The translations under genes were made by a program, and so were the position numbers. From Candidatus Oleimmundimicrobium sp. (lineage in GTDB: Bacteria; Actinomycetota; Aquicultoria; UBA3085; Oleimmundimicrobiaceae), in assembly GCF_030651595.1 (NCBI RefSeq), contig NZ_JAUSCH010000085.1:1-52721 (forward strand): a stretch of DNA of 52,721 bases, in the 5' to 3' direction. Positions 1 to 52,721 of the stretch are shown piece by piece. The notes below the pieces were generated by a model, which saw only the letters and a list, made by a program, of their open reading frames with translations, was not told the origin of the DNA and searched no databases. Every line of letters begins with the position of its first letter. The stretch's first letter is position 1.

Positions 1-91
1 AACCAAACACCTCTCCTTCTCTAACTGTGAAACTCACGTTATCTACTGCTGTAAGATCGTTAAATCTTTTTGTTAAACCTTCAAGGATTAT
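1..91 (-). CDS. ABC transporter ATP-binding protein, N-terminal fragment (cut by window edge)
   Basis: The reverse strand encodes about 30 residues typical of the start of an ABC-type ATPase: I-L-E-G-L-T-K-R-F, then T-A-V-D-N-V-S-F-T-V, then R-E-G-E-V-F-G, which normally leads into the Walker A loop. The gene runs off the window at position 1, so the Walker motifs are not visible. The family member is probably an ABC-2 type exporter ATPase, judging from the GLTKRF opening. No ATG, GTG or TTG lies between the upstream in-frame TGA and the conserved part. The best placed start is ATA at 89-91, after an AAAGG ribosome-binding sequence. The gene may be intact with a rare start, mutated, or affected by a base error. 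Confidence 0.75.
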   Translation of the reverse strand, partial: MILEGLTKRFNDLTAVDNVSFTVREGEVFG

Positions 92-304
92 GATTTCCTT
101 TATCCTTTCGCACCTTCTTCAACTCTTTATTCGCCCGTATATTATCAATAAGGACAGTAGAAACTAAAAACAAACCAAGCATCGACCAATACAACTACCC
201 GGAAACCAATCCTACAATATATAAGGTAAGAGGTAAACTCACAAATAATAAGAGCAGACACTTAAAACAAGGAAACTCTTTGCTACAATTTTCTGCTCAG
301 CTGT
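81..304 (-). pseudogene. Remnant of a small membrane protein gene upstream of the ABC ATPase
   Basis: On the reverse strand one frame reads hydrophobic residues (LLLLFVSLPLTLYIVGLVSG), meets TAG at 195-197, then continues LYWSMLGLFLVSTVLIDNIR and a charged tail (ELKKVRKDKGNHNP) to TGA at 81-83. A neighbouring frame upstream gives AEQKIVAKSFLVLSVCSYYL. Together they look like a two-helix membrane protein broken by a stop and a frameshift. Its tail overlaps the start of the ABC ATPase, as in an operon. The resemblance to DUF2178-like two-helix proteins is only an impression. The region could also be non-coding. Confidence 0.35.
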
Positions 305-335
305 GCCCCCTCACCCTTCTCTTTCAACTTAATCT

Positions 336-1007
336 TTACACCACTTTAACCGTCAGATGACGAACAAACCACTCGACCGCGAGCCGCGCAACTTCTTCAA
401 GCGCCCCCGGTTCCTCAAAAAGATGGGTAGCTCCGGGAACAATTACAAGCTTCTTTTCACAAGTAAGCTCATCGTAAGCTTGTTGGTTAAGCCCAATTAC
501 AGATTCATCAAATCCCCCGACAATGAGAAGAGTGGGAAACTCTACTTTTGAAAGATAAGACATCGCCAAATCGGGGCGCCCGCCGCGAGAAACTATTGCA
601 AAAATTAAGGAGCCCATCCCGGCCGTCGCTTGCAGGGCGGCTGCCGCACCCGTACTTGCCCCAAAGTAACCAATTTGCAAATCTTTGGTTTTAGATTGAT
701 TTTTCAGCCAGTTGGTAGCCAATATGAGCCGCTCGGTAAGAAGATTGATATCGAAACGAGTTGAATAAACCGTATCTTCCTCTTCAGTAAGAAGGTCAAA
801 AAGGAGGGTCCCAATACCAGCTTTTTGCAAGACCGTTGCCACAAAATTGTTCCTTGGGCTTAATCGGCTACTTCCACTCCCATGAGCAAATAACACGATT
901 CCCTTAGCTCCCTCAGGTAAAACCAACATTCCGTTAAGAGAAGCTGAATTTATTGGAATCTCTACCAGCTTCTCGTAATTTTCGGAAACTCTTTTTTCTA
1001 CCATCAT
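336..1007 (-). CDS. Dienelactone hydrolase-like alpha/beta hydrolase
   Basis: A 223-residue cytoplasmic alpha/beta hydrolase. The nucleophile elbow is G-A-S-T-G with Ser118. The acid is probably Asp167 in GGFDES, and the base His195 in GATHLFEEPGALE. An early HGSGSSRLSPRN stretch (about 42-53) matches the oxyanion-loop region of the dienelactone hydrolase group often found fused or next to phosphoribosyltransferases. No signal peptide is seen. An in-frame TTG 12 bases upstream lies inside the ribosome-binding region, so I chose the ATG preceded by GAGGGGG; the next ATG, one codon on, is equally possible. The substrate cannot be told from the sequence. It is a single gene with no obvious operon partner. 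Confidence 0.8.
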   Translation of the reverse strand: MMVEKRVSENYEKLVEIPINSASLNGMLVLPEGAKGIVLFAHGSGSSRLSPRNNFVATVLQKAGIGTLLFDLLTEEEDTVYSTRFDINLLTERLILATNWLKNQSKTKDLQIGYFGASTGAAAALQATAGMGSLIFAIVSRGGRPDLAMSYLSKVEFPTLLIVGGFDESVIGLNQQAYDELTCEKKLVIVPGATHLFEEPGALEEVARLAVEWFVRHLTVKVV

Positions 1008-1161
1008 GGTCCCCCTCAATTATGAAACGCGTCTTTAATTTAAGAATAAACCTCCATTGTGCCAACTTCAAGAATTCTCATAGTACTTCAAGGTCTTCAA
1101 AACCATTGGATATATTCCATTCGGTTCATTTACTAAAAACTATACTGTTATCATAAAATAC

Positions 1162-1196
1162 GAGATTGCTTTGGGACTAACGTCCCTCGCAATGAC
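1162..1196. repeat. Short dispersed repeat (GAGATTGC...GCAATGAC family), copy 1
   Basis: The element opens with GAGATTGC and ends with GCAATGAC. GGGAC and GTCCC form an internal inverted repeat, so it can fold into a hairpin on either strand. Two related copies lie at 36583-36611 and 36620-36659. Similar REP-like elements reading GTCATTGCGAGG on the other strand are common in bacterial intergenic DNA. Confidence 0.65.
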
Positions 1197-1428
1197 AAGG
1201 AGAAAGTGTTTTGTAAGTGGATAAAAGTCAATTTTTGCTTTAGAGATTGCCTTGGTCGTTGCTATGTTCTATCTACCAACAATAACTGCGTTGGTTTTTT
1301 AATTTTTTAGTAATATAGCGACTTAACACTATTTAGGAAATTGATAGCCGACAAAGATTAGAGACGAAATAGAAAATAGACCGAGGTTGAGCTTTTTAAC
1401 AAACCACCATTGCTTAATTGTTCTAAAA

Positions 1429-1454
1429 TAAAAAAAGCCCTTTCGGGCTTTTTG
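1429..1454 (-). terminator. Rho-independent terminator after tRNA-fMet
   Basis: AAAAAGCCC and GGGCTTTTT pair around a TTTC loop. On the reverse strand the hairpin is followed by a T-rich run and lies just downstream of the tRNA, as expected for its terminator. Confidence 0.85.
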
Positions 1455-1460
1455 CTTAAT

Positions 1461-1537
<77 letters not shown>

Positions 1538-1880
1538 ATCATACTATTATCCAAGAATAATCCTTTAGATTACGTTTTCAGCAGAGAGTATGTTAACACA
1601 CTTAACAAACGATTGCAAAAACGATTATGCCTGCAAGCACTTAAGACAACTTGGCTCCATGCCCTACGGCAATTATAATTTACTTCTTGGGAATATCGAT
1701 AACACCCTCATCATAAAAACATCAGGAGTATTTGTTTGTTTCGACCAAATTCTTGACAAAAAAACCGTCTTACTTATGATGTTTCTATGTTCTCTTGTTT
1801 ATCTAAATTAACTGAGCTTAAAGTAAATATTTTATTTAAATGTGCCGATAAAGTTAATAGAATACTTTTAGGTGAAAAAA
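1538..1880. other. Upstream region of the NlpC/P60 gene
   Basis: This 340-base region precedes the peptidase gene. A 73-codon open frame at 1590-1811 has no family resemblance and overlaps the promoter, so I treat it as chance. The only clear signal is the promoter at 1753-1780, which leaves a leader of about 95 bases. Confidence 0.5.
1753..1780 (+). promoter_or_regulatory. Sigma-70 type promoter for the NlpC/P60 gene
   Basis: TTGACA (1753-1758) and TATGAT (1775-1780) are separated by 16 bases. Transcription would start near 1787, about 95 bases before the gene start. Confidence 0.65.
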
Positions 1881-2933
1881 ATGAATAAAAAAACACGTAT
1901 TTTAATAGTAACTTACCTTATATTCATATTGGTAACAGGAATGGTAGTACCTGCCCTGGCTACTCCTGCCTATGTTGAAAAAATTAACCAAAAACAAGCA
2001 GAGACGCAGGCGGTGCAAGAAGAGCTGGAATCTCTCGACAGAGAACTCGAAATAATCATCGAGCAATATAACCTCGCACAATTAGAACTCCAAGAGACTC
2101 AGCAAAAATTAAGAGATACCCGCATTCGCCTCGCCCATGCAGAAAATAAACTTGAGGGACAAAAAATAATCTTAAATCAAAGAGCCTCCAACATCTATAA
2201 AGGGAGTAAGATTACATTTCTTGAATTTCTCTTAAATATAAAAGACTTCAACGACCTGCTCACAATGATAGATTTTTTAAAAAAAGTCGGGGAACAAGAC
2301 GCAGATTTAGTTTATAAGCTTCAACGAAGCAAGGAAAACATTGAAACTCTTGAATTAGAATTTGAAAAACTTCAAAGCGAGCAAGTTAAAACCAAAGAAA
2401 AAATTGAAACCAAAAAGAGAGAAATCGAAAGAACGATAACAGCAAGAAACAATCGCCTTGAGAATCTGAATGAAGAAATTAAGAAGTTAATGCAAGAAGA
2501 GAACGAAAGAAAAGCTCGCGAGCAGGCAAGATTAATTGAACAAATAAAAAGTAATCTCGGAAACGCAAACATAAATGTAAAACCCGGAACAATTGCAGCT
2601 ACAGCCCTTCTTTACTTAGGAGTTCCTTACGTTTGGGGAGGAGAAACTCCTAACGGCTTCGACTGTTCAGGTTTAGTTAAGTACGTATTTGCCCAACATG
2701 GGATTCAACTCCTTCATTACAGCGGATACCAATTTAGCTGTGGAACACCGGTCTCAGTTGAAGCCCTAAGATCAGGAGATGTTGTCTTCTTCGGTAATCC
2801 CGTGCACCACGTGGGAATCTATATCGGAAACGGCTACTTCATCCATGCCCCAAGAACCGGCGATGTCGTAAGAGTCACCCCTTTAAACACTAGAAACGAT
2901 TATGCCGGAGCACGACGCTACATTGGAGTTTAA
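1881..2933 (+). CDS. Secreted coiled-coil NlpC/P60 peptidoglycan endopeptidase
   Basis: A 350-residue exported cell-wall hydrolase. A signal peptide occupies residues 1-27 with a likely A-L-A cleavage site. A long charged coiled coil follows (about 30-225), as in PcsB- and RipA-like proteins, where this segment mediates inhibition or docking to the division machinery. The C-terminal NlpC/P60 domain (about 235-350) carries Cys262 in FDCSG, His310 in HHVGIYIG and His322 in YFIHAP as the expected catalytic triad. The domain cleaves peptide stem bonds in peptidoglycan. The ATG at 1881 is chosen because AGGTGA precedes it by five bases; the in-frame GTG at 1872 lies inside that site. A terminator follows, so it is probably transcribed alone. 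Confidence 0.9.
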   Translation: MNKKTRILIVTYLIFILVTGMVVPALATPAYVEKINQKQAETQAVQEELESLDRELEIIIEQYNLAQLELQETQQKLRDTRIRLAHAENKLEGQKIILNQRASNIYKGSKITFLEFLLNIKDFNDLLTMIDFLKKVGEQDADLVYKLQRSKENIETLELEFEKLQSEQVKTKEKIETKKREIERTITARNNRLENLNEEIKKLMQEENERKAREQARLIEQIKSNLGNANINVKPGTIAATALLYLGVPYVWGGETPNGFDCSGLVKYVFAQHGIQLLHYSGYQFSCGTPVSVEALRSGDVVFFGNPVHHVGIYIGNGYFIHAPRTGDVVRVTPLNTRNDYAGARRYIGV

Positions 2934-2961
2934 AATTCTTAAAGATCCTTTAAGAATTTTT
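2932..2961 (+). terminator. Rho-independent terminator after the NlpC/P60 gene
   Basis: Thirteen-base perfect arms (AAAATTCTTAAAG and CTTTAAGAATTTT) around ATC, ending in a T run. Confidence 0.8.
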
Positions 2962-2988
2962 GCAATATCTCCCTAATTCTAGTAATCT
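2960..2988 (+). promoter_or_regulatory. Candidate promoter for the tldD-tldE pair
   Basis: TTGCAA (2960-2965) and TAATCT (2983-2988) are 17 bases apart and sit about 40 bases before the first gene. The match to consensus is moderate. Confidence 0.4.
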
Positions 2989-3026
2989 AATAAAGTTCTT
3001 TCGCGCTTTTTTTAAATGGAGAAAAA

Positions 3027-4469
3027 ATGAGGGAATTTATATATTTGGGACTCAATGCCGCAAAATCTTATGGAGCTACTTATGCGGATATAAGAGTAAT
3101 AAAATTTAAAACTCAATCAATTTCAATTAAAAATGGCAAAGCGGAAGAGATATCAGACTCAGAAAGTTACGGTTTTGGAATTAGAACCCTTGTTAGCGGA
3201 GCTTGGGGGTTTGCCAGTAGTTTTGATATCAGTAAAAAAGAGGTACAAAAAACAGCTTCTCTGTCATGCGATATTGCCAGAGCAAGCGCTTCACTTAAAA
3301 ACGAAGATGTAATTTTAGCTTCTATCGAGCCAATAAGTGGAAGCTATAAAACACCGATAAAGATAGATCCCTTTACCGTCCCCTTAGAAGATAAGCTTTC
3401 TATTCTCTTTGAAGCCGAAGAGATTCTGCGCAAAAAGAAAGAAGTGAAGATATCTCAATCCTCCATGAATTTCATATTTAAAGATCAGATATTTGCTAGT
3501 ACTGAAGGAGCATGGATTAAACAAGAAATAATGATGAGCGGTGCCGGTATCGAAGCAACAGCAATCAGTGAAGGAGATATGCAAGTAAGAAGCTATCCTA
3601 ATTCTCACGGCGGCCAATTTATCACTGGAGGATATGAACTCGTTAGTGGGCTCCAATTAAAAGAGAACGCAGAAAGAGTAGCAAGTGAAGCGGTCGGCCT
3701 GCTTAAAGCTAAGGAATGTCCCTCTAAAATTACAACCATAATTTTAGACGGTTCTCAGCTTGCCCTGCAAGTTCACGAATCAATAGGCCATCCCGTCGAA
3801 CTCGATAGAGTTTTAGGAATGGAAGCAAGTTTCGCGGGTACAAGTTTTCTTACCTTAGATAAGTTAAATCAGCTAAAAATCGGCTCAGAGATAGTTAACA
3901 TTACCGCGGATGCCACAATTCCCACCGGTCTGGGGTCTTTTGGATATGATGATGAAGGTGTGCCGGCCCAAAAAACCGACATCGTAAAAAATGGACTTTT
4001 CGTTGGTTATATAAATTCCAGAGAAACTGCCGCAAAAACGGGGCAGCTTCCCAATGGAGCCATGCGAGCCGATGGCTGGAACAGAATCCCGCTTATTCGC
4101 ATGACAAATGTAAATTTGCTTCCCGGCAAGCCATCATTTGACGAACTAATAGCGGACACCAAAGATGGTATTTACCTTGAAACCAACAAAAGCTGGAGCA
4201 TTGACGATAAAAGATTAAATTTTCAATTTGGAACAGAAATTGGTTGGGAAATAAAAAATGGAAAAATGGAAAAAATGCTCAAAAACCCCAACTACACCGG
4301 CATAACTCCTAAATTTTGGAATTCATGCAATGGCATCGCAAATAAGGATTCCTGGATAGTCTGGGGCACCCCCAACTGCGGCAAAGGTGAACCTATGCAG
4401 GTTATACAGACAGGACACGGTGCTTCTCCCGCCAGGTTTAGAAATATTCAGGTTGGAGTGGGAAAATGA
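3027..4469 (+). CDS. tldD: TldD-family zinc metalloprotease subunit
   Basis: A 480-residue cytoplasmic protein of the TldD/PmbA family. The HExxxH metal-binding motif is at His250-Glu251 and His255 (H-E-S-I-G-H). This marks it as the catalytic TldD-type subunit, which in characterised systems pairs with the TldE/PmbA subunit to degrade unfolded peptides or process modified peptides. Its length is that of the family. GGAG lies ahead of the ATG. The stop overlaps the start of the next gene (ATGA), so the two are translationally coupled. No peptide-modification genes are adjacent, so the substrate is unknown and a general peptide-turnover role is likely. Confidence 0.92.
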   Translation: MREFIYLGLNAAKSYGATYADIRVIKFKTQSISIKNGKAEEISDSESYGFGIRTLVSGAWGFASSFDISKKEVQKTASLSCDIARASASLKNEDVILASIEPISGSYKTPIKIDPFTVPLEDKLSILFEAEEILRKKKEVKISQSSMNFIFKDQIFASTEGAWIKQEIMMSGAGIEATAISEGDMQVRSYPNSHGGQFITGGYELVSGLQLKENAERVASEAVGLLKAKECPSKITTIILDGSQLALQVHESIGHPVELDRVLGMEASFAGTSFLTLDKLNQLKIGSEIVNITADATIPTGLGSFGYDDEGVPAQKTDIVKNGLFVGYINSRETAAKTGQLPNGAMRADGWNRIPLIRMTNVNLLPGKPSFDELIADTKDGIYLETNKSWSIDDKRLNFQFGTEIGWEIKNGKMEKMLKNPNYTGITPKFWNSCNGIANKDSWIVWGTPNCGKGEPMQVIQTGHGASPARFRNIQVGVGK

Positions 4470-5803
4470 TAAGCGAAAAGAAAATGGGAAAAATCCTCAA
4501 AGAAATTTTGGAGATGTCGCCCGCCGACCAGACCGAGGCGCTTTTAATTTCACAAAATTCGGCTCTGACCAGGTTCGCAAACAATCAAATACACCAAAAC
4601 GTGGCCGAAAAAAACGCAAAACTTTCCATAAGGGTCATAAAAAATAAGAGAACCGGCACCGCTTCAACCAATATCTTAGGCAAGAAATCGATAAAAGAGG
4701 TGCTTGAGAAAGCTCTCAAAATAGCCGGCAATGTTTCACCGGACCCGGATTTTAAATCCCTTCCCAAGAAGAAAAAATGCAAAAAAATGGAGCTTTTCTC
4801 TAAAAATACAGCCGAATATCAACCGATAGATAGAGCTAAAGATGTTTCTGTTTTAATCTCCAAGGCAAATCAAAAAGAATTGAACGCGGCAGGCGCATTA
4901 AGCACGGGTGAGATTACCATCGGAATAGCCAACTCATTGGGAGTATTCGAGATAACCTCTCTTACCGAAGCAGATATAAACACCGTATTTATGTCCTCTA
5001 ACAGCTCAGGTTACGTTGATTCTTACGCAAAAGAAGTAAGAAAAATCGATTTTCACAAACTGGCAGACATAGCTTCAGAAAAAGCTCTAAGGAGCATAGA
5101 CCCCATTGCAATAAATCCCGGTTCATACACGGTAATCCTGGAACCAGCCGCTGTCGCCGATATGCTCACATATTTGGCCTTCTGCGGTCTCGGAGCACTC
5201 GCTTATCAAGAGGGACGCAGTTTTATAAGTGGAAAGCTCGGGGGGAAAATTACCGGAGAAAACATAACCATCTGGGATGACGGAACAAGCCCCAATACCC
5301 TGAGAATGCCCTTTGATTTCGAGGGAACACCAAAACAAAAGGTAATGTTAATTGAAAACGGCGTGGCAAAAAACGTTGTTTACGATTCCTACACCGCTCA
5401 TAAGGAAGACAAAGAATCAACCGGCCATGCCTTACCTGCCCCCAACATTTACGGCCCCCAACCTTCCAACCTTTTCCTTAAAAATGGGGATTACTCCGTA
5501 GATGAAATGATTGCCTCCACCAAAAAAGGCATACTGGTAACGCGGTTTCACTACACAAACATGGAAGACCCGCTTAAAACAATGCTTACGGGAATGACCA
5601 GAGACGGAACCTTCCTAATAGAAAACGGGGAGATATCCTGCGGAATAAAGAATTTACGGTTTACCCAAAACATACTCAAGGCCTTGTCAAACGTGGAGAT
5701 GATTTCAAAAGAGACAGAGCTAAAGCAAGCATTTCTCGGCTTCTGCCGAGCTCCAACTTTAAAAATTTCAAAATTTAACTTCACCGGCGTAACTGAATTC
5801 TAA
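4466..5803 (+). CDS. pmbA: TldE/PmbA-family protein, partner of TldD
   Basis: A 445-residue TldD/PmbA-family protein that lacks the HExxxH site, as expected for the TldE/PmbA subunit. It shares the family's architecture, with an N-terminal helical segment, and a C-terminal part containing GTP...GRDGTF-like and NLRF motifs (here MTRDGTF and IKNLRFTQN). It would form the heterodimeric protease with the gene before it, with which it overlaps by four bases. No plus-strand terminator is obvious. The hairpin at 5801-5850 favours the opposite strand. Confidence 0.9.
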   Translation: MISEKKMGKILKEILEMSPADQTEALLISQNSALTRFANNQIHQNVAEKNAKLSIRVIKNKRTGTASTNILGKKSIKEVLEKALKIAGNVSPDPDFKSLPKKKKCKKMELFSKNTAEYQPIDRAKDVSVLISKANQKELNAAGALSTGEITIGIANSLGVFEITSLTEADINTVFMSSNSSGYVDSYAKEVRKIDFHKLADIASEKALRSIDPIAINPGSYTVILEPAAVADMLTYLAFCGLGALAYQEGRSFISGKLGGKITGENITIWDDGTSPNTLRMPFDFEGTPKQKVMLIENGVAKNVVYDSYTAHKEDKESTGHALPAPNIYGPQPSNLFLKNGDYSVDEMIASTKKGILVTRFHYTNMEDPLKTMLTGMTRDGTFLIENGEISCGIKNLRFTQNILKALSNVEMISKETELKQAFLGFCRAPTLKISKFNFTGVTEF

Positions 5804-5850
5804 TAATAAAACTAGCTCCTTCACTAGAGGGGCACCAATGAAAGAGCCAG
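5801..5850 (-). terminator. Terminator of the V-type ATPase operon
   Basis: Read on the reverse strand, CTGGCTCTTTCA and TGAAGGAGCTAG form 12 pairs including two G-U pairs, followed by TTTTATTATT. On the forward strand the same positions would be A-C mismatches, so the structure belongs to the reverse transcript and lies downstream of subunit D. Confidence 0.65.
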
Positions 5851-5944
5851 CTACCCATTTAAGGGCTACTAAATATATCGGGATTTCACAGATTTTCTTT
5901 AGAGATTTTTTTAAAAAAATAATGTTAGTAGTGAGAGGATTAAG

Positions 5945-6574
5945 CTAAACCGAACCTCCGGAAACCATCTCTTTTATCTTCATCAACCTGGTTCTATTCT
6001 CTCTTTCCGCCTCATCAAGTTTCATATTTATGTACTTTACGGTTTCATTTAGTTGAGGGATTAAAACATGTTCCAAAGCATTTACCCGACGACGAGTTTT
6101 TTCTATTTCAATCGCAAGGAGTTCTACTGCCTTTTCGGCTTCCGACAGCTTTATTAAAAGAGGTGTAGTTCCATTTAACAAAAAGAGCGCTCTATCGAGG
6201 ACCGCGGGTGTAGTTAGCAATCCATAACAATCAAAGACCCCTTCTTGCTCAATTTCAAACTCAGGGACCCTTACTCCCATCAACCTTTTTTCCGAAATTC
6301 TAACACTTGTAACCATTCGTGGACAGAAAAGCGCTTCCTCAATAACTTTAGCTGAGGATTCTGACCGCGCAACAGCAAAAATTTGATAAGCTTTCGCGAG
6401 TTTCTCTTCAATTTCTTTACGAAGTTTCTGATTTTTTCGCACCTGTTCCAAAAACTGTTTCATCAACTCATCCAGCTTATCTTTAAGTAGCTTGTGCCCT
6501 CTTTGAGCAACATCCCGACGCTTTCGGAGTTTCAATAACTCCATTCTGTTTGGATTAATCTTTAAAATAGCCAC
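5945..6574 (-). CDS. atpD: V/A-type ATPase subunit D (central stalk)
   Basis: A 209-residue protein with the NPNRMELLKLRKR opening diagnostic of V/A-ATPase subunit D. It is almost wholly alpha-helical and forms the rotating central shaft (with subunit F) that couples the A3B3 head to the membrane rotor. Long N- and C-terminal helices with coiled-coil character are visible (about 5-75 and 135-205). It starts at GTG and is the last gene of the nine-gene operon, 58 bases after subunit B, with a terminator downstream. Length and motifs are normal. Confidence 0.95.
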   Translation of the reverse strand: MAILKINPNRMELLKLRKRRDVAQRGHKLLKDKLDELMKQFLEQVRKNQKLRKEIEEKLAKAYQIFAVARSESSAKVIEEALFCPRMVTSVRISEKRLMGVRVPEFEIEQEGVFDCYGLLTTPAVLDRALFLLNGTTPLLIKLSEAEKAVELLAIEIEKTRRRVNALEHVLIPQLNETVKYINMKLDEAERENRTRLMKIKEMVSGGSV

Positions 6575-6632
6575 TTTTTAAATCATCCCCAGATATATAA
6601 ATTAAAATTTTCTAACATCTCAAAGCGTTACT

Positions 6633-8048
6633 TTAACCCTTTGCTTCTTCTAACTCTTTTTTCTCTTCCTCTTTTATAAATTTAGACATATATTTTTCTA
6701 TATGCTCTTCGCTTACCCTCTTAAGCTCCGCGCGCGGCAAGCAGGAGAGTAGCTCCCAACCAAGATCAAGAGTTTGCTCTATGCTTCTGTTTTCAGAATC
6801 TTCCTGTTTTATAAAACGGCCCTCAAATTGCTCGGAAAACTTGGCAAACTTTTTGTCAATATCCGATAATGCCGCCTCACCAAGAATAACAGCAAGTTCC
6901 TTTGCCTCTTTCCCTCGAGCATATGCGGCAAAAAGCTGGTTAGAAACACCAGAATGGTCTTCCCTGGTCTTGCCCGCACCTATTCCTTTTTCTTTGAGCC
7001 TTGAAAGAGAAGGTAAAACATCAATTGGCGGATATATTCCTTTACGATGTAAATCACGACTTAAAATAATCTGCCCTTCAGTAATATACCCGGTAAGATC
7101 GGGAATGGGATGAGTTTTATCATCCTCCGGCATAGACAAAATAGGTATTTGAGTAATCGACCCTTTTTTACCCTTAATTTTTCCGGCTCTTTCGTATATG
7201 GTAGCAAGGTCTGTGTACAAATAACCGGGGTAACCTCTTCTTCCGGGAACCTCTTTTCTCGCCGCGGAGACTTCACGTAGGGCTTCACAGTAGTAGGTCA
7301 TATCGGTAAGAATTACCAAAACATGCATGCCTAAATCGTAAGCCAGATACTCAGCAGCTGTAAGGGCAACTCTTGGGGCTGCAATTCGCTCAACAGCGGG
7401 ATCATCCGCAAGGTTGGTGAATATGACGGCTTTTTCAATTGCAGCTGTCCTCTTGAATTCCCTTACAAAATAATCGGCCTCTTCAAAAGTTATACCCATG
7501 GCACAAAAGACCACCGCAAACTCTTCTTTTGCACCCAAAACCTGACTTTGCCTTGCTATCTGTGCAGCCAGCCTGGGATGGGGAAGACCTGCTCCTGAAA
7601 ATATGGGTAGCTTCTGGCCCCTAACTAACGGATTAAGCCCGTCAATGGCCGAGATGCCTGTCTGAATAAAATCTTCCGGATAATCTCTTGCGTATGGATT
7701 CATCGGGTCACCGTAGATGCTAAGACGTTTATCCGGAATAATGTCAGGCCCTTCATCAATTGTATGGCCGAGTCCGTCAAAAACCCTGCCTAAAATATCC
7801 CTCGAAACTCCAACCTCCATGCCTCTTCCAACAAACCTTACCCGAGTCTGTGTTGTGTTAATCCCCCTGGTTCCCTCAAACGACTGAATAAGTGCAGTAT
7901 CTTTGGTTATTTCTAAAACATTGCCGCGACCCATGGAGCCATCCGGAAATTGTAACTCAACAAGCTCACCGTATTTTACATCAGTTACTTTTTCAACAAG
8001 CAAAAGTGGCCCAACAACATCTCGTATCGTCATATACTCTTTGGGCAT
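6633..8048 (-). CDS. atpB: V/A-type ATPase subunit B (non-catalytic nucleotide subunit)
   Basis: A 471-residue subunit B of the A3B3 head. In place of a Walker A loop it has S-G-A-G-L-P-H, the normal form for the B subunit, followed by [10 protein letters not shown]-like residues (here [10 protein letters not shown]). The [20 protein letters not shown] and [21 protein letters not shown] blocks are strongly conserved. It alternates with subunit A around the hexamer and contributes a non-catalytic nucleotide site. The ATG follows the stop of subunit A almost directly, so the two are coupled. Confidence 0.97.
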
Positions 8049-8049
8049 A

Positions 8050-9810
8050 TTATTCGCCTCCCGTTCTAGAAGCTTTAAATTGAGATGATATATCTTTCAG
8101 TAAATCTTCCAATTTTCCCAGCTCTTCTTCCTTGAAAAATTTAGCCCTAGATATTCTTTTTCGTATAGGGTCTTCTAAGATATCTTTAATATTGACACCC
8201 TTCCCAATAGCTTCCAAAGATGTTTCATGAAAGTGCATTATTGCCTTGAGCATCAAAAATTGCTTTTTCAATGATGAGAATGTATCAACCTCATGAAAAG
8301 CGTTCTGTTGCAAGAAATCTTCTCTAATCGAGCGCGCGGTCTCCATCAACATTCTCTCATTTATTGAAAGTGCCTCGATACCGACGAGTCTTACTATCTC
8401 CTTTAACTCAGATTCACGCTGTAGGATAACCATCGCATCCGCCCTTAATTTCTTGAACTCAGGGTCAATTTCATTGGTCCAATACTCCTCCGCCTCGTTC
8501 ATATAAAGAGAATAGCTCTGGAGCCAATTAATGGCCGGAAAGTGCCTTTGATAGGCCAATTGATCTTCAAGTCCCCAAAATACCTTTACAACCCTTAGAG
8601 TATTTTGAGTAACCGGTTCGGATAAATCTCCTCCGGGAGGGGAAACTGCTCCAACGACGGTCAGGCTGCCTTCTTTTCCATCTTTACCAAGACAAATAGT
8701 TTTGCCCGCTCTTTCATAAAAAGATGCCACACGTGAACCAAGGTATGCGGGATATCCTTCCTCCCCAGGCATCTCCTCTAATCTTCCGGAAATCTCTCTC
8801 AAGGCCTCGGCCCAACGAGAAGTTGAATCTGCTTGAAGGGCCACACTATAACCCATATCTCTATAGTACTCTCCGATGGTTATCCCGGTGTAAACCGAAG
8901 CTTCTCTTGCGGCAACAGGCATATTTGAAGTATTCGCAATTAGCACGGTCCGTTTCATTAATGGCTCACCTGAATAAGGGTCTTTAAGCTCAGGAAACTC
9001 CATAAGAACATCAGTCATCTCGTTTCCTCGTTCACCACAACCAATAAATATTATTATCTCAGCATTTGCCCACTTAGCAATCTGATGTTGAATTACTGTC
9101 TTTCCTGAGCCAAATGGCCCGGGGACACAAGCTGTTCCACCTTTTGCTACCGGGAAAAATGTATCTATAACCCGTTGACCGGTTACAAGAGGTAGGTTGG
9201 GTGGAATTTTATTTTTATAGGGCCTTCCACGACGAACCGGCCACTTTTGAAGCATGGTTACTTCGTGTTTTTTGCCGTCTTTCTCTAAAATAGCAATTGG
9301 TTCTTCAACCGTAAATTCACCAGAGTAAATTTCTTTCAACTCACCCTCGATACCCAGTGGAACCATTATCTTGTGCTCAATAATCGTAGTTTCCTGCACT
9401 GTCCCCAAAATATCGCCCACTGAAACTTTATCTCCAACTTTTGCAATTGGTTTAAAGCCCCATTTCTTTTTCCTGTCCAAACCAGGAGCTTCAACCCCAC
9501 GCGCGATAAAGTCCCCAACTTTATCTCTAATTACATCCAAGGGCCTTTGTACCCCATCATAAATTGACTCAAGTAAACCAGGCCCAAGCTCAATACTGAG
9601 AGCTTCCCCTGTCGCATACACGGGGTCACCGGGACCAAGCCCAATGGTCTCTTCGTACACCTGGATAGCAGCCGTTTTACCTCTAATTTCGATAATTTCT
9701 CCCATTAATCTTTCTTTACCTACTCTAACCAGATCATACATCTTTGCATTTGTCAGACCCTCTGCGACCACTAAAGGGCCCGATACTTTGCTTATTGTGC
9801 CCTGTTCCAT
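8050..9810 (-). CDS. atpA: V/A-type ATPase catalytic subunit A
   Basis: A 586-residue catalytic subunit. The Walker A loop is G-P-F-G-S-G-K-T at 231-238. It has the long non-homologous insert between the N-terminal barrel and the nucleotide domain (about 110-190) that separates V/A-type from F-type subunits. [40 protein letters not shown]-like blocks and a helical C-terminal domain follow. It hydrolyses or makes ATP in the head. The start overlaps the subunit F stop by one base (TAATG). Confidence 0.97.
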
Positions 9811-10136
9811 TAGCCCTTCCCTTCTTCACTTAAAATATCCATGCCTACTGCTTTTTCAACAATTTTTTTCATTCGTTGGAACCCTACTCCTTGACCACCC
9901 TTGGCAGGAGGAATAATTAATACAGCCGGGGTGAATTTATCTGCAAATTCGATTAACAAATCCTCAATCTCTCGATAAATCTCTTCAGTTACCATAATCA
10001 CAGTGTAATTGCTATCTTTTACTTCAGACCATATGTTTCGAGCTTCCCGAGGTTCAGTAACCGGATAAGCATCAAAACCTAATGCTTGAAATCCTAAAAC
10101 TGAAGTTTTATCGCCAATCAACGCCACTTTAGACAT
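9810..10136 (-). CDS. atpF: V/A-type ATPase subunit F
   Basis: A 108-residue protein opening [16 protein letters not shown], the conserved start of subunit F, with a Rossmann-like alpha/beta fold and the [16 protein letters not shown] block. It binds the lower part of subunit D in the rotor and regulates coupling. A longer open frame extends upstream, but the conserved N-terminus and the purine-rich site ahead of this ATG fix the start here. It overlaps the end of the subunit C gene by eight bases and touches subunit A. Confidence 0.92.
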
Positions 10137-11139
10137 ATTGTACACGAACTCTCTCTTTAATAGTTTGAGCGGAAAGCCCACTAAGCTTCCCAATTAAAAT
10201 AATCCTTAATGATTTAACTTCATTTTCCTTAGCCATTATATAGCTTATTAATGGCTCCAACCCGACCGGAATATATTTGACCGGTTGTATATAATGAATC
10301 AAAAAGTCATCTACTTTTTTATCAAAAAGGTCCAGGTTAAACTCTTGCCCAACCATACTCTCTTGAAGTATCGCAGCATAAGGCGTTTCTTTTAACTTAT
10401 CCGCCACAATACTTAAAGTATCATGGTAGATTGAAACTAATTTTTCCTTTTCCAAGTAACCTTTATTCAAAAAAGCATCTTCTATAAATTTTGGCTCTCT
10501 ATTTAAGATTTTTGCTCTCAAAAAAACTTTCAAGTTTACCAGATCAATTAAACTTCGAACAAAACCTATAAAAAACTTGTTCTTTTGTTTTCTTGCTACC
10601 TCATAAAGGTATCTGTATAAGGCCTTATCTAAAACTATATCAATTTGTTGAAAATCCCTGTCTTGTTCAAACCTTTCCATGGCTTCATATAAGGCGGATC
10701 TATACGGTTCAATAATTTCTTCGAGTTCACTTTCCTCAATTGCCTTTTTGATTTTCTCAATCTCTAACATGCCAAGTTTTGACCATATTCGCTCAATGGG
10801 CTTCCCCTCATATTTTGCTTTAAGCAAAACTTTCAAATTATGGAAATCGTAACGAGACCGGAAATAAGACAGTATTTGTTTATCGGGATACACTTCTTCT
10901 AAAAATTCATAAAGAACCGCAAGATAATTATCTAAGGATTCTTCAACATCCTCCGGAGTTTTTGCCTCTTGAAAAAAGTTAGCATAGTCCGTCTCGGCAA
11001 GAATTCGCTTTTGGTCAGCAAAATCATCTGCGTTAATCAATCTGTCTAAGCGATTTGACCCCAGCATCTTCGTCTCGCGAACTTTGATTCTTCCCACAGC
11101 AAATCCATACTTTAACGGATCTCTTAAAGCGTTCAACAA
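10129..11139 (-). CDS. atpC: V/A-type ATPase subunit C (rotor socket)
   Basis: A 336-residue all-helical protein of the subunit C/d family. It sits on the c-ring as a socket that receives the D-F shaft. Family features include the RIKVRETKMLG start region, the YDFHNLKVLLKAKYEG block repeated in diverged form (DLVNLKVFLRAKIL) and the C-terminal REIRILRIILIGK-like segment (here EVKSLRIILIGKL). The start is a TTG after GAAGGAG in the last codons of subunit E; a second TTG follows immediately, so the exact first residue is uncertain. Confidence 0.9.
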   Translation of the reverse strand: MLNALRDPLKYGFAVGRIKVRETKMLGSNRLDRLINADDFADQKRILAETDYANFFQEAKTPEDVEESLDNYLAVLYEFLEEVYPDKQILSYFRSRYDFHNLKVLLKAKYEGKPIERIWSKLGMLEIEKIKKAIEESELEEIIEPYRSALYEAMERFEQDRDFQQIDIVLDKALYRYLYEVARKQKNKFFIGFVRSLIDLVNLKVFLRAKILNREPKFIEDAFLNKGYLEKEKLVSIYHDTLSIVADKLKETPYAAILQESMVGQEFNLDLFDKKVDDFLIHYIQPVKYIPVGLEPLISYIMAKENEVKSLRIILIGKLSGLSAQTIKERVRVQYV

Positions 11140-11148
11140 ATCTGCTAC

Positions 11149-11754
11149 TCACTCCTTCGGTTTAAATAAAATACCGGCAATTTTTGGTTCTAAACTTTCT
11201 CGGACCATTTCAATTAAAGCCGAGAAAGAGTTGTTGAATTCAACCTTGCCTTTTTTGAGAATAAAGCCGCCCTCTATATCCCTTGTTTCTTTGGAAAATA
11301 CAAGTTCACCTTTTTTCCCTTGAGTTTTAAGAGCGACGTTTATCTCGTTAATAAAATTATTCCCAACCTTCTTTTTGTCAACAGAAGATAAAATTAGCTC
11401 TTCATCTCCTTCAGTTACAGCCCTAAGAATCATTTTCTTTATTAAGTCACAATATTTATCATCAGGAAGAGATTTGAGCTGTTTAAGCGCTTCGTTAAAA
11501 ACATCATCCATCACAGCCCTCTTTTGAGAAAGCACCGTGTTTCTCGCTTCCAATCTTGCAAGCGAAACCACTCTTTTTTCTTCCTTTTTTGCTTCATCTT
11601 TCGCTTCAGCGAGGGCGTTTGCCTTTGCAGACTTGGCTTTTGCTTTCACTTCATCCATAATAGAATAGGCCTTAGCCCTCGCTTCACTTTCAATATCAGC
11701 AGCATTTTTTTTTGCATCGTTAATTATACGGTTAATTATGTCTTCAAGCGCCAT
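11149..11754 (-). CDS. atpE: V/A-type ATPase subunit E (peripheral stalk)
   Basis: A 201-residue subunit E. The N-terminal half is an alanine- and lysine-rich coiled coil (about 5-95) and the C-terminal half is a compact alpha/beta domain that docks on the head. It pairs with the small coiled-coil subunit encoded first in this operon to form the stator stalk. The ATG at 11752-11754 is chosen because AGGGTG precedes it; an in-frame GTG nine bases upstream lies in that site. It ends at a TGA, which is a genuine stop here because the next gene begins directly after it. Confidence 0.9.
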   Translation of the reverse strand: MALEDIINRIINDAKKNAADIESEARAKAYSIMDEVKAKAKSAKANALAEAKDEAKKEEKRVVSLARLEARNTVLSQKRAVMDDVFNEALKQLKSLPDDKYCDLIKKMILRAVTEGDEELILSSVDKKKVGNNFINEINVALKTQGKKGELVFSKETRDIEGGFILKKGKVEFNNSFSALIEMVRESLEPKIAGILFKPKE

Positions 11755-11781
11755 TTTAAACACCCTATCTAAGATTTACTA

Positions 11782-12276
11782 TTATCCACTTTGGGCTGCC
11801 ATAATTAAAAACAAGGAGACCACCAACGACAAAACAGCGTATGTCTCTACTAGAGCCGAGAGAATCATGCCCTGGCCAGCTGCTTCTCCTCTTTTAGCAA
11901 CCAGGCTTACCCCTGCTGTTGAAACCATGCCCTGAAAAATACCTGATATCAGGCACATAATCATTACAGGCAAGCAACCCAAAAAGATTCTCATACCTTG
12001 AGCAAGAACAATGATTTTGCCATCGCCTCCGAGAAGACCAAAAAATACAACTACTAAAAGACCTGTGATAAAACCATAAATACCTTGAGTGCCCGGAAGA
12101 ATAGATAAAACCAAAAGCCCACCAAACTTATCAGGATCTTCAGCAAGTACCCCGGCCGACATTTTAGCGGCAGATGTTATACCAATACAGGAACCGATAC
12201 CACCAAATATTACTGATAAACTTGCTGCTAAAACAGTCCACTGATATCCGTTAAGCCATAGAAAAGTTTCGTTCAT
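11782..12276 (-). CDS. atpK: V/A-type ATPase subunit K (c-ring proteolipid, Na+-type ligands)
   Basis: A 164-residue membrane protein with four helices made of two fused hairpins. Only the second hairpin has the ion-binding carboxylate (Glu144 in ALVETYAVL). The first has LPGTQGIYGF (Leu60, Thr63, Gln64, Tyr67) and the third helix has SGIFQGM (Gln115). These match the residues that hold Na+ in the Enterococcus hirae NtpK ring, with high similarity across both motifs. I therefore infer Na+ rather than H+ transport. GGGAGGG precedes the ATG. Confidence 0.95.
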   Translation of the reverse strand: MNETFLWLNGYQWTVLAASLSVIFGGIGSCIGITSAAKMSAGVLAEDPDKFGGLLVLSILPGTQGIYGFITGLLVVVFFGLLGGDGKIIVLAQGMRIFLGCLPVMIMCLISGIFQGMVSTAGVSLVAKRGEAAGQGMILSALVETYAVLSLVVSLFLIMAAQSG

Positions 12277-12304
12277 ATGTTTATTCCCTCCCTTCTATCC
12301 AGAA

Positions 12305-14332
12305 TTATCCACAAATCGAAGCATCTTTTGATAACTCCGACTTTTTAAACGCTAAATCCTTCGTCTCAATAGCAAAGGGTTTAAATGGTCTTCCCCCACC
12401 TTCAAAAAATTTGCCAAAAAATTCAACATATTGCAATCTTGCCGGATGGACAAACGCACTTATCAAATTAATTACTAAATTAAAAAGGTGCCCTGCCACA
12501 AGAATTATGGCCATGACAATAAACCCGACGAAGGGAATCATGTCTTTGGCAATACCGCCGATGATATTAATACCCCAACCGATAAGAAAAGTTGCCATAC
12601 CCAAGGCCATCAAACGTGAATATGAAATAGTATCACCAATAAATGAGGTCATTCCGTAAAGACCGTACACGCCGTTGGCTATTCTGCCAAAAATACTCTT
12701 TGCGCCCGGCTCAGTAAACCAAACTATCAAACCAGTGCCAATAACCGCCATCCACTTCGCTACGGGCAACACCGTAAGCAACAAGGCAGGAGACTCGCCA
12801 CTTCCTACCAGCATTTTTATAACAAGAATAGCAACCCCGGGTAAAAATATAAGTTTCCCACCCTCTCTAAAAATACCCTCGGCCAACCGGCCATTTTTGA
12901 TATTATCGTACATCTCAAGAACCACCCCGTAAAGTAGGTGGGTAAACCCCAAAATAAAACAGAAAACCAGGTATTTGACGGGATCTTTCAAGGGTTCTAA
13001 AATTATCATTCTTCTTAAAACTAAAGGCAAAGATTCAACTTCAATGGTAAACCAGCTACCGGTAAGGGCCCCTACAACCATAGACGCTATCCCTCCATAA
13101 ATAAGCAGCAACGAAAAATTCTTCATCATTTCATTAGCCGAAAACTTCTTTATGAGCAACAGACACAAGAGAGTTAAAACCAAACCATAGCCGACATCTC
13201 CTATACATAATCCGAAAAAGACAACAAAAAATGGGGCGAAGTAGGTTGTTGGGTCCAGTTCCCAATATTTGGGGTACCCATAAAGCTTTGTAACAATTTC
13301 GAATGGCGCAAACCATTTATTGTTCTTCAACATCACCGGCGGATTTTCTTCTTCTTTTGGATCAGTAAAAGTTAAGTCAATTTCGTCAGATAGCTTCAAA
13401 GTCTCTTCTTTGAAACGTTTTAAATCCCCTTCTTTAACCCATCCTTCAAGCATAAAAACCTTTTCAGTTTTTGCAAAATTAAGTTGGATTTTAACTCTGT
13501 TCTTCACATTTTCCAGATAATTTTTAAGAATAATCGTATCCGGCTTCAAGGAAACCATGGACTTTGCTTTCTTTATAATGGCTTCTTTTTCTTTCTGAAG
13601 TTGACAAATCTGTTTATCAATCTCAGCCATTTCTTTTTTGGACAAATTGCTAAAATTTTCAAATGAACTTGGCTGAAATCCGTACTTGCTTAAAGTTTGA
13701 TAAACATCATTGGAAATATCTTTCAAAAAAATAATGAGGATATATGCAAATTGAGAATCTTTATTTATTAAATTTAGGGATGATTCGAGGGCAACCTCTT
13801 GCAGTTCTCTCTTTAACTTGTCGAAATTTGCCATAGAAACTTGACCAATCGATAAAATTGTCTTCTTAGTTTCACCGATATCTTCAAATTTTATATCGAG
13901 AGCCAGCCACGGCCTCAGCTCTTCACGAGCAGTTTTCAACTTGCTTAATTTCGTATCTATGGCGCTTATCAGGTTACCAAGATTTTCACACTCTTCATAA
14001 ACTCCTTCTGAATTAATTTTATCCCGAATACATTCAAACTCGGAAAATTTCACTTCAACCTTCTCGCCGGTAAAATTCGAGAGAAAACCACCTTTCTTCT
14101 TCTCAAACCCACTTAAAAACTCTAGGATAAAATTGACTTTAGAGAGCGTTAAATCTACTTCGGTGGAGTCAGGTTTAAATTTCTTAACAATATCTTCTAA
14201 TTCGGTTTCAGACAATTCTTTCCGTAGATTGGCAATATGAAGTACGCCTTTTTTCTGCAAAGTCTCTACCAGCTTTTCCCTGAGCGAGTCATGGCCTATT
14301 AAACAGACTTTCTTAACTTTAATTACAGCCAT
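12305..14332 (-). CDS. atpI: V/A-type ATPase subunit I (membrane stator)
   Basis: A 675-residue subunit I, homologous to the 116-kDa subunit of eukaryotic V-ATPases. The N-terminal half (about 1-350) is a cytoplasmic coiled-coil domain that holds the peripheral stalks. The C-terminal half has about seven or eight membrane helices beginning near the PTYFAPFFVVFFGLCIGDVGYG block, and includes the conserved arginine in ISYSRLMALGMAT needed for ion release from the ring. It follows the small coiled-coil gene after two bases. Length is normal. Confidence 0.95.
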   Translation of the reverse strand: MAVIKVKKVCLIGHDSLREKLVETLQKKGVLHIANLRKELSETELEDIVKKFKPDSTEVDLTLSKVNFILEFLSGFEKKKGGFLSNFTGEKVEVKFSEFECIRDKINSEGVYEECENLGNLISAIDTKLSKLKTAREELRPWLALDIKFEDIGETKKTILSIGQVSMANFDKLKRELQEVALESSLNLINKDSQFAYILIIFLKDISNDVYQTLSKYGFQPSSFENFSNLSKKEMAEIDKQICQLQKEKEAIIKKAKSMVSLKPDTIILKNYLENVKNRVKIQLNFAKTEKVFMLEGWVKEGDLKRFKEETLKLSDEIDLTFTDPKEEENPPVMLKNNKWFAPFEIVTKLYGYPKYWELDPTTYFAPFFVVFFGLCIGDVGYGLVLTLLCLLLIKKFSANEMMKNFSLLLIYGGIASMVVGALTGSWFTIEVESLPLVLRRMIILEPLKDPVKYLVFCFILGFTHLLYGVVLEMYDNIKNGRLAEGIFREGGKLIFLPGVAILVIKMLVGSGESPALLLTVLPVAKWMAVIGTGLIVWFTEPGAKSIFGRIANGVYGLYGMTSFIGDTISYSRLMALGMATFLIGWGINIIGGIAKDMIPFVGFIVMAIILVAGHLFNLVINLISAFVHPARLQYVEFFGKFFEGGGRPFKPFAIETKDLAFKKSELSKDASICG

Positions 14333-14334
14333 CT

Positions 14335-14643
14335 TTAACCAACCAACTCTTCAACCACGACTTTCACTGAAGTATCAAAATTAACTTTTGCCTTCTCATA
14401 AATACCAGATTTTTGCCTCTCAGCTTCAGTTTTGAGCCTCTCTGCCTCTTTTTCGCTCTCTTTTAACATCTTTTCCTTAAGAGCATTGGCTTCAATTTTT
14501 GCTTCCTCTAAGGTTTTTTTAAAAAATCCCTGACTCTCTTGTTTGGCTTTTTCAATAATTTTTTCCGATTTCTGTTTTGCTTCTTCGATAATCTTCAAAG
14601 CTTTAATTTCAGCTTCACGAATTTCTCTTAATCTCTCAGGCAC
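14335..14643 (-). CDS. V/A-type ATPase small coiled-coil subunit (G/H)
   Basis: A 102-residue, highly charged single coiled coil rich in Glu, Lys and Ala, without other domains. Position, size and composition match the small stator subunit (called G in Thermus, H in archaea) that pairs with subunit E. It is the first gene of the operon. The start is GTG, preceded by AAAGGTG at seven bases. An upstream TATAAT lies at 14693-14698 on this strand, but no good -35 box is seen, so I do not call the promoter. Confidence 0.85.
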   Translation of the reverse strand: MPERLREIREAEIKALKIIEEAKQKSEKIIEKAKQESQGFFKKTLEEAKIEANALKEKMLKESEKEAERLKTEAERQKSGIYEKAKVNFDTSVKVVVEELVG

Positions 14644-14827
14644 CTTTATTCACCTTTCTTTTTAGAAAAATCTAAAACTTTACTCACGCTAAATTATAAT
14701 ATCATTATATTAACATAACTTTTACCGGTATAACTTCTTACTAAATTCTACTTTTTAATAAATTTACCTTTATTTTTATCAATCAGATTAATAAAAATAG
14801 TGAAAAATATCACATACCAGAGCTAAT

Positions 14828-14915
14828 TGGTGCCCGAGGTCGGAGTCGAACCGACACGTCCACAAGGGACAACGGATTTTAAGTCCGTTGCGTCTGCCTG
14901 TTCCGCCACTCGGGC
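14828..14915 (-). tRNA. tRNA-Leu (TAA)
   Basis: An 88-base class II tRNA on the reverse strand. The acceptor arms GCCCGAG and CTCGGGC pair fully, the anticodon loop is CTTAAAA (anticodon TAA), a long variable arm is present, and CCA is encoded. Confidence 0.93.
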
Positions 14916-15020
14916 ACTTTCTGTAAAACGAGTTTAATATAACAAAGCAGCTTACTTAATTCAATAAGAAAGTTTGAAATGAAAAATAAAAAAATTGAAA
15001 ATCAAGACCAACAACCCGCA

Positions 15021-15956
15021 TCAACAATCCATTGTAAGAATCAGACCATCTAAAATATCGTGTTCACTTATCAAAACTGTTTTTAAACCAAGAGCTCTTA
15101 TTATCTCTCTTAAGATGACTGTACCCGCAATTATAATATCAGCCCTTTCACTTTCCAGACCAACAAGACGTTTCCGCTCAGAAAGATTTTTGCTTAAAAG
15201 ATAATTTAAAATACGTTCAATTTCTAAAAGTGAAAGTCTTGAACCATGAATCTTTTTAGGACTATAAACCCTCATTTTCTGCGAAATAGCTGACAATGTA
15301 GTTATTGTTCCGGCTAGACCTATGCAAAGTAAATTTTCTCTTTTGTCAATTTCTTTAAAAGATCCCTTTATAATAGAATTAATATAATCTTCAATTAAGT
15401 AAATTTCAGACTCAAGAGGCGGATCATTTTTGATAAACATCTCCGTCAAACGCACGCTACCGATATCTAAACTAAAAAATTTTTCAGCAAAACCGGGCCT
15501 TCCAAAAATAATTTCAGTACTGCCTCCGCCTATATCAATAACTAAAATTGGCTGGTGAACATGGCACAAATCGTACGTGGCTCCAAGAAAAGACAGCTCG
15601 CCCTCTTTCTCACCGGTTAAAACTTCCACCTGAAAACCAACTTTTTTTTCTACTTCATCAATAAAAAGAGAGGCGTTTTTTGCGTCTCTCATTGCACTGG
15701 TCGCAACTACTTTGGTCTCATTTACTCCATAATCTTCAATAAGTCTTTTATATTTATTTAATGTTAAACGGGTGCGTTGAATAGCTGAACTCGATAAAAC
15801 TCGTTTCTCGTTCACTCCCGCACCCAACCTCGTAATTTCGACTCCGCGATAAAGAGTTTTTAGATGATTCCTTTTTTTTTCAGCAATCATCAGACGAGTG
15901 GAATTTGTTCCAATATCAATTGATGCTAATTTTACCGGTCCATTTTTCACATTCAT
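15021..15956 (-). CDS. Ppx/GppA family exopolyphosphatase
   Basis: A 311-residue protein of the ASKHA fold. It has the phosphate 1 motif ASIDIGTNSTRLMIAE near the N-terminus, the catalytic glutamate region TGEKEGELSFLGA, the phosphate 2 motif VIDIGGGSTEIIFG, and the GLAGTITTLSAI block. The family removes terminal phosphates from polyphosphate or pppGpp. It is at the short end of the family, without the C-terminal HD-like domain. The ATG chosen follows GGTGAG and gives a 41-base overlap with the DUF501 gene; a longer frame upstream is not conserved. The DUF501-Ppx pairing is an actinobacterial signature. Confidence 0.9.
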   Translation of the reverse strand: MNVKNGPVKLASIDIGTNSTRLMIAEKKRNHLKTLYRGVEITRLGAGVNEKRVLSSSAIQRTRLTLNKYKRLIEDYGVNETKVVATSAMRDAKNASLFIDEVEKKVGFQVEVLTGEKEGELSFLGATYDLCHVHQPILVIDIGGGSTEIIFGRPGFAEKFFSLDIGSVRLTEMFIKNDPPLESEIYLIEDYINSIIKGSFKEIDKRENLLCIGLAGTITTLSAISQKMRVYSPKKIHGSRLSLLEIERILNYLLSKNLSERKRLVGLESERADIIIAGTVILREIIRALGLKTVLISEHDILDGLILTMDC

Positions 15957-16431
15957 TACACTCACCAATTTCACCAATATGTTTATCGACCAATTCCCCG
16001 ACAGGATTGCACCCGGTTGCAAGGTAATGAGCGTAGTGAGCATGCAAGCACTTCAACCAGCTTGAATTAGAAACCCCACCAATGCCTATACCGTCACACT
16101 CAGCCTCTCGAAAACCTATTAAAAATGCTCGCTCCCGGCGGTAATTATCATGTGCCTTCTTTAACTCCAATTTTAAAGAATCATCCTCGTTAAATCGCAT
16201 TTGAAGATATTTTATCCAGCCTTTTCCTTCTAAATTAGAAACTTCCTTAACCAAAAACGGGCACGTCAACCAGAAGATTGTGGGAAAAGGAGTACCATCC
16301 TCTAAAACGGGGGAGGTCAAAATAACCTGAGGATATCCTTTTTTGCAACGCCTTAATACCTTCAATACGCTACGAGGTTTCCGCCCAATCTGTTCTTCAA
16401 TTAGCTTAATATCTTCTCTGCTAACCTTCAT
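15916..16431 (-). CDS. DUF501 domain protein
   Basis: A 171-residue protein matching the actinobacterial DUF501 family. Diagnostic segments are an early IGRKPRSVL, the TFWLTCP-like block (here TIFWLTCPFLV), and RAFLIGFREAECDGIGIGGV, then a histidine-rich KCLHAHYAHYLATGCNPVG. Two late Cys residues (CNEC) follow. The conserved Cys and His residues could hold a metal, but the function of the family is not known. It sits between the FtsB-like gene and ppx, as in Mycobacterium and many other Actinobacteria, which suggests a link with division or cell-wall metabolism. Confidence 0.9.
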   Translation of the reverse strand: MKVSREDIKLIEEQIGRKPRSVLKVLRRCKKGYPQVILTSPVLEDGTPFPTIFWLTCPFLVKEVSNLEGKGWIKYLQMRFNEDDSLKLELKKAHDNYRRERAFLIGFREAECDGIGIGGVSNSSWLKCLHAHYAHYLATGCNPVGELVDKHIGEIGECNECEKWTGKISIN

Positions 16432-16479
16432 ATGTTCACAATTAAAAAAGTGAAAGAAGCACCTGCAATCATGTTTTGG

Positions 16480-16947
16480 TTACCCATTAAAAAAATTCGT
16501 AATGAATTCTAAAATTTGTCGCCAAATCGGCTCCTCTGAATTTTCCTCCTCGTAACTTTCGTCCAATGCCTGAGATGTTTCTTCCTCTCCCTCGTCTTCG
16601 GGAACCACTATATAAGATTCTTCCCCTGGTTTTATTAGACCAAGTTCCCCCCTCGCAACCATTTCCACATTATCATCAGTATTTAAGGCCGATATTTCTT
16701 TTTCTAAAGTTTCATTTTCCTTTTGTATTTTGAATATATCTTCTTGTAACGCAGAAATTTTCCTCTTCTCTACAACCCCTTGAATAATTGGTTGGGATAC
16801 CCAAAAACCTATAACAATCAACAAAACGCAATATAAAAGGAGCTGAGAATTCATCTTAAAACTTTTTCTCTTCTTCCTTCTCAACTCTCTCTTTTTTTTA
16901 TTTTTGGACTTAGTCCAAGATTTTGCCTTGCAGACTTGAGGTCTCAT
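16480..16947 (-). CDS. FtsB/DivIC-like septum formation initiator
   Basis: A 155-residue bitopic membrane protein. A strongly basic cytoplasmic N-terminus (about 1-32) leads into one membrane helix (about 33-52), then a short coiled coil (about 58-92), the MVARGELGLIKPGEESYIVV block typical of the family, and an acidic C-terminal tail. Such proteins act with FtsL and FtsQ at the division septum. GGAAG precedes the ATG. It lies just after pyk in an operon running toward DUF501 and ppx, matching actinobacterial synteny. Confidence 0.88.
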   Translation of the reverse strand: MRPQVCKAKSWTKSKNKKKRELRRKKRKSFKMNSQLLLYCVLLIVIGFWVSQPIIQGVVEKRKISALQEDIFKIQKENETLEKEISALNTDDNVEMVARGELGLIKPGEESYIVVPEDEGEEETSQALDESYEEENSEEPIWRQILEFITNFFNG

Positions 16948-16959
16948 ATTACTTCCTCT

Positions 16960-18372
16960 TTAAACTTTATGAACTTTTATTAAGTTGGTAGTCCCCGGAA
17001 TATTTACAATAACCCCGGCAGTAATAATAATGTCATCGCCCTTTTTAACAAATCCTGCTTTAACTACTTTATTCACGGCCTTCTCAATCATTTCGTCAGT
17101 ATTGCGACCTGGTGTTATATGCAGAGGCGCTACCCCCCATGATAACGTCAGTTGTTTTACGGTTCTATCCTCAGGCGTTACTGCCACTATCTGCTCCGCG
17201 GATCTGTATTTTGACACCCTTCTGGCGGTATTCCCTGATTGCGTTGAAGTTACTATAACTTTTGCTTTCAACGCGCTTGCCAATTCACATGCCGCAAAAC
17301 TGATAGCATCGGTAACATTCTTTTGAGCCCACTTCCTTTTATTTCCAAGTTCATCAACATAATCTATGTAAGATTCTGTTTTTTCAATGATTCTCGTCAT
17401 CATCTTAACTGATTTAACAGGATAATTCCCAATAGCTGTTTCCCCTGAAAGCATCACCGCGTCTGTTTCGTCGAATATGGCATTGGCCACATCGCTTACT
17501 TCCGCTCTGGTTGGGCGCTGATTCTCAATCATAGAATTCAGCATCTGTGTCGCGATAATAACCGGCTTATTCTTTTTTATTGCTTTGGCAATAATCTTTT
17601 TTTGGATGATGGGCACTTCCTCTGGAAACATCTCCACGCCAAGGTCTCCGCGCGCCACCATGATGCCATCGGCAACATCAATAATCTCATTGATTCTTCT
17701 CGCCGCTTCATGTTTTTCTATTTTAGCAATTATAGGTACTTCTTTCCCAAAATCATGCATCAACAATCTCAATTTTTTAATATCATCTGAAGACCTGACA
17801 AAAGACATTGCAACCCAGTCAACTTCATGTTTAAGACCAAAGCTTAAATCCTCAACATCCTTTTCTGTGATGGAGTCTATGCTTATAGAAATATTGGGTA
17901 AGTTGATGCCATTATGAGATGAGAGCTTGCCGCCCCCAATCACTTTAGTTACAACTTCATTTTCTTTTATAAATTTGACTTTCAATTCAATGAGGCCATC
18001 GTTAAGAAAAATGGTATCTCCCGGGGATACATCATTGGGAAGCTCTGAGAAATTTACAAAAACTTTAAACTTATCTCCCCGCATAGGCAAAGTCGTCAAA
18101 GTAAAATCATGACCCGGCTCAAGATTCACACTATCTCCACTAATTTCACCGACTCTTAATTTGGGGCCTGAGAGGTCCAATATTATTCCAATAGGAATGC
18201 CTAAATCATTTGATATTTTCCTTATGATAGAAATATTTCTTGCATGTTCTTTATGACTACCATGAGAAAGATTAAGTCTAGCAACATTCATTCCCGCGCT
18301 AATCAGTTCTTTTAAAGTTTTAACATCTTCGCTTGCCGGGCCTATTGTGCAAACAATCTTGGTACGGCGCAT
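16960..18372 (-). CDS. pyk: Pyruvate kinase
   Basis: A 470-residue pyruvate kinase that converts phosphoenolpyruvate and ADP to pyruvate and ATP. The N-terminus MRRTKIVCTIGPAS and NLSHGSH form the first active-site parts. The MARGDLGVE motif and KPVIIATQMLNSM follow, then the C-terminal allosteric domain ending at TTNLIKVHKV. It lacks the extra phosphohistidine domain found in many Firmicutes enzymes, so it is the basic form. GGAG lies ahead of the ATG. It is 27 bases downstream of enolase, so two consecutive glycolytic steps are probably transcribed together. Confidence 0.97.
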   Translation of the reverse strand: MRRTKIVCTIGPASEDVKTLKELISAGMNVARLNLSHGSHKEHARNISIIRKISNDLGIPIGIILDLSGPKLRVGEISGDSVNLEPGHDFTLTTLPMRGDKFKVFVNFSELPNDVSPGDTIFLNDGLIELKVKFIKENEVVTKVIGGGKLSSHNGINLPNISISIDSITEKDVEDLSFGLKHEVDWVAMSFVRSSDDIKKLRLLMHDFGKEVPIIAKIEKHEAARRINEIIDVADGIMVARGDLGVEMFPEEVPIIQKKIIAKAIKKNKPVIIATQMLNSMIENQRPTRAEVSDVANAIFDETDAVMLSGETAIGNYPVKSVKMMTRIIEKTESYIDYVDELGNKRKWAQKNVTDAISFAACELASALKAKVIVTSTQSGNTARRVSKYRSAEQIVAVTPEDRTVKQLTLSWGVAPLHITPGRNTDEMIEKAVNKVVKAGFVKKGDDIIITAGVIVNIPGTTNLIKVHKV

Positions 18373-18399
18373 GCGTTTCTCCTTTATTGGAGCAAAATT

Positions 18400-19701
<1,302 letters not shown>

Positions 19702-19739
19702 TTAATCATTAGTTGAATCAAAAGTAAGTTAAAGTGAAG

Positions 19740-19971
19740 AATTAAAATATAAAAATGAAAAACTATATAAAAAAATTTAAAACGAAAAGCTTTAAAACAT
19801 TTTTAGTTTTTCATTACCATGCCTATTGTGCCTATCGGCAGACAGGTCATTTTTCATTTTTCGCTCTCCACTTTTCATTTCTAACTTTACCCTTTCCCCG
19901 TTACCCTATACTCTCAATTCTTGACTTTTAACTTTCTCATACGCCATATTCCATATTCTATACTCTGTATT
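19740..19971. repeat. Low-complexity intergenic tract with a degenerate GCCTGCC-type element
   Basis: The tract is made of short AT-rich word-like motifs (CTTTTAACTTT, ACGCCATATTCCATATTCTATAC, TTTTCATTTTTC) that recur in degraded form elsewhere in the window. It includes TGCCTATCGGCAGACAGGT at 19829-19847, a member of the GC-rich repeat family. No gene is seen. Confidence 0.5.
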
Positions 19972-20751
19972 TTATTCGCCATCTGCTATTAATTTTTTGG
20001 CTTCTTCCCATAGCTTGTCTTTTTCGGCCAAAGACAAATCTTCAAAATCTAAACCACGCTTTTCCGCCACCTTCTCCATAAATTCAAAGCGTTTAGAAAA
20101 TTTATTTGCGGCTCTCCTCAATGCAATCTCTGAATCTACCTTAAGACAACGAGCTATATTCACTATTGTAAATAAAATATCGCCAATTTCTTCTTCAATA
20201 TTTCCTTCTTCGCGATATTTTTCCTTAAACTCCTCAACTTCCTCGTCAAGTTTTTCGAATACATCCTCAGTTTTTTGCCAATCAAAACCAACCCGTGAAG
20301 CCTTAGACTGCAATTTAGAAGCATACATAAGAGCAGGTAAATTGCTTTGAACTCCCATAAAACATACTGATTTTTCTTTCTCTTTTTTTTTAATTTTATC
20401 CCAGTTTTTTAACACATCTTTTGAAGTAAGCAATATTTTATCGGCAAAAATATGAGGATGACGACGGATTAATTTTTCAATGATACCGTCAATTACATCA
20501 TCAATATTAAATTTTCCATCCTCCGAAGCCATTTGAGCATAGAAGACAATTTGGAGCAAAAGATCGCCCAATTCTTCTTTAAGATGATTAAAATTTTGTC
20601 GATTAACTGCCTCCAACACTTCATATGATTCCTCAATAAGATGAGGTGTAAGCGATTTGTAGGTCTGCTCTTTATCCCAAGGACAACCAGTAGGCCCTCT
20701 TAAAATAGAAATAATTTCAGTTAATTTTTTAAATTTAAAACATTCAGACAT
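19972..20751 (-). CDS. mazG: MazG nucleoside triphosphate pyrophosphohydrolase
   Basis: A 259-residue protein with two MazG domains in tandem. The first (about 15-120) has RGPTGCPWDKEQT and the EESYEVLEA and EELGDLLLQIVFYAQ metal-binding helices. The second (about 140-255) has KLDEEVEEF and EEIGDILFTIVNIARCL. The enzyme hydrolyses NTPs to NMP and pyrophosphate and clears abnormal nucleotides. The N-terminal tetrapyrrole methylase domain of Bacillus YabN is absent. Its place beside a PrsA-like foldase resembles the yab region of Bacillus. Confidence 0.95.
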   Translation of the reverse strand: MSECFKFKKLTEIISILRGPTGCPWDKEQTYKSLTPHLIEESYEVLEAVNRQNFNHLKEELGDLLLQIVFYAQMASEDGKFNIDDVIDGIIEKLIRRHPHIFADKILLTSKDVLKNWDKIKKKEKEKSVCFMGVQSNLPALMYASKLQSKASRVGFDWQKTEDVFEKLDEEVEEFKEKYREEGNIEEEIGDILFTIVNIARCLKVDSEIALRRAANKFSKRFEFMEKVAEKRGLDFEDLSLAEKDKLWEEAKKLIADGE

Positions 20752-20762
20752 TTAAGTTTCCC

Positions 20763-21674
20763 TTATGAAGTGGTTTTTTTAATATCCGCTTTTTCTTTTA
20801 GGTCGTCTATCCAGTCCTGAAATTTTTCGCTTTGTTTTTCTTCAAGCAAAACTTGTTCAATCTCGTCCTTAACATCCTCAAGGTTTTTTTGTAACGCTTC
20901 TTTTTTTTCTTCAACAACAATGATATGGTACCCAAATTGAGTCTTCACTAAGTTGCTTAATTCTCCTATCGGGAGGTTGAATGACGCTTCCGCAAATTCC
21001 GGAACAAGTTGGTCACGACTCATCCAACCAAGATCTCCACCTTTATCTTTAGAACCGGGATCGGTTGAATGCTTGCCGGCAAGTTCCGCGAAATCAGAGC
21101 CATCTTCAAGAGCAGCTAAAACTTTTTTGGCCGTCTCCTCGTCCTCAAGAAGAATATGTTTGGCATGAACCTGCTCAGACTCCATGAAGCTTTCTTTATT
21201 GTCTTCATAATGCTTTTTGACTTCCTCATCGGTAATTTTAATGTCCGCTGTTACTTTCTCCATCATCTTTTGTTGAATTAGAAATTTCTTAATCTCCCCT
21301 TCAAGGTCAGCTAAAACCATTTGATTTTGTTTAAGCGCTTCTACAAAAGATTGCTCATCAGGGAAACTCTTTTTTATCTCCTCAACCTCAGAGTCAATTT
21401 CACTTTTAGAGACTCCTATCTCCTGTTTTACAGCTTCTTCAGCAATTAAAGCTTCTGAAATTAAATTATCCAAAACCATTTCCCTCAATTCTTTTCTATC
21501 ATCACCTTCCGAACTCTCAGCCATCTCAGGATATTGGCCAGCCAAAACTTCTATTCTTTCTTCCACTTCACTTTCATAGATTTTCTTGCCATTTACAGTA
21601 ACTGCCACCTTATTTCCACAGCCAACCAAAAACAAACCCACGATGAGCAAGCCCACCAAAAGAACTCTTTTCAA
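20763..21674 (-). CDS. PrsA/SurA-like peptidyl-prolyl isomerase lipoprotein
   Basis: A 303-residue lipoprotein foldase. A short signal peptide ends in the lipobox L-V-G-C with lipidated Cys19. A SurA N-like helical domain (about 24-135) follows, then a parvulin rotamase domain (about 160-260) with VHAKHILLEDEETAKKVL, GSDFAELAGKHSTDPGSKDKGGDLGW and FGYHIIVVEE. It assists folding of exported proteins outside the membrane. A charged helical tail ends the protein. It lies 11 bases upstream of mazG and is probably co-transcribed with it. Confidence 0.93.
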   Translation of the reverse strand: MKRVLLVGLLIVGLFLVGCGNKVAVTVNGKKIYESEVEERIEVLAGQYPEMAESSEGDDRKELREMVLDNLISEALIAEEAVKQEIGVSKSEIDSEVEEIKKSFPDEQSFVEALKQNQMVLADLEGEIKKFLIQQKMMEKVTADIKITDEEVKKHYEDNKESFMESEQVHAKHILLEDEETAKKVLAALEDGSDFAELAGKHSTDPGSKDKGGDLGWMSRDQLVPEFAEASFNLPIGELSNLVKTQFGYHIIVVEEKKEALQKNLEDVKDEIEQVLLEEKQSEKFQDWIDDLKEKADIKKTTS

Positions 21675-21784
21675 TCTAATTAACCTCCCGGTTTTATTTA
21701 ATATAGAATAAAAAAAACTTTAAAAACATTTTTAATTTTGCACTATTGTTTTTTATTCTTTGTTTCTAACCTTACCTCAGATTC

Positions 21785-22345
21785 TCATCTTTTGTTGAAT
21801 TTATTCATTGCAATTTCATAACCATCTTTTATGATTAAGAGAACCGCTTCCACAGCCCTGCTAATGGCAAATTCCGCATCTTCCTTTTGAATTTTGGTAA
21901 AGAGCTTAAGCACGTAAATAGCAGGATCTTGCCGTCCGGAAGGACGACCTATTCCGACCCTTATTCTACCAAAATCCTCAGTTCCCAAAGTTTTAATTAT
22001 TGATTTTAGGCCATTGTGCCCTCCGCTTCCTCCCGCCTTTTTAATTCTTACTTCGCCCAAAGACAAATCCATATCATCATGAATAATTAAAAGTGAGGCC
22101 GTATCGAGCCCTAATCCTTTTAAAAGAGCTAAAACACTTTTTCCGCTTAAATTGACAAATGTTTGCGGTTTGGCCAAGAAGACCCTTTTGTCATCTATTT
22201 TCCCCTCGCCCCACAAAGATTTATAACTTTTCTTCTTAACAGAAATCTCTAAATTATCGGCCAGCGTCTCCACTACCTTGAATCCTAAATTATGGCGAGT
22301 TTCTTCATATTCAACACCGGGATTGCCTAAACCAACCACTAACAT
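21785..22345 (-). CDS. pth: Peptidyl-tRNA hydrolase
   Basis: A 186-residue Pth that releases tRNA from stalled peptidyl-tRNA. The motifs VVGLGNPGVEYEETRHNLGF with the catalytic His, KPQTFVNLSGKSV, IHDDMDLSLGEVRIKKAGGSGGHNGLKSI and RIRVGIGRP are all present. An in-frame TTG 12 bases upstream overlaps the ribosome-binding site GGAGGAA, so the ATG after it is the start. It is downstream of rplY and prs in the conserved order, though a plus-strand gene intervenes. Confidence 0.96.
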   Translation of the reverse strand: MLVVGLGNPGVEYEETRHNLGFKVVETLADNLEISVKKKSYKSLWGEGKIDDKRVFLAKPQTFVNLSGKSVLALLKGLGLDTASLLIIHDDMDLSLGEVRIKKAGGSGGHNGLKSIIKTLGTEDFGRIRVGIGRPSGRQDPAIYVLKLFTKIQKEDAEFAISRAVEAVLLIIKDGYEIAMNKFNKR

Positions 22346-22436
22346 AAATTCCTCCAAGTTAAAAAAAGGTTATTTAACTTAAAAGTATAAGATAAATAAT
22401 AAGATAAACATATAACTACAATTGGTGAAAGAGAAC

Positions 22437-22871
22437 ATGAAAAAAATCTTATACATCTTTTTTATAATCATTACTGCGTTTATATTCACTTTTTTTGGAA
22501 ACAATATCGGTATGTGGCGAATAAACAACTCGATTGCACTTGTTGAAAAAGAGTATGGGAGAGAAATGGAGGCGTGGATTATAGAAAATATCCCTAAGAG
22601 GAATAATTTCAAAAATATATCTACATTAGTAGGACTTGAAAGTTACAGAATTTCAGTTACGCCAGTAGGACTTGAGAAAATAGAAAATTTCTCAGATATC
22701 TTAAATACTGAGGTAACCGTGGGTTATTATCAAATAGAAGTCTTGAATACAACAAAAGATAAACTTCTTACAAAAGAAATACTTGCTGAGAAGTTTATCT
22801 TCGTTGTTAATCCAATTTCTAACAAGGTAACACCAAGCCCTAAAACAAAAAAAATGCTAAAAGAATATTAA
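22437..22871 (+). CDS. Hypothetical membrane-anchored protein
   Basis: A 144-residue protein that I do not recognise. It starts with a hydrophobic helix (about residues 3-24) that could be an anchor or uncleaved signal, so most of it would lie outside the cell. The rest is a mixed, lysine-rich region without cysteines or known motifs. The ATG is chosen over in-frame TTG and GTG codons just upstream because GGTGAAAGAG precedes it. It is on the strand opposite to all its neighbours and interrupts the otherwise conserved rplY-pth order, which suggests a late insertion. Its end nearly touches the end of rplY. Confidence 0.6.
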   Translation: MKKILYIFFIIITAFIFTFFGNNIGMWRINNSIALVEKEYGREMEAWIIENIPKRNNFKNISTLVGLESYRISVTPVGLEKIENFSDILNTEVTVGYYQIEVLNTTKDKLLTKEILAEKFIFVVNPISNKVTPSPKTKKMLKEY

Positions 22872-22872
22872 C

Positions 22873-23538
22873 TTATTCCTTTTTTTCTTCCTCTTCCTCT
22901 TTCTCTTCTTTCTTTTCTTCACCAATTATTTCTGGCTCAGTAACTTCCTCTTTCTCCGAAACCGCTTCCGGCTCTTCAATCTTAGTTGGTGGCACAACCG
23001 AAACCATCACTTCTTCAGGTGAATTAAGAACCTCGACCCCTTCAGGCAACGATAAATCCGCCACTCTAACAAGCTCGCCCACTTCCAAAGAACTAATATC
23101 TACTTCAATCTTGGTTGGCAAATTTTTTGGAAGTGCTTTTATATTTAACTCCCAAACATTGTGCTGAAGCACCCCGCCAGTCTTAACTCCAGGCGCTTCA
23201 CCTAAGAGAGTAATAGGGACAATAGTAGTTATAGCTTCGCCCTTAATTACTTTAAGAAAATCAATGTGCAAGAATTTATCGCTAACCGGATCTTTTTGAA
23301 CATCCTTGATTATCACATTCTGTGTATGATTATCGCCCTCTGTTTTGAGTTTTAAAACACCACCCAACTTGCCATGTTGATCCAAATAATTAAAATCTTT
23401 CGCATTAATCGCAAGTAATTCATTTTTTGACTTTGAACCATAAAGCACCGCAGGAATTTCTCCTTCGGCTCTCATTTTTTTTACTTTTTCCTTTCCAGTT
23501 TCTTCCCTTAACCTAACACTTAATTCCACAAAATCCAT
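22873..23538 (-). CDS. rplY: 50S ribosomal protein L25, long CTC form
   Basis: A 221-residue L25 of the general stress (CTC) type. The N-terminal 5S rRNA-binding domain (about 1-92) includes GKEKVKKMRAEGEIPAVLYG. The C-terminal TL5-like domain (about 93-185) has LLGEAPGVKTGGVLQ and LPKNLPTKIEVDISSLEVGE. A repetitive acidic Glu/Lys tail of about 35 residues ends the protein. AAGGAGTG precedes the ATG. It follows prs closely, as in Bacillus (prs-ctc-pth). Confidence 0.95.
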   Translation of the reverse strand: MDFVELSVRLREETGKEKVKKMRAEGEIPAVLYGSKSKNELLAINAKDFNYLDQHGKLGGVLKLKTEGDNHTQNVIIKDVQKDPVSDKFLHIDFLKVIKGEAITTIVPITLLGEAPGVKTGGVLQHNVWELNIKALPKNLPTKIEVDISSLEVGELVRVADLSLPEGVEVLNSPEEVMVSVVPPTKIEEPEAVSEKEEVTEPEIIGEEKKEEKEEEEEKKE

Positions 23539-23555
23539 GTATCTACACTCCTTGT

Positions 23556-24524
23556 TTATACAATATTATCTCCTTGAAAAATCTCGCTCACTGACTCATC
23601 TTCATGAACATTTAATATAACCTGACTAAAAAGTGGGCCTATCGACAAAACTTTAAGTTTCTTAAACCTCTTTTCAGGAGGCACAGGAATAGTGTTCGTA
23701 ACCACAACTTCTTTAATTGGGGATTTATCTAACCTTTCCGCAGCTTGGCCAGAAAAGATACCATGAGTCGCACATACATAAACTTCTTTAGCCCCATTTT
23801 TCAATAAAGTTTCAGCACCATAAACAATAGTGCCACCTGTATCTATCATATCATCAATTATTAAAGCACGTTTTCCTTTAACATCACCAACTAATTGAGT
23901 TATCTCAGCTACATTATGAGCCGGGCGGCTTTTATGTAAAACAGCAATGGAAACCCCTATCCTATCGGCGCACCTTTTAGCAATTTTAACCCTCCCCACA
24001 TCCGGAGAGACAACAATCAAATCATCCAACCCACGTTTTTTAAAATAATTGGCAAGTATTGGAAGAGCTGTTAAGTGGTCAACCGGGACATCAAAGAACC
24101 CTTGTATTTGCCCGGCATGCAAGTCCATGGTAAGTACCCTGTCAACACCTGCAGTGGTCAAAAGGTTCGCAATAAGTTTGGCAGAAATAGGCTCTCTGGG
24201 CTCAGTTTTTTTATCTTGCCTTGCATAAGCATAATAGGGAATAACAGCAGAAATTCTTGCAGCTGAGGCACGCTTCATGGCATCAACCATTATCAATAAT
24301 TCCATTAAGTTATCATTTACGGGCTCAGAGAAAGACTGTATTAAAAAGGCATCTGAGCCTCTCACGCTCTCACGGTATTTTGCGTAAATCTCTCCATTTT
24401 TAAAAGTTGATATATCAGCTTTCCCAAGTTCTACCCCAACATAATTGGCAATCTCCTTACCAAGTTCAGGATTGGCACGCCCCGTAAAAATCATAAGTTT
24501 TCCTTTTGAATTCTTTATACTCAC
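23556..24524 (-). CDS. prs: Ribose-phosphate pyrophosphokinase
   Basis: A 322-residue PRPP synthase that makes phosphoribosyl pyrophosphate from ribose 5-phosphate and ATP for nucleotide, His and Trp synthesis. Visible motifs are FTGRANPELGKEIA, the ATP-binding IPYYAYARQDKK, DLHAGQIQGFFDVPVDHL and the PRPP loop LIIDDMIDTGGTI. The start is GTG, preceded by GGAGG. It is 10 bases downstream of glmU. Confidence 0.97.
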   Translation of the reverse strand: MSIKNSKGKLMIFTGRANPELGKEIANYVGVELGKADISTFKNGEIYAKYRESVRGSDAFLIQSFSEPVNDNLMELLIMVDAMKRASAARISAVIPYYAYARQDKKTEPREPISAKLIANLLTTAGVDRVLTMDLHAGQIQGFFDVPVDHLTALPILANYFKKRGLDDLIVVSPDVGRVKIAKRCADRIGVSIAVLHKSRPAHNVAEITQLVGDVKGKRALIIDDMIDTGGTIVYGAETLLKNGAKEVYVCATHGIFSGQAAERLDKSPIKEVVVTNTIPVPPEKRFKKLKVLSIGPLFSQVILNVHEDESVSEIFQGDNIV

Positions 24525-24533
24525 CAGAGCCTC

Positions 24534-25919
24534 CTAACTGTTTTTACGTTCGATAATATTTTTTAATTTTCTTTTGAGATACCCTTTAATTGTTCTCTGT
24601 TTAGAACGTTCAATAGCTAAACTCCCAGCGGGAACATCCGAAGTTATGGCAGAACCTGCTCCCGTCATCGCTCCCTTGTGAACCTTAAGAGGAGCAATCA
24701 ACATGGTGTCGCTCCCGATGAAAACGTCGTCTTCAATAATTGTCTTATGTTTTTCAACCCCGTCATAATTGCAAGTTATACTACCCGCTCCTATATTTAC
24801 ATTATTCCCTATGGTAGCATCTCCTATATAGCTCAAATGCGAAACCTTGCTGTCCACTCCCACCTCGCTCTTTTTAATCTCCACAAAGGCCCCTATCTTC
24901 GCACCTTTCTTTATCTTGGTTCCCTCTCTCACCGAGCAAAATGGGCCCAAGTCAGCTTCATCTTCAATTACACTTTCCTTTATAATAGCATTTTTAATTT
25001 TAACACTCTTGCCAACGATTGTATTTATAAGTCTCACCGAAGGGCCTATTTCGCACCCTTCTCCAATCAATGTTTCCCCTTCTAAAAACGTAAGAGGATA
25101 TACAATGGTATCCTTTCCCACAACAACATCAGGGCCTATAAAAACAAGGTCGGGATCTATAAATGTAACACCTTCATCCATTAACCGATAAATTATCCTT
25201 CTTCTCATGATTTTATCGGCTTCAGCTTGCTGCCTTCTGGAGTTTATCCCCAAAATCTCACTCTCATCCTTAATCATCATTCCAACAACTTTCCCACCAT
25301 TATTTTTAATAATCCCGATAACATCGGTCAAATAATACTCCCCTTGTTGATTATCGCTCTTAACCTCTTTAAGAAAATTAAATAATTTAACAGTATCGAA
25401 ACAATAAATTCCGCTGTTTACCTCGTTGTTTTTTACTTCATCAACAGTAGCATCTTTTTCTTCAACAATTCGAACAATCTCATCATCACGGCGAATTATC
25501 CGACCGTAGCCCCCAGGCTCTTTCAGTTTTGCGGTTAGCATGGCTGCCACTGCTCCAGTTTTTTCACGTAATTTAATGATATTTAACAATGTTTCACTTT
25601 TAATAAGCGGAGAGTCACCCGATAAAACAAGAACACTTCCCTTGTAACCACTTAAAAACTGCTCTGTCATAAGAACAGCATGACCTGTTCCAAGTTGATT
25701 TTCTTGAACAACCACCTCTACCCCATTACCAAGATCTTCCATCACCTTTTCTTTTTGATGTCCAACAACAACGATAAGTTTAGTGGGATTTAGGTTTTGC
25801 ACCACTTTAATAACATGTGAGATGATTGACTGACCACATATTTTATGAAGAACCTTTGGAAGAGATGACTTCATCCTGGTTCCTTCGCCTGCCGCAAGTA
25901 CAACTACTGCCAGATTCAT
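24534..25919 (-). CDS. glmU: Bifunctional GlmU (GlcNAc-1-P uridyltransferase / GlcN-1-P acetyltransferase)
   Basis: A 461-residue enzyme making UDP-GlcNAc, the precursor of peptidoglycan. The N-terminal uridyltransferase domain (about 1-230) has LAAGEGTRMKSSLPKVLH, QLGTGHAVL and EVNSGIYCFD. The C-terminal half (about 250-450) is a left-handed beta helix with hexapeptide repeats, KNAIIKESVIEDEADLGPF, then GAFVEIKKSEV, HLSYIGDATIG and NIGAGSITCNYDG. AGGAGG precedes the ATG. It lies in the spoVG-glmU-prs-rplY order known from Bacillus, with tRNA-Gln inserted between spoVG and glmU. Confidence 0.97.
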   Translation of the reverse strand: MNLAVVVLAAGEGTRMKSSLPKVLHKICGQSIISHVIKVVQNLNPTKLIVVVGHQKEKVMEDLGNGVEVVVQENQLGTGHAVLMTEQFLSGYKGSVLVLSGDSPLIKSETLLNIIKLREKTGAVAAMLTAKLKEPGGYGRIIRRDDEIVRIVEEKDATVDEVKNNEVNSGIYCFDTVKLFNFLKEVKSDNQQGEYYLTDVIGIIKNNGGKVVGMMIKDESEILGINSRRQQAEADKIMRRRIIYRLMDEGVTFIDPDLVFIGPDVVVGKDTIVYPLTFLEGETLIGEGCEIGPSVRLINTIVGKSVKIKNAIIKESVIEDEADLGPFCSVREGTKIKKGAKIGAFVEIKKSEVGVDSKVSHLSYIGDATIGNNVNIGAGSITCNYDGVEKHKTIIEDDVFIGSDTMLIAPLKVHKGAMTGAGSAITSDVPAGSLAIERSKQRTIKGYLKRKLKNIIERKNS

Positions 25920-26056
25920 CTCAGTCCTCCTATTGCATACCTCTCAATAAATTCATTTTATCCATGCTCAATGCCTGATATCTGATACCTGTTACAAGCC
26001 TGTACCAGGCAGACCAGTATCTGACAGGAGCTACGCTTAATAATGGAAATGTCTAT

Positions 26057-26131
26057 TGGCTGGGGCGGGAGGATTCGAACCTCCGAATGCGGGATCCAAA
26101 TTCCCGTGCCTTACCGCTTGGCAACGCCCCA
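26057..26131 (-). tRNA. tRNA-Gln (TTG)
   Basis: A 75-base tRNA on the reverse strand. Acceptor arms TGGGGCG and CGCCCCA pair fully. The anticodon stem CGGGA/TCCCG encloses ATTTGGA with anticodon TTG. CCA is encoded. Confidence 0.93.
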
Positions 26132-26220
26132 ATGTCTATATAAAATCAACTATATAAGGCAAAAATACTGTGAGATTATAGTTTATGAGCTTTGGAGTGT
26201 CAAGTTTTTTACTTAACAAA

Positions 26221-26592
26221 TTATCCCTCTTGTTTTTCTCCAGAATCACTTTCTTGTTTTTCTTTTTCACCTTGTTTTTCTTCCTCGCCACTCGGCTCCT
26301 TAGCACTATCTTTTTTTTCACTCGGAGACTTCGCTTTTCCCTCTTTAACTTGTTTATACTCATCTAAAACCGCGCTCTGTATACGCTCTCTCATTTCAGT
26401 ATTAATGGGATGGGCAACATCTCTATATTCCCCGTTCGGTAATTTTCGACTGGGCATTGCCACAAATAATCCCTTGTCACCATCCACAACCCTAAGATTA
26501 TGAACCACAAACTCATCATCAAACGTAATGCTTGCAATAGCCTGAACTTTGTTCATATCAACTAATCTCACAACTACTCTTGTAATTTCCAT
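26221..26592 (-). CDS. spoVG: SpoVG-family RNA/DNA-binding regulator
   Basis: A 123-residue SpoVG. The conserved domain (about 1-85) opens MEITRVVVRLVD and has KVQAIASITFDDEFVVHNLRVVDG, GLFVAMPSRKLPNGEYRDVAHPIN and REIRERI-like helices. The C-terminal 35 residues are a Lys/Glu/Ser-rich tail with no fixed fold. SpoVG proteins bind nucleic acids and tune several pathways; presence here does not imply sporulation. The upstream extension of the open frame overlaps ridA and is not conserved, so the start is the ATG of MEITRV. Confidence 0.93.
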   Translation of the reverse strand: MEITRVVVRLVDMNKVQAIASITFDDEFVVHNLRVVDGDKGLFVAMPSRKLPNGEYRDVAHPINTEMRERIQSAVLDEYKQVKEGKAKSPSEKKDSAKEPSGEEEKQGEKEKQESDSGEKQEG

Positions 26593-26614
26593 TCCATATA
26601 CCGTCCTTTGTTTG

Positions 26615-26995
26615 TTAGTTTGCCAAAACAATTGCTGAAATTTCAATCTCAGCGTCTTTGGGAAGTTTATTAACTCCAACTACTTCCCTTGCAGGGGGTT
26701 CCCCGATAAAAAATTCTGCAAAAACTGAATCAACTGCAGAAAAATCTGAAAAATTTCGAATATATACTGTTAGCTTCACCACCTTTGAAATCGAACTGCT
26801 CCCAGCCACTAAAATAGCTTCTATGTTGCGTAAAATTAATCTTGTCTGAATTTTTATATCACCCTCAATTAAATCATCGTTAAGAGGATTTAATGGTATT
26901 TGCCCTGAAACAAAAATAAAATCTCCAGCTTTCATCGCTTGAGAATAATGTCCCACAGGCAGAGGAGCTTCTTCTGTTATTATGGCAACAGGCAT
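26615..26995 (-). CDS. ridA: RidA/YjgF/YabJ family deaminase
   Basis: A 126-residue RidA that hydrolyses reactive enamine and imine intermediates from amino-acid metabolism. The motifs PVGHYSQAMKAGDFIFVSGQIPLNP and the C-terminal PPAREVVGVNKLPKDAEIEISAIVL are present, with the catalytic arginine in P-P-A-R. The ATG at 26993-26995 matches the conserved N-terminus; the frame extends further upstream into the nucleotidyltransferase gene without similarity. In Bacillus this gene (yabJ) also precedes spoVG. Confidence 0.93.
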   Translation of the reverse strand: MPVAIITEEAPLPVGHYSQAMKAGDFIFVSGQIPLNPLNDDLIEGDIKIQTRLILRNIEAILVAGSSSISKVVKLTVYIRNFSDFSAVDSVFAEFFIGEPPAREVVGVNKLPKDAEIEISAIVLAN

Positions 26996-26999
26996 TATC

Positions 27000-27755
27000 T
27001 CACCCCTTCCTTTTACAAATAACCTCTTTAACATAGACCAAATCTGCATCTTTATCTACATCAATTCCCGTTTCAGCATCTGATAAAACAGCCACGCCCT
27101 TCGCCTTAATCAAAGTGGACAGCTTTTCTTCCGCCTCGGAAATCATGGCAAAACCAAGTAAAAATTTTAAAATAAATCCAAAACCAAGAACTTTAGCCAA
27201 CTTAAATGGGCTTTTTCTGAGCGAGAATAGTTTCTCGATAAATTCTCTGTTTTTCTCAAACACCCTTGAATCAATAAGACCTAAATTCCCACCGGTAAAA
27301 TCGCCATCCTTTAAATGAGCATAAGTTCTCTTTGTCCCTATAAATTTTTTATCCATCTCTTTTCGCGAAATTATAGGGTAATATAAATCAGCTTCAACCT
27401 TCCCACATTTTTTCAGAAACTTCTCTATGGCCAAACTAGTTATAAGTGGCACATCGGCTGATATAATCAAAAAAAGGCCATTTGGTTTTAGATAAGACAT
27501 TCCTGCATAAATATTTTCCGTTAAAGATTTATCTACCGTCAAAACTTTATCTGCTTTTTTGGCCCACTCTCCCAGAGAAACAGAAGACGGAATAATAACG
27601 ACCACTCTTTCAATTTGAGGACAATTTTTAAGAGCATCTATTGTGTATTCAACCATGGGCTTGCCGTTTATTTCCAGCATTCCTTTTGCGGGAACATTCT
27701 CGACACTAATCCCCTTAATATTCCCCCCGGCTAAAACCAAAGCATCGTACCCCAT
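27000..27755 (-). CDS. MobA-like NTP transferase family protein
   Basis: A 251-residue nucleotidyltransferase-fold protein. The N-terminal VLAGGNIKGISVENVPAKGMLEINGKPM is a variant of the LAGG-x-GxRM-x-K signature, and SADVPLITS is the metal-binding Asp block. TGGNLGLID also fits. In related families such domains attach NMP groups to molybdopterin, sugars or alcohols. The acceptor here is unknown. It occupies the place of purR between ispE and ridA in the Bacillus order. AAGGAG precedes the ATG. The C-terminus has a hydrophobic stretch (about 195-210) inside the fold, not a clear membrane helix. Confidence 0.8.
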   Translation of the reverse strand: MGYDALVLAGGNIKGISVENVPAKGMLEINGKPMVEYTIDALKNCPQIERVVVIIPSSVSLGEWAKKADKVLTVDKSLTENIYAGMSYLKPNGLFLIISADVPLITSLAIEKFLKKCGKVEADLYYPIISRKEMDKKFIGTKRTYAHLKDGDFTGGNLGLIDSRVFEKNREFIEKLFSLRKSPFKLAKVLGFGFILKFLLGFAMISEAEEKLSTLIKAKGVAVLSDAETGIDVDKDADLVYVKEVICKRKG

Positions 27756-27829
27756 TTTAATTCTCCTTTTTCTTATGAATTAAAACTTTCTTCACCACAA
27801 CTAAAAAATCCTTCTAAGTTCGGAAATTA

Positions 27830-28735
27830 TTAAATTAGCTCCTGGTAAACATCAATTCCTTTTTGAGAGGTCGCAGTTACAATAACGTTTTCATAAAATC
27901 CCTTAAGATGGTTCGCAATTTTAAGTGCAGCTTCCTTAGAATCAGCTATAGCAAATACACTTGAGCCACTCCCGGACATTAAGGCTCCCGTTGCCCCTGC
28001 CTGAAGAGCTTTTTCTTTAATTTCTCTAATTATCGGATTTTTTGAAATCACCGGCTTTTCCAACACATTTGCCAGCAATGATGAAACGCCCCTTAAACTT
28101 CCTTTGTGTAAAGCGGCAATCATCGGCTCCATAGAAAAAAGCACACAGGGTAGTCTAATTTTATCAAAATCCGAGTAAACTTGCGAAGTCGAAAGCTCAA
28201 AAGACGGTTTTACAATTACGATATCCGCCGCAAAATTACCGGGCAAAGAAGAAACTTTCTCCCCCTTGCCCTCAACCAAACATAATCCGCCTTGAAGACA
28301 AAACGGAACATCGGCACCTATTTTTTCGCCTATAGCCTGCAAATCTTTTAAAGATAATTTGAGATCCCACAGTATATTTAAACCAACAAGTGTGGCAGCA
28401 GCGTCCGCGCTCCCCCCACCAAGTCCAGCAGCAACCGGAATTTTTTTATTTAAAGAAATGCAAGCACCAGATTTTTTTTTAGTAAAATTCTGAAGGGTTT
28501 GTGCTGCTTTTAAAACGAGGTTATCCTCAAGAGGAACTTTAAATTCTCCTGAAACGATTAGCTTTAAATCTTCGGCATCTGAAACTACAAGCTCATCCGC
28601 AAGCAAAATACTCTGCATAAGGGAGTGAATATTATGATAGCCATCAACTCTCTTACCGGTAATATCAAGATAGAGATTGATTTTTGCATGTGCTTTAATT
28701 TTTACTTTTCTTACCAATTTTTTTTTCATTGCCAT
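27830..28735 (-). CDS. ispE: 4-(cytidine 5'-diphospho)-2-C-methyl-D-erythritol kinase (IspE)
   Basis: A 301-residue GHMP kinase of the MEP isoprenoid pathway. The AHAKINLYLDITGKRVDGYHNIHSLMQSI opening is diagnostic, the ATP-binding loop is PVAAGLGGGSADAAATL, and the C-terminal MSGSGSSVFAI is the third GHMP motif. It phosphorylates CDP-methylerythritol. The start is uncertain: two ATGs lie at the very beginning without a good ribosome-binding site, and a terminator-like hairpin ends immediately upstream. The conserved domain begins about ten residues later. Confidence 0.95.
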   Translation of the reverse strand: MAMKKKLVRKVKIKAHAKINLYLDITGKRVDGYHNIHSLMQSILLADELVVSDAEDLKLIVSGEFKVPLEDNLVLKAAQTLQNFTKKKSGACISLNKKIPVAAGLGGGSADAAATLVGLNILWDLKLSLKDLQAIGEKIGADVPFCLQGGLCLVEGKGEKVSSLPGNFAADIVIVKPSFELSTSQVYSDFDKIRLPCVLFSMEPMIAALHKGSLRGVSSLLANVLEKPVISKNPIIREIKEKALQAGATGALMSGSGSSVFAIADSKEAALKIANHLKGFYENVIVTATSQKGIDVYQELI

Positions 28736-28763
28736 AAAAAAACACAGTTTTTAAACTGTGTTT
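28736..28763 (-). terminator. Hairpin with T run between veg and ispE
   Basis: On the reverse strand AAACACAGTTT and AAACTGTGTTT pair perfectly and are followed by a run of T that leads straight into the ispE ATG. It could terminate the veg transcript or act as an attenuator controlling ispE. Confidence 0.7.
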
Positions 28764-28811
28764 ATTATAATAAATTAAATTTAATTATCAAAATATTTCG
28801 CGATTCTTGTT

Positions 28812-29096
28812 TTATTGAAGCCAAGAGACGATATTTTCTCCATTAACCGGATTGGTAAGTTCAACTGTTTTCGTTAAAACATCAACATAACTATAAGAAA
28901 CTAATCTGGTTCTCTCTTCTTCTTCAACTTTCACAATAAATAAATTTGGGTGAGTTTCTTTAAGAACTCCTTCTCGCTCAATTATTTTACATCGGCCCAC
29001 ATTAGCTCTAAGCTTCATTCTTCCGCCCAAATAGGACTCTAAATCCATTTTAATCTTTGAGACAATCTCTATTTTAGGCAATTCAACATCAATCAT
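28812..29096 (-). CDS. veg: Veg family protein
   Basis: A 94-residue protein of the Veg family (formerly DUF1021), with the conserved KIKMDLESYLGGRMKLRANVGR core and a short beta-rich C-terminal half (FIVKVEEEERTRLVSYSYVDVLTKTVEL). In Bacillus, Veg stimulates biofilm matrix expression; the biochemical role is not settled. Its place between rsmA and ispE is conserved. GAAGGAG lies ahead of the ATG. Confidence 0.93.
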   Translation of the reverse strand: MIDVELPKIEIVSKIKMDLESYLGGRMKLRANVGRCKIIEREGVLKETHPNLFIVKVEEEERTRLVSYSYVDVLTKTVELTNPVNGENIVSWLQ

Positions 29097-29152
29097 TAAC
29101 GAAAGTCTCCTTCAATAATTTAAACTAATGATAACCCAGATGGAAGATTAAA

Positions 29153-30013
29153 TCAAGTTTGGCTCTTCTTGAAATTTAGCTTCCCGAGAATATTGCTCAA
29201 CTTCGCAAAATCGGGGAGACTCAACGTTTCCCCCCTGCTCCTTGGGTCAATCCCTGCCTCCAATAAGGCCTTTGTTATCATGCATTTATCGACCGAAAAT
29301 GATGAAAGTGTATTGGCAATTATTTTTCTTCTCTGACTAAAGGCAGCGGAAATTAAATTAAACAAAACCTTCCGGTTATCCACATTTACACGAGGGGAAA
29401 GTGGCCTTTTGATACGTATAACTGCTGAGTCAACTTTGGGAAGCGGTAAAAAAACATTTTTTGATACCTCAAAGAGTAATTCAGGTTCAGCATAATAATT
29501 AATCTTTAATGTAAGCGCCCCGTAGTCTTTTGTCCCGGGCTTAGCCGTAATACGTTTCGCAACCTCTTTTTGAATCATAACCACAAGTTCTTTGACCTCA
29601 ATAAATTCTTCGAGAATCTTCATAATCAATGGAGAAGCAATATTATATGGTAAATTAGAAACCACTTTATTTGGTTTTAGAGGAAGATTTTTTGGGACAA
29701 TTTTTAACGCATCGGCTCTAATAAGATGAAAATTTTTTGCCGCTTTAAAATTTTCTTCAAGTATAGGAAAAAATTTTGAATCGTACTCCACAGCTAAAAC
29801 CATGTTCACTTTGCCAATAAGGGCTTCCGTTAAAGTACCTATCCCCGCCCCAATCTCAAGAATGACATCATCTGAAGCAAGATTCGACATATTTATTATC
29901 TTCTCTAAAATATTTTTATCGACCAAGAAGTGCTGACCAAGACTTTTTGTCAATCTTATATTATGCTTTTTTAATATTTCAATTGTTCTTGTTGGATTAA
30001 CAATTGGCTCCAT
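29153..30013 (-). CDS. rsmA: 16S rRNA dimethyladenosine transferase
   Basis: A 286-residue KsgA/RsmA. The S-adenosylmethionine-binding motif is ILEIGAGIGTLTEAL, preceded by SLGQHFLVDKNILEKI. The catalytic N-L-P-Y block is VVSNLPYNIASPLI, and LPLPKVDSAVIRI is conserved. It dimethylates two adjacent adenosines near the 3' end of 16S rRNA, a late step in small-subunit assembly. GGAGTGAG precedes the ATG. The rnmV gene that accompanies it in Bacillus is absent. Confidence 0.96.
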   Translation of the reverse strand: MEPIVNPTRTIEILKKHNIRLTKSLGQHFLVDKNILEKIINMSNLASDDVILEIGAGIGTLTEALIGKVNMVLAVEYDSKFFPILEENFKAAKNFHLIRADALKIVPKNLPLKPNKVVSNLPYNIASPLIMKILEEFIEVKELVVMIQKEVAKRITAKPGTKDYGALTLKINYYAEPELLFEVSKNVFLPLPKVDSAVIRIKRPLSPRVNVDNRKVLFNLISAAFSQRRKIIANTLSSFSVDKCMITKALLEAGIDPRSRGETLSLPDFAKLSNILGKLNFKKSQT

Positions 30014-30091
30014 CTCACTCCAAACCTTTCACTAAACTATCTTAAGTCTAACAGAGATTAAATCTATAATAGACATAAAAAATTAATAACA

Positions 30092-30122
30092 AATGCCCCG
30101 CAGGGTTACTGCGGGGCATTTC
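30092..30122 (-). terminator. Terminator after the G5/3D gene
   Basis: AAATGCCCCGCA and TGCGGGGCATTT form a perfect 12-base stem. On the reverse strand it is followed by a T-rich tract ahead of rsmA. Confidence 0.85.
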
Positions 30123-30179
30123 AAGGTCAATTGTTAGACCAGTAATTTAGAATTCCGATATTTAATCCGTTTTATAATA

Positions 30180-31223
30180 CTACTTACCTAAAATATGAAT
30201 CACAACGGTTCTTCGACCAAAATTTCTGGCCTCTTGCAATGTATTGAAACATAAATCAACACGGTTTCCTTTAATTGCACCACCCGTATCAGCAGCTATA
30301 GCATTCCCGTAACCTTCAACAAACAGCCGCGTTCCTAATGGTATCACGCGAGGATCAACCGCCACGATTCCATATTGGGCCTTCGCCCCGGTTGCCGTAC
30401 GAAATCCACAACCATAACCTGGAGTATAAGCAGTTGCAGTCATTCTCAAAATCTTTCCACCTATAGCTCCAATTGAGTTAGAACCCCTGCTAACATCATA
30501 GCCAGCTGAAGATGTTAATTTTTTTGTTCCAACCTTAATGACCCGGTCTACCGCCTCAGCAACCAATCTTTCTTCCTTCTTTCCCCTTTTTACCTCGAGG
30601 CCACCCTTATAAAAAACTTCGTAGACAACCTCCAAAATACCATTCTCCCCGGCAGTTACAACCTTTTTTACTCCTTTGGGAAGATTTCTATCATTTAAAG
30701 TAACTGTCTGATAAGGTATTGATTTTTCTGTGACCTCCAGTCTCCTTTTTGCATGAATAATCCTTACCCGCATACCATCTTTGAGCAGAACGTCCAACCC
30801 GGGAAGGACTGTATCAAGAGAACCAAATTCCACATTATTTATATCTAGAAATTCGCCAACACTGGAAGTAGTAGTTACTATGGATTTTTCTACACCATCA
30901 ACCTCTAATACTACCGATTTAGCATGATTAACAACAATGGTCATTTCTTCTTTTAGGTTAGAGGATGGGGTTGGGGTAATAGAGTCACATGATTTAAAAT
31001 CAATTTCATTTTCTTTTAGTAATCCTTCAACCGTCTTTGCGTAAGTCGAAACTTTTGCAGTGCGGCTATCTACAGAAAGAGTAACACTTGTCTTAGCTAA
31101 TGCGACACTAGTTAAGACAAAAATGGCAATTACTGCCACTATGCCAAGAAGAACTTTCTTGGCTCCAACTTTCTTTCAGAATTTCCCCTTTGTTAATAGA
31201 CAACTTAATATCTTTTCTTTCAA
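30180..31223 (-). CDS. Secreted G5 and 3D domain cell-wall protein (in-frame TGA in signal region)
   Basis: An exported protein of the YabE/RpfB-like kind. Two DUF348 domains (from about TSVTLSVDSRTAKVSTYAKTV) are followed by a G5 domain and a C-terminal 3D domain with MTATAYTPG, IPLGTRLFVEG, AADTGGAIKGNRVDLCF. The 3D domain belongs to the MltA-like lytic fold that attacks peptidoglycan glycan strands. A good promoter (31277-31305) and AAGGAG lead to TTG at 31221-31223, but codon 16 of this frame is TGA (31176-31178). Downstream of the TGA only a GTG at 31137-31139 offers a start, which cuts the basic part off the signal peptide. The TGA may be a Trp codon changed by mutation or sequencing, or the GTG may be used. 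Synteny with yabE is conserved. Confidence 0.8.
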
Positions 31224-31276
31224 AAAAAACCACTCCTTTTTATTTTAGCGTTTGCCCTTTGAGTAAAAACTGTGTA

Positions 31277-31305
31277 AATATAGCATAATTTACAAAAATT
31301 GACAA
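31277..31305 (-). promoter_or_regulatory. Promoter of the G5/3D gene
   Basis: On the reverse strand TTGTCA (31300-31305) and TATATT (31277-31282) are 17 bases apart. Transcription would begin near 31270, about 47 bases before the TTG with its AAGGAG site. Confidence 0.65.
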
Positions 31306-31364
31306 ATTTATTTCAAAATCCAAGAAGAAAATCCCATTTCAGACGTGATATTTTTATTAGAAGA

Positions 31365-32132
31365 TTAAACCTTTATTCCAAAAAATTTAAGAGCATTCTC
31401 GGTAGTTGCTTTCTCAATCTCAGCAAAAGAAATCCCTCTTATATCAGCAATCTTTTGAGCAATGAGTGGAATAAAAACAGGCCTATTTATTTTCCCTCTA
31501 TGGGGATGAGGAGCAAGATAAGGACCATCCGTTTCCAAGAGAAGCCTTTCCAAAGGAACGTTTTTTACAACTTCTACTACTTTCTTCGCATTTTTAAAAG
31601 TAACAGGACCACCAATTGAAATATAGTAACCCATTTTCAAAACTTCATTTAAAAAATTGACGTCCCCGGAAAAACAATGGATAAGAACCTTTCCAGAAGG
31701 GAAGTTTACTTCCTTGAGCATCTTAATAACATCTTCGTGGGCATCACGGTCATGTACAACCACCGGCAAATCTAAACTTTTAGCTAAATTTAACTGAGCT
31801 AAAAATGCCTTTTTCTGTAAATCTTTAGGAGATAAATTCCGATAATAATCCAGACCTATCTCCCCAACTGCTACAATCTTTGGATTATTTACAAGGGCTT
31901 TTAATTCTTCAAGCGTTTTTTCATTAACAAATTTTGCCTCATGAGGATGGATACCGGTAACCGCGTAAACATTTGAGTATTTCTCGGCAAACTTAACAGC
32001 TAAACGTGAAGACAAAATATCTATGCCAACATCAATTAAGATTTTTACGCCTTTCTGTAAAGCTTCATCAACTAACTCGTCTATATTGGTATTTTGATAT
32101 AAATCGAGGTGAATGTGTGTATCTATAAGCAA
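31365..32132 (-). CDS. tatD: TatD family deoxyribonuclease
   Basis: A 255-residue TIM-barrel metal-dependent hydrolase. Metal ligands appear in IDTHIHLD near the N-terminus, in GEIGLDYYR, PVVVHDRDAHEDV, IHCFSGD and LLLETDGPYLAPHPHRGKINRP. TatD proteins have 3'-5' exonuclease activity on DNA and RNA. The start is TTG, giving MLIDTHIH. It follows metG by 14 bases, the same order as in Bacillus (metS-yabD-yabE). Confidence 0.95.
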   Translation of the reverse strand: MLIDTHIHLDLYQNTNIDELVDEALQKGVKILIDVGIDILSSRLAVKFAEKYSNVYAVTGIHPHEAKFVNEKTLEELKALVNNPKIVAVGEIGLDYYRNLSPKDLQKKAFLAQLNLAKSLDLPVVVHDRDAHEDVIKMLKEVNFPSGKVLIHCFSGDVNFLNEVLKMGYYISIGGPVTFKNAKKVVEVVKNVPLERLLLETDGPYLAPHPHRGKINRPVFIPLIAQKIADIRGISFAEIEKATTENALKFFGIKV

Positions 32133-32146
32133 TTTAATAACTCGCC

Positions 32147-33700
32147 TTAACCCTTCTTGTTTAATTCAATCCGCGGAAAAAGTGGCGTCTCTTTCTTAAT
32201 CTTGGTGCCCGGCTTAAGACCACCCCACACTACATCCCGGGGAATATTTTGAGAATTAAGACTCTCGGTTACCCCTAATTGCCCCCATATTTTTTGAGAC
32301 GTCTCCGGCATAAAAGGATAAACCAAAATGGTAACGATACGGACACTCTCTAAAATATTGTACATAACCGTATTTAAGCGCTCATTGTCGCCTTCTTTAA
32401 AAAGTGTCCAAGGGGCTGATTCGTCAATATATTTATTGGCCCTTTTTATAATCTTCCATATTTCGGCTAAAACCTCTCGAAATTTAAGCTCACCAAAAAG
32501 CTCCTCTAAAACACCCACCACATCCTCGGCAACTTTTTTTAACTCCTCATCAACTAAAATCTCCCCTTTTGGCGTAGGAGTTACTCCACCACAATATTTA
32601 TCTATCATCGGAATGGTCCGGTGAATCAAATTCCCAAAATCGTTTGCGAGATCCGAGTTGTAGGCTTCTTCTAATCTTTTAATTGAAAAATTTCCATCTG
32701 TGCCAAAGGGAAACTCCGAAAGTATAAAGTATCTTATTACATCTGCCCCATACTTCTCCGAAAGAGCAACGGGATCAATAACATTCTTTAAAGACTTGCT
32801 CATTTTCTGGCCGTTTACGGTGAAATAACCATGAATAAAATACATTTGAGGAAGTTCTATCTCAAGAGCCATTAAAATAGAGACCCAGATTGTTGCATGA
32901 ACCCTTGAAATATCTTTAGCCATTAATTGAACAGTTGGCGGCCAAAACTTCATAAAATTATCTTTATCTTGTGGCCAACCAAGACCCGTTAGATAGTTTA
33001 AAAAAGCATCAACCCAAACATAAGTAGTATGCGAAGGGTCAAAGGGAAGTGGAATCCCCCAATAAACTTGAGTTTTATCTCGTGATATAGATATATCTTG
33101 AAGGCCTTCGTTTTCTATAAATGAGAGTACCTCATTTTTGCGTTCCAAAGGCAATATTTTAAACTTGTCGCTTTTTATTTGTTTATACAGCTCATCTTGA
33201 AAAGCAGATAGTTTAAAAAGATAGCATTCCTCAGAACGTTCTTCCGGCTCTATTTTGTGGTCCGGGCATTTCCCATCCACCAGGTCACTTTTCATTTTAA
33301 ACTGTTCACAGCCCACACAGTAAAGTGCCTCGTATTTGCCTTTATAAATATATCCCTTATCATATAGCGTTTGTAAAACTTGCTTTACTGCTTCCTCGTG
33401 ATGAGAATCAGTCGTGCGAATAAAATTATCGTATTCAATATTCAAACATCGCCAAGCATCTTTAAATTTCTCCGCCACTCCATCGCAAAGTTCTTTTGGA
33501 GACATACCAACTTTCCCGGCACTCTGTTGAATTTTAACACCGTGCTCATCGGTTCCCGTGAGAAAGAAAACGTCCCGGCCGCAAAGTTTGTGGTAACGAG
33601 CCAATACATCCGCGGCTATAGTCGTATAAGAATGCCCAATGTGAGGTACATCGTTTACATAATATATGGGAGTGGTTACAAAAAAGCTTTTTTCCGACAA
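32147..33700 (-). CDS. metG: Methionyl-tRNA synthetase
   Basis: A 517-residue class I synthetase that charges tRNA-Met. The HIGH motif is HIGHSYT within TTPIYYVNDVPHIGHSYTT, the KMSKS motif is GQKMSKSLKN, and a knuckle with CVGC and later C-P-D-H residues lies in the connecting domain. The C-terminal dimerisation/tRNA-binding domain present in many MetG proteins is missing, a common natural variant. The start is TTG after GAGGTGA. No T-box leader is visible. An inverted repeat TTTGAT...ATCAAA lies at 33732-33751 between this gene and abrB. Confidence 0.96.
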   Translation of the reverse strand: MSEKSFFVTTPIYYVNDVPHIGHSYTTIAADVLARYHKLCGRDVFFLTGTDEHGVKIQQSAGKVGMSPKELCDGVAEKFKDAWRCLNIEYDNFIRTTDSHHEEAVKQVLQTLYDKGYIYKGKYEALYCVGCEQFKMKSDLVDGKCPDHKIEPEERSEECYLFKLSAFQDELYKQIKSDKFKILPLERKNEVLSFIENEGLQDISISRDKTQVYWGIPLPFDPSHTTYVWVDAFLNYLTGLGWPQDKDNFMKFWPPTVQLMAKDISRVHATIWVSILMALEIELPQMYFIHGYFTVNGQKMSKSLKNVIDPVALSEKYGADVIRYFILSEFPFGTDGNFSIKRLEEAYNSDLANDFGNLIHRTIPMIDKYCGGVTPTPKGEILVDEELKKVAEDVVGVLEELFGELKFREVLAEIWKIIKRANKYIDESAPWTLFKEGDNERLNTVMYNILESVRIVTILVYPFMPETSQKIWGQLGVTESLNSQNIPRDVVWGGLKPGTKIKKETPLFPRIELNKKG

Positions 33701-33803
33701 AAAATCACCTCAAAGAAAAATCTGCCTTATTTTTGATATCTTTACATCAAAACATCGCAATTGGGCTCTTTTTGATTCCGATACACTTACGCCTACATCT
33801 ACC

Positions 33804-33832
33804 TTGACTAATGTTCTTCACAACCATATAAT
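33804..33832 (+). promoter_or_regulatory. Promoter of the abrB-like gene
   Basis: TTGACT (33804-33809) and TATAAT (33827-33832) are separated by 17 bases, close to the consensus. The gene starts about 30 bases after the expected transcription start. Confidence 0.75.
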
Positions 33833-33869
33833 TGAAATTGTCCATTGTCAAGAAATAAAGGAGAATGAA

Positions 33870-34112
33870 TTGAAAGACACAGGAATAGTTAGAAATGTTG
33901 ATGAACTTGGAAGAATTGTTATTCCCATGGAAATTCGGCGAAGCTTTAACATTGGGATTAAAGACCCTCTCGAAATCTTCGTGGAGGGAGATAAGATAAT
34001 TTTAACTAAACATAAAAACCTATGCGCCTTTTGTGGATGTGAAGACAACATCATAAGTTTTAAAGGCAAGTTTATTTGCAATAATTGCAAAAAAGATATC
34101 AACGCAACTTAA
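33870..34112 (+). CDS. abrB: AbrB/SpoVT family transition-state regulator with Cys-rich tail
   Basis: An 80-residue DNA-binding protein. The N-terminal swapped-hairpin domain (about 1-50) has GIVRNVDELGRIVIPMEIRR and IKDPLEIFVEGDKIIL. The tail has two cysteine pairs (CAFCGC and CNNC), which could hold zinc. The TTG at 33870 is chosen because AAAGGAG lies seven bases upstream and it matches the conserved start; the open frame further upstream overlaps metG on the other strand. Lying between rsmI and metG on the opposite strand is exactly the arrangement of abrB in Bacillus subtilis. It overlaps the end of rsmI by 14 bases. Confidence 0.9.
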   Translation: MKDTGIVRNVDELGRIVIPMEIRRSFNIGIKDPLEIFVEGDKIILTKHKNLCAFCGCEDNIISFKGKFICNNCKKDINAT

Positions 34113-34962
34113 GTTTCCCACATTTGGCCGAAATATCTTTTACCGCCTCATAAACTATCCGCTTAGGCAATTCAAGCTCTTTTGAAACCATTTGAATTGC
34201 TTCTTTTTTGGTAAACCCTTGATTTATTAAGTTTACAACTTTGCTTTGAATTTCTTTCTCGCCAGGCCTTGGCCCTTTCTTGGCTTTTTTAGCCCCCTCA
34301 ATTACAACAACCATCTCTCCTAAAGGTTTCTTTTCTTTAATTTTTTCTAAAACTTCACTAATAGTCCCTCTTATAACTTCCTCAAATTTTTTAGTAAGTT
34401 CCCTCACTAATGCCATTTTTCTATTTCCAAAAATCTCAAGAGAATCTTCAAGAAAAGCTTTTATTCTGTGAGGTGATTCATAAAATATTAAAGTTTTTGT
34501 GTTCAAAGCCAATTCAGTTAAAATCTTGCAACGCTCTCCTTTTTTTCGAGGAAGAAAACCTTGAAAAATAAAACTGTCCGTAGGAAGACCGGATATAACT
34601 AAGGCAGAAATCGCAGCTGAGGGACCAGGCAAAACTTCGACATCTATTCCATTTTCAATACACGCTTTTATTAAACAATAACCCGGATCCGACAATCCGG
34701 GTGTGCCCGCATCAGATACAAGCGCTACGTGAGAACCTTTGGTTAGTTTATGCAAAAGCTCTTTAGCTTTAGCTGCTTCATTATGTTCATGATAGCTTGT
34801 AAGTTTAGTCCGAATATCATAATGAGAAAGAAGTTTCCTCGTGTGGCGAGTGTCCTCAGCAGCAATAAGGTCAACCTCTTTTAATGTTTCTAAAACACGC
34901 AGTGTAATATCCTTAAGATTGCCTATGGGGGTGGCACAAATTAAAAGTTTTCCTTTTTTCAT
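34099..34962 (-). CDS. rsmI: 16S rRNA 2'-O-ribose methyltransferase RsmI
   Basis: A 287-residue tetrapyrrole-methylase-fold enzyme that methylates C1402 of 16S rRNA. The opening LLICATPIGNLKDITLRVLETL and AAEDTRHTRKLLSHY are diagnostic, with LVSDAGTPGLSDPGY and the FQGFLPRKKGER loop. A C-terminal helical extension (about 230-287) follows the LGEMVVVIEGAKK block. The downstream neighbours are abrB on the other strand and metG. Confidence 0.96.
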   Translation of the reverse strand: MKKGKLLICATPIGNLKDITLRVLETLKEVDLIAAEDTRHTRKLLSHYDIRTKLTSYHEHNEAAKAKELLHKLTKGSHVALVSDAGTPGLSDPGYCLIKACIENGIDVEVLPGPSAAISALVISGLPTDSFIFQGFLPRKKGERCKILTELALNTKTLIFYESPHRIKAFLEDSLEIFGNRKMALVRELTKKFEEVIRGTISEVLEKIKEKKPLGEMVVVIEGAKKAKKGPRPGEKEIQSKVVNLINQGFTKKEAIQMVSKELELPKRIVYEAVKDISAKCGKLKLR

Positions 34963-35087
34963 GAATTAATAATAACTTTTTTAAGATAAATTTAAAATCA
35001 TAAAAAAAATCGATATATAATCACTCCAAAACAAAAAGGGTGATTTCAAGATAATTCTTAACTAAAGACAAAATTATTTCTCGTAAA

Positions 35088-35999
35088 TTAACTTGCAGAT
35101 ATTACAGACGTTGTCTTATTTTTAAGCTCTTTAAAAAAAAGGGTCCAAACGGTAAAAACAAATGTTTTATAAAGGCCTCCGGCAAGTATTAATACCGTAG
35201 TGACAGGAAGCAAAATAACAATGGATAGTGGGGCATTAGCAGAAAAAGTAAATTTAATCGGTAGTATGAAGATGAAGCCAAAAATAACTATAACTATCGC
35301 GAACCCGATGTTAATCGCATACATCAAAAGCCACATTAAAAGGGAACTTTTTAAATTTAACTTAAATAAACGATAACCTTCGCTTATGGACTCAAAAAGT
35401 TTCTTGTTTTCTATAACACAGAATCTTTCTGCAAAAGAATAAGTAAGAGTAAGCGGTATCGCCACAACTATGATTAAGATTACAAAAATCAAAATCGATG
35501 GAAAAAGAAGAATAAAGCCGAAGGTTTCTTTTTGTTTAACGAAAGCTAAAATCACCGGCAAGGACAAGACCCCAAAAAGTAAGAGCAGCCCAATTGTAAA
35601 GGAAACCCAAATGAAGAATGAGATGCCAAAAAGCCTAAGCCAGTTAGACCAACCATGGTTAAATCCCCGCCCTATCTGAGTTTCACCGCTATTCTCAATA
35701 TCATCTACCATACTGATTAAAGCCCCGCGACACAGATATTGCAAGATGATACTCACCATCATAAAAATTAAAAAACTTGAAAAAAGCACCATGACAACCT
35801 GGGGAGTAAAAAACTTAAAAACCCTCTCCATTTGTTGAGCAAATTCTCCGGCATTATAATAATCAAAATCACTGCCTCTGAAAATATATTGTAAATTGGG
35901 CCCCCCGCTTAAAATGCCGAGAAGAATCCCGAAAAACCACATGGACTTATGCTTCCACATCATCTTCGCAGATTTTACTAATATACCAACGTAGTCCAT
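35088..35999 (-). CDS. Polytopic membrane protein of unknown function
   Basis: A 303-residue integral membrane protein with about six helices (near residues 20-35, 68-88, 120-145, 155-185, 220-250 and 255-285). It resembles the loosely defined group of DUF7544/GDPD membrane-domain-like proteins, with the MMWKHKSMWFFGILLG opening and the EGYRLFKLNLKSSLLMWLL amphipathic block. No catalytic residues are seen. It is a single gene after a long non-coding region. The ATG follows GGAGGA with a short gap. The function is unknown. Confidence 0.7.
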   Translation of the reverse strand: MDYVGILVKSAKMMWKHKSMWFFGILLGILSGGPNLQYIFRGSDFDYYNAGEFAQQMERVFKFFTPQVVMVLFSSFLIFMMVSIILQYLCRGALISMVDDIENSGETQIGRGFNHGWSNWLRLFGISFFIWVSFTIGLLLLFGVLSLPVILAFVKQKETFGFILLFPSILIFVILIIVVAIPLTLTYSFAERFCVIENKKLFESISEGYRLFKLNLKSSLLMWLLMYAINIGFAIVIVIFGFIFILPIKFTFSANAPLSIVILLPVTTVLILAGGLYKTFVFTVWTLFFKELKNKTTSVISAS

Positions 36000-36377
36000 T
36001 CCTCCTCCAAGTAAGCGCCGTGTAAATCTGAAATAATAAAGATTATGAGTTTATTATCGGCTTAATTTCTTTTTCTCATTCACTTTCGACGCTAATTATT
36101 ACACTTTCATCTTAAATACTAATTTCTGTTACTCAACAATTTCTCCTGCTAAAAAAGTAAACTACTAACAACATCATAGGCGTAAGCAGACAGACCCTCC
36201 GGAAGCGGGTAAACATATGAGCACGTTTTTCATACACCATATCATTTAAATACAGCCGCCAGTCTCCAGTCTCCAGGAAAAGCAAAAGAGTTTTCTAACA
36301 AGCTACTATCTGCCAACCTTCAACCATAAGCCATCTGCTATTCGCTAGTTGCCATATCATTTTTAGGCAGAGAAATA

Positions 36378-36475
36378 GGTTGTTCAGGGAATAAGCCGAA
36401 GCTGTCTGACCCCGGAGTGAAACGAAGGGAAGTTCTGCCGTGCCTACCGGCAGGCAGGCAGGCGACTGAACAACC
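36378..36475. repeat. 98-base MITE-like element with 10-base terminal inverted repeats
   Basis: GGTTGTTCAG (36378-36387) and CTGAACAACC (36466-36475) are perfect inverted ends. The interior holds CCGGAGTGAAACGAAGGGAA and a GC-rich palindrome (TGCCTACCGGCAGGCA region). No coding sequence and no clear target duplication were seen. Confidence 0.5.
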
Positions 36476-36518
36476 GTTATTTTGGAGCCGTTAAAAATGA
36501 TCGGCCGTCCTTCTTTTG

Positions 36519-36550
36519 CTTCATTTTCTTGGACGAGCAAGAAAATGAAG
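36519..36550. repeat. Perfect 13-base inverted repeat
   Basis: CTTCATTTTCTTG (36519-36531) and CAAGAAAATGAAG (36538-36550) flank GACGAG. It lacks a T run, so it is unlikely to be a terminator and is probably another dispersed hairpin element. Confidence 0.7.
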
Positions 36551-36582
36551 GAGAACAACCCACAAAAAAATACAATTAAACC

Positions 36583-36611
36583 GAGATTGCCACGCTCCGC
36601 TTGCAATGACG
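36583..36611. repeat. GAGATTGC...GCAATGAC repeat, copy 2
   Basis: GAGATTGCCACGCTCCGCTT then GCAATGACG. It belongs to the same family as 1162-1196 and lies next to copy 3. Confidence 0.65.
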
Positions 36612-36619
36612 GTGAGTAT

Positions 36620-36659
36620 GAGATTGCCGCGTCGCACCTCTCAGTAGGCAGGCAATGAC
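36620..36659. repeat. GAGATTGC...GCAATGAC repeat, copy 3
   Basis: GAGATTGCCGCGTCGCACCT, then a diverged middle containing AGTAGGCAGG, then GCAATGAC. It is in tandem with copy 2. Confidence 0.6.
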
Positions 36660-36780
36660 CAACTATACCAAAAGTCATTAGTTTTTAAAACCCCGTGGGC
36701 AGGGTGGACAGCAACCCTCCAGAGGCGGGCAGGCATATGAGCACGCCGTATAGCGAAGGAAGTTTGAACATCTGCGGCAC

Positions 36781-36821
36781 CGTGCCTACCGCCGTGCCTA
36801 CCGGCAGGCAGGGCAGGCAGG
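36781..36821. repeat. GC-rich GCCTACCGGCAGGC repeat cluster
   Basis: GTGCCTACCGCCGTGCCTAC is followed by CGGCAGGCAGGGCAGGCAGG. Related palindromic tracts occur at 19829-19847, 36436-36463, 36714-36734, 42320-42340, 50290-50308, 50346-50366 and 50401-50422, all between genes. Confidence 0.6.
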
Positions 36822-36917
36822 AATTGCGTGCTCAAAGAGCAAATAGCAATTTCGCAATGAGAGAATCGACTGAGCAGGCGCGCGCCGCCCACATTAGAGG
36901 CAGGCACAGCACTAAAG

Positions 36918-36941
36918 AAAAAGGCCCTTTTCGGGCCTTTT
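36918..36941 (-). terminator. Terminator of the ferredoxin gene
   Basis: AAAAGGCCC and GGGCCTTTT pair around TTTTC; on the reverse strand a T run follows. It lies about 30 bases after the ferredoxin stop. Confidence 0.85.
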
Positions 36942-36969
36942 CGTTAATTTGTTTTTCACTATCTAAAAA

Positions 36970-37140
36970 CTACTTTTCTACTATCGCCTCATTTGGACAC
37001 ACTTCAACGCAAGTACCGCATTCAGTGCATTTATCTTCATCAATTTCGTATCTGTCCTCTCCTTCAGTAATAGCACCGGAAGGACATTCGTCCGCACAGG
37101 TACCACAGTTTAAACAATCATCTGTAATCTCATAAGCCAC
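36970..37140 (-). CDS. 2[4Fe-4S] ferredoxin, clostridial type
   Basis: A 56-residue soluble electron carrier. Two CxxCxxCxxxCP motifs, C-L-N-C-G-T-C-A-D-E-C-P and C-T-E-C-G-T-C-V-E-V-C-P, hold two [4Fe-4S] clusters, and the N-terminal MAYEITDDC is typical. I chose the GTG start because GGAGGTG lies six bases upstream; an ATG 15 bases earlier overlaps that site. It has its own terminator. Likely partners are low-potential oxidoreductases. A direct link with the hydrogenase further along cannot be shown. Confidence 0.95.
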   Translation of the reverse strand: MAYEITDDCLNCGTCADECPSGAITEGEDRYEIDEDKCTECGTCVEVCPNEAIVEK

Positions 37141-37238
37141 AAACCACACCTCCATTTAAAAATAATTGCAAGAATCATATACGAGGATTAAAAATTTGTA
37201 AAGGCCGCTCTTGTATAAAATATGGATACCGGGAAAAG

Positions 37239-38342
37239 TTATTCTACCCCAATTAATTTATATATTCTTTTGCCAAGTCCCACTTTCTCGCCGTAATCGA
37301 GCTGAACACTCCAATCAATAGAAGGGAAAATGGCACGAAACTTATCTTCTGCAGAAAAATCCTTTAACCGACTTTTCTCTATACCTTGAGCAGAGTTAAC
37401 TAAATCAACACTGGCCTGGTCAATAGCAATAGGATCGCAAGATGCGAGAATACCCACATCTCTGACAATTGGAGCATCACTCCAACTCCAACAATCACAA
37501 TCGGGTGTAATATTTATCGCAAAATTAAAGAACCCAACCTTATTGATTTTGTTCTTTACAACACCCCGTGCATACTCCACAATTTTTTCCTGAAAAACAT
37601 CGGGTTCCGTTTCCCAATGTATGTCTATAGCTGAGAATGGACATGTCACAGTACACTCACCACAGCCAATACATTTTTTGCGACTTATCTCGGCCTTTCC
37701 CATAACATTTATCTTAATTGCCTCTGTAGAACACCAATGAATACATTTTCCACACCCCGTGCATACTGCCTGATTAACCTCAGGAAGAACATTGGAATGC
37801 ATCTCTTGCTTTGCACTCCGACATCCCAAACCCATCCCGATATTTTTAAGCGCGCCACCAAAACCTGTAAGCTCATGACCCTTAAAATGAGAAACAGCAA
37901 TTAAACAATCAGCTAAATAAGCTGCACTTGCAATCTTAACTTTCTCAAAATGCTTACCCTTAATTTTAACTTCAAAATAGTCCTTCCCATTCAAGCCGTC
38001 GGCAATAATAAGAGGCGCCCCCACCACGCTGTAGTCAAAACCATTCTCTATGGCAGTTGTGAGATGTTCCACAGCGTTTGCCCTGGAGCCAACGTAAAGA
38101 GTACCGGCATCAGTAAGAAAGGGCTTTCCTCCACACGCTTTTATCTTATCGACAATCCGACGAATAAAGATAGGAGATATAAAAGCGGTGTTCCCTTTCT
38201 CGCCAAAGTGAACTTTCACCGCAACCATATCGCCCTTTTCTATAAGACGAGCAAAACCCGCTTTATCAAAAAGGGTTTCCACTTTATCGAGTAAGCTCCG
38301 TTTTTTTTCGGTTCTCACATCCGAAAAATAAACCTCAGTCAT
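37239..38342 (-). CDS. DUF362 iron-sulfur protein
   Basis: A 367-residue protein with an N-terminal DUF362 domain (VAVKVHFGEKGNTAFISPIFIRRIVDKI, LTDAGTLY, SHFKGHELTGFGGALKNIGMGLG) and two [4Fe-4S] motifs near residues 190-235 (C-T-G-C-G-K-C-I-H-W-C-S and C-I-G-C-G-E-C-T-V-T-C-P). The C-terminal part (CDCWSWSDAPIVRDVGILASCDPIAIDQASVDLVN) contains further conserved cysteines. The family's reaction is not established; it is widespread in anaerobes. It overlaps the ROK kinase gene by eight bases. The ATG is chosen, but a TTG 12 bases upstream is possible. Confidence 0.88.
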   Translation of the reverse strand: MTEVYFSDVRTEKKRSLLDKVETLFDKAGFARLIEKGDMVAVKVHFGEKGNTAFISPIFIRRIVDKIKACGGKPFLTDAGTLYVGSRANAVEHLTTAIENGFDYSVVGAPLIIADGLNGKDYFEVKIKGKHFEKVKIASAAYLADCLIAVSHFKGHELTGFGGALKNIGMGLGCRSAKQEMHSNVLPEVNQAVCTGCGKCIHWCSTEAIKINVMGKAEISRKKCIGCGECTVTCPFSAIDIHWETEPDVFQEKIVEYARGVVKNKINKVGFFNFAINITPDCDCWSWSDAPIVRDVGILASCDPIAIDQASVDLVNSAQGIEKSRLKDFSAEDKFRAIFPSIDWSVQLDYGEKVGLGKRIYKLIGVE

Positions 38343-39333
38343 TGTAACTTTCAATCTCCTTCCTGATTAGAGAAGCAGCTCCCATAAAACCAGCCTTGTT
38401 ACCCAACTCTGCCTTTACAATTTTTACGATTTCAGAATTAGGTTTAATAGCGTAATTTCGAACTATATCTTCCGCAAAGTTTAAAATTAAATCACCGGTT
38501 TCGGCTACGCCACCACCAACGATTATCACCTCTGGGTTGAAGATATTTACTAAGCTCGTAAACGCCACACCGATAATCTCGCCAATTTCTCGCAAAACAC
38601 CCAATGCCAACTCGTCCCCTTCAGCAGCAGCCAACACAAGAGATTCGCCATTAACCTTATCTATATTTCCTCCAGCCATTTTAAGAATTAAAGCATCCGG
38701 TTTTTTCGCTATAACGGCCCGCGCTTTTTTGGCAATAGCCGAACCTGCTGCCATCGCCTCAAAACAACCGTAATTACCACAACCGCAACGAGGACCGTTT
38801 CTGTCAATTATCATATGTCCTATCTCGGCAGCACAACCTACAGCACCCCGATAAATTTTATCATTAATAATTAAACCGCCGCCTATCCCCGTGCCTATGG
38901 TCACACCGACAATTTCAGAAGCATTTCTTCCTGCCCCAAAACATTTTTCACCCCAAACAGCAACATTGGCATCGTTGTCTAAAAAAATAGGGATTTTAAA
39001 ATGTTGATACATAGCATCTTTAAAACCAAAGTTTCTAAAAGGAAGATTTGGAGAAAAAATAACCGTGCCACTCTTGAAATCTATCGTACCCGCTACCCCG
39101 TTGCCAATCCCACTAACATCACTTAAGGCAATACCAGAAACATCACAAACTTTATTGATTAGAGAAATTACTTGATTTAAAATACGTTGACTTCCCTGCT
39201 GAGATTCATCAAAATCCGCCCTGGAGGTAGGTTCGACCCGTTCACAAAGAATACCGTCTCTCTCATCCAGCAAAGCAACAGTAGTCTTTGTCCCTCCTAT
39301 GTCAACTCCTACTACAAATCCGTTGTCAGACAT
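38335..39333 (-). CDS. ROK family sugar kinase, probably glucokinase
   Basis: A 332-residue ASKHA-fold kinase. The phosphate loop is GVDIGGTKTTVALLD, the catalytic Asp is in IFLDNDANVAVWGE, and the zinc-binding ROK signature is C-G-C-G-N-Y-G-C-F-E after EIGHMIID. LVNIFNPEVIIVGGGVAETGD is also conserved. Glucose or another hexose or N-acetylhexosamine is the likely substrate. It has no DNA-binding domain, so it is an enzyme and not a ROK repressor. It is the first gene of a two-gene unit with the DUF362 protein. RBS GAGGGG precedes the ATG. Confidence 0.92.
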   Translation of the reverse strand: MSDNGFVVGVDIGGTKTTVALLDERDGILCERVEPTSRADFDESQQGSQRILNQVISLINKVCDVSGIALSDVSGIGNGVAGTIDFKSGTVIFSPNLPFRNFGFKDAMYQHFKIPIFLDNDANVAVWGEKCFGAGRNASEIVGVTIGTGIGGGLIINDKIYRGAVGCAAEIGHMIIDRNGPRCGCGNYGCFEAMAAGSAIAKKARAVIAKKPDALILKMAGGNIDKVNGESLVLAAAEGDELALGVLREIGEIIGVAFTSLVNIFNPEVIIVGGGVAETGDLILNFAEDIVRNYAIKPNSEIVKIVKAELGNKAGFMGAASLIRKEIESYND

Positions 39334-39348
39334 ACGCCCCTCGCTTGT

Positions 39349-40191
39349 CTATTGACAACCATGAGGTTCAATTATCCTAGCATCATGTGCCAAATCTTTA
39401 GAATAGACAGAAACTCGATTTCTTCCTTGGTTTTTTGAAAAATTTAAAGCTTGATCCGCCCTATCAATAAGCTCGAGGTCGTCACGCGCATCCGAAGGGT
39501 AAGTAGCCACTCCCGCACTTATAGTTATTTTTTTATCCTCAAAGTCCGCTTCCTCAACAGCTTTTCTTATCCTCTCGGCAACCTCCGCGGCTTCACCACT
39601 CGTGTTAGGTAAAATGATTGCGAATTCCTCTACTCCATACCTCGTCACAATATCAACAACCCTTACCTGCTCATTGATAATTCTAGTCACCTTTTTCAGC
39701 AGCTCGTTTCCTTTTACGTGACCAAATTTATCATTAAAAGGCTTAAAGAAATCTATATCCAACATAATTAGAGACATCTTGCTTCCAAATCTGTCGGCTC
39801 TTTCCCGCTCTTCTTCAATTCTATCGATGAAATATCCGTAATTATGAAGTCCTGTAAGTTTATCGACCATTGAGAGATGTGTCAGCCTGTCATTGGCTTC
39901 CTTATACTTTTTTGACATTTGACCTAAAGTTAAACCCACCACAAACATAATAAGAATTTCTATTCCTATTTGGCTAAGATAAGCATCGCTTACAATGAAA
40001 AGAACAATAGCCGCGCATAAAGGAACCAACACCCCACCTCGTAAATCAAAAAAGATTGTAGCTAAGATAAGGGGCAAGTAAAACAAGCTAAAAAGCACAA
40101 AATCTTTTAGAATCGCGTTTAAAAAACCAACCAACCCGAAACTTACGATTATTGCTAATAAAATAAATGACTTCGAAATAGGTTTTTGCAA
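39349..40191 (-). CDS. Membrane-bound GGDEF protein (diguanylate cyclase-like)
   Basis: About 280 residues. Five or six membrane helices occupy residues 8-115, and a GGDEF domain (about 118-270) begins HLSMVDKLTGLHNYGYF. The metal-binding MLDIDFFKPFNDKFGH block is present. The active-site loop reads G-V-E-E-F (186-190) in place of GG(D/E)EF. The product-inhibition site RxxD (R177-V-V-D180) lies five residues upstream as in active enzymes. It may make cyclic di-GMP or have become a receptor. AAAGGAG directly abuts an ATG at 40198-40200, so I favour the TTG nine bases on; either is possible. Confidence 0.85.
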   Translation of the reverse strand: MQKPISKSFILLAIIVSFGLVGFLNAILKDFVLFSLFYLPLILATIFFDLRGGVLVPLCAAIVLFIVSDAYLSQIGIEILIMFVVGLTLGQMSKKYKEANDRLTHLSMVDKLTGLHNYGYFIDRIEEERERADRFGSKMSLIMLDIDFFKPFNDKFGHVKGNELLKKVTRIINEQVRVVDIVTRYGVEEFAIILPNTSGEAAEVAERIRKAVEEADFEDKKITISAGVATYPSDARDDLELIDRADQALNFSKNQGRNRVSVYSKDLAHDARIIEPHGCQ

Positions 40192-40271
40192 AGAAACCAT
40201 CTCCTTTGGTTCTTTTATAATGCAATTATTCACGGAAAAAGAAACAAATCCTTTAATTGAGCTTAAATTTG

Positions 40272-40300
40272 TTAAATATTTCTTCTTTAATGCGTATAAT
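40272..40300 (+). promoter_or_regulatory. Candidate promoter of the radical SAM gene
   Basis: TATAAT at 40295-40300 is a perfect -10 box. The -35 region TTAAAT at 17 bases is weak. Transcription would start near 40307, about 30 bases before the proposed ATA start. Confidence 0.45.
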
Positions 40301-40337
40301 AATAATATATCAAATACCAAAAAATGAGGTGCTAAAG

Positions 40338-41237
40338 ATAAAATTAGGACAACTTTTATATCTTGTAAAGTACTACACATACACCAAAGTTACAAACAAA
40401 AAAAGGCCCATCTTGGCTGGCGTTAAGCTCACTCACCGCTGCACTTTAAAGTGTCGTCAATGCCCCTTTTGGCGTAGACCAGGGGAAGATATAAAATTCA
40501 CTCAGTTAAAAGAGACTATGAAGAATTTATACGAACAAGGCGTAAGAATATGGCTGATGGAGGGAGGCGAACCTCTTCTTTGGAGAGATGGAGAGTTAAA
40601 TATCCATGATATAGTCGCCGAAGCTAAAAAATATTTCTACTGTGTTGGGGTAACTACCAACGGCACACTCCCTATAGATGTAAAAACCGATGTGGTTTGG
40701 GTTAGCGTCGATGGTTTAAGAGATACCCATAATTATCTCAGAAGCAACTCTTTCGATAAAGTCATTGAGAATATTAAAAAATCACGGCACCCAAAACTCT
40801 TTTCAAATATAGTAATTAACCGTTTAAACTACCAAGAGATTCCAGAGCTTGTAAAGTTTCTCTCCGATATCGTAAAAGGAATAACAATTCAGTTTTTCTT
40901 CCCATATCCCGAGAGCGAAGACCTGGCCTTAACGTGGGAACAAAGAGAAAAAGTGCTTGATGAATTAATAGAGCTTAAAAAAGAAGGATGGCCCCTGGTA
41001 GATAGTTTTACCGCTCTCAAAGCACTCAAGAAAAACACTTGGAAATGTGAGCCGTGGATGGTTGTCTGCGTTGAAAGAGATGGAACAGTTGAGCAAGGGT
41101 GTTATCTTAAAAATAGAACTCCTTATGAAGACCCCTGTAAGATTTGCGGGCTTACCGCTCACACGGAGCTTTCACTGGCCTACCAGTTAAATTGGGAAGC
41201 CATAAACGTGGGACGTAAAACTATGGGGATTTTCTAA
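40338..41237 (+). CDS. Radical SAM protein
   Basis: A radical SAM enzyme of about 300 residues. The cluster motif is C-T-L-K-C-R-Q-C in VKLTHRCTLKCRQCPFWRR, followed by MEGGEPLLW (GGEP motif), VGVTTNGTLP and VWVSVDGLRDTHNYLRSNSFDKVIENI. A C-terminal cysteine cluster (CEPWMVVCVERDG, GCYLKNR, CKICGL) may hold a second cluster. It resembles HpnH-like and PTO1314-like proteins, without a clear substrate. The RBS GAGGTG (40326-40331) points to ATA at 40338 as first codon; an in-frame GTG at 40329 overlaps the RBS, and no ATG is near. It is divergent from the diguanylate cyclase gene. Confidence 0.82.
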   Translation: MKLGQLLYLVKYYTYTKVTNKKRPILAGVKLTHRCTLKCRQCPFWRRPGEDIKFTQLKETMKNLYEQGVRIWLMEGGEPLLWRDGELNIHDIVAEAKKYFYCVGVTTNGTLPIDVKTDVVWVSVDGLRDTHNYLRSNSFDKVIENIKKSRHPKLFSNIVINRLNYQEIPELVKFLSDIVKGITIQFFFPYPESEDLALTWEQREKVLDELIELKKEGWPLVDSFTALKALKKNTWKCEPWMVVCVERDGTVEQGCYLKNRTPYEDPCKICGLTAHTELSLAYQLNWEAINVGRKTMGIF

Positions 41238-41269
41238 AAAGTAAAAATTGGTATGTAGACTCATTTGAC

Positions 41270-41929
41270 CTAAGATTTAAGATGTTTTCGGATCTTATCT
41301 TTCAACCATGATATCCAACTATCAATCCCATCAGCAGATTTACAAGAAATCTCAAAAATATTAATATCTGGATTCAAATTATTTACAGTTCCTTTAAGCC
41401 TATTTATATCAAAGTCAGTATAATCTAATAAATCAATTTTATTTAGAACAAGGACTTCCGACTCAATAAATATACGAGGATATTTAAGCGGCTTATCATC
41501 CCCCTCCGGGACACTCAATATAACCATCTTAACAGTTTCGCCTAAATCGAATTCCGCGGGGCAGACAAGATTTCCAACGTTTTCAATGATGATTAAGTCC
41601 GTCTCATCCAAATTAAGGAAACCTAGAGTACCGCGAATCATGTTTGCGTCAAGGTGACAAGCGCCACCCGTATTTATTTGAATCGTGGTAACACCATGCT
41701 CGCGGACCTTTTCAGCATCAACTTTTGAAGCAATATCTCCTTCAATTACGGCTATATTCAAGTCATTTTTTAAATTTTCAATGGTTTGCAAAATAAAACT
41801 GGTCTTCCCCGCCCCAGGAGAAGCCATTAAATTTATCACATAGATTCCTTTATCCTCAAAAATCTTCCTCAAATCGGCAGCAATTTTATTATTGGACGCT
41901 AAAATATTTTGCTGAAGCTTAATTTCCAT
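41270..41929 (-). CDS. hypB: Hydrogenase nickel-insertion GTPase HypB
   Basis: A 219-residue SIMIBI GTPase that delivers nickel to the hydrogenase large subunit together with HypA. Walker A is A-S-P-G-A-G-K-T, the metal site is GGACHLDA, and NVGNLVCPAEFDLGE and LNKIDLLDY complete the G domain. The N-terminal CxxCGC nickel motif and histidine stretch of some HypB proteins are absent. It is the last gene after hypA (17 bases apart). GGGAGG lies ahead of the ATG. Confidence 0.96.
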   Translation of the reverse strand: MEIKLQQNILASNNKIAADLRKIFEDKGIYVINLMASPGAGKTSFILQTIENLKNDLNIAVIEGDIASKVDAEKVREHGVTTIQINTGGACHLDANMIRGTLGFLNLDETDLIIIENVGNLVCPAEFDLGETVKMVILSVPEGDDKPLKYPRIFIESEVLVLNKIDLLDYTDFDINRLKGTVNNLNPDINIFEISCKSADGIDSWISWLKDKIRKHLKS

Positions 41930-41946
41930 TTGCTTTCAACCTCCCT

Positions 41947-42282
41947 TTACTCAATTTCGATAGCCGAAATTGCCAATTCTTTGCCCGCAATTATCTTCAT
42001 TCCTGTACCGCATTCGCATATAAAGTCGAGATTTTCCACCCTTTTTACCTTTCCGCAAAGAGGACACTTGGCTTGAAGCGGCACCTCCGCTATTTCCACT
42101 TCGGCACCACTAGCGAGAGTGTCCTTGCTCATTAATTCGAAGTAAAACTTAACACAATCTCCAACTATGTTTGTAAGCTCCCCCACCTCGATTTTCACCG
42201 TCTTTACTCTCGTTGCATCCCTTTTCTCTGCTTCAGCAAGAACTATAGACAAAATACTTTCAGTTATCGCCATTTCATGCAC
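41947..42282 (-). CDS. hypA: Hydrogenase nickel metallochaperone HypA
   Basis: A 111-residue HypA. The nickel site is the N-terminal M-H-E, so the GTG start (giving MHEMAITES) is required. The zinc domain has C-P-L-C and then C-E-C, where most HypA proteins have a second CxxC; the second pair is therefore C-x-C here. The C-terminal GKELAISAIEIE strand is typical. It lies between a maturation protease and hypB in what looks like one transcript. Confidence 0.94.
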   Translation of the reverse strand: MHEMAITESILSIVLAEAEKRDATRVKTVKIEVGELTNIVGDCVKFYFELMSKDTLASGAEVEIAEVPLQAKCPLCGKVKRVENLDFICECGTGMKIIAGKELAISAIEIE

Positions 42283-42319
42283 GTTTAAATAACCCCCCAG
42301 TCTCTATCTACCCTATAAG

Positions 42320-42340
42320 CCCCGCCAGCAGCGGGCAGGC
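42320..42340. repeat. GC-rich intergenic palindrome, GCCTGCC family
   Basis: CCCCGCCAGCAGCGGGCAGG with adjacent CATCAGCCATCTGC. The same element, CCCCGCCAGAGGCGGGCAGG, occurs at 50401-50420 beside similar CAGCCATCAGCC wording. Confidence 0.6.
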
Positions 42341-42341
42341 A

Positions 42342-42821
42342 TCAGCCATCTGCTACATTGCTTCTAAGTTTTTCAACCTCTTCCAAAACCAACTCTATTA
42401 TCCTTGGAATTTTCTCTTGCAACTCAGAGGTTAGTTCCAAACCCAAATTTATCTCCTTCGGTTGTACCCCAAAAATTATCGTTTCGGGACATTTTCCAAG
42501 ATGTTCGGCCATCTTTAAAACTTCTAAAATCTCAACTTCATGAAGAGAGACTTTTTCTTTGGACTTCAACTTCACATCTTTGGGCCTAAACCTAAACATA
42601 TCACCTGGTTCCGAACCCGCCTCAACGGCATCCACAACAATCAGTTTATCCGCTTCTTGAACGGGATAAAGCAAATCAAAACCGGCTGTTCCTCCGTCAA
42701 TTAGTTCGATGTCGTTCGGCAAATCCATTTTTTCCATCGCTTGAACAACTCGAACACCAATGCCTTCATCTTTAAGGAGAATATTTCCGACACCCAAAAT
42801 AACTATTTTCTTGTTCGTCAA
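42342..42821 (-). CDS. Hydrogenase maturation protease with intact metal ligands
   Basis: A 159-residue HybD/HyaD-family endopeptidase that removes the C-terminal tail of the large subunit after nickel insertion. The three metal-sensing positions are present: Glu in LGVGNILLKDEGIGVRV, Asp in LIVVDAVEAGSEPGD and His in VSLHEVEILEVL. The start is TTG, preceded by AAAGG. A terminator upstream separates it from the structural genes, so it belongs with hypA and hypB. A second, diverged copy sits next to the large subunit. Confidence 0.93.
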   Translation of the reverse strand: MTNKKIVILGVGNILLKDEGIGVRVVQAMEKMDLPNDIELIDGGTAGFDLLYPVQEADKLIVVDAVEAGSEPGDMFRFRPKDVKLKSKEKVSLHEVEILEVLKMAEHLGKCPETIIFGVQPKEINLGLELTSELQEKIPRIIELVLEEVEKLRSNVADG

Positions 42822-42925
42822 AATTAACCTTTCTTTGTGTTTAATTTTTAGACAATGTTATCATTTTAATACAATTTAAAAAATTTTTAAGAGATAATTG
42901 AGTTTAAAATTAAAAATAACCAAAA

Positions 42926-42957
42926 ATATAGACCCCCGAAAGTGGGGGGGTCTATAT
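42926..42957 (-). terminator. Terminator of the hydrogenase structural operon
   Basis: ATATAGACCCCC and GGGGGTCTATAT form a perfect 12-base stem about 28 bases after the membrane-subunit stop. A weak T-rich sequence follows on the reverse strand. Confidence 0.75.
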
Positions 42958-42984
42958 AATAATAAAATCTAACTACAACTAAAC

Positions 42985-43896
42985 TTACCTCACAACCTGG
43001 CCTCCATAGAGAAAGACCCATCTTACCATGAGTCCTCCCAAAAGCACCAAGATGGAAGCGATTGTGGCCATGCCCGTTCCTTTCCCATGAGCATCTTTAG
43101 ATGTCAATCCTTTTAACTCTATTGTCAGAGGAACGACAAGACCAATTGTAACTATGCCTATCCAGAAGGGGATAGCATAAGCTCCACTTAAAAGAACAGA
43201 GGCAGCTTCAGCCGCCCTTCCACCTGCAGCGTTTAATGTTATGAGAAGAATAGCAAAAGCTAACATCTCGATAACGATGACTATTGAGTCCGCTTTTTCG
43301 AGCAATCCCATAGAGAGCTCATCCTTCTTTTTGGAAATAGAAAGAATGAAAAGGATTAAAGCAAGACCGGTGGAAGATGCCGAGGCCAAAAAGACCACGG
43401 GCAACCAATTTACGCTCGACCACATGGGAACATTTTTCACGGCCAAAAGAACGCCCGTATATCCAGCGGTCAAAAAACCTAAGATAACACCAATTACCGA
43501 GAAGATCTTTCGGATACTATCTTTTCCCGCAAGACTCTTTATGATGGGCAAATCCTTGGTCTTTTCCTCCTCAGAGAGGAAGAAAGCCGGAACAATTACC
43601 CCGCCCACTATCGAAAATAGGGTAAGTACCCAGGTACCTTGGCTCATAAGAGAATTCGGTTTAAAGGTGATTATGAAATGCCAAAAATATAGCGGCCTTG
43701 CCAAATCCAAAACTAGAATAATAAGACTTACTACAATAATTGGCAAAACACAGTATGAGCCTATCTTAGCGACCCTTTTCATGCGGCTTCCGCCAAAAAG
43801 TTCAAAGAGAGCCCCTGTGTAGAAGCAGGCGCCGGCCAAACCACCAAGAAAGAGATAGACTGCCAAAAGATGGTGCCAATAGTGCGTTCCTTCCAT
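42985..43896 (-). CDS. NrfD/HybB-like membrane subunit of the hydrogenase
   Basis: A 303-residue polytopic membrane protein of the NrfD/PsrC family with about eight to nine helices. The opening GTHYWHHLLAVYLFLGGLAGACFYTGAL is typical, and ARPLYFWHFIITFKPNSLMSQGTWVL is the conserved quinone-site region. In Hyb-type hydrogenases the equivalent protein passes electrons to the menaquinone pool and binds no haem. The ATG is chosen, and its first base overlaps the stop of the iron-sulfur gene (TGATGG); a GTG lies three bases earlier. It ends the structural operon. Confidence 0.92.
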   Translation of the reverse strand: MEGTHYWHHLLAVYLFLGGLAGACFYTGALFELFGGSRMKRVAKIGSYCVLPIIVVSLIILVLDLARPLYFWHFIITFKPNSLMSQGTWVLTLFSIVGGVIVPAFFLSEEEKTKDLPIIKSLAGKDSIRKIFSVIGVILGFLTAGYTGVLLAVKNVPMWSSVNWLPVVFLASASSTGLALILFILSISKKKDELSMGLLEKADSIVIVIEMLAFAILLITLNAAGGRAAEAASVLLSGAYAIPFWIGIVTIGLVVPLTIELKGLTSKDAHGKGTGMATIASILVLLGGLMVRWVFLYGGQVVR

Positions 43897-44732
43897 CACT
43901 TGCCACCTCCTTTTTCCTTAGCTTCCTTCGCAACCAGCCAGTAGGGTACTATAGTAAGCCCTCCGGCGGCAAGCAAAGCGGTTAACCACTTTGCGGGCAT
44001 TGAAGCTGAAGAACGTTTGGGCTCATTGGGAAAACCGTAGACTTCGGGCTCGTCCTCCAAAAGATAGAGCCAAGCGGTCCCTCCCAAAACATCTTTGCCG
44101 TAAATTCTTGCTTTGCCTCCCACAATTGCCATTCTTTCTTCGGCCCTCTTTAAAACCTCTTCCTTGGTTCCGTAAAAAATCGCGTCGGTCGGACAGGCCT
44201 CCGCGCAAGCAGGAGGTAAACCCTTAGATACCCTATGACTGCAGAAGTTACACTTTTTCATTACCCCCGATTCAGGATCGAATCTTGGCACCCCGAAGGG
44301 GCACGCATAATGGCAATTCTTGCAGCCTATACAGATATCCTTATCTATCTTTACGATATCTCCTTCTCGTTTTATGGCCCCGGCAGCACAGGCATCGATG
44401 CAGCTCGCTTCGGCACAGTGGAAACACTGTACCTTCGTCTTTAGCCAGTTGGGCTCCTCTTCGGTTCCCAAGTTTTTAAACTTTACCGTGGTGAAGACGT
44501 TGCTTCCCAAATCCGGGGAATAATCATAGGTGCCCGAATTTTCATTCGTCTTTTTGCAAGCAATGGCGCAGGATAGACAACCAGCACAAAGACCGGGCTC
44601 AACGAGACAGGCATGCTTTCCCTTCGATTCGGCAAAAGCCTTCGTTAACTCGCCCAGACCAGTAACAACACCCGTTGTGGAGACAAGACCCAAACCCGCC
44701 ACCTTTAAAAAACTCTTTCGAGTAATCTTCAC
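43896..44732 (-). CDS. HybA-like four-cluster [4Fe-4S] electron-transfer subunit
   Basis: A 278-residue exported iron-sulfur protein. The N-terminus T-R-K-S-F-L-K with a following hydrophobic stretch resembles a Tat signal with RK in place of the usual RR, with a possible cleavage site after A-F-A. Sixteen cysteines form four [4Fe-4S] motifs: LCAGCLSCAIAC, QCFHCAEASCIDAC, ICIGCKNCHYAC, and KCNFC with PACAEAC. A C-terminal membrane helix (about 245-265) anchors it. It would carry electrons from the small subunit to the NrfD-type subunit. The GTG start overlaps the stop of the protease-like gene (GTGA). Confidence 0.94.
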   Translation of the reverse strand: MKITRKSFLKVAGLGLVSTTGVVTGLGELTKAFAESKGKHACLVEPGLCAGCLSCAIACKKTNENSGTYDYSPDLGSNVFTTVKFKNLGTEEEPNWLKTKVQCFHCAEASCIDACAAGAIKREGDIVKIDKDICIGCKNCHYACPFGVPRFDPESGVMKKCNFCSHRVSKGLPPACAEACPTDAIFYGTKEEVLKRAEERMAIVGGKARIYGKDVLGGTAWLYLLEDEPEVYGFPNEPKRSSASMPAKWLTALLAAGGLTIVPYWLVAKEAKEKGGGK

Positions 44733-45226
44733 TTTGTATCCTCACTCCTTTCTTTGGAATCTTCCTTTTTTGACCCGTGGTCGAACTCTTCTTTTATCCT
44801 CTCTATTATGGTAGGTATACTCTCCTGTAATTCCCTACTTAAACCCATTCCAACGTCAACTTCCTTTGGGACAACACTTACCACAACAATTTCAGGACAG
44901 TTTCCCCTTACTTTAACATCGTCTAGGGCGCTAAAGAGAGCCAGCTGATCTATCGAGGTATCTTCTACCTTGAGCGCCCTTTCAACCTCGCTTAAACCCG
45001 GTTTTAAACACGTCCCTGGCTTATCGTCCCTCTTTAAGATATTGACTATGATGAGCTTATCGGCCCTTTCTAAAAGGGGTAGAAAATCGCGTCCCACCAA
45101 TCCTCCGTCGACCACTTCCACATTTTTTGGCAAAATCTCTTTTGCCAGCTCGTTTACAACATAAATCCCGACTCCCTCGTCCCGGAGCAGGATATTCCCT
45201 ACCCCGAGAACGACTATCTTTTTCAA
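44729..45226 (-). CDS. Hydrogenase maturation protease-like protein with altered metal ligands
   Basis: A 165-residue HybD-fold protein between the large subunit and the HybA-like gene. The N-terminal VVLGVGNILLRDEGVGIYV keeps the first metal ligand (Glu). The second ligand block reads LIIVNILKRDDKPG, with Asn where Asp is expected, and the third reads TSIDQLALF, with Asp where His is expected. The C-terminal ESIPTIIERIKEE helix is conserved, and a charged tail follows. It may be specialised for the selenocysteine-containing precursor or be a chaperone. The start is TTG with AAAGGA nine bases upstream; an ATG at 45248-45250 directly after the large-subunit stop is an alternative. Confidence 0.85.
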   Translation of the reverse strand: MKKIVVLGVGNILLRDEGVGIYVVNELAKEILPKNVEVVDGGLVGRDFLPLLERADKLIIVNILKRDDKPGTCLKPGLSEVERALKVEDTSIDQLALFSALDDVKVRGNCPEIVVVSVVPKEVDVGMGLSRELQESIPTIIERIKEEFDHGSKKEDSKERSEDTK

Positions 45227-45253
45227 GGAGCCTTTTCCTTTAAACGTCATCAA

Positions 45254-46840
45254 TTAAGTTACCTTGAACTTAAGGATTTCATTGGTCTCTGGATGCACCA
45301 CGTGCACCGCGCAACCAATTCACGGGTCAAAAGACCGCACGACCCTTACTAAATTGATTGGGTTGTGCGGATCCGGAACGGGAGTTCCAACGAGCGCTTC
45401 CTCTATTGGACCGCGAACTCCGTTATCATCTCTTGGGTTAGCATTCCAAATAGTAGCGGGAACACACTGGTAATTCTTGATTTTTCCATTTTCTATCTCT
45501 ACCCAGTGACCCAACGCTCCACGGTGAGCTTCAACTAAACCGGCACCCTTTCCATTTTTGGGAACGGCTACGTCATTACATACCGGCTCACCTGGTTTCA
45601 ATTCAAGCAACCACTGCTGCATGCCCTCGCAAACCATGAGACACTCATAGGCCCTGGCCGCGTGCCTTGCAACCGCCGATGGATGAACTCCAATTGGAGT
45701 TATGATTTGAGCCAAGGTCTTCTTGGTCCCATCGGCCAAGGTAACTCCGGGGTCTTTACCTTCCGCGGTGGTAACAAGCATTCTAGCTAAAGCGCCCGCC
45801 TCGGAAGAACGTCCATCGTATCTCGGCGCCTTGATGAACGAGTAAGCGCCTTCTTTGTTGATATCAAGAATGGTTTTTCCTTCAGAAGGATGTCTATCCG
45901 TACACTCATCGGTATACTTCGAATACTTGACATTTTCCCTTATCTTCTCGGGATCGAACGGGATGTGCTTCAATTCTCCACCGGCAATGTGCCCGGACCT
46001 TAAGTACCTGTTGTTATAGTCGCCAGACTCACCGAGGTCAAACATTCCGTAGGAGATAAAGTTACCGGTACCGAAGCCGACCTTCAAGTCATGCAAAGGT
46101 TTCAGCGGACCGGTGCCAAGGGTTAGAACGTCATTTAGATAAACTCTTCTTACCCACTCGGTTATCTCATCCAGATATCCTTTAAACCTCGATATCCTAT
46201 CCGCGGTAACTCGAACGGTAACCCCTCCCGGAACGTATGTTGCGTGGTGAGGCATCTTCCCACCGAAGATGGCGAGCATTTCCTGAGTCCTCTTCCTCGT
46301 CTCGAGCCCCTGCAGATAGTGAGCAACCGCAGCAGTGACGATGTTCGGATCGGCCACGCAGAACTCGTCCGGCTCATACCGGGGAGTAAGGGGAGCGGTA
46401 TCGCCGGCTTGAACAAGCCCTACGATTTTTCTTTTAACCTCAAGAAGCCCCTCATCGTTTCCGGCATAGTCTGCAACCGCCATTATGTCTAAGTAGTCCA
46501 AAGCCGCCAGATGATAAAAGTGCAAAATAGCCGATTGAACAAAGTTTGCGCCCGCAACAAGGTTCCTGATGATTCTTCCATTGTCGGGAACCTCTGCCCC
46601 AAAGGCATTGTCCAAACCCTGAACGCTGGCCAACATGTGCTCGGCCGGGCAAACACCACATATTCTTTGGGTAATTATGGCGGCATCTCGTGGGTCTCTT
46701 CCCTGGAGGATGAGCTCGATTCCTCTAAAGAGGGTCCCTTTGCTCCAAGCGTCCTTTACGACACCGTTTTCAACCTCAACTTCGATTGCCAGGTGACCTT
46801 CAATCCTGGTAACCGGATCAATTATGATTCTTTCTCCCAT
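45254..46840 (-). CDS. [NiFeSe] hydrogenase large subunit, selenoprotein (TGA = Sec at residue 507)
   Basis: A 528-residue large subunit holding the Ni-Fe site. The N-terminal ligand motif is R59-I-C61-G-V-C64 with His68. The frame meets TGA at 45320-45322 directly after V-V-R-S-F-D-P. Reading through gives D-P-U507-I-G-C510-A-V-H513, the full C-terminal ligand motif with selenocysteine in place of the first cysteine. A 15-residue tail (V514-T528) follows to TAA at 45254-45256, as expected for a precursor cut after His513. Stopping at the TGA would lose two nickel ligands. A SECIS-like hairpin lies at 45281-45319. The ATG directly follows the small-subunit stop. Selenocysteine machinery (selA, selB, selC, selD) must be encoded outside this window. 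Confidence 0.95.
45281..45319 (-). promoter_or_regulatory. Bacterial SECIS-like hairpin directly after the Sec TGA
   Basis: On the reverse strand the sequence right after TGA forms an outer stem ATTGGT/ACCAAT and an apical stem GGTGCAC/GTGCA-T-CC with one bulged T and the triloop GTG. The apical stem begins 11 bases after the TGA, the spacing known for SelB-binding hairpins such as in E. coli fdhF. The loop contains the GU expected at the tip. The fold was done by eye. Confidence 0.7.
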
Positions 46841-47941
46841 TTACTCTTCACCCTCCTTTTCTTCAGATTTTGTTTTGCCGCCAATTGCGTATCCTCCCGC
46901 AACACCAGCGGCGGCTCCAACGACCGCACCGAGAGCGGCGGCTGTTCCTGCACCCATACCTTCCTCATGCTCCACTTCTGCCTCAAGAGCTTCTTTATAC
47001 TTCGCAACCTCCGGGATGGGCGCATAGAGCGAGATTATTTTTCCGTCAGCATCTTTAAAATCAGGAAAATCGGGCTCCACACAACCGGCGCAGGGAGCGC
47101 TTGCGGCTATGCAGTAGTTCGTTCCGCTATTCCAGAGACGGCTGGGACAATCGGCGTGAGTGACCGGGCCTCGACAGCCCTTTCCACCCATACAGTAGTC
47201 CATCTCGGTCTCTTCTTCACCGAAATTTTTTACCCAGTTACCGAGCTCGTAACCAGTGCGACGCTGGCAATTCTCGTGAATTAGCTTTCCGTAGAACATC
47301 TTGGGACGACCGTGCTCATCTAACTCAGGTACCTCGCCAAATAAGAGGATATGAGTTATGGTCCCCACTATCCAATCCGGATGAGCCGGACATCCCGGAA
47401 TATTTACCACCGTGCCTCCGACAACATCCTTTAAACCCTTGCATCCCGTAGGGTTCGGATCTGCCGCGGGAATCCCTCCATAACAAGCACAGCTACCAAC
47501 GGCCACATTATATACGGAGTTGGCAGCAGCTTCTTTGGCGATTTCCATCACAGGCCTTCCGCCAATCATGCAGTACGCTCCATTCTCAGCAGTAGGAATG
47601 GCTCCTTCCATCACAAAAACGTAACCACCCTCGTGAACAATATCCTCAAACTGTTTTTCCGCCACATGACCTGAGGCAGCCATAATAGTTTCCATATAAC
47701 GGATAGATAAGATGTCTAAGATAATCTCGGCGGGGGTGGGATGCTCAGAGTTAATCAATGAAACTGTGCAGCCCGTGCAACCAGACCCATTTAACCAAAG
47801 AACCGCCGGTTTCTTCGCAGCTTTCTCTAAAGCAGCCGCAATCTGAGGTATATACAACTCAGATAGACCAAGCAAAGCAGCCATACTTGCTGAACATTTA
47901 ATGAAATCCCTACGACTTATTCCTTTTAAAATTTCCCTCAC
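46841..47941 (-). CDS. [NiFeSe] hydrogenase small subunit, Tat-exported
   Basis: A 366-residue small subunit. The Tat motif is S-R-R-D-F-I-K at 9-15, with a hydrophobic stretch to about residue 38. Proximal-cluster cysteines are in SGCTGC (55 and 58), GSCACYGG and IPGCPAHPDW. Distal-cluster ligands are His and Cys in HENCQRR and MGGKGCRGPVTHADC. The medial site has C-P-S-R-L-W, N-Y-C and P-C-A-G-C, so four cysteines are available and a [4Fe-4S] cluster is expected, as in known [NiFeSe] enzymes. An Ala/Gly-rich hydrophobic C-terminal segment (about 325-350) probably anchors it. The GTG start with GGGAGGTG nine bases upstream is preferred over a GTG inside that site. Confidence 0.95.
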   Translation of the reverse strand: MREILKGISRRDFIKCSASMAALLGLSELYIPQIAAALEKAAKKPAVLWLNGSGCTGCTVSLINSEHPTPAEIILDILSIRYMETIMAASGHVAEKQFEDIVHEGGYVFVMEGAIPTAENGAYCMIGGRPVMEIAKEAAANSVYNVAVGSCACYGGIPAADPNPTGCKGLKDVVGGTVVNIPGCPAHPDWIVGTITHILLFGEVPELDEHGRPKMFYGKLIHENCQRRTGYELGNWVKNFGEEETEMDYCMGGKGCRGPVTHADCPSRLWNSGTNYCIAASAPCAGCVEPDFPDFKDADGKIISLYAPIPEVAKYKEALEAEVEHEEGMGAGTAAALGAVVGAAAGVAGGYAIGGKTKSEEKEGEE

Positions 47942-48134
47942 TACAACTAACACCTCCCTTAATTTTTAAATCTTCTTAAAACTTAATGATTGAATAAAAA
48001 TAACCTTTCCCAAAAACTATCTCACTAGTTCTTATCACCTCCCTCTTTTTGAGAAATAATTCACACGCTTTTGACAAAAAATAAAATCATACTTTAAACT
48101 GATATTTTAAAATTGTATCGCTTATCCATTCTGT

Positions 48135-48148
48135 TTGTCATTAGACAA
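48135..48148. promoter_or_regulatory. Candidate operator, perfect palindrome TTGTC-ATTA-GACAA
   Basis: Perfect five-base arms with a four-base spacer lie midway between the divergent genes. A binding site of the neighbouring CdaR-like regulator is the obvious candidate, but this is inferred from position alone. Confidence 0.45.
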
Positions 48149-48172
48149 TTAGCCCAAAAATATTAAAAAAAA

Positions 48173-48189
48173 TTGTACATTTTGCACAA
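48173..48189. promoter_or_regulatory. Candidate operator overlapping the regulator promoter
   Basis: TTGTACATTTTGCACAA has six-base arms with one mismatch and shares TTGT...ACAA with the site at 48135. It overlaps the likely -35 region of the TATAAT box at 48203-48208, which would fit autoregulation. Confidence 0.45.
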
Positions 48190-48202
48190 ACAAAAAAAGG
48201 AG

Positions 48203-48208
48203 TATAAT
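48203..48208 (+). promoter_or_regulatory. -10 box of the regulator gene
   Basis: TATAAT lies about 47 bases before the ATG. The upstream TTGCAC at 48182-48187 is 15 bases away, shorter than usual, so the -35 assignment is weak. Confidence 0.5.
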
Positions 48209-48254
48209 TAAAAATCAAATCAATTTCTAAAATTTTGCAAGGAATATAAACAAT

Positions 48255-49127
48255 ATGGAAAAACTCGATAAAGAAAAGTTAAGAGGCCAAAGAAGGAGCC
48301 ACGAAGAAAGCTTGGCACACGATTTAATCATGGCAACTGACGAAACCGACCTTGTCTCTTTGCAAATTCGAAGCCGCTTTCTGGATTTTGATCTCAGCAA
48401 GCCCTTGACCGCAATCATAATAGATTGGGCTCAACCGGAAGAAGAACAGAATTTTCCACAAGATGAAGAGAAGCTATTGGAGCTGCTCCATTCATTTTTC
48501 GAAGTATCGACTCATCTGGCTGCCATGGCCGGCTCCACAAAATCGATGATTTTAAAGACACTGCAGATGGCAGACGCCCCAATCATAGCTCTCAAAAAAA
48601 AGGGGCCTCTTCAAGAAAATCACCATATCGGAAACCTGTGTGAACTGGGCCAGGCCTTACATCAATACATTTACGAAAAATTAAAACAAGATGTTGTGAT
48701 AGGTTTGGGAAACTACTACGAAGGAAGTTTTTCAGCAAAGAAATCCTTCCGCGAAGCGACATTGGCGCTAGAACTCGGAAAGAACTTTGACAGAGAAAGT
48801 AGAGTTTTTCACATCAGCAACTACTTTTTAACAAATTTACTCTCATCCGTCCAAAGACCATATAGAAAAGACTTTTTGTGGGGTACCCTAAAACCTCTCC
48901 AAAACGAGGAGGAATTAATTAAAACTATAGAAATCTTCTTCGAAACAAACATGAATATTTCGCTTACCGCAAAAAAACTTTTTGCCCACAGAAACACACT
49001 TATATATAGATTAAATAAAGTTAGGAATTTAACGGGTCTTGACCCTAAAAACTTTCATGATGCCATACGACTCTATGTCGCCTTAAAACTCTATTACCTA
49101 GAACAAGCGCAAGTATTCATGGATTAA
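48255..49127 (+). CDS. CdaR/PucR-type transcriptional regulator
   Basis: A 290-residue regulator. The middle (about 130-190) resembles the CdaR GGDEF-like domain, with VVIGLGNYYEGSFSAKKSFREATLALELG. The C-terminal PucR helix-turn-helix (about 225-285) has ETNMNISLTAKKLFAHRNTLIYRLNKVRNLTGLDPKN. The N-terminal part has no recognised sensor domain. AAGGAAT precedes the ATG. It is divergent from the hydrogenase operon and ends convergently with hypE (four-base overlap), so it is flanked on both sides by hydrogenase genes and probably controls them. The signal it senses is unknown. Confidence 0.85.
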   Translation: MEKLDKEKLRGQRRSHEESLAHDLIMATDETDLVSLQIRSRFLDFDLSKPLTAIIIDWAQPEEEQNFPQDEEKLLELLHSFFEVSTHLAAMAGSTKSMILKTLQMADAPIIALKKKGPLQENHHIGNLCELGQALHQYIYEKLKQDVVIGLGNYYEGSFSAKKSFREATLALELGKNFDRESRVFHISNYFLTNLLSSVQRPYRKDFLWGTLKPLQNEEELIKTIEIFFETNMNISLTAKKLFAHRNTLIYRLNKVRNLTGLDPKNFHDAIRLYVALKLYYLEQAQVFMD

Positions 49128-50134
49128 CAGATGCGAGGAAGCTGCTCGCCCACAAGCACATCTATTATCCTTCTTGTGCCTAAGAAGGTCTTTAATAGCA
49201 CTTTCCCTTTTGGGGATTCTGCAATCTCCCCGATGATTTGCGAATCTTTGCCATATTTATTTTTCTTCATTGCTTTGAGCACCTTTTCGGCATCGATCGA
49301 ATCGACCACAGCAATCAACTTGCCCTCGTTGGCAACATAGAGGGGATCAAACCCTAACATTTCGCACGCCCCTCCGACTCCTTCTTTCACCGGTATTTTT
49401 TCCTCTTTAATACAGATACTCACACCAGATTGCTTTGCAATTTCATTTAATATCGTTGCCAATCCGCCGCGCGTTGGATCTCTTAAACACCTTATCTTCT
49501 CGCTAACCTGAAGCATATCCTGAACAAGTTGATTAAGAGGGGCACAATCGCTTTTTAAACCGGTTTTAAATTCCAAACCTTCTCTCCGGCTCATTATGGC
49601 AATCCCATGATCACCGATTGTCCCGGAAAGAATCACTCTATCTCCCACTTTGGCATTCGAGCCAGATATATCTATGCCAGATTCGATTAACCCTATACCC
49701 GCTGTATTTATAAATATCTTATCCGCGCTCCCTTTCTCCACTACCTTAGTATCGCCTGTAACGATTTCGACACCTGCCTCCTCAGCAGCCTTTCTCATAG
49801 AGCCGGTAATTTTTTTTAAGTCATCAACGGGAAACCCTTCTTCTATCACAAAAGCAGCACTTATATATTTAGGAACCGCTCCACTCATGGAAAGATCGTT
49901 CACCGTCCCACAAATGGCCAATTTGCCTATGTCCCCCCCGTTAAAAAAAATGGGGTTAACTACATAAGAATCGGTAGTAAAGGCAACTTTCACACCATTA
50001 AGATTAAGGATTGCCATATCGTCTAATTTTTCCAAAATGGGGTTCGTGAAATCTTTTAAGAAGATGTTTTTTAGTAAATCGTTGCTTAATTTACCGCCGC
50101 TCCCGTGAGCAAGAATTATCTTATCGTGATTCAT
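49124..50134 (-). CDS. hypE: Hydrogenase maturation protein HypE
   Basis: A 336-residue AIR-synthase-fold protein that dehydrates the carbamoyl group on its C-terminal cysteine to a thiocyanate, giving the cyanide ligands of the Fe site. The sequence ends P-R-I-C, so the functional cysteine is present. ILAHGSGGKLSNDLL, FTTDSYVVNPIFFNGGDIGKLAICGTVNDL and the DPTRGGLATILNEIA block are conserved. This places it with HypE and not SelD. The ATG follows GGAGGA by eight bases; a GTG six bases earlier is less likely. Confidence 0.95.
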   Translation of the reverse strand: MNHDKIILAHGSGGKLSNDLLKNIFLKDFTNPILEKLDDMAILNLNGVKVAFTTDSYVVNPIFFNGGDIGKLAICGTVNDLSMSGAVPKYISAAFVIEEGFPVDDLKKITGSMRKAAEEAGVEIVTGDTKVVEKGSADKIFINTAGIGLIESGIDISGSNAKVGDRVILSGTIGDHGIAIMSRREGLEFKTGLKSDCAPLNQLVQDMLQVSEKIRCLRDPTRGGLATILNEIAKQSGVSICIKEEKIPVKEGVGGACEMLGFDPLYVANEGKLIAVVDSIDAEKVLKAMKKNKYGKDSQIIGEIAESPKGKVLLKTFLGTRRIIDVLVGEQLPRIC

Positions 50135-50140
50135 TTTCAC

Positions 50141-50426
50141 TTTCCTCCGCTAGTTTGTTAGTTTGTTTCTTGGTTTGTTTGTTTTTAACTTTACCCTTTA
50201 CCCTATCAGTCGGGAGTCTGTAGTCGCTACCGCTCCATTGGAAAGTGTAAATTGTAAAATGCAAAAGTTAAATTTGTCTTGATTGTTTTCCTGCCTGCTG
50301 CAGACACGGTATTCTATTCCTCTTCCAATTTAAAATTTCCAACTTCCCTGCCTGTCGGCAGACACAGCGTCACCCTTAACTTTTAGCCATCAGCCATCAG
50401 CCCCGCCAGAGGCGGGCAGGCATAAG
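50141..50426. repeat. Intergenic tract of low-complexity words and GC-rich repeats
   Basis: Between hypD and hypE lies a tract with GTTTGTTTGTTT runs, AACTTTACCCTTTACCC, three GCCTGCC-type palindromes (50290-50308, 50346-50366, 50401-50422) and CAGCCATCAGCC. It has no gene and breaks up an otherwise tight hyp cluster. Confidence 0.6.
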
Positions 50427-51524
50427 CTATACGCCATCTACTACTTCTCCATACCTATAATAAGCCGCGCAGCTGCCTTCGGTTGAAACCATACATGGTC
50501 CGATGGGGTTCTCAGGTGTGCATGCTTTTCCAAAAAGCTTGCAATCGTAAGGAAGTTTAACTCCCCGCAAAATTTCTCCACAACTGCACCCTAAATGCTC
50601 TTTTGTGGGAGGAACATCCACATCAAATATTTTGCTTGCATCGAACCCTTCGAAATTGGTGCGAAGAGAAAGACCGCTTTCCGGAATCACTCCGATGCCC
50701 CTCCACTCCGCATCACACGCTTCAAAAACCTTTTTCATTACTTCCTGGGCCTTTGTGTTTCCGAGAGAACTTACTCCTCGCTTATATCCTATCTCCACCT
50801 TTGCTTCTCCATTCTCCACTTGTTTTACCAACATGGATATAGACTGCAAAATATCAATGGGTTCAAAGCCAGCTATTACGCAGGAGATTTTGTGGTCTCT
50901 TGCGATAAATTCGTAGGGTTTGCTCCCGATTATTGCGCTCACGTGCCCCGGGCAAATGAAACCGTCCAGTTTTACCTCGCCCAGATTTAAAAGCGCCGCC
51001 ATCGCGGGAGGCACCATTTTGTGAACGCTGTAGATGAAGTAATTTTTAATACCTTGTCGTTCTGCCTCCAAAATTGAAAGTGCTATGGTCGGGGCGGTCG
51101 TCTCAAACCCAACGGCAAAAAAAACCACCTTTTTATCGGGATTATTTTTGGCAATTTTCAAAGCATCTAAGGTAGAATAAACTACCCTGATATCCGCACC
51201 ATCCGCGCTTTTCTCGGATAGACTCGAGTACGAGCCAGGTACCTTCATCATGTCTCCAAATGTTGTGAAAATCACGCCGGGCGCTTCGGCAATGGCTATG
51301 GCTTTATCAATATCTCCATTTGCGGTAACGCAAACCGGACAACCCGGGCCAGAAAGAAGAGAAATATTTTCGGGTAAGACTTGCCTAATCCCGTTCTTAG
51401 AAATGGATACCGTATGAGTCCCGCAGACCTCCATGAATTTGACGGGCTTCTTAGATATTTTTTTTATGTCTTCAATTAATTTCTTTGCTATGGTCGGGTC
51501 TCTGTATTCGCTAAGATATCTCAT
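50427..51524 (-). CDS. hypD: Hydrogenase maturation protein HypD
   Basis: A 365-residue iron-sulfur protein that, with HypC, is the scaffold on which the Fe(CN)2CO group is built. Conserved blocks are MEVCGTHTVSISKNG, LLSGPGCPVCVT, FAVGFETTAPT, the CPGHVSAIIG block and a C-terminal cysteine group (GCSCGEILRG, GKACTPENPIGPCMVSTEGSCAAYY) that includes [4Fe-4S] ligands. It overlaps hypC by 14 bases. Confidence 0.96.
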   Translation of the reverse strand: MRYLSEYRDPTIAKKLIEDIKKISKKPVKFMEVCGTHTVSISKNGIRQVLPENISLLSGPGCPVCVTANGDIDKAIAIAEAPGVIFTTFGDMMKVPGSYSSLSEKSADGADIRVVYSTLDALKIAKNNPDKKVVFFAVGFETTAPTIALSILEAERQGIKNYFIYSVHKMVPPAMAALLNLGEVKLDGFICPGHVSAIIGSKPYEFIARDHKISCVIAGFEPIDILQSISMLVKQVENGEAKVEIGYKRGVSSLGNTKAQEVMKKVFEACDAEWRGIGVIPESGLSLRTNFEGFDASKIFDVDVPPTKEHLGCSCGEILRGVKLPYDCKLFGKACTPENPIGPCMVSTEGSCAAYYRYGEVVDGV

Positions 51525-51768
51525 CGTTCTCTCTCAACTTCGCAATTTCGTCGAGTTCCCCTATCTCTTCAAAGAGTTTCATCATCTCTTTGGCCCCCTC
51601 TTCGTCTATCTTATTGATAGCATAGCCGGCGTGAACGAGAACATATTCGCCAACTTTAACATCGGAAACCAGTTGAAGACCGACCTCCGTTTCAACCCCT
51701 CCGATTTCCACATCGGCCATGTCTAAATCCTTCAGTCGAACAACCTTCCCGGGAACAGCCAAGCACAT
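51511..51768 (-). CDS. hypC: Hydrogenase maturation chaperone HypC
   Basis: An 85-residue HypC/HupF chaperone. The N-terminal M-C-L-A-V-P-G-K-V has the essential Cys2, which binds the iron precursor and the large subunit. GEYVLVHAGYAINKIDEEGA is the conserved OB-fold end. The AGGAGG-like sequence ahead of the ATG is clear. It lies 11 bases after hypF and overlaps hypD. Confidence 0.96.
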   Translation of the reverse strand: MCLAVPGKVVRLKDLDMADVEIGGVETEVGLQLVSDVKVGEYVLVHAGYAINKIDEEGAKEMMKLFEEIGELDEIAKLRENDEIS

Positions 51769-51779
51769 AGAAAAACCTC

Positions 51780-52721
51780 CTAAACAGAAAAATTGGCGAT
51801 GGTCGCCTGTCCTAAAGAGATACCACCGTCATTGCAGGGCACCTTTTTTTGAAGATAAACTTCAAAATCACCTTTACGTAACTTTTGAATAAGTTTATTA
51901 CTTAAAAACAGATTTTGAAAGACCCCTCCGCTCAAAGCTACCTTATTTATTCCCCTGTCATCCCTTGCCCTATCACAAACAGCAATTACAAAAGCGGCAA
52001 CGGTGTTGTGAAATTTGGCAGATATTTCTGAATTTGATAGACCAATTTTTAAATCGTCGATCACTCCCACAATAATAGGTTTCGTATCTACAATTAGCGA
52101 AGATGACTGTGTTTTTCTTGAATTTTTTTCCAATTTAAAATCGTATTTCTCGTCAACATCTACTTTCGCAATCATCTCCAATTCTATAGCCGCTTGACCT
52201 TCATAATCGACTACATCACGTATGCCTATAAGAGCAGAGACCGCGTCAAAAAGGCGGCCGCAACTCGAAGTCATGGGCGAGTTTAAGCCTTTATCAATCT
52301 GAATCTTAATGTTTTTAAACTCTGTCTCATCCAATCCCTTTAAAAAATCTATATCAAGTTCCTCAAGCTTATCCCCAAAAAAGCTATAGAGATACCCCAA
52401 AGCCATTCGATACGGTTTTTTTATGGCCGTCTCTCCCCCTGGCATCGGAACGTAACGAAGATGCGCGTACCTTTCAAAGCCCTTCCAATCGGCGATAAAA
52501 AATTCTCCTCCCCAAATCGTTCCATCGGTACCGTAACCCGTTCCATCGAAAGACACCCCGATAACCTTATCCTCAATGCCATTTTCTACCATACAGCTGA
52601 CTGTGTGGGCATGATGATGTTGAACGCCGACGAGCTTTATCCCTTCTAGCGATTTTGCAAACTTAGTTGACAAATACTCGGGGTGAAGATCATAGGCGAT
52701 AATTTTTGGCTCGATTCTAAA
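51780..52721 (-). CDS. hypF: Carbamoyltransferase HypF, C-terminal part (cut by window edge)
   Basis: About 313 residues of the Kae1-like C-terminal domain of HypF, which transfers the carbamoyl group to HypE. The frame is open to the window end, beginning RIEPKIIAYDLHPEYLST, so this is not a complete small protein. VGVQHHHAHTVSCM, SFDGTGYGTDGTIWGGEFF, SGGVFQNLFLSNKL and CNDGGISLGQATIA are diagnostic. The acylphosphatase, zinc-finger and YrdC domains would lie beyond the edge. It leads the hypF-hypC-hypD-hypE order. Confidence 0.95.
   Translation of the reverse strand, partial: FRIEPKIIAYDLHPEYLSTKFAKSLEGIKLVGVQHHHAHTVSCMVENGIEDKVIGVSFDGTGYGTDGTIWGGEFFIADWKGFERYAHLRYVPMPGGETAIKKPYRMALGYLYSFFGDKLEELDIDFLKGLDETEFKNIKIQIDKGLNSPMTSSCGRLFDAVSALIGIRDVVDYEGQAAIELEMIAKVDVDEKYDFKLEKNSRKTQSSSLIVDTKPIIVGVIDDLKIGLSNSEISAKFHNTVAAFVIAVCDRARDDRGINKVALSGGVFQNLFLSNKLIQKLRKGDFEVYLQKKVPCNDGGISLGQATIANFSV

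Follow-up and report, generated by a model that had tools for sequence, protein, structure and literature searches.

Nickel in the substrate is described as the recognition signal for the maturation proteases of the HyaD/HybD type (PMC12134894, PMC2670836), and the likely metal residues of E. coli HybD are given as Glu16, Asp62 and His93 (PMC2670836). A further region, the HOXBOX, which reads D(G/C/F)GT in most of these proteases, is thought to help bind the substrate (PMC2670836). HyaD and HydD are reported to form stable complexes with the uncleaved large subunit (PMC5299533), which indicates that binding without immediate cutting occurs in the HyaD/HybD family. According to the same report, the complex went undetected in a Salmonella strain devoid of cofactor synthesis, suggesting that the cofactor is necessary for binding; a copy without ligands would thus have to bind by other contacts. 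The catalytic residues of these enzymes are unsettled in the literature consulted, so the loss of a ligand is no proof that cutting has been lost.

Here we describe a relative of these proteases in which two of the three ligands are replaced, encoded in a 52,721-nt stretch of DNA from Candidatus Oleimmundimicrobium sp. (Oleimmundimicrobiaceae; positions 1-52,721 of contig NZ_JAUSCH010000085.1, assembly GCF_030651595.1). The whole stretch is referred to as the window, and its genome as G000. On the minus strand, the gene for the small subunit of a hydrogenase is followed by those for the large subunit (hysA), the diverged protease, an Fe-S subunit and an NrfD-like membrane subunit. The features of the locus are as follows.

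46841..47953, minus strand: hydrogenase small subunit (TIGR00391, 323.8 bits; cut-off 179.5)
45254..46840, minus strand: [NiFeSe] hydrogenase large subunit, hysA (NF033181, 744.2 bits; cut-off 600)
45281..45319, minus strand: SECIS-like hairpin just 3' of the UGA (folding against shuffles, modest)
44729..45250, minus strand: diverged HyaD/HybD-type endopeptidase relative with E17, N62 and D93, hereafter the END protein (PF01750, TIGR00072, HybD alignment, AlphaFold2)
45176..45181, minus strand: codons of D16 and of the kept ligand E17 in the END gene (sequence, translation, HybD alignment)
43896..44732, minus strand: Fe-S subunit similar to FDH-beta and HybA (scores under the cut-offs of those families)
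42985..43899, minus strand: NrfD-like membrane subunit (TIGR03148, 117.2 bits, below the cut-off of 347.6)
42926..42957, minus strand: intrinsic-terminator-like stem-loop with a T-run, separating the structural operon from the unit of the intact protease, hypA and hypB
42342..42821, minus strand: second HyaD/HybD-type protease, with ligands E, D and H, upstream of the hypA-hypB-like genes
41947-42282, minus strand: HypA-like gene, following the intact protease (assigned by eye)
41270-41929, minus strand: HypB-like gene, following the HypA-like gene (assigned by eye)

The product of hysA is predicted to be a [NiFeSe] large subunit, with a putative selenocysteine (Sec) in a C-terminal DPUxxCxxH motif (DPUIGCAVH, in-frame TGA at 45320-45322, minus strand) followed by VVHPETNEILKFKVT, a 15-residue tail that from its sequence appears to be of the cleavable kind. 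Relatives of this large subunit with one TGA were found in the genus-mate genome G001, in G004, which belongs to another genus of the same family, and in G012. A SelB homologue scores above the curated cut-off in the window genome; SelB homologues are also present in G002 and G003, two genomes without a detected [NiFe] large subunit. The same main hairpin was observed 3' of the UGA in G000, G001 and G004 (z of −1.79, −2.03 and −2.47), a modest signal given that 12, 9 and 5 of 200 shuffles, respectively, fold equally well. Contig 33 of G002 (L161:1-943) begins within an NrfD-like gene, after which come an intact protease and hypA- and hypB-like genes; hydrogenase structural genes, none of which was found by search in G002, may fall in an assembly gap. 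Divergent from the small-subunit gene of the window lies an ORF (48255-49127, plus strand) which, by eye from its AKKLFAHRNTLIYRLNKV stretch, we take to encode a PucR/CdaR-like helix-turn-helix regulator, and in L044 and L110 the operon is likewise preceded by a similar ORF.

The sequence-only reading of this DNA had recognized a clear HybD-type fold in the gene behind hysA, with the Asp and His ligands replaced by Asn and Asp, and both observations were borne out. The translation of positions 44732-45253 (minus strand) contains the segments GNILLRDEG, LIIVNIL and TSIDQL, and a HMMER alignment with E. coli HybD (1cfz; E value of 3.3e-17) places Asn62 opposite HybD Asp62 and Asp93 opposite HybD His93, the Glu16 of HybD being kept as Glu17. 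Of the three ligands of a functional maturation endopeptidase (E/D, D and H), the END protein has thus kept E and exchanged D for N and H for D. Its scores with PF01750 (72 bits; cut-off 23) and TIGR00072 (110.4 bits; cut-off 47.45) place it in the HycI/HybD superfamily. The AlphaFold2 model (mean pLDDT of 86.4) has HybD 1cfz as its best match in the PDB (TM of 0.78/0.80; Z of 21.0 over 152 residues), and the matches outside HycI/HybD, CRS2 and peptidyl-tRNA hydrolases at Z of 10-13, share the fold only. The END protein therefore resembles HybD (1cfz/2kml) in fold, in length, in its GxGN-LL-DEG motif with Glu and in the position of its gene beside that of the large subunit, but differs from it by the two substitutions; compared with proteases of the HyaD/HybD type, it also has Leu or Met for the Thr of DGGT and new arginines at positions 46 and 66.

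The initial delimitation of the gene, 44729-45226, is correct for its end but probably not for its start, which we place at an ATG at 45250, 24 nt farther upstream and 3 nt past the hysA stop codon, with a matching ATG in the genus-mate. In G004, no ATG, GTG or TTG occurs from the hysA stop to the first conserved residues (L110:6905-7020); the frame is open upstream into the end of hysA, where the nearest in-frame starts lie, near the Sec codon. On the other side, the stop of the END gene and the start of the Fe-S gene overlap by 4 nt, and the location of the diverged copy inside the structural operon, between hysA and the Fe-S gene, is as first described.

The second protease of the window also proved to be as first read, keeping all three ligands (DEG, VVDAV and SLHEV). 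It belongs to the same family as the END protein, from which it differs by its full ligands and by adjoining the hypA-hypB-like genes, and the two proteins are 42% identical (62/147). The stem-loop that precedes it folds strongly (z of −5.18), and the scan for consensus terminators was overall at chance level, with 9 sites against a shuffle mean of 7.9; given this intervening stem-loop, the intact protease is probably a transcription unit separate from the structural operon. The END protein scores under the cut-offs of TIGR00140 (97 versus 151.8 bits) and of NF045519, the profile of NiFeSe maturation proteases (94.1 versus 190 bits), and the intact copy scores 147.5 and 131 bits, respectively. 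Because the intact copy is also just under the cut-off of TIGR00140, this threshold fails to separate the two copies.

The searches of G000, G001 and G004 (95, 97 and 100% complete) each yielded one [NiFe] large subunit along with two family members, of which one has full ligands and the other is E-N-D. In G004, the END copy is located directly behind hysA, and a separate contig carries the intact copy together with hypA-hypB-like genes. G006 has two large-subunit genes and as many family members, whereas a single full-ligand family member was found with one Sec large subunit in each of G012, G017 and G021. No END protein was found in G012 despite its similar Sec enzyme, which indicates that the END protein is not essential for this type of enzyme. 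In G012 (L044), the Sec large-subunit gene is separated from the Fe-S/NrfD-like genes by a formate-dehydrogenase-like gene, which takes the position that the diverged protease has in the window. Genes of this kind, recognized by eye and containing an in-frame TGA (ARIUHSSTV), are located at L044:8100-11204 and from L110:11955 onward.

We surveyed the ligand states of the family in 308 records, which comprise the best ~30 loci per genome search, 76 loci from the GTDB contig collection and some further stretches. Relatives of the large subunit came from 99 relative genomes and from the 76 contig-collection loci; further family members came from the class (36 genomes) and the phylum (396 genomes) of the window, from the phylum to which a Thermincola genome belongs (398 genomes), from the order of a Desulfovibrio genome, searched with NF045519 (199 genomes), and from the phylum of a Nitrospirota genome, searched with L208 as the query (295 genomes). 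A family profile grown from the two copies of the window retrieved 276 ORFs, 187 of them distinct, from these records (L308-L310 being outside the census). The 187 proteins, which represent best-match lists (neighbourhoods of the large subunit, the END protein and L208, and top matches of NF045519) and not a random sample, divide into 182 with D/E-D-H, three with E-N-D and two with D-D-A. The E-N-D proteins are those of the window, the genus-mate G001 and G004, and all share the same residue pair, at positions where the other proteins have Asp in 184/184 and His in 182/184 cases. A profile of the three END proteins gives these three 278.9-319.5 bits; its next match reaches 139.5 bits in their own phylum and 138.4 bits in that of Thermincola, with no further END protein in the 794 genomes searched (396 and 398, respectively). 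The E-N-D state is a trait of one lineage, so far one small bacterial family. In the open-access literature, the titles and abstract openings among the matches listed mention no HycI/HybD-type protein without these ligands.

The two D-D-A proteins of the census, L208:951-1427 (identical to L278) and L279:1501-1992, are from the Nitrospirota genomes G402 and G1164. They resemble the END proteins by a lost ligand and by the proximity of another family member, but differ in that His alone is lost and in being in tandem with the other copy. In both genomes another family member directly adjoins the His-less protein, and in G402 (L309:7206-8214) this neighbour is intact by eye; by eye, no large-subunit-like ORF was found among those of at least 150 amino acids at L309:3000-12500 of G402. 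In these Nitrospirota, a twin has lost a ligand independently of the END lineage.

By the pattern of its substitutions, the END gene is under purifying selection and does not appear to be decaying. Between the genus-mates, its dN/dS is ~0.19 (0.185), compared to 0.065 (intact copy) and 0.051 (large subunit), values that come from one genome pair because dS between genera is saturated. Between genera, END proteins share 52-54% identity, both ligand substitutions are kept and the frame is open in all three genomes. Residues R46, K65, R66, D67, S91 and Q94 are likewise kept; R46 and R66 occur in 3/3 END proteins and 0/184 others, whereas S91 and Q94 are frequent throughout the family and 15/101 others have K65. 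At the Thr position of the HOXBOX, the END proteins have Leu or Met, and the other proteins have Thr (74/101) or Val (23/101). The rim of the pocket is thus conserved yet remodelled (VGRDF, VNxxKRD and TSxDQLA). Within windows of nine residues around each of the three ligands together with the HOXBOX region, identity between genera is 25/36 for the END copy and 27/36 for the intact copy, compared to 15/36 (G000) and 14/36 (G004) between the two copies; outside these windows the corresponding values are 54/111, 62/110 and 45/110. Fisher tests for the END copy give a non-significant p of 0.13 with the ligand windows alone and 0.035 once the HOXBOX window is added, the values of the intact copy being 0.051 and 0.075; the comparison is therefore based on the counts and not on these p values. 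The windows are no more diverged between the copies than the rest of the protein (15/36 versus 45/110 in G000), and the pocket of the END protein seems to have changed and then been held, though it changed no more than the protein did elsewhere.

In a tree of 38 rows and 160 columns, the three END proteins are placed next to the G012/G024 protease, with support values (83/74) that do not make the placement firm. According to AU tests, a grouping of the END proteins with their own family's intact copies is not rejected (p-AU of 0.244), nor are groupings with operon proteases of the Thermincola type (0.20) or with the copies of family 3 plus family 1 (0.265). In L005 and the Thermincola group, hysA is followed by the gene for a standard protease, and this slot is hence used by proteases elsewhere. 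The END copy would either have diverged in the operon or be a recent duplicate, and the tree favours neither.

We put at about an even chance the interpretation that the END protein is a conserved pseudo-endopeptidase, a holder or proofreading chaperone that does not cleave the precursor of the large subunit, with cutting left to the intact copy. The earlier suggestion that one copy is a chaperone while the other cuts fits the count of one large subunit and two family members in three of three genomes. The END copy would be made together with the structural subunits, would bind the unprocessed precursor around its C-terminal DPUxxCxxH without cutting it, and would hold or proofread it during the insertion of cofactor and nickel; once nickel is in place, the intact copy would take off the 15-residue tail. 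With the fold for docking kept and two nickel-reading residues gone, binding would be expected without the trigger to cut. If cutting of the tail requires that nickel be recognized first, the intact copy would be the natural cutter and the END copy would be left with a non-cutting role. This interpretation is suggested by the double substitution held across two genera, the purifying selection, the conserved pocket and the arginines R46 and R66 confined to the END proteins, by the contrast between two family members per large subunit in G000, G001 and G004 and one in G012, G017 and G021, and by the position of the END gene with its 4-nt overlap and the stem-loop ahead of the intact copy; the stable complexes of HyaD and HydD with an uncleaved large subunit offer a precedent. 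Counting against it are the constraint on the END gene, looser than on the intact copy in the one genome pair compared, pocket windows that diverge between the copies no more than the remaining sequence, the absence of an ordinary start codon at the expected position in G004, the similar Sec enzyme of G012 for which no END protein was found, and the apparent need for cofactor in the Salmonella complex. A more specific version, which we hold more tentatively, is that of a dedicated [NiFeSe] chaperone holding the precursor independently of metal, in which Arg and Lys replace the nickel that active relatives recognize. Speculatively, R46, K65 and R66 would be salt-bridged to E17 and D93 in place of a metal, making the pocket independent of Ni.

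Alternatively, the END protein could still process its own precursor, perhaps with relaxed checking of nickel, by binding or sensing the metal through the oxygen ligands of E17 and D93 (with N62). E17 is indeed kept, D93 is a possible ligand, the pocket is conserved and the same slot is occupied by full-ligand proteases in L005 and the Thermincola group. We nevertheless consider it unlikely, given that Asp and His are so nearly invariant in the rest of the family and that all three genomes, in which no other [NiFe] large subunit was found, have kept a full-ligand copy.

It is improbable that the END protein is an adaptation to selenium, whereby the Sec-Ni site requires different recognition residues. 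The sequence-only reading had suggested that the diverged copy may sense a Sec-Ni site differently; it named tracking of Sec-containing large subunits as the check and common occurrence of the same substitutions beside Cys-containing ones as the refutation. The Sec and Cys labels derive from a search for the motif up to 6 kb away on the same strand, and 40 of the 187 proteins had no large subunit on the stretch examined. Standard ligands were observed in 36 of the 39 family members near a Sec large subunit, namely 23 of the 23 counted in the Desulfovibrio order, the two intact copies of the window and its genus-mate, and 11 others. Near a Cys large subunit, all 108 members are standard; the substitutions are absent there (0/108), and that refuting condition did not arise. 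The NF045519 proteases of the Desulfovibrio order resemble the END protein in that the gene adjoins that of the Sec large subunit served, but their top 30 loci keep D/E-D-H. Different sensing of the Sec-Ni site is hence unsupported as a general rule, all the more so as in G012, G017 and G021 a Sec large subunit was found with one full-ligand member, and general tracking of Sec is rejected, all three END cases being from one family whose genomes also keep a standard copy. A tie to Sec specific to this lineage could nonetheless exist, because all three END cases adjoin a Sec large subunit; in D. vulgaris, exchanging Sec for Cys has also been reported to reduce the incorporation of nickel (Marques 2017, as cited in PMC10362691).

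We find it very improbable that the END protein acts on the intact protease, as the partner in a heterodimer or as a competitor, and not on the large subunit: the two copies co-occur in three of three genomes, but they probably belong to different transcription units and are on different contigs in G004. Decay of a duplicate without function, which would agree with a dN/dS roughly threefold higher than in the intact copy, a long branch in the tree and the unclear start codon of G004, has the least to recommend it and is largely refuted by conservation across genera, the frame being open in three genomes with dN/dS well below 1 and the double substitution and new arginines being kept at 52-54% identity.

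The loss of two ligands in this operon-borne copy is confirmed, the division of roles between a chaperone and a cutter is plausible, and judging from available sequences a ligand-poor twin of this kind is so far seen in one family. For annotation, it carries a warning: the END protein is well above the Pfam cut-off, yet such a score need not mean a working protease. The three residues considered here are those through which maturation proteases are believed to sense nickel in the precursor, and an END copy and a complete copy on a single shared substrate would allow one to ask whether binding and cutting are separable. The END protein also raises the question of what keeps the precursor open before the arrival of nickel.
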